Virus record (IMG/VR): IMGVR_UViG_3300010430_000258
Span: 1-36,022 of that record
Direction: 5' to 3' (one strand)
Length of the DNA: 36,022 nt
DNA from: a virus
Each line of letters begins with the position of its first letter. The first letter of the stretch is position 1. Both the position numbers and the translations under genes were made by a program. Below are positions 1-36,022 of the stretch, piece after piece. A model generated the notes under the pieces. It had not been told where the DNA came from, ran no database searches, and saw nothing but the letters and a program-made list of their open reading frames with translations.

Positions 1-160
1 ATAAAAATCTGTTTTGATAAAACAAAATTATTTTTTTCCACACCCCTTAAAAAAAAAAAATTATTTTAAAAAAAAAATAAAAAAAAAAAAAAAAAATTTT
101 CCCTAAAAAAAAAAAAAAAAAAAAGAAAAATACATTTCTTTTTAATTAATCGAGTTTACG
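1..160. other. A-rich homopolymer tract at window edge
   Basis: Roughly the first 130 bases are long runs of A broken by a few T and C, quite unlike the balanced composition of the rest of the window. No ORF, hairpin or promoter could be supported. It may be a low-quality contig end or homopolymer sequencing error, or a true low-complexity intergenic region. The sequence alone cannot decide. The first gene begins about 35 bases after normal composition returns. Confidence 0.6.
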
Positions 161-195
161 GGATAGCAAGAGTTAATGGTTGGGAGAACTTTATT

Positions 196-768
196 TTGTT
201 TCATGAGATAACAGATTATAATGAATATTTGAAGGGACCCATATGGCGGTCTCGTAAGATTGCATTCTCTAAAGTCGTGAAGAAAAAGTGTATTATTTGT
301 GGGTCAACATGTCGGATTGAGTGCCATCATAAAACCTATGATAGAGTTGGAAATGAGCTTGATAGAGATTTATGTTGGTTATGCCGCAAACATCATATTT
401 TAGTCCATTCATTAATCAAATCAAATAGCATAAAAGAAAACCATAAAATATTTCGCCAAATCAAAATCACCAAGAGCCGGCCCGATAATCTCAGAGCAAA
501 AGTTGGGGAATTATTATATCAATTGGAACGTGAAAAAGAGATATTTGAAAAATTAAAATCCAAAACCAAACGAAAAGCATCAAAACGAAATATCGCAAAA
601 ATAAAGGCGAGATTAAGGGTGTATGATATCGATGATATTTCAAAATTTGCACCTATTCCGCCAGATAAATTATTTATTGCTTGTATGCCGAAAAAGAAAA
701 AGAAGAAACGAAAGAAAAAGAAAATGTTGGGTATTAAATTTGATGAGAAAGGATGGCCGATATTATGA
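196..768 (+). CDS. HNH endonuclease-like protein
   Basis: A 190-residue protein with the layout of small phage HNH nucleases. An N-terminal YLKGPIWRSRK stretch is followed by CIICG (about 32-36), HHKTYDRVGNE (about 44-54, catalytic His pair) and DLCWLCRKHH (about 58-67). The Cys pairs should bind a structural zinc and the His residues a catalytic metal. The C-terminus is extremely basic, with a Lys/Arg run near residues 166-177 that could bind DNA. The start is taken as TTG at 196, with GGGAG about ten bases upstream; no in-frame ATG is suitable. It could be a free-standing homing nuclease or a packaging or repair nuclease. The family is clear, the role is not. Confidence 0.75.
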   Translation: MFHEITDYNEYLKGPIWRSRKIAFSKVVKKKCIICGSTCRIECHHKTYDRVGNELDRDLCWLCRKHHILVHSLIKSNSIKENHKIFRQIKITKSRPDNLRAKVGELLYQLEREKEIFEKLKSKTKRKASKRNIAKIKARLRVYDIDDISKFAPIPPDKLFIACMPKKKKKKRKKKKMLGIKFDEKGWPIL

Positions 769-1187
769 ATATTATCCACGTTTATACGGACGGGTCATGT
801 GGGATGCTCCCAAATAGTCCTCACAGAAATCATATGGGTATTGGTATTTATTGCAAATACAAAAACAAAGAAATTAAATTTTCCCGCTATATCGGTCTCG
901 GCACAAATAATATCGCCGAACTCACCGCCATCAAAGTCGCCCTGCAGAAATTAACCAAATACAAAAAGCGCACCATTAAAATTATTACCGATTCAAAATA
1001 TTGCATTGGTGTCCTTACAGGTTGGAAATATAAGTTCAATATTGAATTGATAAATGAGACCAAGGAATTAATAAAGCTATACCCGAAACTCAAATTTAAA
1101 TGGGTCAAGGGACATGATGGTGATTATGGCAATAAAACGGCGGATTATCTCGCCCAGGCCGCACGAAAAAAACTTCAAAATAATTGA
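765..1187 (+). CDS. rnhA: Ribonuclease HI
   Basis: A 140-residue RNase HI, which cleaves RNA in RNA:DNA hybrids, here probably lagging-strand primers. Catalytic acidic residues are visible: D9 in YTDGS, E52 in NIAELTAI, D76 in ITDSKYC and the last Asp in the C-terminal KTADYLA motif. The size matches bacterial RNase HI. The ATG at 765 overlaps the preceding stop as ATGA and starts right before the first strand, as usual in the family. An ATG at 753 would add four residues. The phage also encodes the unrelated T4-type RNase H at 26277, so it has two primer-removal nucleases. Confidence 0.9.
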   Translation: MNIIHVYTDGSCGMLPNSPHRNHMGIGIYCKYKNKEIKFSRYIGLGTNNIAELTAIKVALQKLTKYKKRTIKIITDSKYCIGVLTGWKYKFNIELINETKELIKLYPKLKFKWVKGHDGDYGNKTADYLAQAARKKLQNN

Positions 1188-1201
1188 AAATAAAGCTAAA
1201 G

Positions 1202-1235
1202 TTTTGTTGACAAGTGCCGATATTAGTTATAGAAT
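1202..1235 (+). promoter_or_regulatory. Repeated phage promoter cassette, copy 1
   Basis: TTGACA at 1207-1212, a 17-bp spacer containing GCCGATAT, and TAGAAT at 1230-1235, preceded by the A/T-rich AAAGCTAAAG. The same cassette recurs at 4659, 14041, 31786 and 34606. In this copy the downstream arm of the inverted repeat (GTCAACAAAA elsewhere) is degenerate, reading GGTTAAGAAA near 1246. It should drive the gene at 1282. Confidence 0.85.
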
Positions 1236-1281
1236 GGAAAGAAACGGTTAAGAAACCACTAAATAAAAAGGAGAAATAAAC

Positions 1282-1902
1282 ATGGCACAAGCAAAAAAAG
1301 AAAGCAAAACGACCCCGAATTTCATGGATACCATTGGAGCATCTGCCAAGGTCGAGAAAAAAGCACCGGCCAAAAAAGCAGACGCCGCCATTATAAAGGA
1401 TGCACCGGCTAATGTAAAGGCCGACATCACCGCCCTGATTGCCGCCAAGAAAAAGGCCAAGGAAGCCAAATCGGAAATCACCAACGCCGAAAAAAGCATC
1501 CTTGAATTTGGCCGGAAAAACCACGATGATGAAGCCTTTGCCGGACGCTTTAAAAAGAGCCGCAAGATTGCCGGAGAAGGGGACGATACGGTAAATTTTA
1601 TCACCGCTAACAAATGGAGCTTCTCGCCGGACGATGTTGATGATATACAGGAAATCCTTGGGGATGCCGACCTGATTGAAAAGGATTATGTCGTAAAAAT
1701 TAACTCGGAAGTTTTTACCGATGAGGCCAAGCAAAAAGAGCTGATGGAACTTTTGGGTGACCGATGGAATGACTTTTTTGAGACCACGGTAACTTATAAG
1801 GTATCCGAAAATTTTGACGAAGCCATTTATACCGAATTAAAACCGGACGGAATGGCCGACCTCAAAAGCCTGATGAAACAAAGCAAGCCTTCAATCCGCT
1901 AA
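1282..1902 (+). CDS. Conserved-looking phage protein of unknown function
   Basis: A 206-residue acidic protein with no family I can name. The N-terminal ~60 residues are rich in Ala and Lys and probably disordered or helical. A helical stretch (about 50-80) rich in Lys, Ala and Glu follows, then a mixed region with Asp/Glu-rich helices (VDDIQEILGD) and a folded-looking C-terminal half (EVFTDEAKQKELMELLGDRW). The gene stands alone behind promoter cassette copy 1, with a strong AAGGAG nine bases before the ATG and a hairpin after it, so it is probably well expressed as a single transcript. A DNA-binding or single-strand-binding role is possible but nothing shows it. Confidence 0.8.
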   Translation: MAQAKKESKTTPNFMDTIGASAKVEKKAPAKKADAAIIKDAPANVKADITALIAAKKKAKEAKSEITNAEKSILEFGRKNHDDEAFAGRFKKSRKIAGEGDDTVNFITANKWSFSPDDVDDIQEILGDADLIEKDYVVKINSEVFTDEAKQKELMELLGDRWNDFFETTVTYKVSENFDEAIYTELKPDGMADLKSLMKQSKPSIR

Positions 1903-1920
1903 TACCTCTGAGCACGGGAC

Positions 1921-1940
1921 GGGGATGCCGCCACATCCCC
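1921..1940 (+). terminator. Hairpin after the 1282 gene, weak terminator candidate
   Basis: A perfect 7-bp stem, GGGGATG with CATCCCC, around a six-base loop (CCGCCA), 19 bases after the stop codon. No T run follows, so it is not a canonical intrinsic terminator. It may stabilise the mRNA 3' end or act with a host factor. Confidence 0.4.
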
Positions 1941-1954
1941 ACGGCGATACAACA

Positions 1955-1982
1955 TATAAATAGTATATTTTCCAAAATATAC
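1955..1982 (+). promoter_or_regulatory. Late-promoter-like TATAAATA joined to a perfect palindrome
   Basis: TATAAATA (1955-1962) equals the T4 late -10 consensus read by gp55-type sigma factors, and this phage encodes such a sigma at 6373. It abuts a perfect inverted repeat, GTATATTTT-CC-AAAATATAC (1963-1982), which lies where transcription would begin. The next ATG is at 2000 with GAGG as ribosome site. The octamer is expected a few times by chance in a window of this size, so the palindrome and position are the main support. Confidence 0.45.
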
Positions 1983-1999
1983 AACATGAGGTAAACATT

Positions 2000-2230
2000 A
2001 TGAATCAAATGAGAAAAAACGAAATCGGCACGATGCTCGTAAAGGCAGAGATTAAATTTGCCGCCCGAAGTTACCTGACCGAAGGGTATAATAAGGACGA
2101 TGCCATTGCCGCCGCCGCCGAAGATGTAAAAATCAATTACGATATCCCTGAAGAAAAAATCACCGCCGCAACCAAAAATTTGAAAATGTCGGAAATCGAT
2201 GGGTTAGATATCCTGCCGATTACCGGATAG
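2000..2230 (+). CDS. Small protein of unknown function
   Basis: A 76-residue mildly acidic protein, helical in its first two thirds, with Ala-rich AIAAAAEDVKINYDIPEEKITAA-type segments. No motif recognised. It begins 18 bases after the palindrome described upstream and is followed after seven bases by the 37-residue gene at 2238, so the two likely share a transcript with the adenylyltransferase at 2341. Confidence 0.65.
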   Translation: MNQMRKNEIGTMLVKAEIKFAARSYLTEGYNKDDAIAAAAEDVKINYDIPEEKITAATKNLKMSEIDGLDILPITG

Positions 2231-2237
2231 GTGAATT

Positions 2238-2351
2238 ATGAATTATTATGACCCAACAGAATATGCCCAAGCTGACGAAACCGATTTGGATGCATACGAA
2301 GAGCAACAGGCATTATTAAATGAATCGCCAGAGGTGAGAGATGAAAATTAA
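2238..2351 (+). CDS. Tiny acidic protein, 37 residues
   Basis: A 37-codon ORF starting ATG AAT TAT TAT GAC with AGGTGA just upstream and ending 11 bases inside the next gene. The product is strongly acidic (many Asp and Glu, one Arg) and Tyr-rich at its N-terminus. The tight packing between 2230 and 2341 supports a real coupled gene. No homology recognised. Confidence 0.5.
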   Translation: MNYYDPTEYAQADETDLDAYEEQQALLNESPEVRDEN

Positions 2352-2952
2352 AAAATTCAAATACTTTTATCCTGAAAAACCGGTTTTGATGACGGTAGAC
2401 CAAGAATTATTTCAGGACTTATCCGATGATGACGATTGGATTGCAGAGCCGAAATATAACGGCAACCGATGTGTCCTTTGGGTAATTGATGGGCAGGTCG
2501 AATTTTGGGGACGTCACGGCAAAAAACTCAAATATAATGACGACCCCGACCCCGAAATTGTCAAGGAAATGAGCACAAAATTTCCCAAGGGAGTCTTCCT
2601 ATTTGATAGTGAACTCCGTCACAACAAGGTAAAAGGCATTCGGGATAAACTGGTAATTTGGGACGTCTTTATTTGGAGAGATGAGCTATTAAATAAAATC
2701 CAATATTGGTCGAGACGGGCAATGCTTGAGGTAAGAATTGAGGATATGGATACGACCAAAATTAGCCTCATTGTCCAACATAGAACGGATTTTAAAGCCG
2801 CCTTCGAAAAATATTGCAATGACCCCACGGATGAATTTGAGGGACTGGTAATGAAAAACGTCCACGGGATTTTAAATATTGGCCGCATGTCCGCCGCCAA
2901 TTCACTCTGGATGATGAAAGTCCGCAAACCTTCAGGGAGATATAAATTCTAA
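2341..2952 (+). CDS. Minimal ATP-dependent ligase-like nucleotidyltransferase
   Basis: A 203-residue protein with the core motifs of the DNA/RNA ligase superfamily. Motif I is EPKYNGNR (lysine 38 would carry AMP), motif III-like FDSEL is at about 89-92, motif IV is EGLVMK (167-172) and motif V is MMKVRK (191-196). Only the adenylation domain is present: the OB-fold domain of full ligases is missing and the protein stops at motif V. Motif I reads KYNG where most family members have KxDG. It may be a compact nick-sealing ligase, a ligase relying on a partner, or an RNA ligase or repair adenylyltransferase. Superfamily is confident, substrate unknown. Confidence 0.8.
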   Translation: MKIKKFKYFYPEKPVLMTVDQELFQDLSDDDDWIAEPKYNGNRCVLWVIDGQVEFWGRHGKKLKYNDDPDPEIVKEMSTKFPKGVFLFDSELRHNKVKGIRDKLVIWDVFIWRDELLNKIQYWSRRAMLEVRIEDMDTTKISLIVQHRTDFKAAFEKYCNDPTDEFEGLVMKNVHGILNIGRMSAANSLWMMKVRKPSGRYKF

Positions 2953-2967
2953 AAAGGAGAAATGAAT

Positions 2968-3165
2968 ATGAAAGCCAAAAAAGAAAAACTGGTCGTGACC
3001 GATTTACGGCACATCAACGGCAATGAGAAAGATTGCTTCAAGGTCGTAAAAATCACCAACAACATTAAATTTCAGATTGACCAATACCTCTCCGCCAAAG
3101 AGGTTGAGGATGAAATCAAATACAATCCCGATATGAATATTGATATCATCCCACGGAAAAAATAA
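2968..3165 (+). CDS. Small protein of unknown function
   Basis: A 65-residue protein with mixed charge and a beta-rich pattern (KLVVTDLR, CFKVVKITNN, NIDIIPRKK). No motif recognised. The GGAG ribosome site lies eight bases before the ATG at 2968 but only two before an ATG at 2962, so 2968 is preferred. The same double-ATG leader occurs at 3345/3351 and 35823/35829. Confidence 0.6.
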   Translation: MKAKKEKLVVTDLRHINGNEKDCFKVVKITNNIKFQIDQYLSAKEVEDEIKYNPDMNIDIIPRKK

Positions 3166-3189
3166 CCCCTCTCCCAAGGAAAACCTGGA

Positions 3190-3227
3190 CTGACGGCAAT
3201 TGTCGGAAAAGTGACAATTGTCGTCAG
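3190..3227. promoter_or_regulatory. Long inverted repeat / hairpin in intergenic region
   Basis: Arms of 15 bp, CTGACGGCAATTGTC (3190-3204) and GACAATTGTCGTCAG (3213-3227), pair with a single G-T wobble around an eight-base loop (GGAAAAGT). No T run follows, so this is not a simple terminator. It sits in the 185-base gap between the genes ending at 3165 and starting at 3351. It could be an operator, a transcript-end hairpin or a processing site. One of only seven GATC sites in the window is nine bases downstream. Confidence 0.6.
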
Positions 3228-3350
3228 TAATATTAGATCCGGACTCCGCTAAGTCCCCGAAATGATTACAACCGGTTCAAGCGGTATATGGCACGGAACT
3301 TGCTATATATAGTGTCATAGTTAACTTATAGCTGACAGGGAGAAATGAAC

Positions 3351-4265
3351 ATGGCCGATTTTAAATACGGGGAAGAGGAATTTTTGAATAGAAAACCCAC
3401 CATTAGTAACAGCCGCTTTGCTTTGGTAAGGACATCCGGCACCGGAAATTCAACCTGCCCAGTCCCGAAGGCCGAGCAGGTTAGATTGCAAAACCATTTG
3501 ATTGACGATTCAATCGTATCCGATATCTTGACCCTGCTTTACGATATGGGAGAGGACATCATATCGATTGAATTATCACATCGCCGCACGACCCAACGGT
3601 GGGGGACGGCATGGACGGCCAAACGGAAGGTTGTATTATATCGCCATACAGCATGGTGCCTTTTGCACGAAATCGCCCATATTATAAATGATGGTGATGC
3701 CAGAGCCGAAGCCGCACGGATGAATGCACCGTATTTTCAATACAAACGCAAATCCCACGGACGGGAATTTGGTAAATATCAGCAGATGCTTTATGATTTA
3801 TGGATGGAGCATATCGAGCCGAGATGGGATGCTTTGAAAGAAGCCGCCCTGAATGAAGCCGCCGACCCTGATAAAGCCGAGTTTGAAAAGGCTTTTGTCG
3901 CCGGACATTTTGGCATGATGGTATCTGCCGAAGTTGATGCCGATGGCCACACGATGAATTACATCGACAACAAAGGGGTAATAACCGACTATCGAAAATA
4001 TTTGGATATGTTGGTAAAGGCCAGAAAGACGGTCGAAAAATTCAAGCCGCTTTTTACTCCGCCAAAACGCCGCCCGAACCGCCCAGTGGTAACTGGTGGG
4101 GAAGTAAAAGCCGGAGATAAGGTTTGGTTTTGGAATGGCAAACGTAAGCAATACAAAATCCACGGCACGGTAAAAAGAGTCAATCTGAAAACCTGCCGGA
4201 TTGAAAATACCACGGAAGGGACGGACTGGAGAGTATCTCCTGCCCTGCTACATAAAGAAATTTAA
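3351..4265 (+). CDS. SprT-like zinc metallopeptidase-like protein with KOW-like C-terminus
   Basis: A 304-residue protein. The LLHEIAHI segment (about 104-111) is an HExxH zinc motif, followed about 26 residues later by SHGREFG. That HExxH...H layout is typical of SprT-type metalloproteins that act on DNA-bound proteins. A linker rich in Ala and Asp leads to a small C-terminal beta domain, about 245-304 (VKAGDKVWFW, HGTVKRVN, TDWRVSP), resembling KOW/SH3-like modules in related phage proteins. The start at 3351 has ideal spacing from GGGAG; ATG 3345 would be too close. Protease activity and target are unproven. Confidence 0.7.
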   Translation: MADFKYGEEEFLNRKPTISNSRFALVRTSGTGNSTCPVPKAEQVRLQNHLIDDSIVSDILTLLYDMGEDIISIELSHRRTTQRWGTAWTAKRKVVLYRHTAWCLLHEIAHIINDGDARAEAARMNAPYFQYKRKSHGREFGKYQQMLYDLWMEHIEPRWDALKEAALNEAADPDKAEFEKAFVAGHFGMMVSAEVDADGHTMNYIDNKGVITDYRKYLDMLVKARKTVEKFKPLFTPPKRRPNRPVVTGGEVKAGDKVWFWNGKRKQYKIHGTVKRVNLKTCRIENTTEGTDWRVSPALLHKEI

Positions 4266-4270
4266 ACCAT

Positions 4271-4286
4271 GTGGCCGCAAGGCCAC
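4271..4286 (+). promoter_or_regulatory. GNRA-tetraloop hairpin before the 4302 gene
   Basis: A perfect six-pair stem GTGGCC / GGCCAC capped by GCAA, a stable GNRA tetraloop, six bases after the stop at 4265. It ends four bases before the AAGGAG ribosome site of the next gene. With no T run it is more likely an mRNA-stabilising, processing or translation-control element than a terminator. Confidence 0.55.
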
Positions 4287-4301
4287 GGCGAAGGAGCAAC
4301 G

Positions 4302-4610
4302 ATGAAAAGCATGAGGGAACTTCAGCCGAGAAAGGCTGTTCAAATTGTAAAACGATATCTGGATACTTTTAACGAAGATGAACTGGCCGATGTGGTCGCC
4401 TATATTGAGGATAAAAAGAATCCACATATATCCGATGACCCTGCCTTTGTCATATTGTTTGCGGACGAGCATGAGGCAAACATTGAAAAACGGGACGGGT
4501 ATTGGTGGCTGATGAAAGGCAAAAAGGCCATCTTCAAAATCGATGAAAACGGGGACGTCACGAAGCCGAAAGGCCAAAAAGTCCTTGAAAATATTTTTGA
4601 TAAATCGTAA
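4302..4610 (+). CDS. Small protein of unknown function
   Basis: A 102-residue protein with no recognised family. It contains helical charged segments (AVQIVKRYLDTFNEDELADVV) and a C-terminal beta-like part with YWWLMKGKKAIFKID. The ATG at 4302 is chosen because AAGGAG lies five bases before it. An upstream ATG at 4269 would put the start within the preceding hairpin region. Confidence 0.65.
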   Translation: MKSMRELQPRKAVQIVKRYLDTFNEDELADVVAYIEDKKNPHISDDPAFVILFADEHEANIEKRDGYWWLMKGKKAIFKIDENGDVTKPKGQKVLENIFDKS

Positions 4611-4658
4611 AACCTGGACCACTTTTTGCATACAAAATAATTTGAGAAAAAGCTAAAG

Positions 4659-4712
4659 TTTTGTTGACAAGTGCCGATATCAGTTATAGAATGAAAGAAA
4701 CGGTCAACAAAA
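4659..4712 (+). promoter_or_regulatory. Repeated phage promoter cassette, copy 2, with inverted repeat
   Basis: TTGACA 4664-4669, a 17-bp spacer containing GCCGATAT and TAGAAT 4687-4692. TTTTGTTGAC (4659-4668) overlaps the -35, and its exact reverse complement GTCAACAAAA (4703-4712) lies just after the expected transcription start. The two arms could be operator half-sites or form an RNA/DNA hairpin. It drives the genes starting at 4729. Confidence 0.87.
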
Positions 4713-4728
4713 GGGAGAGCTAAATATC

Positions 4729-5151
4729 ATGACAAATATGCCCAAAGTAGACATCGAAAAAGCCAGAAAATCAATCAAAACTAATGCCGATTTGGAAGTC
4801 CATGAGGTAATCGATGGACTGGCCATCTTAGACCTTTTGATTAAAAAGGATGGCACCATCCGAGCAAGCAAACCGAAAGTTACGGTCAGTGATTCAATCA
4901 CGGGGAAGGCCGCATACGTTTGGAGAATGGTTTGCTTTATGGTATCGCCGAAACCGGCACATATGTGCATGCCCTGCACCGCCGATTTTGACCTTCCGGC
5001 CTATAAACCGGACACGGAAAAATGGAGTTGTGTCGCCGCCAGAGCAATGGCAAAAAGGTTAAAGCCGATTGAGGATGCAATAGTTGATTCGGTAGACAAA
5101 ACTGACTGGCACGGAGTTATCCGGTGGGGTCAGGTATTTGGAGCATTATAA
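4729..5151 (+). CDS. Protein of unknown function
   Basis: A 140-residue protein. It has four Cys, two of them in HMCMPC (about 78-83) and one in WSCVAARAMA, but no clear zinc knuckle. The N-terminal half is helical and mixed-charge. It is the first gene behind promoter cassette copy 2, with GGGAGAG about nine bases before ATG in the AATATCATG start context this phage often uses. Its stop overlaps the next start as TAATG. Function not recognised. Confidence 0.7.
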   Translation: MTNMPKVDIEKARKSIKTNADLEVHEVIDGLAILDLLIKKDGTIRASKPKVTVSDSITGKAAYVWRMVCFMVSPKPAHMCMPCTADFDLPAYKPDTEKWSCVAARAMAKRLKPIEDAIVDSVDKTDWHGVIRWGQVFGAL

Positions 5152-5261
5152 TGGATATCAAAAACGTGAAAATTTGCAAATGTAAATGTGGGAATATATT
5201 TTGGGACTTTAAAAAAACCGGTGTATGTCCGCATTGCACCGCCAAAGCCAAGGAGAAATAA
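5151..5261 (+). CDS. 36-residue zinc-ribbon microprotein
   Basis: A 36-residue protein coupled to the previous gene by TAATG. It contains CKCKCG near residues 9-14 and CPHC near 26-29, a compact treble-cleft or ribbon arrangement able to hold one zinc, and is otherwise Lys-rich. One of several tiny Cys-pair proteins in this genome. Function unknown; nucleic acid or RNA polymerase binding is a reasonable guess only. Confidence 0.6.
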   Translation: MDIKNVKICKCKCGNIFWDFKKTGVCPHCTAKAKEK

Positions 5262-5263
5262 AA

Positions 5264-5443
5264 ATGATGACAGATAATGACGTTCATGATATGATGGAAG
5301 AAATGGGTATTTGCCCGAACTGCCACGACCATACGCCTTGTGGATGTGAACCGGTTGAGGAAGAAGAATATGATATGACGCCGATTCAAAATGTTTTGGG
5401 GGATGCCATAACCCGATTGAATGGATTGATATGTCAGAGCTAA
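5264..5443 (+). CDS. Small acidic Cys-rich protein
   Basis: A 59-residue acidic protein with CPNCHDHTPCGCE (about 18-30), a clustered metal-binding-like motif, and an EEEE run after it. AAGGAG lies eight bases before the chosen ATG, inside the end of the preceding gene. The gene ends 13 bases inside the next one. Function unknown. Confidence 0.6.
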   Translation: MMTDNDVHDMMEEMGICPNCHDHTPCGCEPVEEEEYDMTPIQNVLGDAITRLNGLICQS

Positions 5444-5943
5444 AATATAGTGAGTCAAAATTACCTTATATCGAGCTGACAACCGAAGGCACAATTGACC
5501 ACAGTGGGGATTACGGCATGTTAATTTTTAGCCGGACGACTCAGACATCCGATGGCTATAAATATATCTGCTATACCCACACTTATACCGACTTGGTCAA
5601 GGTCAAAAAGGGCAGTGGATATGACATGCATAAAATGACGGTTAAAGATTCCTATATTTTCAATATGAAAATGAAACGGGACGCCGAAGGTATTAGGGGA
5701 GTCCCGCAGGGAACGATACCACGCCGCCTTGTTGATTGGATTATAGCCATGTTTAATCCCTTTTTAATCGATGACGTCCTGCCATTTTCGGCCATCGAGC
5801 AACTCAGGCCGATTATTGAAGGCATGGATATCCCAACGATTCTTGATACCAAGGTCAAACGTGCATATAAAAGGAAGAAGAAAAAGGATAAGGTCGTGCC
5901 GGAACCGGTAAAATCGACTGGCACCTTGACCGATTTATTTTAA
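5431..5943 (+). CDS. Unknown protein with clamp-binding-like C-terminal tail
   Basis: A 170-residue protein: beta-rich first half (YIELTTEGTIDHSG, YKYICYTHTY), helical second half, a basic stretch KRAYKRKKKKDK (about 143-154) and a flexible tail ending TGTLTDLF. That tail resembles C-terminal sliding-clamp-binding peptides. The phage DNA polymerase ends NLSDIF and the C5 methyltransferase ends NLLELF. The gene lies shortly before the late sigma factor, so a clamp-associated transcription or replication role is possible. This is inference from a short motif. Confidence 0.7.
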   Translation: MSELKYSESKLPYIELTTEGTIDHSGDYGMLIFSRTTQTSDGYKYICYTHTYTDLVKVKKGSGYDMHKMTVKDSYIFNMKMKRDAEGIRGVPQGTIPRRLVDWIIAMFNPFLIDDVLPFSAIEQLRPIIEGMDIPTILDTKVKRAYKRKKKKDKVVPEPVKSTGTLTDLF

Positions 5944-6185
5944 TGAATAAAGGATTCACACTGATTGAATTGATTGCCGTGCTTTTAATCCTTGGGGTAT
6001 TGGGGACGTTTGTCGCCAAGAGGTATATGAACTTCGATACCAACTCCAAGGCAAAGGTTGAGGCCGTTCAAAAGACCGCCCAAACCCGCAAGGATGGACT
6101 TTACAAATACGCCGGAATTGAGGAACGTTCCGAAGAGGATGCCGCAAACGATGTCGAAACGGAAGAAGAAAATAGTCTTGAATGA
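5943..6185 (+). CDS. Type IV prepilin-like small protein
   Basis: An 80-residue protein starting MNKG/FTLIEL and continuing with a long hydrophobic helix to about residue 26. This is the class III prepilin signal: Gly at -1, Phe at +1, Glu at +5 after cleavage by prepilin peptidase. After the helix comes only a short, strongly acidic tail (EERSEEDAANDVETEEE), so the globular pilin head is absent. Mature pseudopilins are usually nearly twice this size. It overlaps its upstream neighbour by one base (TAATG) and contains the start of the gene at 6151. It could enter and block host type IV pilus or type II secretion assembly. A simple membrane anchor is the alternative. Confidence 0.75.
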   Translation: MNKGFTLIELIAVLLILGVLGTFVAKRYMNFDTNSKAKVEAVQKTAQTRKDGLYKYAGIEERSEEDAANDVETEEENSLE

Positions 6186-6303
6186 GGAACTGGCCGAGAG
6201 TCAGAAACTTCCGTTCGCCATTCCAACCGCACCGCCCACCAAATGGCACAAAAATAAAAAAGCATATAACCGCAAAAAAGAGAAATCAATCCCTAAAGAA
6301 TAG
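6151..6303 (+). CDS. Small basic protein
   Basis: A 50-residue Lys-rich protein overlapping the end of the prepilin-like gene by 35 bases in another frame. Recognisable features are a basic N-terminus (SKRKKKIV), a Pro-rich centre (PFAIPTAPPT) and a basic tail (HKNKKAYNRKKEK). The Pro/Lys layout is common among tiny phage proteins of unknown role. AGGA lies about eleven bases before the ATG. Longer versions starting upstream have no ribosome site. Confidence 0.55.
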   Translation: MSKRKKKIVLNEELAESQKLPFAIPTAPPTKWHKNKKAYNRKKEKSIPKE

Positions 6304-6320
6304 CCTATGTTGTGCTTCTT

Positions 6321-6350
6321 TTGACAAACTCTCCCCACATTTGGTATAAT
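6321..6350 (+). promoter_or_regulatory. Sigma70-type promoter of the late sigma gene
   Basis: Perfect TTGACA (6321-6326) and perfect TATAAT (6345-6350) with an 18-bp spacer, 22 bases before the sigma factor ATG at 6373. It differs from the repeated cassette (no GCCGATAT, no inverted repeat), so the late sigma factor probably has separate control by host RNA polymerase. Confidence 0.85.
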
Positions 6351-6372
6351 AGTGGCATAGAAAGGTGGAGAG

Positions 6373-6792
6373 ATGCCGAAGAAAAAAGTTAAAAATCCCA
6401 AGGGGAAGCATTATGTAACAAATCAGGAAATGATTGCGGAGCTGAAGCGGTTTAAGAAAACCGGCATTCTAAGCGAGAGATTACATTTAATATTTTACGA
6501 GATGGCCGAGAATATAGGCACGAAAGGCCGTTTTTCCGGCTATACTTGGATCGAAGATATGGTATCGGATGCATATCTCAAATGTTTAACCGTGGCACAG
6601 AAATTCGATACCAACCGAACAAATCCATTCGGATATTTTACAACCGTGATTATTCACTATTTTTGGGACGCCCTGGCGGGAGAAAAAAAGCAGAAAAATA
6701 TCAAAGACAGGTTGCGGGATGACCAAATATCGCAATTATATCACCGCTATGGGATAACCTTTAAAGTGGGGCAGAGACATGGAACGAGTTAA
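6373..6792 (+). CDS. 55: gp55-type late-transcription sigma factor
   Basis: A 139-residue protein whose centre, about 47-98, matches T4 gp55: a GYTWIEDMVSDAYLKC region followed by a NPFGYFTTVI segment and then EKKQK. These are the sigma region 2-like helices that bind RNA polymerase and the late -10 element. It is clearly shorter than T4 gp55, and its end (GITFKVGQRHGTS) shows no acidic or hydrophobic clamp-binding tail. Either the clamp link is carried by another protein or late transcription differs. GGAG precedes the ATG, and the last 14 bases overlap the kinase gene. Confidence 0.85.
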   Translation: MPKKKVKNPKGKHYVTNQEMIAELKRFKKTGILSERLHLIFYEMAENIGTKGRFSGYTWIEDMVSDAYLKCLTVAQKFDTNRTNPFGYFTTVIIHYFWDALAGEKKQKNIKDRLRDDQISQLYHRYGITFKVGQRHGTS

Positions 6793-7234
6793 ACAACTAT
6801 TGATTTTGACGGTTGGATTGCCGCAGTCCGGTAAATCCACGTGGTCAAAAAAGCAGGGACATCCTATTGTCAATCGTGATTCCATCAGGAAGACCCTTGG
6901 TGGAACCATCCGGTATTTTAAAGAGGAGAAACGGGTATCCGAAATCGAAGAACTGATGGCCGACTCTTTATTTAACGCCGGACATGATACCGTGGTTATG
7001 GATGCAACGCACCTCCGGCCAATGTATCGGACTCGATGGGATAAATGGGCAGCAGACCGCAATATAAAGCTTTATTTATTCCATTTTTACACCTCTCTGG
7101 AAGTATGTCAACAGAGAGCAAAACGAAATTACCCGGACGAGCCCGATTTTCCGAACATCATACGGAAAATGTGGGCCGGCACGACACTTGATGTTGGAGA
7201 AATACCTGAAAAGCAAATAAAATTCGGAGATTAA
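6779..7234 (+). CDS. P-loop kinase, polynucleotide-kinase-like
   Basis: A 151-residue protein with Walker A GLPQSGKST (13-21) and a small-kinase fold of the AAA_33 type. NRDSIRKTLGG follows as a nucleotide or lid region, then VVMDATHLRPMYR and FHFYTSLEVCQQR. This resembles the kinase domain of T4 polynucleotide kinase, which phosphorylates 5' ends, but without the 3'-phosphatase domain. Together with the adenylyltransferase at 2341 it could form an end-healing and sealing pair. The substrate could instead be a nucleotide. The gene overlaps the sigma gene and is followed after two bases by gp47. Confidence 0.75.
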   Translation: MERVKQLLILTVGLPQSGKSTWSKKQGHPIVNRDSIRKTLGGTIRYFKEEKRVSEIEELMADSLFNAGHDTVVMDATHLRPMYRTRWDKWAADRNIKLYLFHFYTSLEVCQQRAKRNYPDEPDFPNIIRKMWAGTTLDVGEIPEKQIKFGD

Positions 7235-7236
7235 TT

Positions 7237-8256
7237 ATGCCCACGGCAGTTATTGGCGACCTTCACTTTGGGATGCGGATTACCGATGAGCGATTCATCG
7301 ATTACCAAATGACCGAGTGGAGAAAATTTATAGGCTATTGCAAAGAGCACGATATCACCAACCTCATTATTTTAGGGGATTTTTTCGATAACCGGAATTT
7401 TATATCGGTCAAAATTCTCAATCTGGTTTTAGATGAAATTGAAAAGGCGGATATCAAAGTGCTTTTGCTCATTGGCAACCACGACACTCTTTTTAAAAAT
7501 ACGAGTAAAGTCAACTCTCCGGACCTGATATTTAAAAAGCATAAACAGGTCACAGTCCTTCAGGCCGCAGAGGAGATGGTAATTGATGGCGTCCCGTGCC
7601 TTTTCATCCCTTGGATTAATAAGGAGAATTGGAATGAAAGCCTGGCCGCAATAAAAAATTCCACGGCGAAATACTGCTTCGGCCATTTAGAGCTGCAAGG
7701 TTTTGAAATGACCAACGGTATTAAATGCACCGCCGGGATGAATGCACCGACCTTCAGGAAATTTAAACAGGTATATTCCGGCCACTTTCATCTGGTGCAG
7801 AAAAAGGGCAATATCCATTATTTAGGGTCGTTTTATCAGACCACGTGGACGGATTGCGGAGACCAAAAATTCGCTTATATATTTGAGGCCGGTAAATTAA
7901 AAGCAGTTCCAATGGCCCGATCGATATTCAAAAAGTTCTATTTTTCGGTTGGAAAACCGATTGATAATGAGGCCATCGAACAGGCGAAGGATTGCTATGT
8001 TAAAGTTTATATCAATTACAAAATGAAGGCAAAAGAAGAAAAACTTTTGTCAAAATTGATTGAATCTGCTATAAAATGTGACGTGATAGATATGAGTCTT
8101 TTGTTGGATGCACCGGACGATGGCGAAGTCACCAATGAAGATTTTATGGAAATCTTTGAGGGGTATATGGAAATCCAAGACGAACTGGATGATGACCTCA
8201 AGTCGGGTGTAATACAATTAATGAAGGAGACTTACAATGAGGCATTATCAGGTTGA
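7237..8256 (+). CDS. 47: gp47-like SbcD/Mre11 nuclease subunit
   Basis: A 339-residue calcineurin-fold nuclease. All metal motifs are present: GDLHFG (7-12), GDFFDNR (47-53), GNHD (80-83), FGHLE (148-152) and GHFH (182-185). In T4, gp47 pairs with the gp46 ATPase to resect broken DNA ends for recombination-dependent replication. The length equals T4 gp47. The partner gene follows at 8427 after one small intervening gene, preserving the T4 47-46 order. Confidence 0.95.
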   Translation: MPTAVIGDLHFGMRITDERFIDYQMTEWRKFIGYCKEHDITNLIILGDFFDNRNFISVKILNLVLDEIEKADIKVLLLIGNHDTLFKNTSKVNSPDLIFKKHKQVTVLQAAEEMVIDGVPCLFIPWINKENWNESLAAIKNSTAKYCFGHLELQGFEMTNGIKCTAGMNAPTFRKFKQVYSGHFHLVQKKGNIHYLGSFYQTTWTDCGDQKFAYIFEAGKLKAVPMARSIFKKFYFSVGKPIDNEAIEQAKDCYVKVYINYKMKAKEEKLLSKLIESAIKCDVIDMSLLLDAPDDGEVTNEDFMEIFEGYMEIQDELDDDLKSGVIQLMKETYNEALSG

Positions 8257-8425
8257 AAGTGAAGTCACTGATTTATCGAATGCCGGAGTTGGCGATTTTG
8301 GATTTGATTCCGCCCGTGCGAAGTTATTATATCAATGGGAGATTACGGAAGATATTCAAGACCACTCGCCTTATTTGGAGTTCGGTTGGTATGGTTTCGT
8401 TCCACTTGTAATTTTCAGGAGCTAA
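8237..8425 (+). CDS. Small protein between gp47 and gp46
   Basis: A 62-residue acidic protein with an aromatic C-terminal half (YQWEITEDIQ, LEFGWYGFVPLVIF). AAGGAG lies within the end of gp47 seven bases before the ATG. The gene overlaps gp47 by 20 bases and ends one base before gp46, so all three are probably co-translated. No family recognised. Confidence 0.7.
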   Translation: MRHYQVESEVTDLSNAGVGDFGFDSARAKLLYQWEITEDIQDHSPYLEFGWYGFVPLVIFRS

Positions 8426-8426
8426 A

Positions 8427-10367
8427 ATGCATTTTAAAACTATCAAATGGAAAAATCTATTCAGTTATGGTAAGGGATGGACGGAGATGCCTCTGGACAC
8501 TCAACAGACCATAAATATTGTGGGCAATAACGGGGCCGGTAAATCGGTCTTCGTTGAGGCGATATTTTTTGCCCTGACCGGCAAACCACTGCGGAAATGC
8601 AAAAAAGACCAAATCGTAAACATCTCCAACAAAAAAGACTGCCTTGTGGTCTTGGAGGTGCAGGCCGGTAAATCCAATTATATAATTTCCCGCGGGGCAA
8701 AGCCGAACGTCTTTACCATTGAAAAAGATGGTGCGATGATGGATGAGGCGAGCATGATGATGGAAACGCAGGCATATCTCGAGTTTGTGCTTGGATTTAG
8801 CAAGAAAAATTTAAAGCATACACTGATTATGTCCACGACTGATTATATCCCATTCCTGCGCCTCACAGCCGCCGACAAGCGGATGTTTATAGAGGACATC
8901 CTGGCAATTGAGATATTTTCCGTGATGAATAAGCTCGTCAAGGCAAAACTCTCGATTTTAAAGGATGAGATTCGGGATAATGAGTCGGCCATCGATAAAC
9001 TCCAATATAAACTGAATATGGTTCTGGAGTATAATAAGCAACAACGCGAGACCAATGACGACCAAATCGCCGAGTTAGAGGGGAGCAAACAACGGGAGCA
9101 GGCATCCGCCAAAGATGAACTGGCCGCATTGAAAAAGCAAGCCGGGGAATTAAAGGTTGAATTAGCTGACCTCAAAAACCGGTCAATTGACCTCTTAAAG
9201 CGTACAGAAGAAGCCAAAGCCGCCCACGAAAAACTTGGTCTGCAGAAATCGGAAATTTTCAGGGAACTGCTCGACCACAAAGAGGTATTTGATGCCGACA
9301 CTCAAAAATGGAAGGATAATATCGATAAAGGCGGGAAGGTCAAATGGAAGTTAAATACCGAACTGCATACCAAAGAGGAGACCCTTCAGTATTACGAAAG
9401 CACATCCGAGTGCACGGAATGTGGGCAGGCCATCGATGTCGATTTTGCTAAAAAGCAACTCAAAGACCTCCGGACCGAGATTGCGGAGCTAAATAAAAAG
9501 ATTACCAAAATCGAAGCGGAGTTGGACAAGGTCGTCATTTTCAAGGAAAAGGTCGCCCAATATGAGACCGATAATGTCACTCCCCTGGATGAAAAATGCA
9601 AAAAGCTCGAAAAAGAAATGTCAGATTATCAGTTAGGATGGTATGATACCGAAAATGAAATCAAAGTGATTGAATCAAAAATTGAGGCCGGTAAAAAGGC
9701 CGGTAACAATCTTAAATCCACTCGCGAGTCTGTAATTGAGAACACTAAACGCCGGATATCGGATATAGAGACTTCAATTCAGGGTCTCCGGACCGAAACC
9801 CGCGGGAGTTTAAAAGATGAGGATGGGCCGGCAGAGGAGGTTTCAGCCGCCCAAATAAATCAAAAGCAACTGGCCTTCAAAAAGTTGGTGCACGATACAA
9901 CGATTAAAATATTGAGCGATAAGGGGATTAAAACCTATATCATCAAGCGGTATATCCCGAAACTCAATTCACTGGTCAACCAGTATTTGAATATTTTATC
10001 TGCGCCATACGAATTATCCTTTAATGAGGAACTCGATGAGAAAATCGCCCTCAAGGGATACGATAAATTGTCATATAATAATTTTTCAGAGGGGGAACGG
10101 CAACGATGCGACATCGCCCTGCTTTTTTCATTTTTAGATATCGCCAAAATGAAAAACTCTCTGACCTCAAACCTGCTGATAATGGATGAGGTATTTGACC
10201 GGAGTCTGGACGATGATGGCATCCGCGGCATAATAAATATCATCGATTCCATGCGCCAGAAGGGATTCACGATTGCTAATATCTCGCATAAGCATCAACT
10301 GGCCGACCAGTTTGATGTGACTTATCGAGCAATAAAAGAGAGATTTTCAAGATTGGAGAAACAATAA
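8427..10367 (+). CDS. 46: gp46-like SbcC/Rad50 ATPase subunit
   Basis: A 646-residue SMC-type ATPase, partner of gp47. Walker A is GNNGAGKS (33-40). Two coiled-coil arms flank a zinc hook CTEC (C329, C332). The ABC signature is FSEGERQR (about 553-560) and Walker B is LLIMDEVFD (about 585-593). It should bind DNA ends and power gp47 resection. It is somewhat longer than T4 gp46 (560 residues) because of its coiled-coil region. The stop TAA is followed directly by the MazG-like gene. Confidence 0.95.
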   Translation: MHFKTIKWKNLFSYGKGWTEMPLDTQQTINIVGNNGAGKSVFVEAIFFALTGKPLRKCKKDQIVNISNKKDCLVVLEVQAGKSNYIISRGAKPNVFTIEKDGAMMDEASMMMETQAYLEFVLGFSKKNLKHTLIMSTTDYIPFLRLTAADKRMFIEDILAIEIFSVMNKLVKAKLSILKDEIRDNESAIDKLQYKLNMVLEYNKQQRETNDDQIAELEGSKQREQASAKDELAALKKQAGELKVELADLKNRSIDLLKRTEEAKAAHEKLGLQKSEIFRELLDHKEVFDADTQKWKDNIDKGGKVKWKLNTELHTKEETLQYYESTSECTECGQAIDVDFAKKQLKDLRTEIAELNKKITKIEAELDKVVIFKEKVAQYETDNVTPLDEKCKKLEKEMSDYQLGWYDTENEIKVIESKIEAGKKAGNNLKSTRESVIENTKRRISDIETSIQGLRTETRGSLKDEDGPAEEVSAAQINQKQLAFKKLVHDTTIKILSDKGIKTYIIKRYIPKLNSLVNQYLNILSAPYELSFNEELDEKIALKGYDKLSYNNFSEGERQRCDIALLFSFLDIAKMKNSLTSNLLIMDEVFDRSLDDDGIRGIINIIDSMRQKGFTIANISHKHQLADQFDVTYRAIKERFSRLEKQ

Positions 10368-10709
10368 ATGGATTTCAGCGAATATCAAAGACGGACGGCA
10401 GATACCGATGTCGGCACATCAGCGCAGGATAACCTGAAACCGGGATGGATGTATTATGTCCTTGGTATCGGCGGAGAAGCCGGTGAATTTTTGGAAAAGG
10501 TCAAAAAACTTTTCCGGGACCACGGGGGAGTTGTTGATGAGAAGTTTAGGGCCGCGGTCACAAAAGAAATCGGCGACATTCTCTGGTATATGGCCCGATT
10601 ATGCTATTTTATCGGGATTGATTTCAATAACGTTGCCCTGACAAACCTGGCCAAGTTGGAAAGCCGGATGGAACGGGGCAAATTACACGGGGATGGTGAT
10701 GACAGATAA
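10368..10709 (+). CDS. MazG-like nucleotide pyrophosphohydrolase
   Basis: A 113-residue all-alpha NTP pyrophosphohydrolase. The metal motif is GGEAGEFLEKVKK (E37 and E40) with EIGDILWYMA (E67, D70), the ExxE...ExxD signature. The C-terminus (NLAKLESRMERGKLHGDGDDR) is typical of phage MazG-like proteins. It hydrolyses dNTPs or related nucleotides to monophosphates. Proposed phage roles are cleaning the nucleotide pool and dampening host starvation signalling. It directly follows gp46 without a gap. Confidence 0.88.
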   Translation: MDFSEYQRRTADTDVGTSAQDNLKPGWMYYVLGIGGEAGEFLEKVKKLFRDHGGVVDEKFRAAVTKEIGDILWYMARLCYFIGIDFNNVALTNLAKLESRMERGKLHGDGDDR

Positions 10710-10769
10710 TTAAGAACGTGCTATAATTGCCTAACAAATACCGGTTATTTGAAAAAGTTAGGCAATTAT
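10699..10769 (+). promoter_or_regulatory. Promoter overlapped by a perfect 13-bp inverted repeat
   Basis: ATGACA (10699-10704), a 17-bp spacer and TATAAT (10722-10727) form a good sigma70-type promoter. An exact inverted repeat, ATAATTGCCTAAC (10723-10735) and GTTAGGCAATTAT (10757-10769), covers the -10/start region on one side and the ATG of the gene at 10768 on the other. The 21-base centre adds a short AAATA/TATTT pairing. Most of the left arm would not be transcribed, which favours a DNA operator over an RNA hairpin. It probably controls the small gene and both adenine methyltransferases downstream. Confidence 0.7.
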
Positions 10770-10977
10770 GAACATATTCTTAGACCTTATGAATCATCCG
10801 CACGAGTATTGGTGCAATGGTAAAATGAGGCCATATAATGACGAGCCAACCGAGCATTCCCACGGGAAATATTTAGTCGTAAAATGTAATAAATGTTGTA
10901 ATGTCCCAGTCTACCATTTATTGAGGAGAAAAAATTGCAATACTTCGGAGGCAAACACTTCACGGCAGATAAAATAA
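10768..10977 (+). CDS. Small Cys/His-containing protein
   Basis: A 69-residue protein with one CNG near residue 16, HSHG near 31 and CNKCC near 40-44, which may bind a metal ion. The last ~14 residues are encoded within the overlap with the methyltransferase gene. It is the first gene after a promoter/inverted repeat whose right arm includes its ATG, so it may be autoregulatory or simply the leader gene of the methylase operon. No family recognised. Confidence 0.55.
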   Translation: MNIFLDLMNHPHEYWCNGKMRPYNDEPTEHSHGKYLVVKCNKCCNVPVYHLLRRKNCNTSEANTSRQIK

Positions 10978-11741
10978 CCGATGTAATGAATACCATGATT
11001 AAAAAGGGTCAGGTATACCTTGAGCCCTTTGTTGGTGGCGGGTCAATCGTCTCCAAAATGAGAGCATCGGTAAAGCTCGCCAGTGATTCAAATCCCTATT
11101 TGATAGCAATGTATCAGGCACTTCAGAAGGGATGGGTCCCGCCGCTCAAAGTTTCTGAAGATGAATATAATGCAATGAAGCGGACGCCGGATATCAATCC
11201 CGATTATAAAAATCGCACCGATACCGATAATATTGACACCAACGCACCGGATTATAAACCACCTGCACCGGAGGTTGTTGGCTTTGCCGGACATGCCTGT
11301 GCCTTTTATGGAATCTGGTTTAATACTTATGCCCGTGACCCGAAGCTTGGCACGAATTTTGCAGAGAAGGGCAGGAATACCTTATTGCGACTGGCACCAA
11401 AAATTAAAAATGTCAAATTTTACAATAAGAGCTATCTTGACTGGAAGCCGAAAAATGCTTTTATATACTGCGACCCGCCATATTCGGATACAACACAACC
11501 GTATTATACCAAAACATTCGACACGGATTTGTTTTGGGAAACGATGAGAAAATGGTCGGAGACCAACACGGTTGTGATATCGGAATACAGTGCGCCGGAT
11601 GATTTCTTTTGCATCGCCGAGATACCGACAAAGACCTGCGTATTTTTCAAGGATAAAAAGACCGGCATTATCGGCAAATCAGACCGGATTGAGAAATTAT
11701 TTTCATTGACCAAATATAATCCGTGGGAAGGGATATTTTAA
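10935..11741 (+). CDS. dam: Dam-like DNA adenine N6-methyltransferase, paralog 1
   Basis: A 268-residue D12-class methyltransferase. FGGK (4-7) and LEPFVGGGSIV (29-39) form the AdoMet-binding region; DPPY (180-183) is the catalytic motif for N6-adenine methylation. The TTG start at 10935 has AGGAG five bases upstream and gives the usual family start (compare MRYFGGK in the paralog). It shares stretches of near-identical DNA with the gene at 11930, for example around 11090-11140, so the pair arose by duplication. Specificity is probably GATC by family, which fits the GATC avoidance of this genome but is untested. Confidence 0.9.
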   Translation: MQYFGGKHFTADKITDVMNTMIKKGQVYLEPFVGGGSIVSKMRASVKLASDSNPYLIAMYQALQKGWVPPLKVSEDEYNAMKRTPDINPDYKNRTDTDNIDTNAPDYKPPAPEVVGFAGHACAFYGIWFNTYARDPKLGTNFAEKGRNTLLRLAPKIKNVKFYNKSYLDWKPKNAFIYCDPPYSDTTQPYYTKTFDTDLFWETMRKWSETNTVVISEYSAPDDFFCIAEIPTKTCVFFKDKKTGIIGKSDRIEKLFSLTKYNPWEGIF

Positions 11742-11933
11742 ATGGCACCGGGAATTACATTTGATAAACAGGTATTTGCTTGTTTGAAAGAAAATTTGGA
11801 ATTGGAACTCGAATTTAATGAGGATACAAAGGGACTGGAAGTCAAAGTAATGTTTGACGGTTATACCGAACCAGTCGCCCAAGAGACCGTTTATCTCGAC
11901 CATTTGCATAACAGAAGGGATTTGGATATATGA
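11742..11933 (+). CDS. Small acidic protein between methyltransferases
   Basis: A 63-residue acidic protein with alternating hydrophobic and Glu residues (LELELEFNEDTKGLEVKVMF), probably a small beta sheet. It starts immediately after paralog 1 and overlaps paralog 2 by four bases (ATGA). It may have been caught between the duplicated genes or act with them. No family recognised. Confidence 0.65.
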   Translation: MAPGITFDKQVFACLKENLELELEFNEDTKGLEVKVMFDGYTEPVAQETVYLDHLHNRRDLDI

Positions 11934-12637
11934 GATATTTCGGCGGAAAAGGCACCATCGCTGAACCGATTTGTGAAATGATAAATCAGTGGATGAAACC
12001 AGGCCAAGGATTTCTTGAGCCCTTTGTTGGGTCGGCATGGATTGTGCGTAATGTCGCCGCCAAACACCGGTTCGCATCCGATACAAATCCTTATTTGATA
12101 GCGATGTATCAGGCACTTCAAAAGGGATGGGTCCCACCGACTCATTTCAGCGAAGATGAATATAAAGCCTTAAAAGAGGAGCCGGATACTGACCCTGCCT
12201 TGGCCGGGTTTATTGGTCACTTTTGCTCCTTCGGCGGGATGTGGTTTCAGGGGATTGCCAAGGATGCAAAAAAGCACAATTATATCAAAATGGCCGCAAA
12301 GACCGTTTTGAAAATGGCGCAGGATATTTGGGGAGTTGATTTTCGATGTAAATCATATGACGAATGGAAACCAAAGAACGCTTTTATATACTGCGACCCA
12401 CCATACGCCGACACTGGGCAGGCATATTTTTCAACGCAGTTTGACTCTGAGAAATTTTGGGACACCATGAGGAAGTGGTCCGAAAATAATATCGTTATCA
12501 TATCGGAATACAAGGCACCGGACGACTTTAAATGCATCGCCGAATATCGGGTCCGGATGAAATTAAACACGGAGATGCGAACTGAAAAGGTCTATTCAAA
12601 ACATGCTTATGACCCTTTCGGAGGGATTTTCAAATGA
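11930..12637 (+). CDS. Dam-like DNA adenine methyltransferase, paralog 2
   Basis: A 235-residue paralog of the 10935 product with FGGK (4-7), DPPY (156-159) and the common LIAMYQALQKGWVPP block. It lacks a ~25-residue Asp/Asn-rich insertion present in paralog 1 near 88-112. Its AdoMet loop reads LEPFVGSAWIV where paralog 1 and most relatives have a Gly-rich FxGGG/FxGxG, so cofactor binding or activity may be altered. It could be a second specificity, a regulatory partner or a decaying copy. The ORF is intact and tightly coupled to its neighbours. Confidence 0.87.
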   Translation: MRYFGGKGTIAEPICEMINQWMKPGQGFLEPFVGSAWIVRNVAAKHRFASDTNPYLIAMYQALQKGWVPPTHFSEDEYKALKEEPDTDPALAGFIGHFCSFGGMWFQGIAKDAKKHNYIKMAAKTVLKMAQDIWGVDFRCKSYDEWKPKNAFIYCDPPYADTGQAYFSTQFDSEKFWDTMRKWSENNIVIISEYKAPDDFKCIAEYRVRMKLNTEMRTEKVYSKHAYDPFGGIFK

Positions 12638-12870
12638 TTTGTTTCACATCCGATACGCCACTGAGGAGAGTCGAACATTTAACCAAACTGCTCGAAGAGG
12701 TTTTTGAGCATATACATTCGATTGAATTGTCGCCGCCTGATGAATCAAAAATTGACGATTTTGAAGAGCGGTTTATGGAAATCCAAAAACCTTCAAACGG
12801 TGTCGGAAGCTCCCGGAAGCTGCCGGACGCTGATGTTGATAAAACCCTTGGAATTGAGAAAATCATATGA
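12634..12870 (+). CDS. Small protein of unknown function
   Basis: A 78-residue acidic protein with a helical first half (RRVEHLTKLLEEVFEHIHSIEL) and a disordered-looking second half. It overlaps both neighbours by four bases (ATGA) and so belongs to the coupled methyltransferase-phosphoesterase run. No motif recognised. Confidence 0.65.
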   Translation: MICFTSDTPLRRVEHLTKLLEEVFEHIHSIELSPPDESKIDDFEERFMEIQKPSNGVGSSRKLPDADVDKTLGIEKII

Positions 12871-13505
12871 TATACGTTACCTCAGACCATCATTTCGGCC
12901 ACGAAAATATTATTAAATATGAAGACCGGCCATTTCACTCAATGGGTGAAATGAATGCCGCCATGATTGAGTATTGGAACCGCTCAGTAACCAATGATGA
13001 TATTGTTATCCACCTTGGGGATTTTTCATTGATGAAGCCGGATATGACGGTCGAACTCGTCCGCCAATTAAACGGCAAAATCATTTTAATCAATGGAAAC
13101 CATGACCGCCGCACCCGGAGCTTTTGGGAGAATCGGGCCGGCATCCTGAAGTGGTATAAAAGGTCGCAATTAGTAAATAATATTTTATGGTTAACTCACG
13201 CCGTGGACTGGCATGGGGTAAATATCAAATCTTATGGCACCACGAATGGCCGAGTTGATGACCCACCATCCAGACCGTTTACAATCTGGACGGGTAAGAA
13301 AACTGTGCCTGAAAACGGCCATATAGTTTCGCTTAATAGGGATATCGTCCTGCACGGTCATACCCACGGCAAAATAAAGCAGGCCGGATATTTTATTAAC
13401 TGCGGGGTTGATGGATGGAACTTCACGCCGATACCTCTGCCGACTATTTTGCCGCCGCTTATCGTGAAATTTGTTAAGGAGTGGATTATTGACGAATGCT
13501 TGTAA
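12867..13505 (+). CDS. Calcineurin-like metallophosphoesterase
   Basis: A 212-residue metallophosphoesterase. Metal motifs are SDHHFGH (6-12), LGDF (50-53), GNHD (77-80), a later THAVDWHG segment and HGHTHG in the C-terminal third. The compact single-domain form is common in phages and bacteria. Substrates in the family include nucleotides, RNA ends and phosphoproteins. It overlaps the resolvase gene by ten bases. It is one of three enzymes of this fold in the window (also 7237 and 23145). Confidence 0.85.
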   Translation: MIYVTSDHHFGHENIIKYEDRPFHSMGEMNAAMIEYWNRSVTNDDIVIHLGDFSLMKPDMTVELVRQLNGKIILINGNHDRRTRSFWENRAGILKWYKRSQLVNNILWLTHAVDWHGVNIKSYGTTNGRVDDPPSRPFTIWTGKKTVPENGHIVSLNRDIVLHGHTHGKIKQAGYFINCGVDGWNFTPIPLPTILPPLIVKFVKEWIIDECL

Positions 13506-14038
13506 GCATGGATATGTCTATGCGCTCGTCCGGCCTTGTTGCATTAACGCCGGATGACGAACTCGTTGAATTCGAAATAATAAAAACCACAAAAGATGAC
13601 TTCCCCGATACCGAGCAGTTAATCGCCTTCATTGTTTTGTCAACGATGCTCTTTATCAATCAGGTCAAGGCCACGAAATTTGTTATTGAAGGCCTGGCCT
13701 TCGCCGCGAATTCGTCCAGTAAGGATATTCTGGCCGGTATTTATTGGGCTATTAGGACAGAAATCTGGACAAAATGTCCGGATATTTTAATCGGGTCAAT
13801 TCCAGTTCAATCTTGGCGGAGCAAAGTGCTCAACAAAGAAGACCGCAAATATGCCAAGGAAAATTACACTCCCAAAAAGGAAGCCCTCAAAATCGCAACC
13901 GTTAAAAAACTCCCGGCTGACATTTCTAAGATTTTTCTTGACTATCTGGATCTAATGAGTTACGATAAGAAATCAATGTATGACCTGGCTGATGCTTATT
14001 TTTTAGGAAAACATCGAAATTTTTTGGAAAAAAGCTAA
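13496..14038 (+). CDS. RuvC-like Holliday junction resolvase
   Basis: A 180-residue RNase H-fold nuclease. The first strand SMDMSMRSSGLVAL carries D6, FVIEGLAF carries E65 and the C-terminal helix YDLADAYFLGK carries D163 and D166, the RuvC active-site pattern. It would cut branched DNA before packaging, a task done by the unrelated endonuclease VII in T4. The stop codon lies inside the AAGCTAAAG element of promoter cassette copy 3. The family call is by motif layout, since overall identity to RuvC is low. Confidence 0.75.
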   Translation: MLVSMDMSMRSSGLVALTPDDELVEFEIIKTTKDDFPDTEQLIAFIVLSTMLFINQVKATKFVIEGLAFAANSSSKDILAGIYWAIRTEIWTKCPDILIGSIPVQSWRSKVLNKEDRKYAKENYTPKKEALKIATVKKLPADISKIFLDYLDLMSYDKKSMYDLADAYFLGKHRNFLEKS

Positions 14039-14040
14039 AG

Positions 14041-14074
14041 TTTTCTTGACAAAGGCCGATATGGATTTTATAAT
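14041..14074 (+). promoter_or_regulatory. Repeated phage promoter cassette, copy 3
   Basis: TTGACA 14046-14051, a 17-bp spacer with GCCGATAT and a fully consensus TATAAT 14069-14074, the best -10 of the five copies. The upstream arm reads TTTTCTTGAC with one change, and no clean downstream arm is present, so if the repeat is an operator this copy may escape it. The 99 bases from here to the ATG at 14174 hold only AT-rich leader and an AAGGAG ribosome site. Confidence 0.85.
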
Positions 14075-14173
14075 ACAGATAATCAAAGACCAGATATATT
14101 TTTGGGTCAATTATTTTATAATGAAATGGTATTTTGAAGTCTTTTTATTTTGGATGTAAGGAGAGATTGTGAA

Positions 14174-14338
14174 ATGCAAATTACTATTAAAATCAAAAAA
14201 TTTACCGGAAAGCACTCAATAAAAAAGGTCGAAGAAGAAAACCTTAAATCGGAACTTTACAAACTGGCCGATGATATGGTAAACGGGGACGTTGCCAGTT
14301 TTCAAACAAAATCAGATTATCAAACATTGGAGAATTAA
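14174..14338 (+). CDS. Small protein of unknown function
   Basis: A 54-residue protein with a basic N-terminal half (ITIKIKKFTGKHSIKK) and an acidic C-terminal half. AAGGAG lies about ten bases before the ATG. First gene behind promoter cassette copy 3, in a run of four small genes that leads to UvsX. No motif recognised. Confidence 0.55.
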   Translation: MQITIKIKKFTGKHSIKKVEEENLKSELYKLADDMVNGDVASFQTKSDYQTLEN

Positions 14339-14343
14339 ATATC

Positions 14344-14505
14344 ATGGAACCGAAACTGCACTTCGTAAGAGCCGAGCATAATAAAACCGGAGAAATCAAA
14401 CAGGGGAAGGTCAAAGTTTTTGATATCGGAAATGTAATCAAAGTCTTTGGTCGCCACGGATGGATTGTAACCAAGCATTATGAAGTTTTGAATGGGAAGG
14501 ATTAA
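14344..14505 (+). CDS. Small basic beta-rich protein
   Basis: A 53-residue protein, predicted mostly beta (KVKVFDIGNVIKVFG, GWIVTKHYEVL), basic overall. It starts five bases after the previous stop in the AATATCATG context, with GGAG about 13 bases upstream, and ends just before the next gene. Its clean fit between neighbours supports it although it is short. Function unknown. Confidence 0.6.
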   Translation: MEPKLHFVRAEHNKTGEIKQGKVKVFDIGNVIKVFGRHGWIVTKHYEVLNGKD

Positions 14506-14509
14506 TATC

Positions 14510-14716
14510 ATGGAAATTAACGCCGGATTAATCATTATAATTGGAGCATTGGTTATCGCATGTTTGCTCTATCACTTCGGCAACAAAAGCCTCCGAAATG
14601 AAAAAGATTTTTATAAAAAGAAGGCTATTGATGTCGGATTCAGAAAAGGTGGAGCATTTAAAAACCGCCTAAAAATCGAAAATGCACTCAACCGTGAATA
14701 TATGCAACGAAATTAA
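14510..14716 (+). CDS. Small single-pass membrane protein
   Basis: A 68-residue protein with one hydrophobic helix near the N-terminus (about 5-23, GLIIIIGALVIACLLYHF) followed by a basic soluble tail, so probably N-out/C-in in the inner membrane. GGAAGG precedes the ATG by about eight bases. It could be a host-takeover or superinfection protein. No family recognised. Confidence 0.65.
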   Translation: MEINAGLIIIIGALVIACLLYHFGNKSLRNEKDFYKKKAIDVGFRKGGAFKNRLKIENALNREYMQRN

Positions 14717-14726
14717 GGAGATTGAT

Positions 14727-15110
14727 ATGCCGTTATTTAATGCTGCTGAAGAACAACCAGAGCCGAGTCGGGCAATTCTATTTGAAGAAATCGTCCGCCA
14801 ACTCGCCATCGATACAGGAAAGCACATCGATGTTATTATCAATGAGGTCGCACGGCATTACGAAATCGAAGAAAAAGAAATCACGAGCCTCCTCAAAAGC
14901 ATCGACTCAGTTTTTGTCGATGAGACAAACCGTATTGTCGGCTTTATTGATGGGACGCCGATTAAACGGACGACCTATCATATGACCTGCCTTCGTATAT
15001 TCAAAAAGATTATTCACTCCCTTCGCCACATTGAAACCTTTGACCCGAACAACCAAACGCACATAAATTTTATTACAGAATCGATGTATGATTTTGTCAA
15101 ATCCAGATAA
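14727..15110 (+). CDS. Protein of unknown function
   Basis: A 127-residue mostly helical protein; an Ile/Val/Glu-rich helical centre (about 20-62) is followed by a FIDGTPIKRTTYHMTC segment. AAGGAG six bases before ATG 14727 fixes the start. Its last bases overlap a TTGTCA -35-like element for the next gene. Position just before UvsX suggests a replication or recombination accessory role, without direct evidence. Confidence 0.65.
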   Translation: MPLFNAAEEQPEPSRAILFEEIVRQLAIDTGKHIDVIINEVARHYEIEEKEITSLLKSIDSVFVDETNRIVGFIDGTPIKRTTYHMTCLRIFKKIIHSLRHIETFDPNNQTHINFITESMYDFVKSR

Positions 15111-15123
15111 AGTGAGGTATAAT
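15094..15123 (+). promoter_or_regulatory. Possible promoter before the zinc-ribbon/UvsX pair
   Basis: TTGTCA (15094-15099), an 18-bp spacer and TATAAT (15118-15123). Transcription would start close to the ATG at 15129, giving a nearly leaderless message, or would fit a start at ATG 15156, which has AAGGA just upstream. The nearness to the ATG makes this less certain than the other promoters. Confidence 0.4.
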
Positions 15124-15128
15124 ATATC

Positions 15129-15386
15129 ATGGCTGAAAATCAAACACAAGGATACATGGATTTATCTAAACTGCCGAGCAACTTGAGCAATTATCACGTC
15201 CATCACAACGCCGAGTGCGTCAAATGTGGCACCATCGAAAAAGAGATGGTCAGAATCGGTGCCGTCATTTTCTGCAACGGATGTGTCGGGGATGAATTTT
15301 CGTCCGATGACCCTGTCCAAGAGGAACGGGAAAGGTATTTGCACTGGTTGCGGGTCGGCTATAAAAAACTGGAGGATGGTATATGA
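15129..15386 (+). CDS. Zinc-ribbon small protein
   Basis: An 85-residue protein with CVKC (about 30-33) and CNGC (about 49-52), a classical four-Cys ribbon, preceded by NYHVHHNAE and followed by an acidic helix rich in Arg/Glu. It overlaps UvsX by four bases (ATGA), so the two are made together and may cooperate. ATG 15156 (residue 10) is an alternative start. No specific family recognised. Confidence 0.65.
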   Translation: MAENQTQGYMDLSKLPSNLSNYHVHHNAECVKCGTIEKEMVRIGAVIFCNGCVGDEFSSDDPVQEERERYLHWLRVGYKKLEDGI

Positions 15387-16615
15387 GTCAATTTTTCAAC
15401 ACTCTGAAGAAAATATCCGGCAACGAGTTTGCTTTTACAATCGAAGAGGAGAATCCATACGAAGTCAAAGAGTGGATTGATACCGGCTGTTATGCCCTCA
15501 ACGCCGTTTTATCGGACGGGGATATCAATAAAGGCATCCCAAAGGGTAAACGGGTCATGATTTCTGGCGAGTCCGGTGTGGCTAAATCCCTCTTCGTTTC
15601 CATTATCATCAAAGCCTTTTTAGACCAGACCAAAAACGCCAAGGTTGTCTTTTTTGAATCTGAGGCATCCACGGTCATAGAAATGGCGAAGCAAATCGGC
15701 ATCCCGGACGACCAGATTTTGATTTTGCCGGTGCAGACCGTTGAAGAGTTTCGAACTCAGGCGAGCAATATCATCGATAAAATCGTTGAGGCCAATGGCA
15801 AAATTGAGGCATGGAATGCCGCCGCCAAAATCGAAAATGAAAAGGCCGTCAAAAAGGCCAAGGGTAAAAAGGATAAACCAGAACTCAAAAAGCTAAAAGA
15901 CCGGCATGAAATTATCATGGTATGTGATAGTTTGGGAAACTTGGGGACGATTGCCGAGTCCACTATTATCCGCACTGACAAGCGGTCAAAAAAAGGTGGG
16001 TCGCAAACCCGAGATATGACAAGAGCGCAGCTTATTCGGGGAATGAGCCGCACTATATCGCTTAAAATTGCGATGGCGCAGATACCTTTCTTGCTTGTGA
16101 ACCACACTTACAAGGTGATGTCTGAATATGCCGAAGATGAAACCTCTGGCGGAGGCGGAGTCAAATATATGTCCGATATTTCTCTGGTGCTAACAAAGGC
16201 CAAGGAAAAGGATTCAGCCAAGCAACAAATCGGCATCATGGTCACGCTAAAAACCCGCAAGTCCCGTTATATGAAGGAAAACAAAGAGGTCAAGGTATTG
16301 ATTTCCTTTTCACGGGGGATGTATCGCTTCAGTGATTTAGTAAATAAAGCCGCTGAGTTAAAGGTATTCAAAAAGGATGCTCAGAGCTATGTTTTACCGG
16401 ATGGGTCTAAGGCCAAAATGAAGGACGTCCGGCAACATGCATCCAAATATATCACCGGAGACGTTCTGGAGCAACTCCGCAAAGCCATCCTGACCGATTT
16501 TGGTTTTGGCATGGAAGATAAAAAATTCTCATTTTTTGATGACATGGAAGAGGATATCGATGATAGGTCTGATTCAGAAGTTGAAGACGATATTGACCAG
16601 GAGTTGGAGAACTAA
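15383..16615 (+). CDS. uvsX: UvsX-like RecA-family recombinase
   Basis: A 410-residue strand-exchange ATPase. Walker A reads GESGVAKS (62-69), Walker B is IIMVCDSLGNL (about 175-185) and the DNA-binding L2 loop region is ETSGGGGVKYMSD (about 253-265). This order and the late TLKTRKSRY segment match T4 UvsX, which coats single strands and drives recombination-dependent replication with the gp46/47 nuclease. A Lys-rich insertion lies between Walker A and B (about 148-172). The C-terminal tail is very acidic (EEDIDDRSDSEVEDDIDQELE), as in many recombinases, where it tunes DNA binding. Confidence 0.93.
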   Translation: MSQFFNTLKKISGNEFAFTIEEENPYEVKEWIDTGCYALNAVLSDGDINKGIPKGKRVMISGESGVAKSLFVSIIIKAFLDQTKNAKVVFFESEASTVIEMAKQIGIPDDQILILPVQTVEEFRTQASNIIDKIVEANGKIEAWNAAAKIENEKAVKKAKGKKDKPELKKLKDRHEIIMVCDSLGNLGTIAESTIIRTDKRSKKGGSQTRDMTRAQLIRGMSRTISLKIAMAQIPFLLVNHTYKVMSEYAEDETSGGGGVKYMSDISLVLTKAKEKDSAKQQIGIMVTLKTRKSRYMKENKEVKVLISFSRGMYRFSDLVNKAAELKVFKKDAQSYVLPDGSKAKMKDVRQHASKYITGDVLEQLRKAILTDFGFGMEDKKFSFFDDMEEDIDDRSDSEVEDDIDQELEN

Positions 16616-16844
16616 TTATCGAAGGCCTCCTCAAACGGTAAAGCCGGACGATTATGCCGTTATTAAATTGAAGAGGTTTGATAATTTACCCGTGGTTATT
16701 ATGGTTGATAAATCAAACGGCGGGATATCTATATCTTATGACGACAGTCAATACGATGAGACGACCAAGCAATTAATTAACCGAGAGGTTCAGGCGATAA
16801 TTTCAAATGAATTCGAAAGGGTGATAAACGATGGCAATGTATGA
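16560..16844 (+). CDS. Small protein overlapping the end of UvsX
   Basis: A 94-residue ORF whose first ~18 codons overlap the acidic tail of UvsX in another frame. The convincing part is from about residue 27 on (VKPDDYAVIKLKRFDNLPVVIMVDKSNGG...). The ATG at 16560 has GAAGAGG a few bases upstream; ATG 16539 is possible. Only the stop is certain. It overlaps the next gene by 14 bases. No family recognised. Confidence 0.5.
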   Translation: MIGLIQKLKTILTRSWRTNYRRPPQTVKPDDYAVIKLKRFDNLPVVIMVDKSNGGISISYDDSQYDETTKQLINREVQAIISNEFERVINDGNV

Positions 16845-17166
16845 ATATGAGTGTCCCGATTGTGAGCTGACCTTTGAGGTAATTGATATGAAAAATAAGG
16901 GGAAGGATAAGCCCTGCCCAGTTTGCAAACGCCTCTGCAAAAAGGTCGAGATATCGCAAAGCAACTTCCACTTAGGCAAAACCGGTGTCGGATGGCACAA
17001 GGATGGATATAATCGTCCGAGAAGTATTGCGGACGGGCCTGGCGGTGAAGTTGGAACCAGAACATCCGGCAAAACCGTTATTCCAGTCAGGAATAAAAAC
17101 ATTCAAATCGAGCCCGATAAAGATACAACCAAGAAAAAACGGCCAAAACTAAAAGTTCAAAAGTGA
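16831..17166 (+). CDS. FmdB-type zinc-ribbon protein
   Basis: A 111-residue protein beginning MAMYEYECPDC and continuing to CPVCKRLCKK, the FmdB/CxxC_CxxC ribbon layout (CxxC about 8-11 and 29-32). The rest is low-complexity and basic, ending in a Lys-rich tail (TKKKRPKLKVQK). FmdB-like proteins are described as putative transcriptional regulators. In phages the role is unknown. It overlaps the previous gene and is 32 bases before the helicase. Confidence 0.75.
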   Translation: MAMYEYECPDCELTFEVIDMKNKGKDKPCPVCKRLCKKVEISQSNFHLGKTGVGWHKDGYNRPRSIADGPGGEVGTRTSGKTVIPVRNKNIQIEPDKDTTKKKRPKLKVQK

Positions 17167-17198
17167 CAATTTACTGCATACGTGGTATCCTATAATTC

Positions 17199-18611
17199 AT
17201 GGAACATATTTTATTAGAGCAGTTAATTGAAAACCATAAGTTTTCCCGCAAAGTAATCCCATATATTGAGCACTCTTACTTTGACGAGTTTGAAGACCGC
17301 ACCATTTTTCGCATCATTCGCGCCTATGTGAATAAGTATCACAAAATCCCGTCCTATAATGTGGTCAGGGTCGCCCTGTCAAAATCGGATAAATTTTCCG
17401 AAGACCAGTTTGACAATATTATGGAACGGATACAGGGGATTGAAGAGCAGACCAAGGAAAAATATAACGATACTTGGTTATTTGATGAGACCGAAGAATG
17501 GTGCAAAAAGCAGGCACTGGAAAATGCCATTGTCACCGCATCGGATATTTTACAGGATGAGAAAAAGTCCAATAATGTCGTTTTTGACCTTGTAAAAAAT
17601 GCACTGGCCGTCAATTTTGACACGCATATGGGGATTGATTTCTTTAATGATAGCTCAATCGCCGAGCGATGGAAGGCATACAATGCGGTCACGACAAAAT
17701 TTGCCACCAAATTATACAAATTTAATCTGGTAACAGGTGGCGGGATTGAGCCAAAAACCCTCTCCTGCGTGATGGGTGATACAGGCGAAGGCAAAACGAA
17801 CTGCATGGCATCGATTTCTGCAGACCTTGTTTCCAATGGTAATAACGTTTTATACATCACCGGCGAAATGTCGGAGGAGAAAATCTCCCAAAAGCATGAA
17901 GCCAACTGGCTTAATGTTGAGATAAACGACCTAACTGATTTAAAATTTGATACCTTTCGGGGTAAAATTAATCAATTAAAGCAGAAACATTTCGGCCAAT
18001 TGATTATAAAAGAGTTCCCAACCGGAGCATTTAGCACGGCCACGATTCGCGCACATCTCGAAGAGCTAAAAATTAAAAAGGATTTTGTGCCTCAAATTGT
18101 GGTTGTGGATTACATTAACCTTATGCGATCGGACCGATATTCTGAAGGTAATTCATATTCTATTATTAAAGCCATCGCAGAGGAATTGCGGGGACTGGCC
18201 GTTGAATACAAAATCGCCATTCTAACCGGCACTCAAGTAAATCGTGGGGGAGCAAATTCAACCAATATTAGCATGACCGATATCGCAGAGTCTTACGGAT
18301 TACCGGCCACGTGCGACTTTTTATGGGCAATATGGTCAACCGATGAGTTGAAAGAGCAGAATATCCAGATATGGAATCCACTCAAAAACCGGTTCACAGG
18401 CATCGTCAATTATAAATTCGGGGTTAATACCGAGTTTGCATATGGCCGGACACGGGATTTGAGCAGGCCGCAGGCCGCAGATATCATCATTGAAAACAGT
18501 CCGAAAACAAAGAAAATGATGAAAAAATTTCATGATAAGCTAAAGTTAAAACGGTTAGAGGTAAATAGAAACAGCAAGGAAGATTCAGATAATGGCGGAA
18601 TGTTCAAATAA
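17199..18611 (+). CDS. 41: DnaB/gp41-like replicative helicase
   Basis: A 470-residue RecA-type hexameric helicase. An N-terminal helical domain (about 1-140) precedes the motor domain with Walker A GDTGEGKT (about 193-200), Walker B IVVVDYINLM (about 299-308) and a following GTQVNRGG segment typical of DnaB motif 3. T4 gp41 (475 residues) has the same length and role, unwinding the fork and recruiting primase (here 28152). A TATAAT lies two bases before the ATG but is too close to act as its promoter. It overlaps the next gene by 20 bases. Confidence 0.92.
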   Translation: MEHILLEQLIENHKFSRKVIPYIEHSYFDEFEDRTIFRIIRAYVNKYHKIPSYNVVRVALSKSDKFSEDQFDNIMERIQGIEEQTKEKYNDTWLFDETEEWCKKQALENAIVTASDILQDEKKSNNVVFDLVKNALAVNFDTHMGIDFFNDSSIAERWKAYNAVTTKFATKLYKFNLVTGGGIEPKTLSCVMGDTGEGKTNCMASISADLVSNGNNVLYITGEMSEEKISQKHEANWLNVEINDLTDLKFDTFRGKINQLKQKHFGQLIIKEFPTGAFSTATIRAHLEELKIKKDFVPQIVVVDYINLMRSDRYSEGNSYSIIKAIAEELRGLAVEYKIAILTGTQVNRGGANSTNISMTDIAESYGLPATCDFLWAIWSTDELKEQNIQIWNPLKNRFTGIVNYKFGVNTEFAYGRTRDLSRPQAADIIIENSPKTKKMMKKFHDKLKLKRLEVNRNSKEDSDNGGMFK

Positions 18612-18774
18612 ATTAAATTGTCCACGATGCCGCCGAGAAGTCACCCCGGTGCAGAAAATGGGTGGTCAAATATGCCCGTTGTGCCGGATAATCTTAGAAC
18701 CTGTAACAATCGCAGAGGTAATTATGGACCCCGACCCGATACCAGTCGAAAAAGTAACCGATAAGCAAGTTTAA
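18592..18774 (+). CDS. Small zinc-ribbon protein
   Basis: A 60-residue protein with CPRC (about 10-13) and CPLC (about 28-31), a zinc ribbon of the rubredoxin-knuckle type, and an acidic Pro-rich tail (MDPDPIPVEKV). It starts within the helicase end and stops one base before the tRNA. No specific family recognised. Confidence 0.6.
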   Translation: MAECSNKLNCPRCRREVTPVQKMGGQICPLCRIILEPVTIAEVIMDPDPIPVEKVTDKQV

Positions 18775-18775
18775 T

Positions 18776-18852
18776 CGGGGTATAGCTCAGTCTGGCAGAG
18801 CGCGCGGTTTGGGTCCGCGAAGTCGGAGGTTCGAATCCTCTTATCCCGACCA
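18776..18852 (+). tRNA. tRNA-Pro (anticodon UGG)
   Basis: A complete 77-base cloverleaf. The acceptor CGGGGTA pairs with TATCCCG (one G-T), the D-arm is GCTC...GAGC, and the anticodon stem CGCGG/CCGCG encloses TTTGGGT with anticodon TGG. The T-arm GGAGG-TTCGAAT-CCTCT follows, then discriminator A and an encoded CCA end. The UGG anticodon reads CCA and by wobble other Pro codons. It sits directly after a stop codon and before the virion-protein block, probably processed from the same transcript. Confidence 0.96.
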
Positions 18853-18870
18853 TTTTAAAGGGAATTTTCT

Positions 18871-19434
18871 ATGCAAACTTTTAAGCAATATCTGACGGAA
18901 GGTAAAAAGAAAGCCACCCGCGAACAAGCACAAGACCTTTATAAAGACGTTCTTCGAGCGATTAGACCCGATATGCATGATAATCTTCGGCAGTCCGGTG
19001 AATGGTGGGATATGTCAATTCGGGCATATGATTTTTTCACAGAACGGCCGGGAGAAGAAGATGATGACCATCCCAATTTCACCGGCGATAAAAAACTCAA
19101 CAAAATCCTCAAATCGGTTTTAAAAGGTTATGAATTTCAGTTCTGGCCGGAGGAGAAGAGTTGGATTACCATTCACGTCAAAGCCAAACCCCTGAATAAA
19201 AAGCAGCAAAAAGCAGACCTCAAAAAATTAACTCAAACGGTTCTTGAATCGGTCCGGAATGAGAGATTTAAATCAAATGACCGATGGGTGCGGGAGTATT
19301 ACGAAGAGCTGCAAGAACTCCTGAAAAAATGGAAAAAGAAATTTATTAAAAAAGAGGACTATCTCACCTTACAAAAGAAGGCAAAATGGGGTGATGAGGA
19401 ACTCGCACTTGAGGCCTGGCTGAATACAAAATGA
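18871..19434 (+). CDS. Probable internal virion protein with capsid-targeting peptide
   Basis: A 187-residue protein whose N-terminus MQTFKQYLTE closely resembles the capsid-targeting sequence of T4 internal proteins (MKTYQEFIAE type), with a prohead-protease-like site LTE at residue 10. The remainder is basic and helical with Trp-rich motifs (GEWWDMSIRAY, FWPEEKSW) and Lys-rich helices, suited to packing with DNA. It begins the block of such proteins after the tRNA and overlaps the next gene by four bases. The role is inferred from the motif; no enzymatic domain recognised. Confidence 0.7.
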   Translation: MQTFKQYLTEGKKKATREQAQDLYKDVLRAIRPDMHDNLRQSGEWWDMSIRAYDFFTERPGEEDDDHPNFTGDKKLNKILKSVLKGYEFQFWPEEKSWITIHVKAKPLNKKQQKADLKKLTQTVLESVRNERFKSNDRWVREYYEELQELLKKWKKKFIKKEDYLTLQKKAKWGDEELALEAWLNTK

Positions 19435-19655
19435 AAAGCTTTCAAGCAATATTACTTGAGCAAATGGACAAAATCCCGCTCACGACCAAAGAACGTGAGG
19501 AGATGAAGAAGCGTTTCGGTAACCCCGGCTGCTCGATTGCCAAAAATAAACGTGGCGAATTCTTTGCCTATACTCACCGGGCACGGACAAAATTTTACCC
19601 GTCCTTGGCTGAATTACCTAAAGATAAAGTCAAATTTATAGCAAGCACGAGTTAA
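19431..19655 (+). CDS. Small protein with capsid-targeting-like N-terminus
   Basis: A 74-residue basic protein starting MKSFQAILLE, matching the local targeting pattern with a possible LLE cleavage site at 8-10. The rest (GCSIAKNKRGEFFAYTHRARTKFYPSLAELP) looks like a small beta unit. It overlaps the previous gene by four bases (ATGA). Function unknown; likely packaged in the head. Confidence 0.65.
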   Translation: MKSFQAILLEQMDKIPLTTKEREEMKKRFGNPGCSIAKNKRGEFFAYTHRARTKFYPSLAELPKDKVKFIASTS

Positions 19656-19657
19656 CT

Positions 19658-20236
19658 ATGCAATCATTTAAACAATTTTTAGAAAAAAAGCCACCGAAGC
19701 CATCGAAAGAGGATTTATCCTTGGCAAAGCAGGCCAGTTATAACGATGAAGATGATGTAATTGTGACTTATAATCCAAAAAATAATGAAATATTTGTTGT
19801 CACAAAAGGCACCGGCCACTTTGATGATTATGCACTGGCAACTTTTAGACGTGGGAAACTGGTCACTGAGGCCTTCAAATGGCCGAGCAAAATAGCCAAA
19901 AACTTCCGCCTCACTCCGTTATCGATTGATGAATGGTGGGGGATTGAAATTGATTTCAATTGGAAGCAAAAAGATTTTTATAAAAAATGGCTTAAATCGA
20001 CAGGTGGTGACCAAAAGGCAGAGATTGAATTGATGGAAAAGGTCGCGGCTGAAGCCAAAAAGTCCCCTCAATGGAAGGCATTTATGAAGAAATTCAATAA
20101 GATTTCCGTTGACCGAAGCTCAATTGATAACTCACAGGTGACCCAATATATACCGAATTTCAACCCGCGGGATTTTGACGATTGGAATTTTAACGATGTC
20201 GGCGGGAATATATCCGCAACCACCAGGGACGAATAA
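19658..20236 (+). CDS. Probable internal virion protein with capsid-targeting peptide
   Basis: A 192-residue protein starting MQSFKQFLEK, the targeting motif with FLE at 7-9. A beta-rich section follows (DVIVTYNPKNNEIFVVTKG), then Trp-rich helices (SIDEWWGIEIDFNW, FYKKWLKS), reminiscent of the Trp-rich segments in the 18871 product, so the two may be distant paralogs. Start two bases after the previous stop. No enzymatic motif recognised. Confidence 0.65.
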   Translation: MQSFKQFLEKKPPKPSKEDLSLAKQASYNDEDDVIVTYNPKNNEIFVVTKGTGHFDDYALATFRRGKLVTEAFKWPSKIAKNFRLTPLSIDEWWGIEIDFNWKQKDFYKKWLKSTGGDQKAEIELMEKVAAEAKKSPQWKAFMKKFNKISVDRSSIDNSQVTQYIPNFNPRDFDDWNFNDVGGNISATTRDE

Positions 20237-20593
20237 ATGGCTGAACTTTTTACATATCGTGGAGTCGTAAAGCGGGTCGTGGACGGTGATACCGTTGATG
20301 CTCAGTTGGATTTGGGATTTGGGATTTTAATGAACCAACGCTTTCGAATTATGGATTTGGATACGCCGGAAACTTGGCGACCAAAATCAATCGCCGAAAA
20401 AGAGCACGGGACTGCCGCCACGGAGAGGGCAAATGAACTTCTCATTGGTCACCTGCTTATATTTAAATCGACTAAAGTGCCACAAATATATGGCAGATAT
20501 GGCGCACATATCACTTTACCTGACGACAGGGATTTTGCCACGGTAATGATAGAAGAGGGATTTTCAAAAAAGGAAAGCTATGAAAACGTTTAA
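20237..20593 (+). CDS. Staphylococcal-nuclease-like thermonuclease
   Basis: A 118-residue SNase-fold nuclease. VVDGDTVDAQLDLGFG (14-29) carries the metal-binding Asp residues. RFRIMDLDTPE (35-45) carries the catalytic Arg and Glu, and a later GRYGAHITL segment supplies the second Arg. It cleaves DNA or RNA with calcium. It lacks a signal peptide and a targeting peptide, so it probably acts in the cell, though it lies among packaged-protein genes. Its last 14 bases overlap the next gene. Confidence 0.88.
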   Translation: MAELFTYRGVVKRVVDGDTVDAQLDLGFGILMNQRFRIMDLDTPETWRPKSIAEKEHGTAATERANELLIGHLLIFKSTKVPQIYGRYGAHITLPDDRDFATVMIEEGFSKKESYENV

Positions 20594-20816
20594 GGACATT
20601 TTGGCAGAAAAAACTTTAAAAATCACCGATGATTTAAAACAGCAGACCAATTTTATCATCGATGATATTGACCAATATGTGAACGAAGGCGAAGACATCT
20701 TGAAAAAGATTCCAAAAGCGAAAGCCGCCCATAAAAAATTGGTCGCTGATTTTGCAAAATTTCAAAAAACAATGACCGAATTTCTTGGCACGGTTGCCAA
20801 GCACGATAAAGGATAA
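20580..20816 (+). CDS. Small helical protein with capsid-targeting peptide
   Basis: A 78-residue protein beginning MKTFKDILAE, the best match in this genome to the T4 internal-protein leader, with LAE at 8-10 as the likely prohead-protease site. The rest is an almost continuous charged helix (coiled coil), like T4 internal or core proteins. AGGA precedes the ATG within the end of the SNase gene. Followed after four bases by the 20821 gene. Confidence 0.7.
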   Translation: MKTFKDILAEKTLKITDDLKQQTNFIIDDIDQYVNEGEDILKKIPKAKAAHKKLVADFAKFQKTMTEFLGTVAKHDKG

Positions 20817-20820
20817 AAAA

Positions 20821-21738
20821 ATGGGTAAAAAACTATCACAAACAATGCGGGAAGAATTTGCCGAGCTTGAAGAGGATATGGAAGATTTTATGATGCATAC
20901 CGAAATCGCCGCCGATGAAGCCGGTGACCAACAGGCCAATATGATGAAGGCATGGAATCCGATGGATAAGGCATATGAGGCTTTTAAAAAAGCTGTAAAA
21001 ATATTCATCCGTGCACAGAAAACTCTCAATGAGTCGGCTAAAGATAAAGCATATATCAAAAAATATGGCCAAAAAGCATTTGATGAATTGCAAAAAGGAC
21101 GGAAAAAAGTAAACACGGCAGCAAAAAGGGAACGTCCAGGGCCGGCAAAATATGAATCTGGCGGAGTCAAATCAACTTTCAAGCAGTTTTTCGCCGAAGC
21201 CAAGTCAGACCGCACCATCCTTGGTCAAATTAAACTTGGAAAAAATGATGAAACGGATTTCTGGAATGCCATCGGATGTGTTTTGGAAGGGTCGATGTCT
21301 AAAAAGGATGAAGACCATATCGTTAATGACCTGATGAAGCGGAGCAAAATATTCGTCACTCCGATATTGTTAAAGGCCATTAAAAAGGCCATGAAAGGTG
21401 CGCCGAATGATTGCATCGATAAAACGGAACTCGCGGCCGTCAAAAAGGTATTTGATGCGACCAAAACTCCTCTTCAGCGGACAAAGGATGCAATGAAGGC
21501 CGGTAAAATGCCAAAACGGGCCGGTAAAAATATCACTGAGGCCAAAAAGACCAAAATCGTCACCACTGAAGACCAAAATCATTCGCATGAAGGCGAAATC
21601 GATGATGAGGGTGACGGCCAGACGACAAAAACTCTGGCAAAAGCAAAATTTGCAGTTTCCGACCACGTCCATAAAATATCCGGCGCAGATGTAAAACCTG
21701 GCGGAAAGAAAAAGCACAGCCACCTTTTAAAGGATTAA
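20821..21738 (+). CDS. Composite virion protein with internal capsid-targeting motif
   Basis: A 305-residue protein in three parts. Residues 1-117 form acidic then basic helices. At 118-127, STFKQFFAEA repeats the targeting/cleavage motif found elsewhere at N-termini, here internal. A helical middle domain follows, to another possible site NITEA near 237-241. A His-rich end comes last, with HSH, a GDGQTTKT segment, HVH and HSH, a pattern of metal-binding phage domains. It looks like a fusion of two head proteins and could be cut into pieces by the prohead protease. ATG 20821 with AAGGA is preferred over the upstream TTG. Confidence 0.7.
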   Translation: MGKKLSQTMREEFAELEEDMEDFMMHTEIAADEAGDQQANMMKAWNPMDKAYEAFKKAVKIFIRAQKTLNESAKDKAYIKKYGQKAFDELQKGRKKVNTAAKRERPGPAKYESGGVKSTFKQFFAEAKSDRTILGQIKLGKNDETDFWNAIGCVLEGSMSKKDEDHIVNDLMKRSKIFVTPILLKAIKKAMKGAPNDCIDKTELAAVKKVFDATKTPLQRTKDAMKAGKMPKRAGKNITEAKKTKIVTTEDQNHSHEGEIDDEGDGQTTKTLAKAKFAVSDHVHKISGADVKPGGKKKHSHLLKD

Positions 21739-21741
21739 ATA

Positions 21742-22119
21742 ATGGGTGCATTCAACAAACTTCTGGCGATTACATTCGCCGCCTTACTCGCCAAACCTTT
21801 CTCAAAATGGAAAGCTTTTGAAAAGGGTTTAATCGATGAGAAGGGCAATAAACTTCGCAGGCCGCAAAATCAACCCGAACGGGATGCACTTGGTGGAATA
21901 AAGGATTTCGTCCGCAAATTGAAACGGCTTTTGATAAAGGTCGTGCCGGACAGCCGCCTTTTGGGAGTATTGGTTGCCGCATTTTTACTGAAAAAGGAAT
22001 CGCAATTATCTGAGGCGGAGCAAGCGGTAAAAGCATCCATCGAAGAAAATATGACAGAAAAGGAGATTGATGATATAATTAGTCATCTCAAAATATTGGT
22101 AAAAATGAAATTGGAGTAA
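21742..22119 (+). CDS. Conserved-looking phage protein, possibly structural
   Basis: A 125-residue protein. A hydrophobic N-terminal helix (FNKLLAITFAALLAKPF) precedes WKAFEKGLIDEKGNKLRRPQN and KDFVRKLKRLL, a combination I associate with small uncharacterised proteins of T4-like phages near structural genes. The C-terminal helix is acidic. The segment around 70-85 (DSRLLGVLVAAFLL) is also hydrophobic. No signal cleavage is obvious. Virion or membrane association is a guess. Confidence 0.65.
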   Translation: MGAFNKLLAITFAALLAKPFSKWKAFEKGLIDEKGNKLRRPQNQPERDALGGIKDFVRKLKRLLIKVVPDSRLLGVLVAAFLLKKESQLSEAEQAVKASIEENMTEKEIDDIISHLKILVKMKLE

Positions 22120-22129
22120 GGAGTCCCAA

Positions 22130-22891
22130 ATGAAACCGTTACCACATCTTGTAATTTTTCTTATATCAGTCCTTTTAATTTTAGGGGGATGTGCCAGTCA
22201 ACAACCAATGCCGACTCCGACCAAACCGGCAGAGTTAAAAATAACCATCACAAACCTTGGCCGCAATGGAGCAGGCGAAAAGGCCAATATTGAAATAAAA
22301 CAAGGCGATAAAATCCACAGGTCAATGGAAGTGGATAATCCTGGCATGAAATTATCGCAGTTATCCGCCATCACCTCAACCAATAAAGCATTTATCAAAA
22401 TATTTTCCGGCCTATCTGTGGCCGATGTAACCCGCACATGGAACGACCTTTTATACCTTGAAAACGAGACCAATATCCGAGAGGTAAACATTTTCATTGA
22501 TTCACCGGGTGGCGATGCTTTTTCCGGTCTCGCTCTGGCCGACCAAATCGAGATATTTAAGAGAAAAGGATTTAAATTCATCGCTCATGCAACCGGTATC
22601 GTGGCATCCGCCGCCGTTCCGGTATTTGCCGTTTGTGATGAGACCCACGCTTCTGAGGCGACCATATTTATGGTTCATGAGGCCGCACTTTGGAAATGGC
22701 CGGGACGGGAGACCGCAAGTGATATCCGGTCACAAGGGAGATTGATGGATTTATTGCAACGCCTATATTTAACCAAATTGGTCAGGCACTCAAAGGTTGA
22801 TTTTGAAGCATGGGAGTTAATGGAAGCCCGAACGTCTTGGTTTGGCACTAAAAAAGCCGTGGAGTTGGGAATCCTTGACCATATTGATTAG
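22130..22891 (+). CDS. ClpP-like serine protease with lipoprotein signal
   Basis: A 253-residue protein. Residues 1-20 are a hydrophobic signal ending in a lipobox LGG with C21, so it should be exported and lipid-anchored. A ClpP/crotonase-fold protease domain follows: IDSPGGDAFSGLALAD (123-138), GIVASAA with Ser160 as nucleophile, MVHEA with His183, and MEARTSWFGTKKAVELGILD near the end. The last motif matches phage-type ClpP (ETWFTAEEALEYGL) rather than the Asp of bacterial ClpP. Phage relatives are usually cytoplasmic head-maturation proteases, so the lipoprotein signal is unusual. GGAG precedes the ATG. Confidence 0.8.
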   Translation: MKPLPHLVIFLISVLLILGGCASQQPMPTPTKPAELKITITNLGRNGAGEKANIEIKQGDKIHRSMEVDNPGMKLSQLSAITSTNKAFIKIFSGLSVADVTRTWNDLLYLENETNIREVNIFIDSPGGDAFSGLALADQIEIFKRKGFKFIAHATGIVASAAVPVFAVCDETHASEATIFMVHEAALWKWPGRETASDIRSQGRLMDLLQRLYLTKLVRHSKVDFEAWELMEARTSWFGTKKAVELGILDHID

Positions 22892-22902
22892 GGGTAAATA
22901 AT

Positions 22903-23109
22903 ATGCCGTTACCAAAAGTTGACCCCGATGATACCGAAAAGGGGTATGTTGAAAAGTGTATGACGTTCCGCAGTAAGGAAAAAGATTTGACCGATGATGC
23001 GGAACGTAAACAGTCTCTGGCGATGTGTTTCTCAAACTTTCGCCGTGAGCGGGGCATAAAAGAAGATGCTCCGAAAACTATGTTCCAAATATTGCAAGAG
23101 AACGAATAA
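22903..23109 (+). CDS. Small CxxF/Cys-pair phage protein
   Basis: A 68-residue protein with YVEKCMTFRSKEKDL and RKQSLAMCFSNFRR, the C...(about 22)...AMC pattern seen in small phage proteins or modules near head genes. It ends TMFQILQENE, which resembles the local capsid-targeting motif but at the C-terminus, a few residues before the stop. It starts 11 bases after the ClpP-like gene. Function unknown. Confidence 0.6.
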   Translation: MPLPKVDPDDTEKGYVEKCMTFRSKEKDLTDDAERKQSLAMCFSNFRRERGIKEDAPKTMFQILQENE

Positions 23110-23144
23110 AAATCCCAACAATCCAATTTTAACAGGAGACCTTT

Positions 23145-24410
23145 ATGGAAACCAGAAAGCCGGAAGAATATCGAGATGGAATGACATTTTTACAATCAGA
23201 GATTATTAGCTTAATCCGGCAGGGAGTTGACGACACCGCCGAAATATCCGACCTGTTGGGATGCACTCCCGACTGGATAAACAAAACAAAACGTCACTTC
23301 GCCGCATATATCAATGAGCCGAAAAAATGGCAAAGCAAAAACCTGCAATATAAGGTGCAGGCATCTTTGCAAAAAGCAAGGGATAACCTGCGGGTCGAGC
23401 GGAAACAATTTCGCGAAGAAATCCGGTTCCATAATACCACGGGAGAATTATACGAAGAAATCGCCCAACTCCTGCGACAGGAAGGCCGGTATAACGAGTT
23501 TAATACCTATGTCCACGCCGACTGGAATGGCGAGACCGAAGGCATTTTTCAAATATCAGATATCCATTTCAACGAACTGGTCGAGATGCCATTCAATACC
23601 TTCGACTTTAAAATTGCCGCCCAACGGTTGCAAAAATATGTCGTCCGGGCACGGAAGATTTTTGATTCCCACGGGGTCAAAACCGTCCACGTTTGTTTTA
23701 CCGGAGATATGCTCAACTCAGACCGCCGCCTTGATGAGGTAATGTCTGCCGCCACAAACCGTGCGAAAGCCTCCGTATTGGCCGCAATGATTCTGAAGCA
23801 AGTCCTTATCGACCTGAATCAAACTTACAACCTGAAAATCTATATGGTCACCGGCAATGAATCACGGATGAATAAAGAAATGGGAGCATCCGAGATTATG
23901 CAGACCGATAATTACGATTTTATCATCCATGAAATGCTTCGGATGATGTTTTGGCAAAAACCAGGCGTCAAATTTATGGAAGGCAGTCCCATTGAACAGC
24001 CGATTGAGGTGATGGGTAATAATATCCTGCTTATCCACGGCCATCAAATCAAAATGTCGCAGGGGTCGAGCCAGATACAACGCCTCAAGGGTAAATGGTC
24101 AGATTATTTGCAGGATAAAACAATCAATTACGTTTTATTCGGTCACTTTCATACCGCAAGAATCACCGACCTTTTTGCAAGGTCCGGAGGTGTCTGCGGG
24201 GCAAACGCCTATTCGGATAATCAACTTCAGCTATCCTCTCGCGCCAGTCAAAATTGTTTCTTAGCCGACAGGGATGGTATCCACGGCATGAAAATCGACC
24301 TGCAAAAGGGTTATGATGAGTTTGACGGCTATAAAATTGACCCAATGCTCGAAGCATATCGAGTCACCGCCGCAAAACGGGTGCCTTGGATGCGGGATAA
24401 AAAGATTTAA
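23145..24410 (+). CDS. HTH-metallophosphoesterase fusion
   Basis: A 421-residue protein. Residues 14-60 resemble a helix-turn-helix (SEIISLIRQGVDDTAEISDLLGC). A charged coiled-coil-like linker follows (65-110), then a calcineurin-like phosphoesterase: SDIHFNE (138-144), TGDML (186-190), GNES (237-240, in place of GNHD), IHGH in LLIHGHQ and GHFHTA. This N-terminal DNA-binding plus nuclease-like arrangement occurs in phage proteins often labelled DNA repair exonuclease. Its place within the virion block is unexplained. The Asn-Glu-Ser variant of motif III may alter metal use. Confidence 0.8.
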   Translation: METRKPEEYRDGMTFLQSEIISLIRQGVDDTAEISDLLGCTPDWINKTKRHFAAYINEPKKWQSKNLQYKVQASLQKARDNLRVERKQFREEIRFHNTTGELYEEIAQLLRQEGRYNEFNTYVHADWNGETEGIFQISDIHFNELVEMPFNTFDFKIAAQRLQKYVVRARKIFDSHGVKTVHVCFTGDMLNSDRRLDEVMSAATNRAKASVLAAMILKQVLIDLNQTYNLKIYMVTGNESRMNKEMGASEIMQTDNYDFIIHEMLRMMFWQKPGVKFMEGSPIEQPIEVMGNNILLIHGHQIKMSQGSSQIQRLKGKWSDYLQDKTINYVLFGHFHTARITDLFARSGGVCGANAYSDNQLQLSSRASQNCFLADRDGIHGMKIDLQKGYDEFDGYKIDPMLEAYRVTAAKRVPWMRDKKI

Positions 24411-24426
24411 TTGGTAAATATAAATA

Positions 24427-24792
24427 ATGCCTAAAACTTTTAAACAGCATTTTGACGAAGCCAAATTACCGGACGGGATGTATCCGACTCCGATGGTTCA
24501 GCTTTCTCTCAGTTGGGCATTCCGCAATAAAAAGTTTAACACGTGGCATAAAGCATATAAAAAGCATATCGGTGATTATTACGACAGCCTGAAAGATTTC
24601 CAGGCCCAAGGCGGAAAAGCTTATGGCCGGAGTTGGTCGGCAATGGTCAGTTATCATGTCCAGAATACCGATTATGACTGGGAGCCTGGCATCAATAAAT
24701 TTTGGGCTGAGATATCCAAAAAATTTAAAATAACGCCCGAAGATTTAAACTATAAACCCGGACAATCCACATATCAAGCTCGCACGGGATAA
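24427..24792 (+). CDS. Protein with capsid-targeting-like N-terminus
   Basis: A 121-residue basic protein beginning MPKTFKQHFDEAK, matching the local targeting motif with FDE at 9-11. The rest is Trp/Tyr-rich and helical (WHKAYKKHIGDYYDSLKDF, YGRSWSAMVSYHV). TATAAATA lies directly before the ATG but would start transcription inside the gene, so it is not taken as a promoter. No clear ribosome site. One-base gap to the next gene. Confidence 0.6.
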   Translation: MPKTFKQHFDEAKLPDGMYPTPMVQLSLSWAFRNKKFNTWHKAYKKHIGDYYDSLKDFQAQGGKAYGRSWSAMVSYHVQNTDYDWEPGINKFWAEISKKFKITPEDLNYKPGQSTYQARTG

Positions 24793-24793
24793 A

Positions 24794-25060
24794 ATGAAAT
24801 CACTCAAAAACTTAATCGAATCCAAGGTTGACCCGGCCGATAAAGCCGCCGCCAAAGCAATCGAGAAGGCATATCCTGACGTCAAGTTTAAGGAGATAGC
24901 TCGTAAATCGGTTATAACTTTCAAAATGAAAAATTTTATCGATGAGAACGATTTCGATAATTTTGCCAAGATTGACGGCATAATGGCCTTCTTGAAAAAG
25001 AAATATAAGGGAGCAATTGTCTCCCACGATTTCGACAAATTTATCGTGGAGGAATTATGA
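24794..25060 (+). CDS. Small protein with weak capsid-targeting-like N-terminus
   Basis: An 88-residue Lys/Asp-rich protein starting MKSLKNLIES, a weaker version of the targeting motif (LIE at 7-9). The body may be a small alpha-beta fold (DVKFKEIARKSVITFKMKNF). It overlaps the M15 peptidase by four bases (ATGA). Function unknown. Confidence 0.6.
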   Translation: MKSLKNLIESKVDPADKAAAKAIEKAYPDVKFKEIARKSVITFKMKNFIDENDFDNFAKIDGIMAFLKKKYKGAIVSHDFDKFIVEEL

Positions 25061-25500
25061 ACGAAATATATGTGCCAACCCATTTTAAAGCCGCTGAATT
25101 GGTGCCGAAAGCCCTGTATAACAAATATAAATCCCGTGGAGATAGTTGGTTTTTCCAGACAGTTTTTGACCCCCGGTTGCTAAAAGTAATCGATGGCATC
25201 CGAGAGGATTTTGGGTCGATGACCATAAATGACTGGTCGTGGGCCGGCCCAAATCAATATCGTGGCTTTAGACCGCCCAACTGCGGAGTCGGAGCAACGC
25301 TCAGTCAGCATCGCTTTGGTCGAGCTGCAGACCTTATTCCCAAAAATATCCATCCAGATGAAATCCGTGACCATCTAATAAAGCACCAGAATGATGAGAC
25401 CTGGAAATATATCGGTGCACTGGAAATGGATATATCTTGGTTGCACGTGGACGTCCGGCAAAGAGGAACGGACGGTCAAATAATGAAATTTTATCCCTAA
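25057..25500 (+). CDS. M15-family peptidase, probable endolysin or virion lysin
   Basis: A 147-residue zinc peptidase of the M15 / D-Ala-D-Ala carboxypeptidase type. The SQHRFGRAADL segment supplies H85 and D92 and WLHVDVR supplies H130, the usual zinc ligands. It cleaves peptide cross-links in peptidoglycan, releasing progeny or aiding infection. No signal peptide or membrane anchor. No holin was recognised next to it. It is the last gene of the virion block before a new promoter. Confidence 0.85.
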   Translation: MNEIYVPTHFKAAELVPKALYNKYKSRGDSWFFQTVFDPRLLKVIDGIREDFGSMTINDWSWAGPNQYRGFRPPNCGVGATLSQHRFGRAADLIPKNIHPDEIRDHLIKHQNDETWKYIGALEMDISWLHVDVRQRGTDGQIMKFYP

Positions 25501-25503
25501 TTT

Positions 25504-25532
25504 TTGTCAAATATTCATAATTGTTATATAAT
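25504..25532 (+). promoter_or_regulatory. Sigma70-type promoter before the HAD phosphatase
   Basis: TTGTCA (25504-25509), exactly 17 bp, TATAAT (25527-25532), in an AT-rich gap after the peptidase stop. AAGGAG and the ATG at 25559 follow at proper distances. It is not a copy of the repeated cassette. It should start the run toward RNase H, dCMP deaminase, primase and polymerase. Confidence 0.8.
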
Positions 25533-25558
25533 GGTGTTAAACTAAAAGGAGTGATTGT

Positions 25559-26149
25559 ATGGGTAAATCAGGCATCGCCTTCGATTTTGACGGAGTGATT
25601 TGTGACGCATATGATATTTTTCGTGGCCATTATTTCGATATGTTTGGTCACAATATGGAATCTGAGCATGACCACGGCACATTTGAATTTGATATTGTCG
25701 ATAATGAAATGTTTGAAGATTGGTGGTGGAAGGAAATACCAGTCGCCATTGCTCAATATCAGCACATCGCACCGCCCACTCACGGGTCTCCCGAAGCCTT
25801 AAAAGCCTTTTATGACCAATATGGAGAGGTCGTTATTATCACCGCACGGGAACCGTCTGATGCCGTGATGCAAGTTACCAAATTATGGTGCGATAAGGTA
25901 TTGCTCCATCCCTATGAAATTCATTTTGTGGCATCTTCATCGGAAAAGAAAAAAATAATGATGCGGGAAGGCATTATCCATTATGTGGATGACCGGTTTA
26001 AAACTGCTGTCGGATTATCCGAAATTTTGGAGACATCTTTTTTATTCAACCGGCCTTGGAATACTTTTCGACTGACTGGAATGGATAATGTCAAACGGAT
26101 TGATACGTTATGGCAGATGAAAGAGATATTGGATGCAAGGATTGCATAA
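25559..26149 (+). CDS. HAD-family phosphatase, 5'-nucleotidase-like
   Basis: A 196-residue HAD hydrolase: motif I FDFDGVICD (D9 nucleophile, D11), motif II region VVIITARE (about 90-97), motif III Lys in SSSEKKKIM (about 122-130) and motif IV YVDDR (about 136-140). Small phage members are often deoxynucleotidases, but substrates vary. It shares the region with the deaminase, suggesting nucleotide metabolism. Its end overlaps the 55-residue gene at 26110. Confidence 0.8.
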   Translation: MGKSGIAFDFDGVICDAYDIFRGHYFDMFGHNMESEHDHGTFEFDIVDNEMFEDWWWKEIPVAIAQYQHIAPPTHGSPEALKAFYDQYGEVVIITAREPSDAVMQVTKLWCDKVLLHPYEIHFVASSSEKKKIMMREGIIHYVDDRFKTAVGLSEILETSFLFNRPWNTFRLTGMDNVKRIDTLWQMKEILDARIA

Positions 26150-26277
26150 ATTATTGGCAGGATTTAAAAGCCTGCGGTAAACACTCGATATTTATGCCGG
26201 ATGAGGTTTGTGATGATTTTGGAAAACGGCCGGTTGAACATGACAAACTGAATGATTGGAGAATTTTTTGGGGTTAA
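26110..26277 (+). CDS. Small Cys-containing protein, 55 residues
   Basis: A 55-codon ORF starting inside the HAD gene and filling the gap up to RNase H, with which it overlaps by one base (TAATG). The product has CKDC (9-12) and two further Cys (about 23 and 34), and a Trp-rich end (WRIFWG). The ribosome site is weak, so it may depend on translation of the upstream gene. Function unknown. Confidence 0.55.
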   Translation: MADERDIGCKDCINYWQDLKACGKHSIFMPDEVCDDFGKRPVEHDKLNDWRIFWG

Positions 26278-27158
26278 TGAAAAAGATATTATTGGTTGAT
26301 TTCAGCAATATTGCATGGGCAACCTTTCACACCAATACCAAAATCACCAAAGATACGACCTTATCGCCCAAGCAGGTGCAGACCCACTGGAAATACCTTA
26401 TGCTGAACTCCCTTCAGCGATTAAAAGTAAAGCATGCCCCAAATGAGGTGGTCGTTTGTTTCGACTCATATTCTTGGCGAAAAAAATATTTTCAGTATTA
26501 CAAAGCACGGCGGGAGATTCAACGGAAAAAATCTAAACTGGATTATTCCGTATTTGTGGAAGTCATTGAGCAAATCCGAGACGAACTGCGAGAATTCTTT
26601 CCTTTTAAGGTCGTGCAGGCACAATGGGCAGAAGCTGATGATATAATCGCCGTCTTAGTCCACCATTTAGGCCACACGGCCTCCGAAATTATCATAGCAA
26701 GCCGTGACAAGGACTTCAAACAGTTATTGGGACCGGGCGTCAAATTATGGGACACTCACGATTGGAAATGGATAAAATGTCCAAACCCGAAAATGTTTTT
26801 GATAAAACATGTAATCGGCGGAGATGCGGGGGACGATGTCCCAAATATTAGATCCGATTCTGATACATTTATCACCGAAGGCAAACGCCAAAAAGCCTGC
26901 GGGGTCAAAACTATCGATAAAATATTGGAGCAGGGACTCGAAGAATACATAAAGCAAGAGGGTCTGCTCAATAATTTCAAACGCAATAAACGGTTAATCC
27001 GGCTGTCAAAGCAAATGATACCGGATATTGTGTGGTCCGGATGCATAGAATCCTATGACAACGAGCCGGACAAAAAAGGTGATTATCAGCTCTTGACAAA
27101 ATACTTCGGTCATAATAGAATGAGAAAATTAGCAAAATCTATCGATAAGTTTTTCTAA
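26277..27158 (+). CDS. rnh: T4-type RNase H (5'-3' FEN-like exonuclease)
   Basis: A 293-residue flap-nuclease-family enzyme. ILLVDFSNIAW (4-14) carries the first metal Asp, then VVCFDSYSWRKKYF, AEADDIIAVL and ASRDKDFKQLL supply the acidic cluster, and GDAGDDVPNI is the helix-hairpin region. It removes RNA primers and trims lagging-strand ends, like T4 RNase H (305 residues). The ATG at 26277 overlaps the upstream stop (TAATG) and fits the family start, while an upstream TTG at 26256 is less likely. It overlaps the next gene by one base. Confidence 0.88.
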   Translation: MKKILLVDFSNIAWATFHTNTKITKDTTLSPKQVQTHWKYLMLNSLQRLKVKHAPNEVVVCFDSYSWRKKYFQYYKARREIQRKKSKLDYSVFVEVIEQIRDELREFFPFKVVQAQWAEADDIIAVLVHHLGHTASEIIIASRDKDFKQLLGPGVKLWDTHDWKWIKCPNPKMFLIKHVIGGDAGDDVPNIRSDSDTFITEGKRQKACGVKTIDKILEQGLEEYIKQEGLLNNFKRNKRLIRLSKQMIPDIVWSGCIESYDNEPDKKGDYQLLTKYFGHNRMRKLAKSIDKFF

Positions 27159-27430
27159 TGCCGGTTATCGAAGCCTGCCCATGTTTTATGGGACGCTGTT
27201 GCAATACATTAACCTGTAACCAAATAAACTGTTGGAGGATTGCACGAATGAGAAATAAAAATGATGATTATAAGCCAACGATTAGGGTCTATTGTAAAGG
27301 ATGTAAAGCCTGGATTAATGAAGCCGAGACAATTTTTCTGGACATTTCAGAGGATATCCAAGGGGCAGATATTTTGGCCTTTGAATGTAACCAATGTGGG
27401 ACTAAAAATACATCAAGGAGAATAGGGTAA
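27158..27430 (+). CDS. Cys-rich zinc-binding protein
   Basis: A 90-residue protein with two Cys clusters: CPCFMGRCCNTLTC...C (7-25) and CKGC (about 48-51) with CNQC (about 78-81). It probably binds two zinc ions. It is coupled to RNase H (TAATG) and followed directly by the dCMP deaminase. No family recognised. Confidence 0.65.
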   Translation: MPVIEACPCFMGRCCNTLTCNQINCWRIARMRNKNDDYKPTIRVYCKGCKAWINEAETIFLDISEDIQGADILAFECNQCGTKNTSRRIG

Positions 27431-27940
27431 ATGAATCCAATTTCAAAACCGAATTATTTTATGAGTCTGGCCTTTTTGTCAGCTCGCCGGAGCAAAGACC
27501 CGTCCACGCAGGTCGGTGCCTGCATCGCAAACCCCAAAGGCCGAGTTGTTGGGATGGGATATAACGGCTTCGTCAATGGATGCAAAACCGATTTCTCATG
27601 GGAACGGGAAGGGGATGGATGGGCAGATACCAAATATCCATTCGTTGTCCATGCTGAAATCAATGCCGTTTTGAATGCCACCGGACCGACCGAAGGTTCA
27701 ACTATTTATTGCACCTTATATCCCTGCAATATCTGCGCTCAAGTAATCGTGCAGGCCGGTATCAAAGAGGTGGTATATTTTTCCGACAAATATCATGATG
27801 CTGATTTTACCAAACAAGCCCGACTGATATTTCGGAAGGCCGGTATTGGGACTCGCGATTATAATTCGCTTGCACCGATTATCAATATCGAGTTTTCAAC
27901 CGGAGTCGATTTGACGGCCATCCGGCCACAGGAACGATGA
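27431..27940 (+). CDS. cd: dCMP/deoxycytidylate deaminase
   Basis: A 169-residue zinc deaminase. VHAEINAV (73-80) supplies the zinc His and catalytic Glu and PCNICAQ (98-104) the two zinc Cys. TRDPSTQVGA-like KDPSTQVGACI near 22-32 is typical of the dCMP family. It makes dUMP for thymidylate synthesis. T4 phages carry the same enzyme. Starts on the base after the previous stop. Confidence 0.93.
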   Translation: MNPISKPNYFMSLAFLSARRSKDPSTQVGACIANPKGRVVGMGYNGFVNGCKTDFSWEREGDGWADTKYPFVVHAEINAVLNATGPTEGSTIYCTLYPCNICAQVIVQAGIKEVVYFSDKYHDADFTKQARLIFRKAGIGTRDYNSLAPIINIEFSTGVDLTAIRPQER

Positions 27941-27964
27941 CAAATAACCAATAACGGAGCTATA

Positions 27965-28150
27965 ATGAAGAAAAATATTAAACGGAAAGACGATAAAGGG
28001 ACAAAAATTATCCCAAAACTGAAGGTCAAAAAGACCATCACAAACGAGCGAGTTGATGAGATGGGTAAAGAAATTCGAAAATTTACCTATGGCCAGTGCC
28101 TTGCTTTAAAAATGGTTCTGGATAAGAGACTCGCCGCCACGCGAGCATAA
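27965..28150 (+). CDS. Small basic protein
   Basis: A 61-residue protein, very Lys/Arg-rich in its first half (MKKNIKRKDDKGTKIIPKLKVKK) and helical in the second. CGGAG lies six bases before ATG. It may bind nucleic acid. It stops one base before the primase start. A -35/-10-like pair before it would begin transcription inside the gene and is not counted. No family recognised. Confidence 0.6.
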   Translation: MKKNIKRKDDKGTKIIPKLKVKKTITNERVDEMGKEIRKFTYGQCLALKMVLDKRLAATRA

Positions 28151-28151
28151 A

Positions 28152-29156
28152 TTGATTGAAAACATTATTCATGAATTGCCACTTCCCTTGCTTGAAAAGA
28201 AGGGAGACCATTGGAATTTCCGCTGTGTGGTATGCGGGGACAGTCTAAAGTCCGACACCTTAAAACGTGGTTGGATTTTATGCAATGGGACAAAAATCAC
28301 TTATCACTGCCACAATTGTGGATATTCAAAGCCCATACTTACATTTTTAAAAGAGCATTATCCTTCGGTTGCCAAAAAATACACCAAGATTCTATTCAAA
28401 AACAAACGACAGACCCGCCCTGAATTGGTGCAAACCAAAATCGAAGAGGACACTTCCGAGAACCAACAACGCCGCCTCAATCTAAAGAAATTATGCAAGC
28501 TGCCGGACGACCACGAAGCCGTTAAATATTTTCACAAGCGGATGATGCCAGTCCGGTTCATGCGTTATTTCTATTGGACGGATAATTTCCAAGAGTATGT
28601 CAACTCAGTAATACCGGATAAATTTGAAAATGTAATGGAGTCCGACCCACGGATTGTCATTCCTTTTTATTCGCAACACCGCCAGATATTCGCCGTGCAG
28701 GGACGTTCGTTATATAAAACAGGTTTACGATATATTACCATTAAATTTGATGAGTCCCATAAAAAGGTTTTCGGCCTTGAGCGGATGGATGCTTATAAAA
28801 CCATTCTGGTATTTGAGGGAGCATTTGATTCAATTTTTATGCCCAATGCCATCGCCTTCGGGGGAGCAGATTTGGATTTAAAATATCTCCTGGATTTGGC
28901 ATCGCAGGAAAAATATATATTTTGCTATGACAACGAGCCGCGGAATAAAGAAATGTGCAAGCGGGTCGAGAAGGTTTTAAACGCCGGATTCCGAGTTTGC
29001 CTAATGCCGCACAAATTGAAAAAGCACGGCAAAGATATCAATGATTTAATCATGGCCGGTATGTCAAAGGAAGAGATTTGTGGTATAATTAAGGCTAATG
29101 TGGTTCAAGGAAAATTCGGTTTAATGAAATTTAAACTCTGGAAAAAAGGAAAGTAA
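28152..29156 (+). CDS. 61: gp61-like DNA primase
   Basis: A 334-residue primase. The N-terminal zinc finger has CVVCGD (C25, C28) and CHNC (C53, C56), laid out as in T4 gp61. The TOPRIM core contains ILVFEGAFDSIF (about 217-228) and YIFCYDNEP (about 255-263). It makes RNA primers with the gp41-type helicase at 17199. The start is TTG at 28152, right after the upstream stop; no ribosome site is clear, so translation is probably coupled. The length fits gp61 (342 residues). Confidence 0.9.
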   Translation: MIENIIHELPLPLLEKKGDHWNFRCVVCGDSLKSDTLKRGWILCNGTKITYHCHNCGYSKPILTFLKEHYPSVAKKYTKILFKNKRQTRPELVQTKIEEDTSENQQRRLNLKKLCKLPDDHEAVKYFHKRMMPVRFMRYFYWTDNFQEYVNSVIPDKFENVMESDPRIVIPFYSQHRQIFAVQGRSLYKTGLRYITIKFDESHKKVFGLERMDAYKTILVFEGAFDSIFMPNAIAFGGADLDLKYLLDLASQEKYIFCYDNEPRNKEMCKRVEKVLNAGFRVCLMPHKLKKHGKDINDLIMAGMSKEEICGIIKANVVQGKFGLMKFKLWKKGK

Positions 29157-31772
29157 ATGTCAAAATTTTACACCTCAATTGCTCAAATGGGAGAGAAAAT
29201 CGTTCACGTTTATTACGAGAACGGAAAGCGATATGAAGAGGAAGTCAATTTCGAGCCCATGTTAGGCAAAATGGTCCGATCGCCAAAGCCGGACAAAGAG
29301 TATCAGTATCGGGATATTTATGGCAACCCTCTGCAATGGAAGCGATTTGACAACATTGGCAAATATCGAAACTTCCAAGATGAATATGAGGAGGTCGATT
29401 TTTACGGCACCATGAAAGAGGAGTATCAATTCCTTGGAGAGAATTATCCAGACGTTATGGATTACGACCTATCACAGGTCCGGCCGTTTTTGATTGATAT
29501 TGAAATTGATTCATCGGAAGGTTTTGCCAGTGTAGATGAGGCAAAGGCCGCAGTGACGTCCGTATCGTTAAAAGATATGCGGGGCAACCGGTATTTTGTA
29601 TTTGCAACAAAGGAATGGGACCCAAAGAAAACCTGCCTCAAGGATTCTGCCGGCCCGTGGATTGATTTGAAAAAGGTGAAGTTTTACCTTTGCAAAACCG
29701 AAGAGGATATATTCAAAAAGATGCGGATGGTTATCCGCAAAGAAAAGCCGGACATGCTCATTGGATTCTATTCCAAAATGTTTGACTTCCCCTATATCAT
29801 CAAGCGGGGCAGATATGTTATGGGCAAAGAATATATGAATGGATATTCGCCTTTCGGTTTTACCACGGTCAAGAAAAAAGTCGACCGATTGACTGGTCGA
29901 ATTATTGATTACTTCACCAAAATGGAAGGCATTCCACTGCTCGATTTCCAACTCATGTATAAAAAATTCATCTATACTCCACGGGAAATGTATAGCCTGG
30001 ATTATTTGGCCGAGCAGGAACTGGGGGATGCAAAACTGGATTATTCCGAGTATGACACCTTGAACGATATGTGGGTAAAAGACCCGCAAAAATACATCGA
30101 TTATAATATATGGGATGTTGAATTGATGGATTTAATGGACCAGAAGTTAGGTCTGATTGACCTAACAATGACCATCGCTTATTATTCCAAAACCAACTTC
30201 GTTGATACCTTGGGGACGGTTGGAGTTTGGGATTCGATATTTTACAACACCCTGAAAAAGAAAAATATCATGATTCCGCCAAAGCACACTGGCGAGAAGG
30301 AAGATTACGCCGGTGCCTATGTTTACAAACCGGAGACCAAAATCCACGACTGGATAATCGCAGTCGATTTAAAATCCCTATATCCGCACGTGCAACAGCA
30401 ATACAATATCTCGCCGGAGTCTTTGATTGATGATATGCGATGGGATATTGATATCGAAATGGATTTGGATGACCGATATCTGGATGAAAAATTTGAGGCA
30501 CCAGAGCAATATATCATGGCCGCAAATGGGTGCTTTTTCCGCAAGGATAAGGAAGGCATCGTGCCGGGTCTTCTGCGGGAGATTTATAGCAATAGAGTCG
30601 TGGCCAAAAAGGAAATGAACGAGTGGCGACAAAAACTTCAGGCCTGGAAAGAAGAAAACGGTATCGAAGTCAAAACCGAGTTTAAAGAATATAAGGGTCC
30701 GGATGAGCTAAAAAAGAAGTGGGCAGAATTCAACAAAAAAGTATCGACCCTGAACAATTATCAGATGGCCATGAAGATTTTAATGAACTCCGAGTATGGC
30801 GCACTGGCCAATATCCACTTCCGGTATTATGACGTCCGCCTTGCATCGGCCATCACCCTCTCCTCTCAATTGGCTTTAAAATGGGCCGCGAAGCGGGTAA
30901 TGGAGCATCCGCACCGCAAAAAGTATCGATGGGAATTGATATATGGGGACACCGATTCACTTTACCTATCAGTCAAATATGTGGTCGAACAAATCCGCCT
31001 TCGGAATGAGGGGATTACCGATGTCGAATTGGTAAAGCAGGTCAATGCTTTCGTGGCCAAAATTATCCAACCGATACTTTCGGACGGATATGAAGCCCTT
31101 GCAAAATATGTCAACGCCAATGAAAATCGGATGTTTATGAATCACGAGAAAACGATTACCAACGCCTTGTGGACTTCAAAAAAGCATTATGCTCTCAATG
31201 TTTTATGGGATGAGGGAGTTACATATCCGGTGCCGAAATTAAAGGTCAAGGGGATTGAGGTTGTCCGGTCTTCCACGCCCAAAATCATCCGAGACGCTTT
31301 GAAAGAATCAATCGGAATTATGTTGGCGGATGAATCAAAGCTCCTGGATTTCGTAAAGGAGCAAAAAGCCAAATTTAAATCCAATGAAATTATGGATATC
31401 GCCTTCCCACGGTCTGCTAATAATATTGATAGGTTTTTAGTCGAGAAGGCGGACGGGTCATTGGCCTATGGCCTCAAAACTCCTATCGGCGTCCGTGCCG
31501 CCATCGTTTACAATAACCATATTAAAGATATGGATGGATGGCCGCAGATAAATAGCGGGGAGAAGATAAAATTCGTTTATCTAACAAAACCAAACACGTT
31601 CGATGAAAATGTTATCGGTTTTATCCGCCGCATCCCTGAAGAGGCAGTCAAATACGTGGACTGGGATTTGCAGTTTGAGAAAACGTTTTTATCGGTTATT
31701 AAAAACATTTATACCAAAATGGGCCTGGTTTTCAAAATGTGCAAAGAAACGAATTTATCTGATATTTTTTAA
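29157..31772 (+). CDS. 43: Family B replicative DNA polymerase
   Basis: An 871-residue polymerase of the T4/RB69 type. Proofreading motifs are FLIDIEID (D114, E116), GFYSKMFDFPYI (Exo II) and YNIWDVEL (Exo III). Polymerase motifs are DLKSLYP (404-410, motif A), ILMNSEYGA (about 541-549, motif B) and YGDTDSLY (about 596-603, motif C), with KKHYAL as KxY. The C-terminus ends NLSDIF, a likely sliding-clamp-binding tail. Starts right after primase. No intein or intron interrupts it. Confidence 0.97.
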   Translation: MSKFYTSIAQMGEKIVHVYYENGKRYEEEVNFEPMLGKMVRSPKPDKEYQYRDIYGNPLQWKRFDNIGKYRNFQDEYEEVDFYGTMKEEYQFLGENYPDVMDYDLSQVRPFLIDIEIDSSEGFASVDEAKAAVTSVSLKDMRGNRYFVFATKEWDPKKTCLKDSAGPWIDLKKVKFYLCKTEEDIFKKMRMVIRKEKPDMLIGFYSKMFDFPYIIKRGRYVMGKEYMNGYSPFGFTTVKKKVDRLTGRIIDYFTKMEGIPLLDFQLMYKKFIYTPREMYSLDYLAEQELGDAKLDYSEYDTLNDMWVKDPQKYIDYNIWDVELMDLMDQKLGLIDLTMTIAYYSKTNFVDTLGTVGVWDSIFYNTLKKKNIMIPPKHTGEKEDYAGAYVYKPETKIHDWIIAVDLKSLYPHVQQQYNISPESLIDDMRWDIDIEMDLDDRYLDEKFEAPEQYIMAANGCFFRKDKEGIVPGLLREIYSNRVVAKKEMNEWRQKLQAWKEENGIEVKTEFKEYKGPDELKKKWAEFNKKVSTLNNYQMAMKILMNSEYGALANIHFRYYDVRLASAITLSSQLALKWAAKRVMEHPHRKKYRWELIYGDTDSLYLSVKYVVEQIRLRNEGITDVELVKQVNAFVAKIIQPILSDGYEALAKYVNANENRMFMNHEKTITNALWTSKKHYALNVLWDEGVTYPVPKLKVKGIEVVRSSTPKIIRDALKESIGIMLADESKLLDFVKEQKAKFKSNEIMDIAFPRSANNIDRFLVEKADGSLAYGLKTPIGVRAAIVYNNHIKDMDGWPQINSGEKIKFVYLTKPNTFDENVIGFIRRIPEEAVKYVDWDLQFEKTFLSVIKNIYTKMGLVFKMCKETNLSDIF

Positions 31773-31785
31773 AATAAAGCTAAAG

Positions 31786-31840
31786 TTTTGTTGACAATGG
31801 CCGATATAGGTTATAGAATGAGAAGAAAACGTCAACAAAA
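31786..31840 (+). promoter_or_regulatory. Repeated phage promoter cassette, copy 4, with inverted repeat
   Basis: TTGACA 31791-31796, a 17-bp spacer containing GCCGATAT and TAGAAT 31814-31819. The arms TTTTGTTGAC (31786-31795) and GTCAACAAAA (31831-31840) are exact reverse complements. It lies just after the polymerase stop and drives the gene at 31858, so it both closes and restarts transcription units. Confidence 0.87.
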
Positions 31841-31857
31841 TAGGAGAATTTAATATC

Positions 31858-32145
31858 ATGGCCATGAAATTTAATTTTAAAGAACGCATCAGTAATAAGG
31901 TATTTGAGAACAAATTGATGAACTTGGTCGAAGAAAAATCTGGCCAAGACCCGACCAAACTGGTATATAAATCGAAGCATAAAGAAATGGACGGGACGGT
32001 TGTTTGGCTATATTACTGGAAAACCAAGACGGACGAAAAACCTTATGATAATCATATAGGGTCTTGGTGCAAAGGCCAAGGATGGGCATACGATTTTGAC
32101 GGCAATGGAAACGTGGATTATTACGAAGAAACCAAAGCCGCATAA
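31858..32145 (+). CDS. Protein of unknown function
   Basis: A 95-residue protein with a basic helical start and an aromatic beta-rich centre (VVWLYYWKTKTDE, GSWCKGQGWAYDFDGNGNVDYYEE). The DFDGNGNVD stretch superficially resembles an EF-hand-like loop, not enough for a call. First gene behind promoter cassette copy 4, with AGGAG and the AATATCATG start context. ATG 31864 is an alternative. Confidence 0.65.
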   Translation: MAMKFNFKERISNKVFENKLMNLVEEKSGQDPTKLVYKSKHKEMDGTVVWLYYWKTKTDEKPYDNHIGSWCKGQGWAYDFDGNGNVDYYEETKAA

Positions 32146-32393
32146 ATAGATTTTGTGATGTCGGTAAAACCTTCGGGACACAATTGGTAAAAGTACCTGC
32201 TCCTTTCAGACTGTGATTGCAAGCACGACTTGATAGAGAGATTCCCAAAAGCCGCTTGACGGTGGGGTATAGGGAAAAAGACCTCCGGCATCACGGCGAT
32301 ATAGCCGCAGGGAGAGGTGGAAGGTGGAGATGTCGCTGAATCAAAAAGTGGCATCAAGTATCCCTGCGTAAACCAATTAATGAGGTAAAAATC
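32146..32393 (+). ncRNA. Non-coding 248-base gap, candidate structured RNA
   Basis: No credible ORF fills this gap. Local pairings are visible: CCCA...TGGG (near 32247/32263), CCG/CGG around CTTGA (near 32254), and a nested ACCTC / CGGC-GATATA-GCCG / GAGGT hairpin (32282-32318). The higher G content and lack of coding signal fit an RNA leader or small RNA transcribed from promoter copy 4. The assignment rests on hairpins seen by eye only. Confidence 0.35.
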
Positions 32394-32789
32394 ATGGGTA
32401 AAAGAATCCGAGAAAATTTCAATGATGTCAATGGTAATTGGGTTATTGAAGGTGATTACGTTTATGCTCACGGAGTAAATGAGGGACTGGAAGGCACCGT
32501 TGTAAGATGCAACGATGACCCTTCTGTAAAAGCCTTCAACGTAATGACCAAGGATGGTATAATCCAATATTTTAATCGGGAATGGACACGGAAGGAAATC
32601 AACTTCCAAAAGTGGGCAAAAAAGCAGGGGGATTATACTGACCCCGAAGCCGTTAAGAATTTTCTATCAATGGCTGTCGGTGAGCAAGTCGACCAAGTTC
32701 TCAAAGAGGTCGAGTCCGCCGAAGAAGAATTGGTAAAAATTATCCCGACTGCCGTATGGGATGACGAATATTATAGTTTTGAGGTATAA
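32394..32789 (+). CDS. Protein of unknown function
   Basis: A 131-residue protein. An N-terminal beta-like module (VIEGDYVYAHGVNEGLEGTVVRC) looks like a small SH3/KOW barrel, followed by a charged helical C-terminal half. GAGG precedes the ATG. It is coupled to the next gene (TAATG). No family recognised. Confidence 0.65.
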   Translation: MGKRIRENFNDVNGNWVIEGDYVYAHGVNEGLEGTVVRCNDDPSVKAFNVMTKDGIIQYFNREWTRKEINFQKWAKKQGDYTDPEAVKNFLSMAVGEQVDQVLKEVESAEEELVKIIPTAVWDDEYYSFEV

Positions 32790-33073
32790 TGAATTTCAAC
32801 AACATCATAAAAGAAAACGCCAAATCCGTCCGGTCAGGCCAAGTTGAAATTACCTGCAAATGTGGTTGTGGCAGGAAAAGATTTGTTCGAGCCGCCGATG
32901 TCAAACGGGGATGGGGACTATTTTATTCCAAATCCTGCAAAGCAAAATGGCAGGAGAGACGAACCGGTCAGTATCGAGCATATAAAAACCGGACTGACCG
33001 GATATCCAATAATATTTTTGATGATGTTGAAGGGGACTATCCCGAAGGATGGGATGGCCACAAAGACTTTTAA
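32789..33073 (+). CDS. Zinc-finger protein
   Basis: A 94-residue basic protein with CKCGCGRKRF (about 23-32), then KRGWGLFYSKSCKAKW, a treble-clef-like pattern common in small phage zinc proteins. The C-terminal third is Arg/Asp-rich. Start overlaps the upstream stop (TAATG). It likely binds nucleic acid; the target is unknown. Confidence 0.7.
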   Translation: MNFNNIIKENAKSVRSGQVEITCKCGCGRKRFVRAADVKRGWGLFYSKSCKAKWQERRTGQYRAYKNRTDRISNNIFDDVEGDYPEGWDGHKDF

Positions 33074-33083
33074 GGAGTATAAT

Positions 33084-33194
33084 ATGAATGATTTAGGAAC
33101 GTTTATCACATTGTTAATTATCGGGGTCGCTCTGGTTTTTATGTTTTATGTCACGCCGGAAGCCGGATATAGTATACCACAACTTCCACTTTAA
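33084..33194 (+). CDS. 36-residue single-pass membrane peptide
   Basis: A 36-residue ORF with AAGGAG six bases before the ATG. Residues 7-22 (FITLLIIGVALVFMFY) form one membrane helix, followed by a short Pro-containing tail. It fits neatly between the zinc-finger and methyltransferase genes. Candidates are a membrane-targeting toxin-like or exclusion peptide. Function unknown. Confidence 0.6.
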   Translation: MNDLGTFITLLIIGVALVFMFYVTPEAGYSIPQLPL

Positions 33195-33203
33195 GGAGTA
33201 AAA

Positions 33204-34280
33204 ATGTTCAACGTTTTAAGCCTTTTCGATGGGATGTCTTGTGGGCAAATCGCACTGGAACGAGCCGGAATTGAATACGACCATTATTTCGCCAGTGAGA
33301 TTGACCAATACGCCATCCAAATCGCCCTTAAAAATTATCCCGATACAATCCAACTGGGGGACATTACCAGTCTGAAAACAGACCTATTGCCGCCCATTGA
33401 TTTATTAATGGGAGGTTCGCCCTGCCAGTCTTTTTCCAATGCCGGAGACCATACCGGATTCAAAGGTAAGTCCGGCCTGTTTTGGGAATTCGTGCGGGTA
33501 TTTAAAGAGGTAAAACCCAAATATTTCCTTTTTGAAAACGTCAAAATGAAAAAGGAATGGCGGGATATAATTTCTGCAGAGCTTGGGGTCGAGCCCATTT
33601 TAATCAACTCCGCATTGGTATCCGCCCAAAACCGCCAACGGTATTATTGGACAAACCTGACCGATAAACAGCCACGGGATAAAAATATTTTATTGGCTGA
33701 TGTATTGGAAGATGGGGTCGTTGACCGAGATAAATCCTATTGTTTGGATGCCTCATATTTTAAAGGCACAAACCTGCGGGGATACCTTGGCAAAAATCGC
33801 CGCCAAGTCGTCTTCACGGAACGCCGCACGGAACAGGCCAAACGCATCCGCCGCAAATTCCGTCAGGCATATAAGACGGATTACTCGCCACGCAGGGGCA
33901 AAGAACTCGTTACCCGCACCGATGATAAAGCAAATTGTTTGACCACGTCCGGCCTAACAAAAGAGCATATTATCATGGAGAAGGCGCAGACCATTTTATC
34001 GACCATTTATAAAGAGAATGTCAAATCGATGCTCAAACGAAATAAAATGGGTCTGGTCATTGGGGAAGAGGATATGGATAAAATCCACTTCCGCAAATTA
34101 ACGCCTCTGGAATGCGAACGGTTGCAAACGGTGCCGGACGGTTATACCGAAGGGGTCTCAAACACGCAGAGATACCGGATGGTGGGGAATGGATGGACGG
34201 TAGACGTTATCGCCCATATGCTCCAATATATCGGGAAGGATGACGGCTTCAATGAGGTAAATTTATTAGAATTATTTTGA
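33204..34280 (+). CDS. C5-cytosine DNA methyltransferase
   Basis: A 358-residue methyltransferase. Motif I is LSLFDGMSCGQIAL (5-18), motif IV GGSPCQSF (70-77, catalytic C74), motif VI ENVKM, motif VIII QNRQRYYW and motifs IX-X LTPLECERLQTVP and MVGNGWTVDV. All catalytic motifs are intact. The target-recognition region (about 180-270) is basic, and specificity cannot be read from it. It ends NLLELF, similar to the polymerase tail. No partner restriction enzyme is nearby, so it probably protects phage DNA. Confidence 0.92.
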   Translation: MFNVLSLFDGMSCGQIALERAGIEYDHYFASEIDQYAIQIALKNYPDTIQLGDITSLKTDLLPPIDLLMGGSPCQSFSNAGDHTGFKGKSGLFWEFVRVFKEVKPKYFLFENVKMKKEWRDIISAELGVEPILINSALVSAQNRQRYYWTNLTDKQPRDKNILLADVLEDGVVDRDKSYCLDASYFKGTNLRGYLGKNRRQVVFTERRTEQAKRIRRKFRQAYKTDYSPRRGKELVTRTDDKANCLTTSGLTKEHIIMEKAQTILSTIYKENVKSMLKRNKMGLVIGEEDMDKIHFRKLTPLECERLQTVPDGYTEGVSNTQRYRMVGNGWTVDVIAHMLQYIGKDDGFNEVNLLELF

Positions 34281-34287
34281 GGTGATT

Positions 34288-34491
34288 ATGCAATTTTCAA
34301 CCATGAAAAAATCGCTCGAGATTTTTGAAAAATATCTCAACCTGGACGATGAATTTTTTGAATCCGACCACGATATTATTTATGGTCCGGACTTCGATAA
34401 ACTTGAAAAGATGACTCCAGAGGATAAAAAAATATTGGAGGATGAATTAAATTGGTTTGAAGATGATGGGTATTGGTCGCACCACTGCTAA
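34288..34491 (+). CDS. Small acidic protein
   Basis: A 67-residue strongly acidic protein (many Asp/Glu) of helical character, ending WSHHC. Such acidic small proteins can be DNA mimics, but nothing specific supports that here. GAGGTGA lies before the ATG. It overlaps the next gene by one base (TAATG). Confidence 0.6.
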   Translation: MQFSTMKKSLEIFEKYLNLDDEFFESDHDIIYGPDFDKLEKMTPEDKKILEDELNWFEDDGYWSHHC

Positions 34492-34679
34492 TGGATTTTC
34501 AAGAATCAGCCGCCTATTATATGGAACTTTATCAGCTCAGTCTGAGAAATTTTGACTATTGGTTGGACGATACTTTCTTCAGAAATAGTGAAAATAAACC
34601 TAAAGTTTTGTTGACAACTGCCGATATTAGTTATAAGATTAGAAGAAAACGTCAACAAACCATAAGGGGATTGAAATGA
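34491..34679 (+). CDS. Small protein whose end spans a promoter cassette
   Basis: A 62-residue ORF coupled to its neighbours on both sides (TAATG at the start, ATGA at the end). The first ~36 residues (acidic, aromatic) look like protein. The last ~26 are the translation of promoter cassette copy 5 and are basic. A promoter inserted into an older gene end is one reading. Another is that the promoter lies within a normal gene. Confidence 0.5.
   Translation: MDFQESAAYYMELYQLSLRNFDYWLDDTFFRNSENKPKVLLTTADISYKIRRKRQQTIRGLK
34606..34660 (+). promoter_or_regulatory. Repeated phage promoter cassette, copy 5, with inverted repeat
   Basis: TTGACA 34611-34616, a 17-bp spacer with GCCGATAT and TAAGAT 34634-34639, the weakest -10 of the set. 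TTTGTTGAC (34607-34615) and GTCAACAAA (34651-34659) are exact reverse complements. It lies inside the small gene at 34491 and should drive the gene at 34676. Confidence 0.83.
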
Positions 34680-35062
34680 ATAAGGAAGAATTTTGCAAAC
34701 GCACCGGCCAAAAATACGAAGAAGTAAATGAGGATGATTGGAATCTTATCCAGACGGTTTACAATTATCATCCGCTGATTTCGGACGTTAAAGGCAAAGA
34801 CGAACTTTGCTCGCTTTTTCTCCAAGGTGGATTTGGCCTGATGCAGGACATGTTTGGAACGGCCAATGAGATAATGGTCAGGGAAGGAAATGTCCAGTCG
34901 GCAATGGTAGAGAAGGAAAAAATCCAAAAGCAGTTTGATGCCGATTTAAAAGTACTCAACGCCAAATTTACCGAAGATATGTATTTGCAAAATGAATCAA
35001 TCCGCATGAATACCGGCCAGATTGAAAATATAACGGATAAATATTTTAACGGGGAGAGGTAA
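34676..35062 (+). CDS. Protein of unknown function
   Basis: A 128-residue acidic, mostly helical protein with a central helix LCSLFLQGGFGLMQDMF and a long charged helix in the second half (about 75-110) that may form a coiled coil. AAGGGG precedes the ATG. Directly downstream of promoter cassette copy 5. No motif recognised. Confidence 0.65.
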   Translation: MNKEEFCKRTGQKYEEVNEDDWNLIQTVYNYHPLISDVKGKDELCSLFLQGGFGLMQDMFGTANEIMVREGNVQSAMVEKEKIQKQFDADLKVLNAKFTEDMYLQNESIRMNTGQIENITDKYFNGER

Positions 35063-35067
35063 TTATT

Positions 35068-35655
35068 ATGATGAACGTAAATCATCGCCGCAAAACCGAG
35101 ACCTTTAATATCGATGACATGAGGATAAAAGTCACCGCCTATCAAAAAACCAGTGTCGGGAATCCGGCAGGATTTTCGGTAAAGGTTGATGATTGGCATG
35201 AGCATAATAAATTCGAATATCATGTCAATGTTTTGGATATCAACGAAGCCATTTTTCGGGGATTGCACAAATTTCTGCAACGGGAACTTGGCCTTGATGA
35301 TATGGTCACCTATATGAACGTCCGGTCAGATGAGAATGCAAGACCGGTGACGCTTTGCATCAAGGCCAGAGATGGTAAATTTTTGATGCATAATCAGGAA
35401 GGGGAATTTTTGGTTGAAGAAAAAACTTCCTGCTCCGATGATGCTTGTGGATTTCGGCATTGGGAAATATATAACGAAAACAACACCGACAAAATTTGCT
35501 CAGTATGCAAAAGCAAAGGGGAAGATTTTTATTTGGCAGTTTCTGAGACCGCATCTACCAAAGGCACCGACCTTTACGAAGCCGCCGCCCGATTAATTAT
35601 AAAAAGCTTGGAGTGCCATGCTCAAGTATTGGTCGAGCCAAAGATTGACCATTGA
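35068..35655 (+). CDS. Protein of unknown function with Cys pairs
   Basis: A 195-residue protein of mixed alpha-beta character. A possible zinc site is formed by CSDDAC (about 117-122) and CSVC (about 143-146). The first third is beta-rich (FSVKVDDWHEHNKFEYHVNVLD). Its last codons contain the first copy of a 15-bp direct repeat (GAGCCAAAGATTGAC) that recurs 44 bases on. No family recognised. Confidence 0.65.
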   Translation: MMNVNHRRKTETFNIDDMRIKVTAYQKTSVGNPAGFSVKVDDWHEHNKFEYHVNVLDINEAIFRGLHKFLQRELGLDDMVTYMNVRSDENARPVTLCIKARDGKFLMHNQEGEFLVEEKTSCSDDACGFRHWEIYNENNTDKICSVCKSKGEDFYLAVSETASTKGTDLYEAAARLIIKSLECHAQVLVEPKIDH

Positions 35656-35828
35656 CCTGCCGCTTGAGGCAGGGGGATGAGCCAAAGATTGACAGGCCGA
35701 AAAAGGGACGCCACATGGGGAAGAGAAGGGTTGCTATAAGGGCATATAGCATGAAGGTTGCTTTTATCCTTCGCCCAACTCAGCCGGTATCAAATCCGGC
35801 CACTCCATTCGCTTAAGGAGAAATGAAC
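35635..35828 (+). ncRNA. Non-coding gap with repeats and hairpins, candidate structured RNA
   Basis: After the stop at 35655 there is no credible ORF until 35829. The sequence shows a 15-bp direct repeat GAGCCAAAGATTGAC (35635-35649 and 35679-35693) and several hairpins: CCTGCC/GGCAGG (35656-35673), GCTATA/TATAGC (35733-35750), GAAGG/CCTTC (near 35753-35772) and GCCGG/CCGGC near 35783-35800. The last looks like a T-arm but has an eight-base loop, so no tRNA is called. An RNA element or leader is plausible but unproven. Confidence 0.35.
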
Positions 35829-35900
35829 ATGGGATTTTTATTAGTAGCATTCTGCATCGTTTGTGTGACCAGAATTTTAAGTCAATTTATTTTAGGATAG
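35829..35900 (+). CDS. 23-residue membrane peptide
   Basis: A 23-residue ORF that is almost entirely one hydrophobic helix (GFLLVAFCIVCVTRILSQFIL). AAGGAG and the double-ATG leader also seen at 2962 and 3345 precede it, and 35829 has the better spacing. It may be a small membrane effector. Such short ORFs can be spurious; the strong ribosome site is the support. Confidence 0.5.
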   Translation: MGFLLVAFCIVCVTRILSQFILG

Positions 35901-35911
35901 GAGAACTGATT

Positions 35912-36022
35912 ATGCCACGGAGTAATGGAGAAACTATTGGCTTCACCGAAGATGAGCAGTTTGAAAGATTCGCCAAGCAAGCCCAATATTATGGTGGGGA
36001 TTGTTACGGTATAAATTTCATG
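35912..36022 (+). CDS. Unknown protein, 3' truncated by window end
   Basis: An open frame of 37 codons starting at ATG 35912 (GGAG eight bases upstream) and still open at the window end. The visible part (MPRSNGETIGFTEDEQFERF...) is acidic with Gly and Tyr near the cut. No family can be assigned. Confidence 0.5.
   Translation, partial: MPRSNGETIGFTEDEQFERFAKQAQYYGGDCYGINFM

Follow-up and report, generated by a model that had tools for sequence, protein, structure and literature searches.

A short, headless prepilin-like protein in a T4-like phage, tentatively read as a mimic of the type IV pilin helix

In a 36-kb virus record (36,022 nucleotides; the whole stretch of DNA analysed here, referred to as the window) we identified a gene for an 80-residue protein that joins the N-terminal signal of a type IV prepilin to a short charged tail. 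Our tentative reading is that the phage protein is genuine, maintained by selection and an imitation of the N-terminal helix of type IV pilins, and that it would act in the host inner membrane; we narrowly favour this reading over one in which the signal serves merely as an anchor.

The window is a fragment of a T4-like phage, with genes for a late sigma factor, gp46/gp47 and a DNA polymerase. The nearest named phages, for the most part cyanophages and marine single-cell viruses, share no more than about 31–37% identity with it in gp46 and DNA polymerase, and the host could therefore not be assigned. The features of the locus are collected in the table. Elsewhere in the window, the gene at 22130–22891 combines a lipoprotein-type N-terminus (LILGGCA) with a Clp-protease fold domain (PF00574, E 5e-17), an unusual combination in a phage envelope protein. 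Two similar adenine methyltransferase-like genes also lie side by side at 10935–11741 and 11930–12637; the first matches the D12 class, and the pair is probably a duplication. PADLOC returned no match.

Features of the prepilin locus (window coordinates unless a relative is named)
Feature	Position	Strand	Evidence or remark
Sigma-70-type promoter of the prepilin operon	4664..4692	+	copy of a repeated promoter; also L003 4167, L004 1131
First gene of the operon, 140 aa	4729..5151	+	no function assigned
Small Cys-containing protein of the operon	5264..5443	+	
170-aa protein	5431..5943	+	no function assigned; stop overlaps prepilin start (TAATG)
Short prepilin-like gene, 80 aa, MNKGFTLIELIAVLLILGVLGTFVAKRYMNFDTNSKAKVEAVQKTAQTRKDGLYKYAGIEERSEEDAANDVETEEENSLE	5943..6185	+	N_methyl, TIGR02532; homologs in L003, L004
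Leader MNKG	5943..5954	+	sequence; predicted prepilin-peptidase cleavage after Gly4
Hydrophobic helix FTLIELIAVLLILGVLGTFVA, 21 residues	5955..6017	+	with Phe+1 and Glu+5
Post-membrane segment	6018..6182	+	basic part (net +5), then acidic tail (net -10)
Second ORF, MPQTMSKRKKKIVLNEELAESQKLPFAIPT... (MPQTMSKRKKK...), basic, 54 aa, other frame	6139..6303	+	conserved in L003/L004
Perfect consensus promoter TTGACA-18-TATAAT of the next unit (late sigma factor)	6321..6350	+	conserved: L003 5857, L004 2821
T4 gp55-like late sigma factor	6373..6792	+	PHROG 234, E 2e-22
gp47/gp46-like (SbcD/SbcC) genes	7237..10367	+	mark the phage as T4-like; anchor synteny
Prepilin homolog, 83 aa	L003:5470-5721		81% identical to the window protein
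Prepilin homolog, 83 aa	L004:2434-2685		81% identical to the window protein

The prepilin signal and the extent of pilin likeness

An earlier note on this DNA had read the gene as a phage-encoded, truncated type IV prepilin with the signature MNKG/FTLIEL and a long hydrophobic helix, and had proposed a search with models of the N-methylation motif. This search bears out the signature: the protein scores 27.3 bits with Pfam N_methyl (PF07963; cut-off 21.2, E 2.5e-6) and 31.3 bits with the NCBIfam GFxxxE prepilin domain TIGR02532 (cut-off 16.3, E 1.2e-7), and it is the sole N_methyl match within the record. A Gly(-1)/Phe(+1) site follows a short basic leader, as in class III (prepilin) signals, and is succeeded by Glu(+5) and a hydrophobic helix of about 20 residues. 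The description as a truncated protein of a phage, with an acidic tail in place of the head, likewise stands, with the addition that a basic part precedes the acidic tail. The segment beyond the membrane contains no cysteine and no globular head. An AF2 model places a long helix at residues 7–56 and a second at 64–79, at low confidence (mean pLDDT 67).

The likeness to pilins is concentrated at the N-terminus. In a comparison with 97 bacterial pilin-like proteins, the score for the first 20 residues of the mature protein greatly exceeds those of shuffled sequences, whereas the score for residues 21–54 is marginal (shuffle p 0.015 for the window protein, 0.05 for its homolog) and that of residues 25–54 against the alpha1-C half of pilins is not significant (p 0.06 and 0.18, respectively). 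At the level of sequence, demonstrable pilin likeness is thus confined to the first ~24 residues and is not significant beyond about residue 28. The alpha1-C half and globular beta-sheet head of lollipop-fold pilins were not found in the 80-residue protein. It shares with type IV prepilins and pseudopilins the leader and hydrophobic helix with Gly(-1), Phe(+1) and Glu(+5), and scores above the domain cut-offs, but differs in its length, its missing globular head and its location in a T4-like phage. Its best full-length NCBIfam matches are to the N-termini of GspG and GspH, with scores far below the equivalog cut-offs of those families.

Among the best solved relatives by sequence is Geobacter geopilin domain 1 (9egp, E 2e-5). 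Geobacter PilA-N is a pilin with F1 and E5 that naturally lacks a head (PMC6201914), and both it and the window protein are headless and consist of alpha-1 only, with both residues kept. The window protein differs in its acidic tail, its phage origin and the restriction of the similarity to the N-terminal helix. Among the flanking ORFs we found no PilA-C-like partner, and the neighbours carry no pilin or signal features.

Conservation, selection and expression

A scan for relatives based on gp46 identified two contigs (L003 and L004) with 79% identical gp46 and the same gene order as the window, including a prepilin homolog at the equivalent position. These homologs retain Gly(-1), Phe(+1), Glu(+5), the helix and the acidic tail, in agreement with the earlier note, which would have given up its reading had relatives lacked Gly(-1) or Glu(+5); they are identical to each other, so that they amount to a single comparison with the window and to a shallow test of conservation. 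Their leader is MKRLNKKG in place of MNKG, and across GFTLIELIAVLLILGVLGTFVAKRY they differ from the window protein by two conservative changes only. The dN/dS of the gene between window and homologs is 0.10, compared with 0.19–0.32 for the other operon genes, 0.15 for gp46 and 0.05 for the sigma factor. Within the gene it is 0.014 in the signal and helix, a rough value since dS is near saturation, and 0.098 in the segment that follows. Over the final 18 codons synonymous change (dS) is held down by the conserved ORF at 6139–6303, which overlaps the 3′ end of the gene over its last 47 nt (6139–6185), and part of the acidic tail is consequently doubly constrained. Judged by these comparisons, the prepilin gene is under purifying selection and is not a product of chance.

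More distant relatives were sought by tblastn against annotated phages with the whole protein and with the first 35 residues of the homolog. Neither query found a match, and low-complexity filtering probably hides the helix in such searches. The best 80 matches of a family-profile scan of bacterial genomes were ordinary pilins, aligned mainly over the N-terminal helix, with no bacterial copy of the family among them.

The operon is compact, with genes that overlap or abut. Its promoter is one of four copies in the window (1207, 4664, 31791 and 34611) of the element TTGACAnnnGCCGATAnnrGTTATArnAT, for which none are expected by chance and which is also present in both relatives; it likely marks a phage-wide early regulon. 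No late promoter in the operon was convincing: the only T4-late-type TATAAATA, at 5557, was rejected, as it sits within the coding sequence of the 170-aa protein. Promoter and operon layout together suggest that the prepilin gene is expressed early or in mid infection. The 170-aa protein itself has no significant match in Pfam or PHROG, and a single-sequence scan found no relatives, yet synteny places a counterpart in L003 and L004.

Short prepilin-like proteins in other phages

A scan of viral contigs for the exact motif MxKGFTLIE returned 58 stretches. Proteins of 95 residues or fewer account for 30 of 56 phage ORFs with the motif and for 0 of 95 bacterial ORFs with it, where the bacterial control set was assembled by similarity to the window family and the phage set includes some near-copies and some long contigs that may be host DNA. 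The short phage proteins, represented by PHROG 13280, 10597 and 11263 as well as by the scan loci, have the same N-terminal signal as the window protein and are mostly 50–105 aa long, but carry many unrelated tails, often with cysteines, and many adjoin a gene of the SPFH/Band 7 family. Short prepilin-like proteins are thus a widespread and recurrent class of phage gene. Our literature search found neither this class nor its SPFH link described.

A Band 7/SPFH gene was present in 15 of the 33 records examined, and in 14 of these 15 the SPFH and prepilin genes shared a strand and lay no more than 1 kb apart. With near-copies merged, this held for 11 of 12 records, where random placement predicts 0.7; examples include L020, L033, L035, L047, L051, L054, L010 and L027. 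An independent scan anchored on SPFH genes found a true short prepilin neighbour at 11 of 93 loci, among them five not caught before (L186, L194, L196, L199 and L200, the last with Ala(-1)), and no short prepilin elsewhere on the same strand in those loci. Most SPFH genes are without such a neighbour, including 13 loci of annotated phages such as Skarpretter and AD45-P1, and four further matches of 226 aa were rejected as prepilins on inspection by eye. The window record and its two relatives, all three of them fragments, contain no Band_7 (PF01145) match. At L051, near 10994 (record G023), a tandem pair of prepilin-like genes directly follows the SPFH gene.

Two other families show that the anchor can be exchanged. 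A tail-only scan with one 90-aa family yielded ten loci (among them L078–L086, match at 4001), of which eight carry the prepilin signal and two (L084 and L085) a plain hydrophobic anchor. In the second family (L020 and L035), the relative L181 pairs the cysteine-containing head of the family with a plain anchor. In both families the small, cysteine-containing head is better conserved than the anchor, an order that the window family does not show. Based on these sequences, the prepilin signal can serve as just an anchor in phages. A prepilin motif need not be a weapon against pili, since in two families homologs of the head sit on anchors that lack Gly(-1)/Glu(+5).

Possible function

According to our preferred reading, the protein would be produced in early or mid infection from its sigma-70-type operon, inserted into the host inner membrane with N-in/C-out topology through the class III signal and, as the motif predicts, probably cleaved after Gly4 by the host prepilin peptidase. 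Its mature form, a helix in which Phe1 and Glu5 are free, may then enter the host pool of pilins or pseudopilins and compete with them to dock at the platform that assembles type IV pili or serves type II secretion, where its missing globular head could lower or alter filament function in the infected cell; this entry and its effect are the least certain steps. Such competition presupposes type IV pili or a type II secretion system in the host. The phage might benefit by the exclusion of pilus-using competitors or by a quieter envelope.

The main competitor to this reading is that the class III signal is a membrane anchor only, holding a small charged periplasmic effector whose target is something other than pili. 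We regard this as a real prospect. The exchange of anchors beneath a retained head (L084/L085 versus L078–L083/L086, and L181 versus L020/L035) and the many unrelated tails of the short phage proteins speak for it, and diverse archaeal proteins bear class III signals according to work cited in PMC10191384. Against it, the most conserved part of the window family is the helix, and the tail has neither conserved cysteines nor a confident fold. A mere anchor also has no need of Glu+5. In pilins this residue forms a salt bridge to the N-terminus of the neighbouring subunit and docks it into the filament (PMC10191384), which is why its retention matters, and its presence in the membrane helix of the window protein argues for more than an anchor.

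The earlier note had further supposed that a pilin without a head could not build a normal pilus, and that it could poison the assembly of pili or of type II secretion and so block superinfection by phages that use pili. Geobacter PilA-N weakens this premise, as its example means that headless does not in itself equal assembly-incompetent (PMC6201914). The window protein might accordingly be a working headless subunit of this kind, which would enter host filaments and tune rather than block their dynamics. Geopilin domain 1 as nearest solved relative, the existence of F1/E5 pilins without a head and the shift of Vibrio cholerae pilus dynamics with pilin stoichiometry (PMC13249403) are in line with this proposal, but no PilA-C-like head gene is adjacent and the neighbours offer nothing pilin-like, and we consider it improbable. 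That the protein is a lysis accessory such as an Rz-like spanin of the inner membrane, or some other late envelope protein, is less probable again. Weak profile matches to the Rz-like spanin PHROG 1152 (E 0.015) and to ATP synthase B (E 0.007), which share the membrane-anchor-plus-charged-helix type, hint at it; the helix accounts for both matches, the one to ATP synthase B does not reach its cut-off and prepilin models give far higher scores, while the promoter is of early type and no recognised lysis gene lies nearby. Finally, the gene is short and overlaps another ORF at its 3′ end, as a spurious ORF or a decayed fragment of a host pilin might, but its place in two other contigs, its preserved reading frame and its dN/dS make such an origin extremely unlikely. 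Spanin, decayed host pilin and chance motif were all considered and dropped.

Other phage proteins are known to inhibit type IV pili (PMC11656802, PMC11436027). Tip/Aqs1 (acting on PilB), Zip (PilZ) and Pf phage proteins share with the pilin-helix mimic that we favour a possible effect on the infected cell, namely altered pili. They differ in that they target partners of the pilus machine, a distinction drawn from their published descriptions. Our literature search found no phage pilus inhibitor that works as a pilin mimic, which agrees with the statement of the earlier note that no phage weapon of this design was known. A broader proposal, which we hold to be rather doubtful, is that phages generally use the class III signal to work on the host inner membrane, with short prepilins of varied tails that are often paired with SPFH proteins; the headless and cysteine-free form in the window would then come nearest to a mimic of the pilin helix alone, one that blocks type IV filament machines.

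If the protein is cleaved and active on filaments, it would represent a new route by which phages gain control over type IV pili or type II secretion, through mimicry of a substrate as opposed to inhibition of a motor. Whether or not the mimic reading holds, the SPFH link ties many short phage prepilins to membrane organisation.
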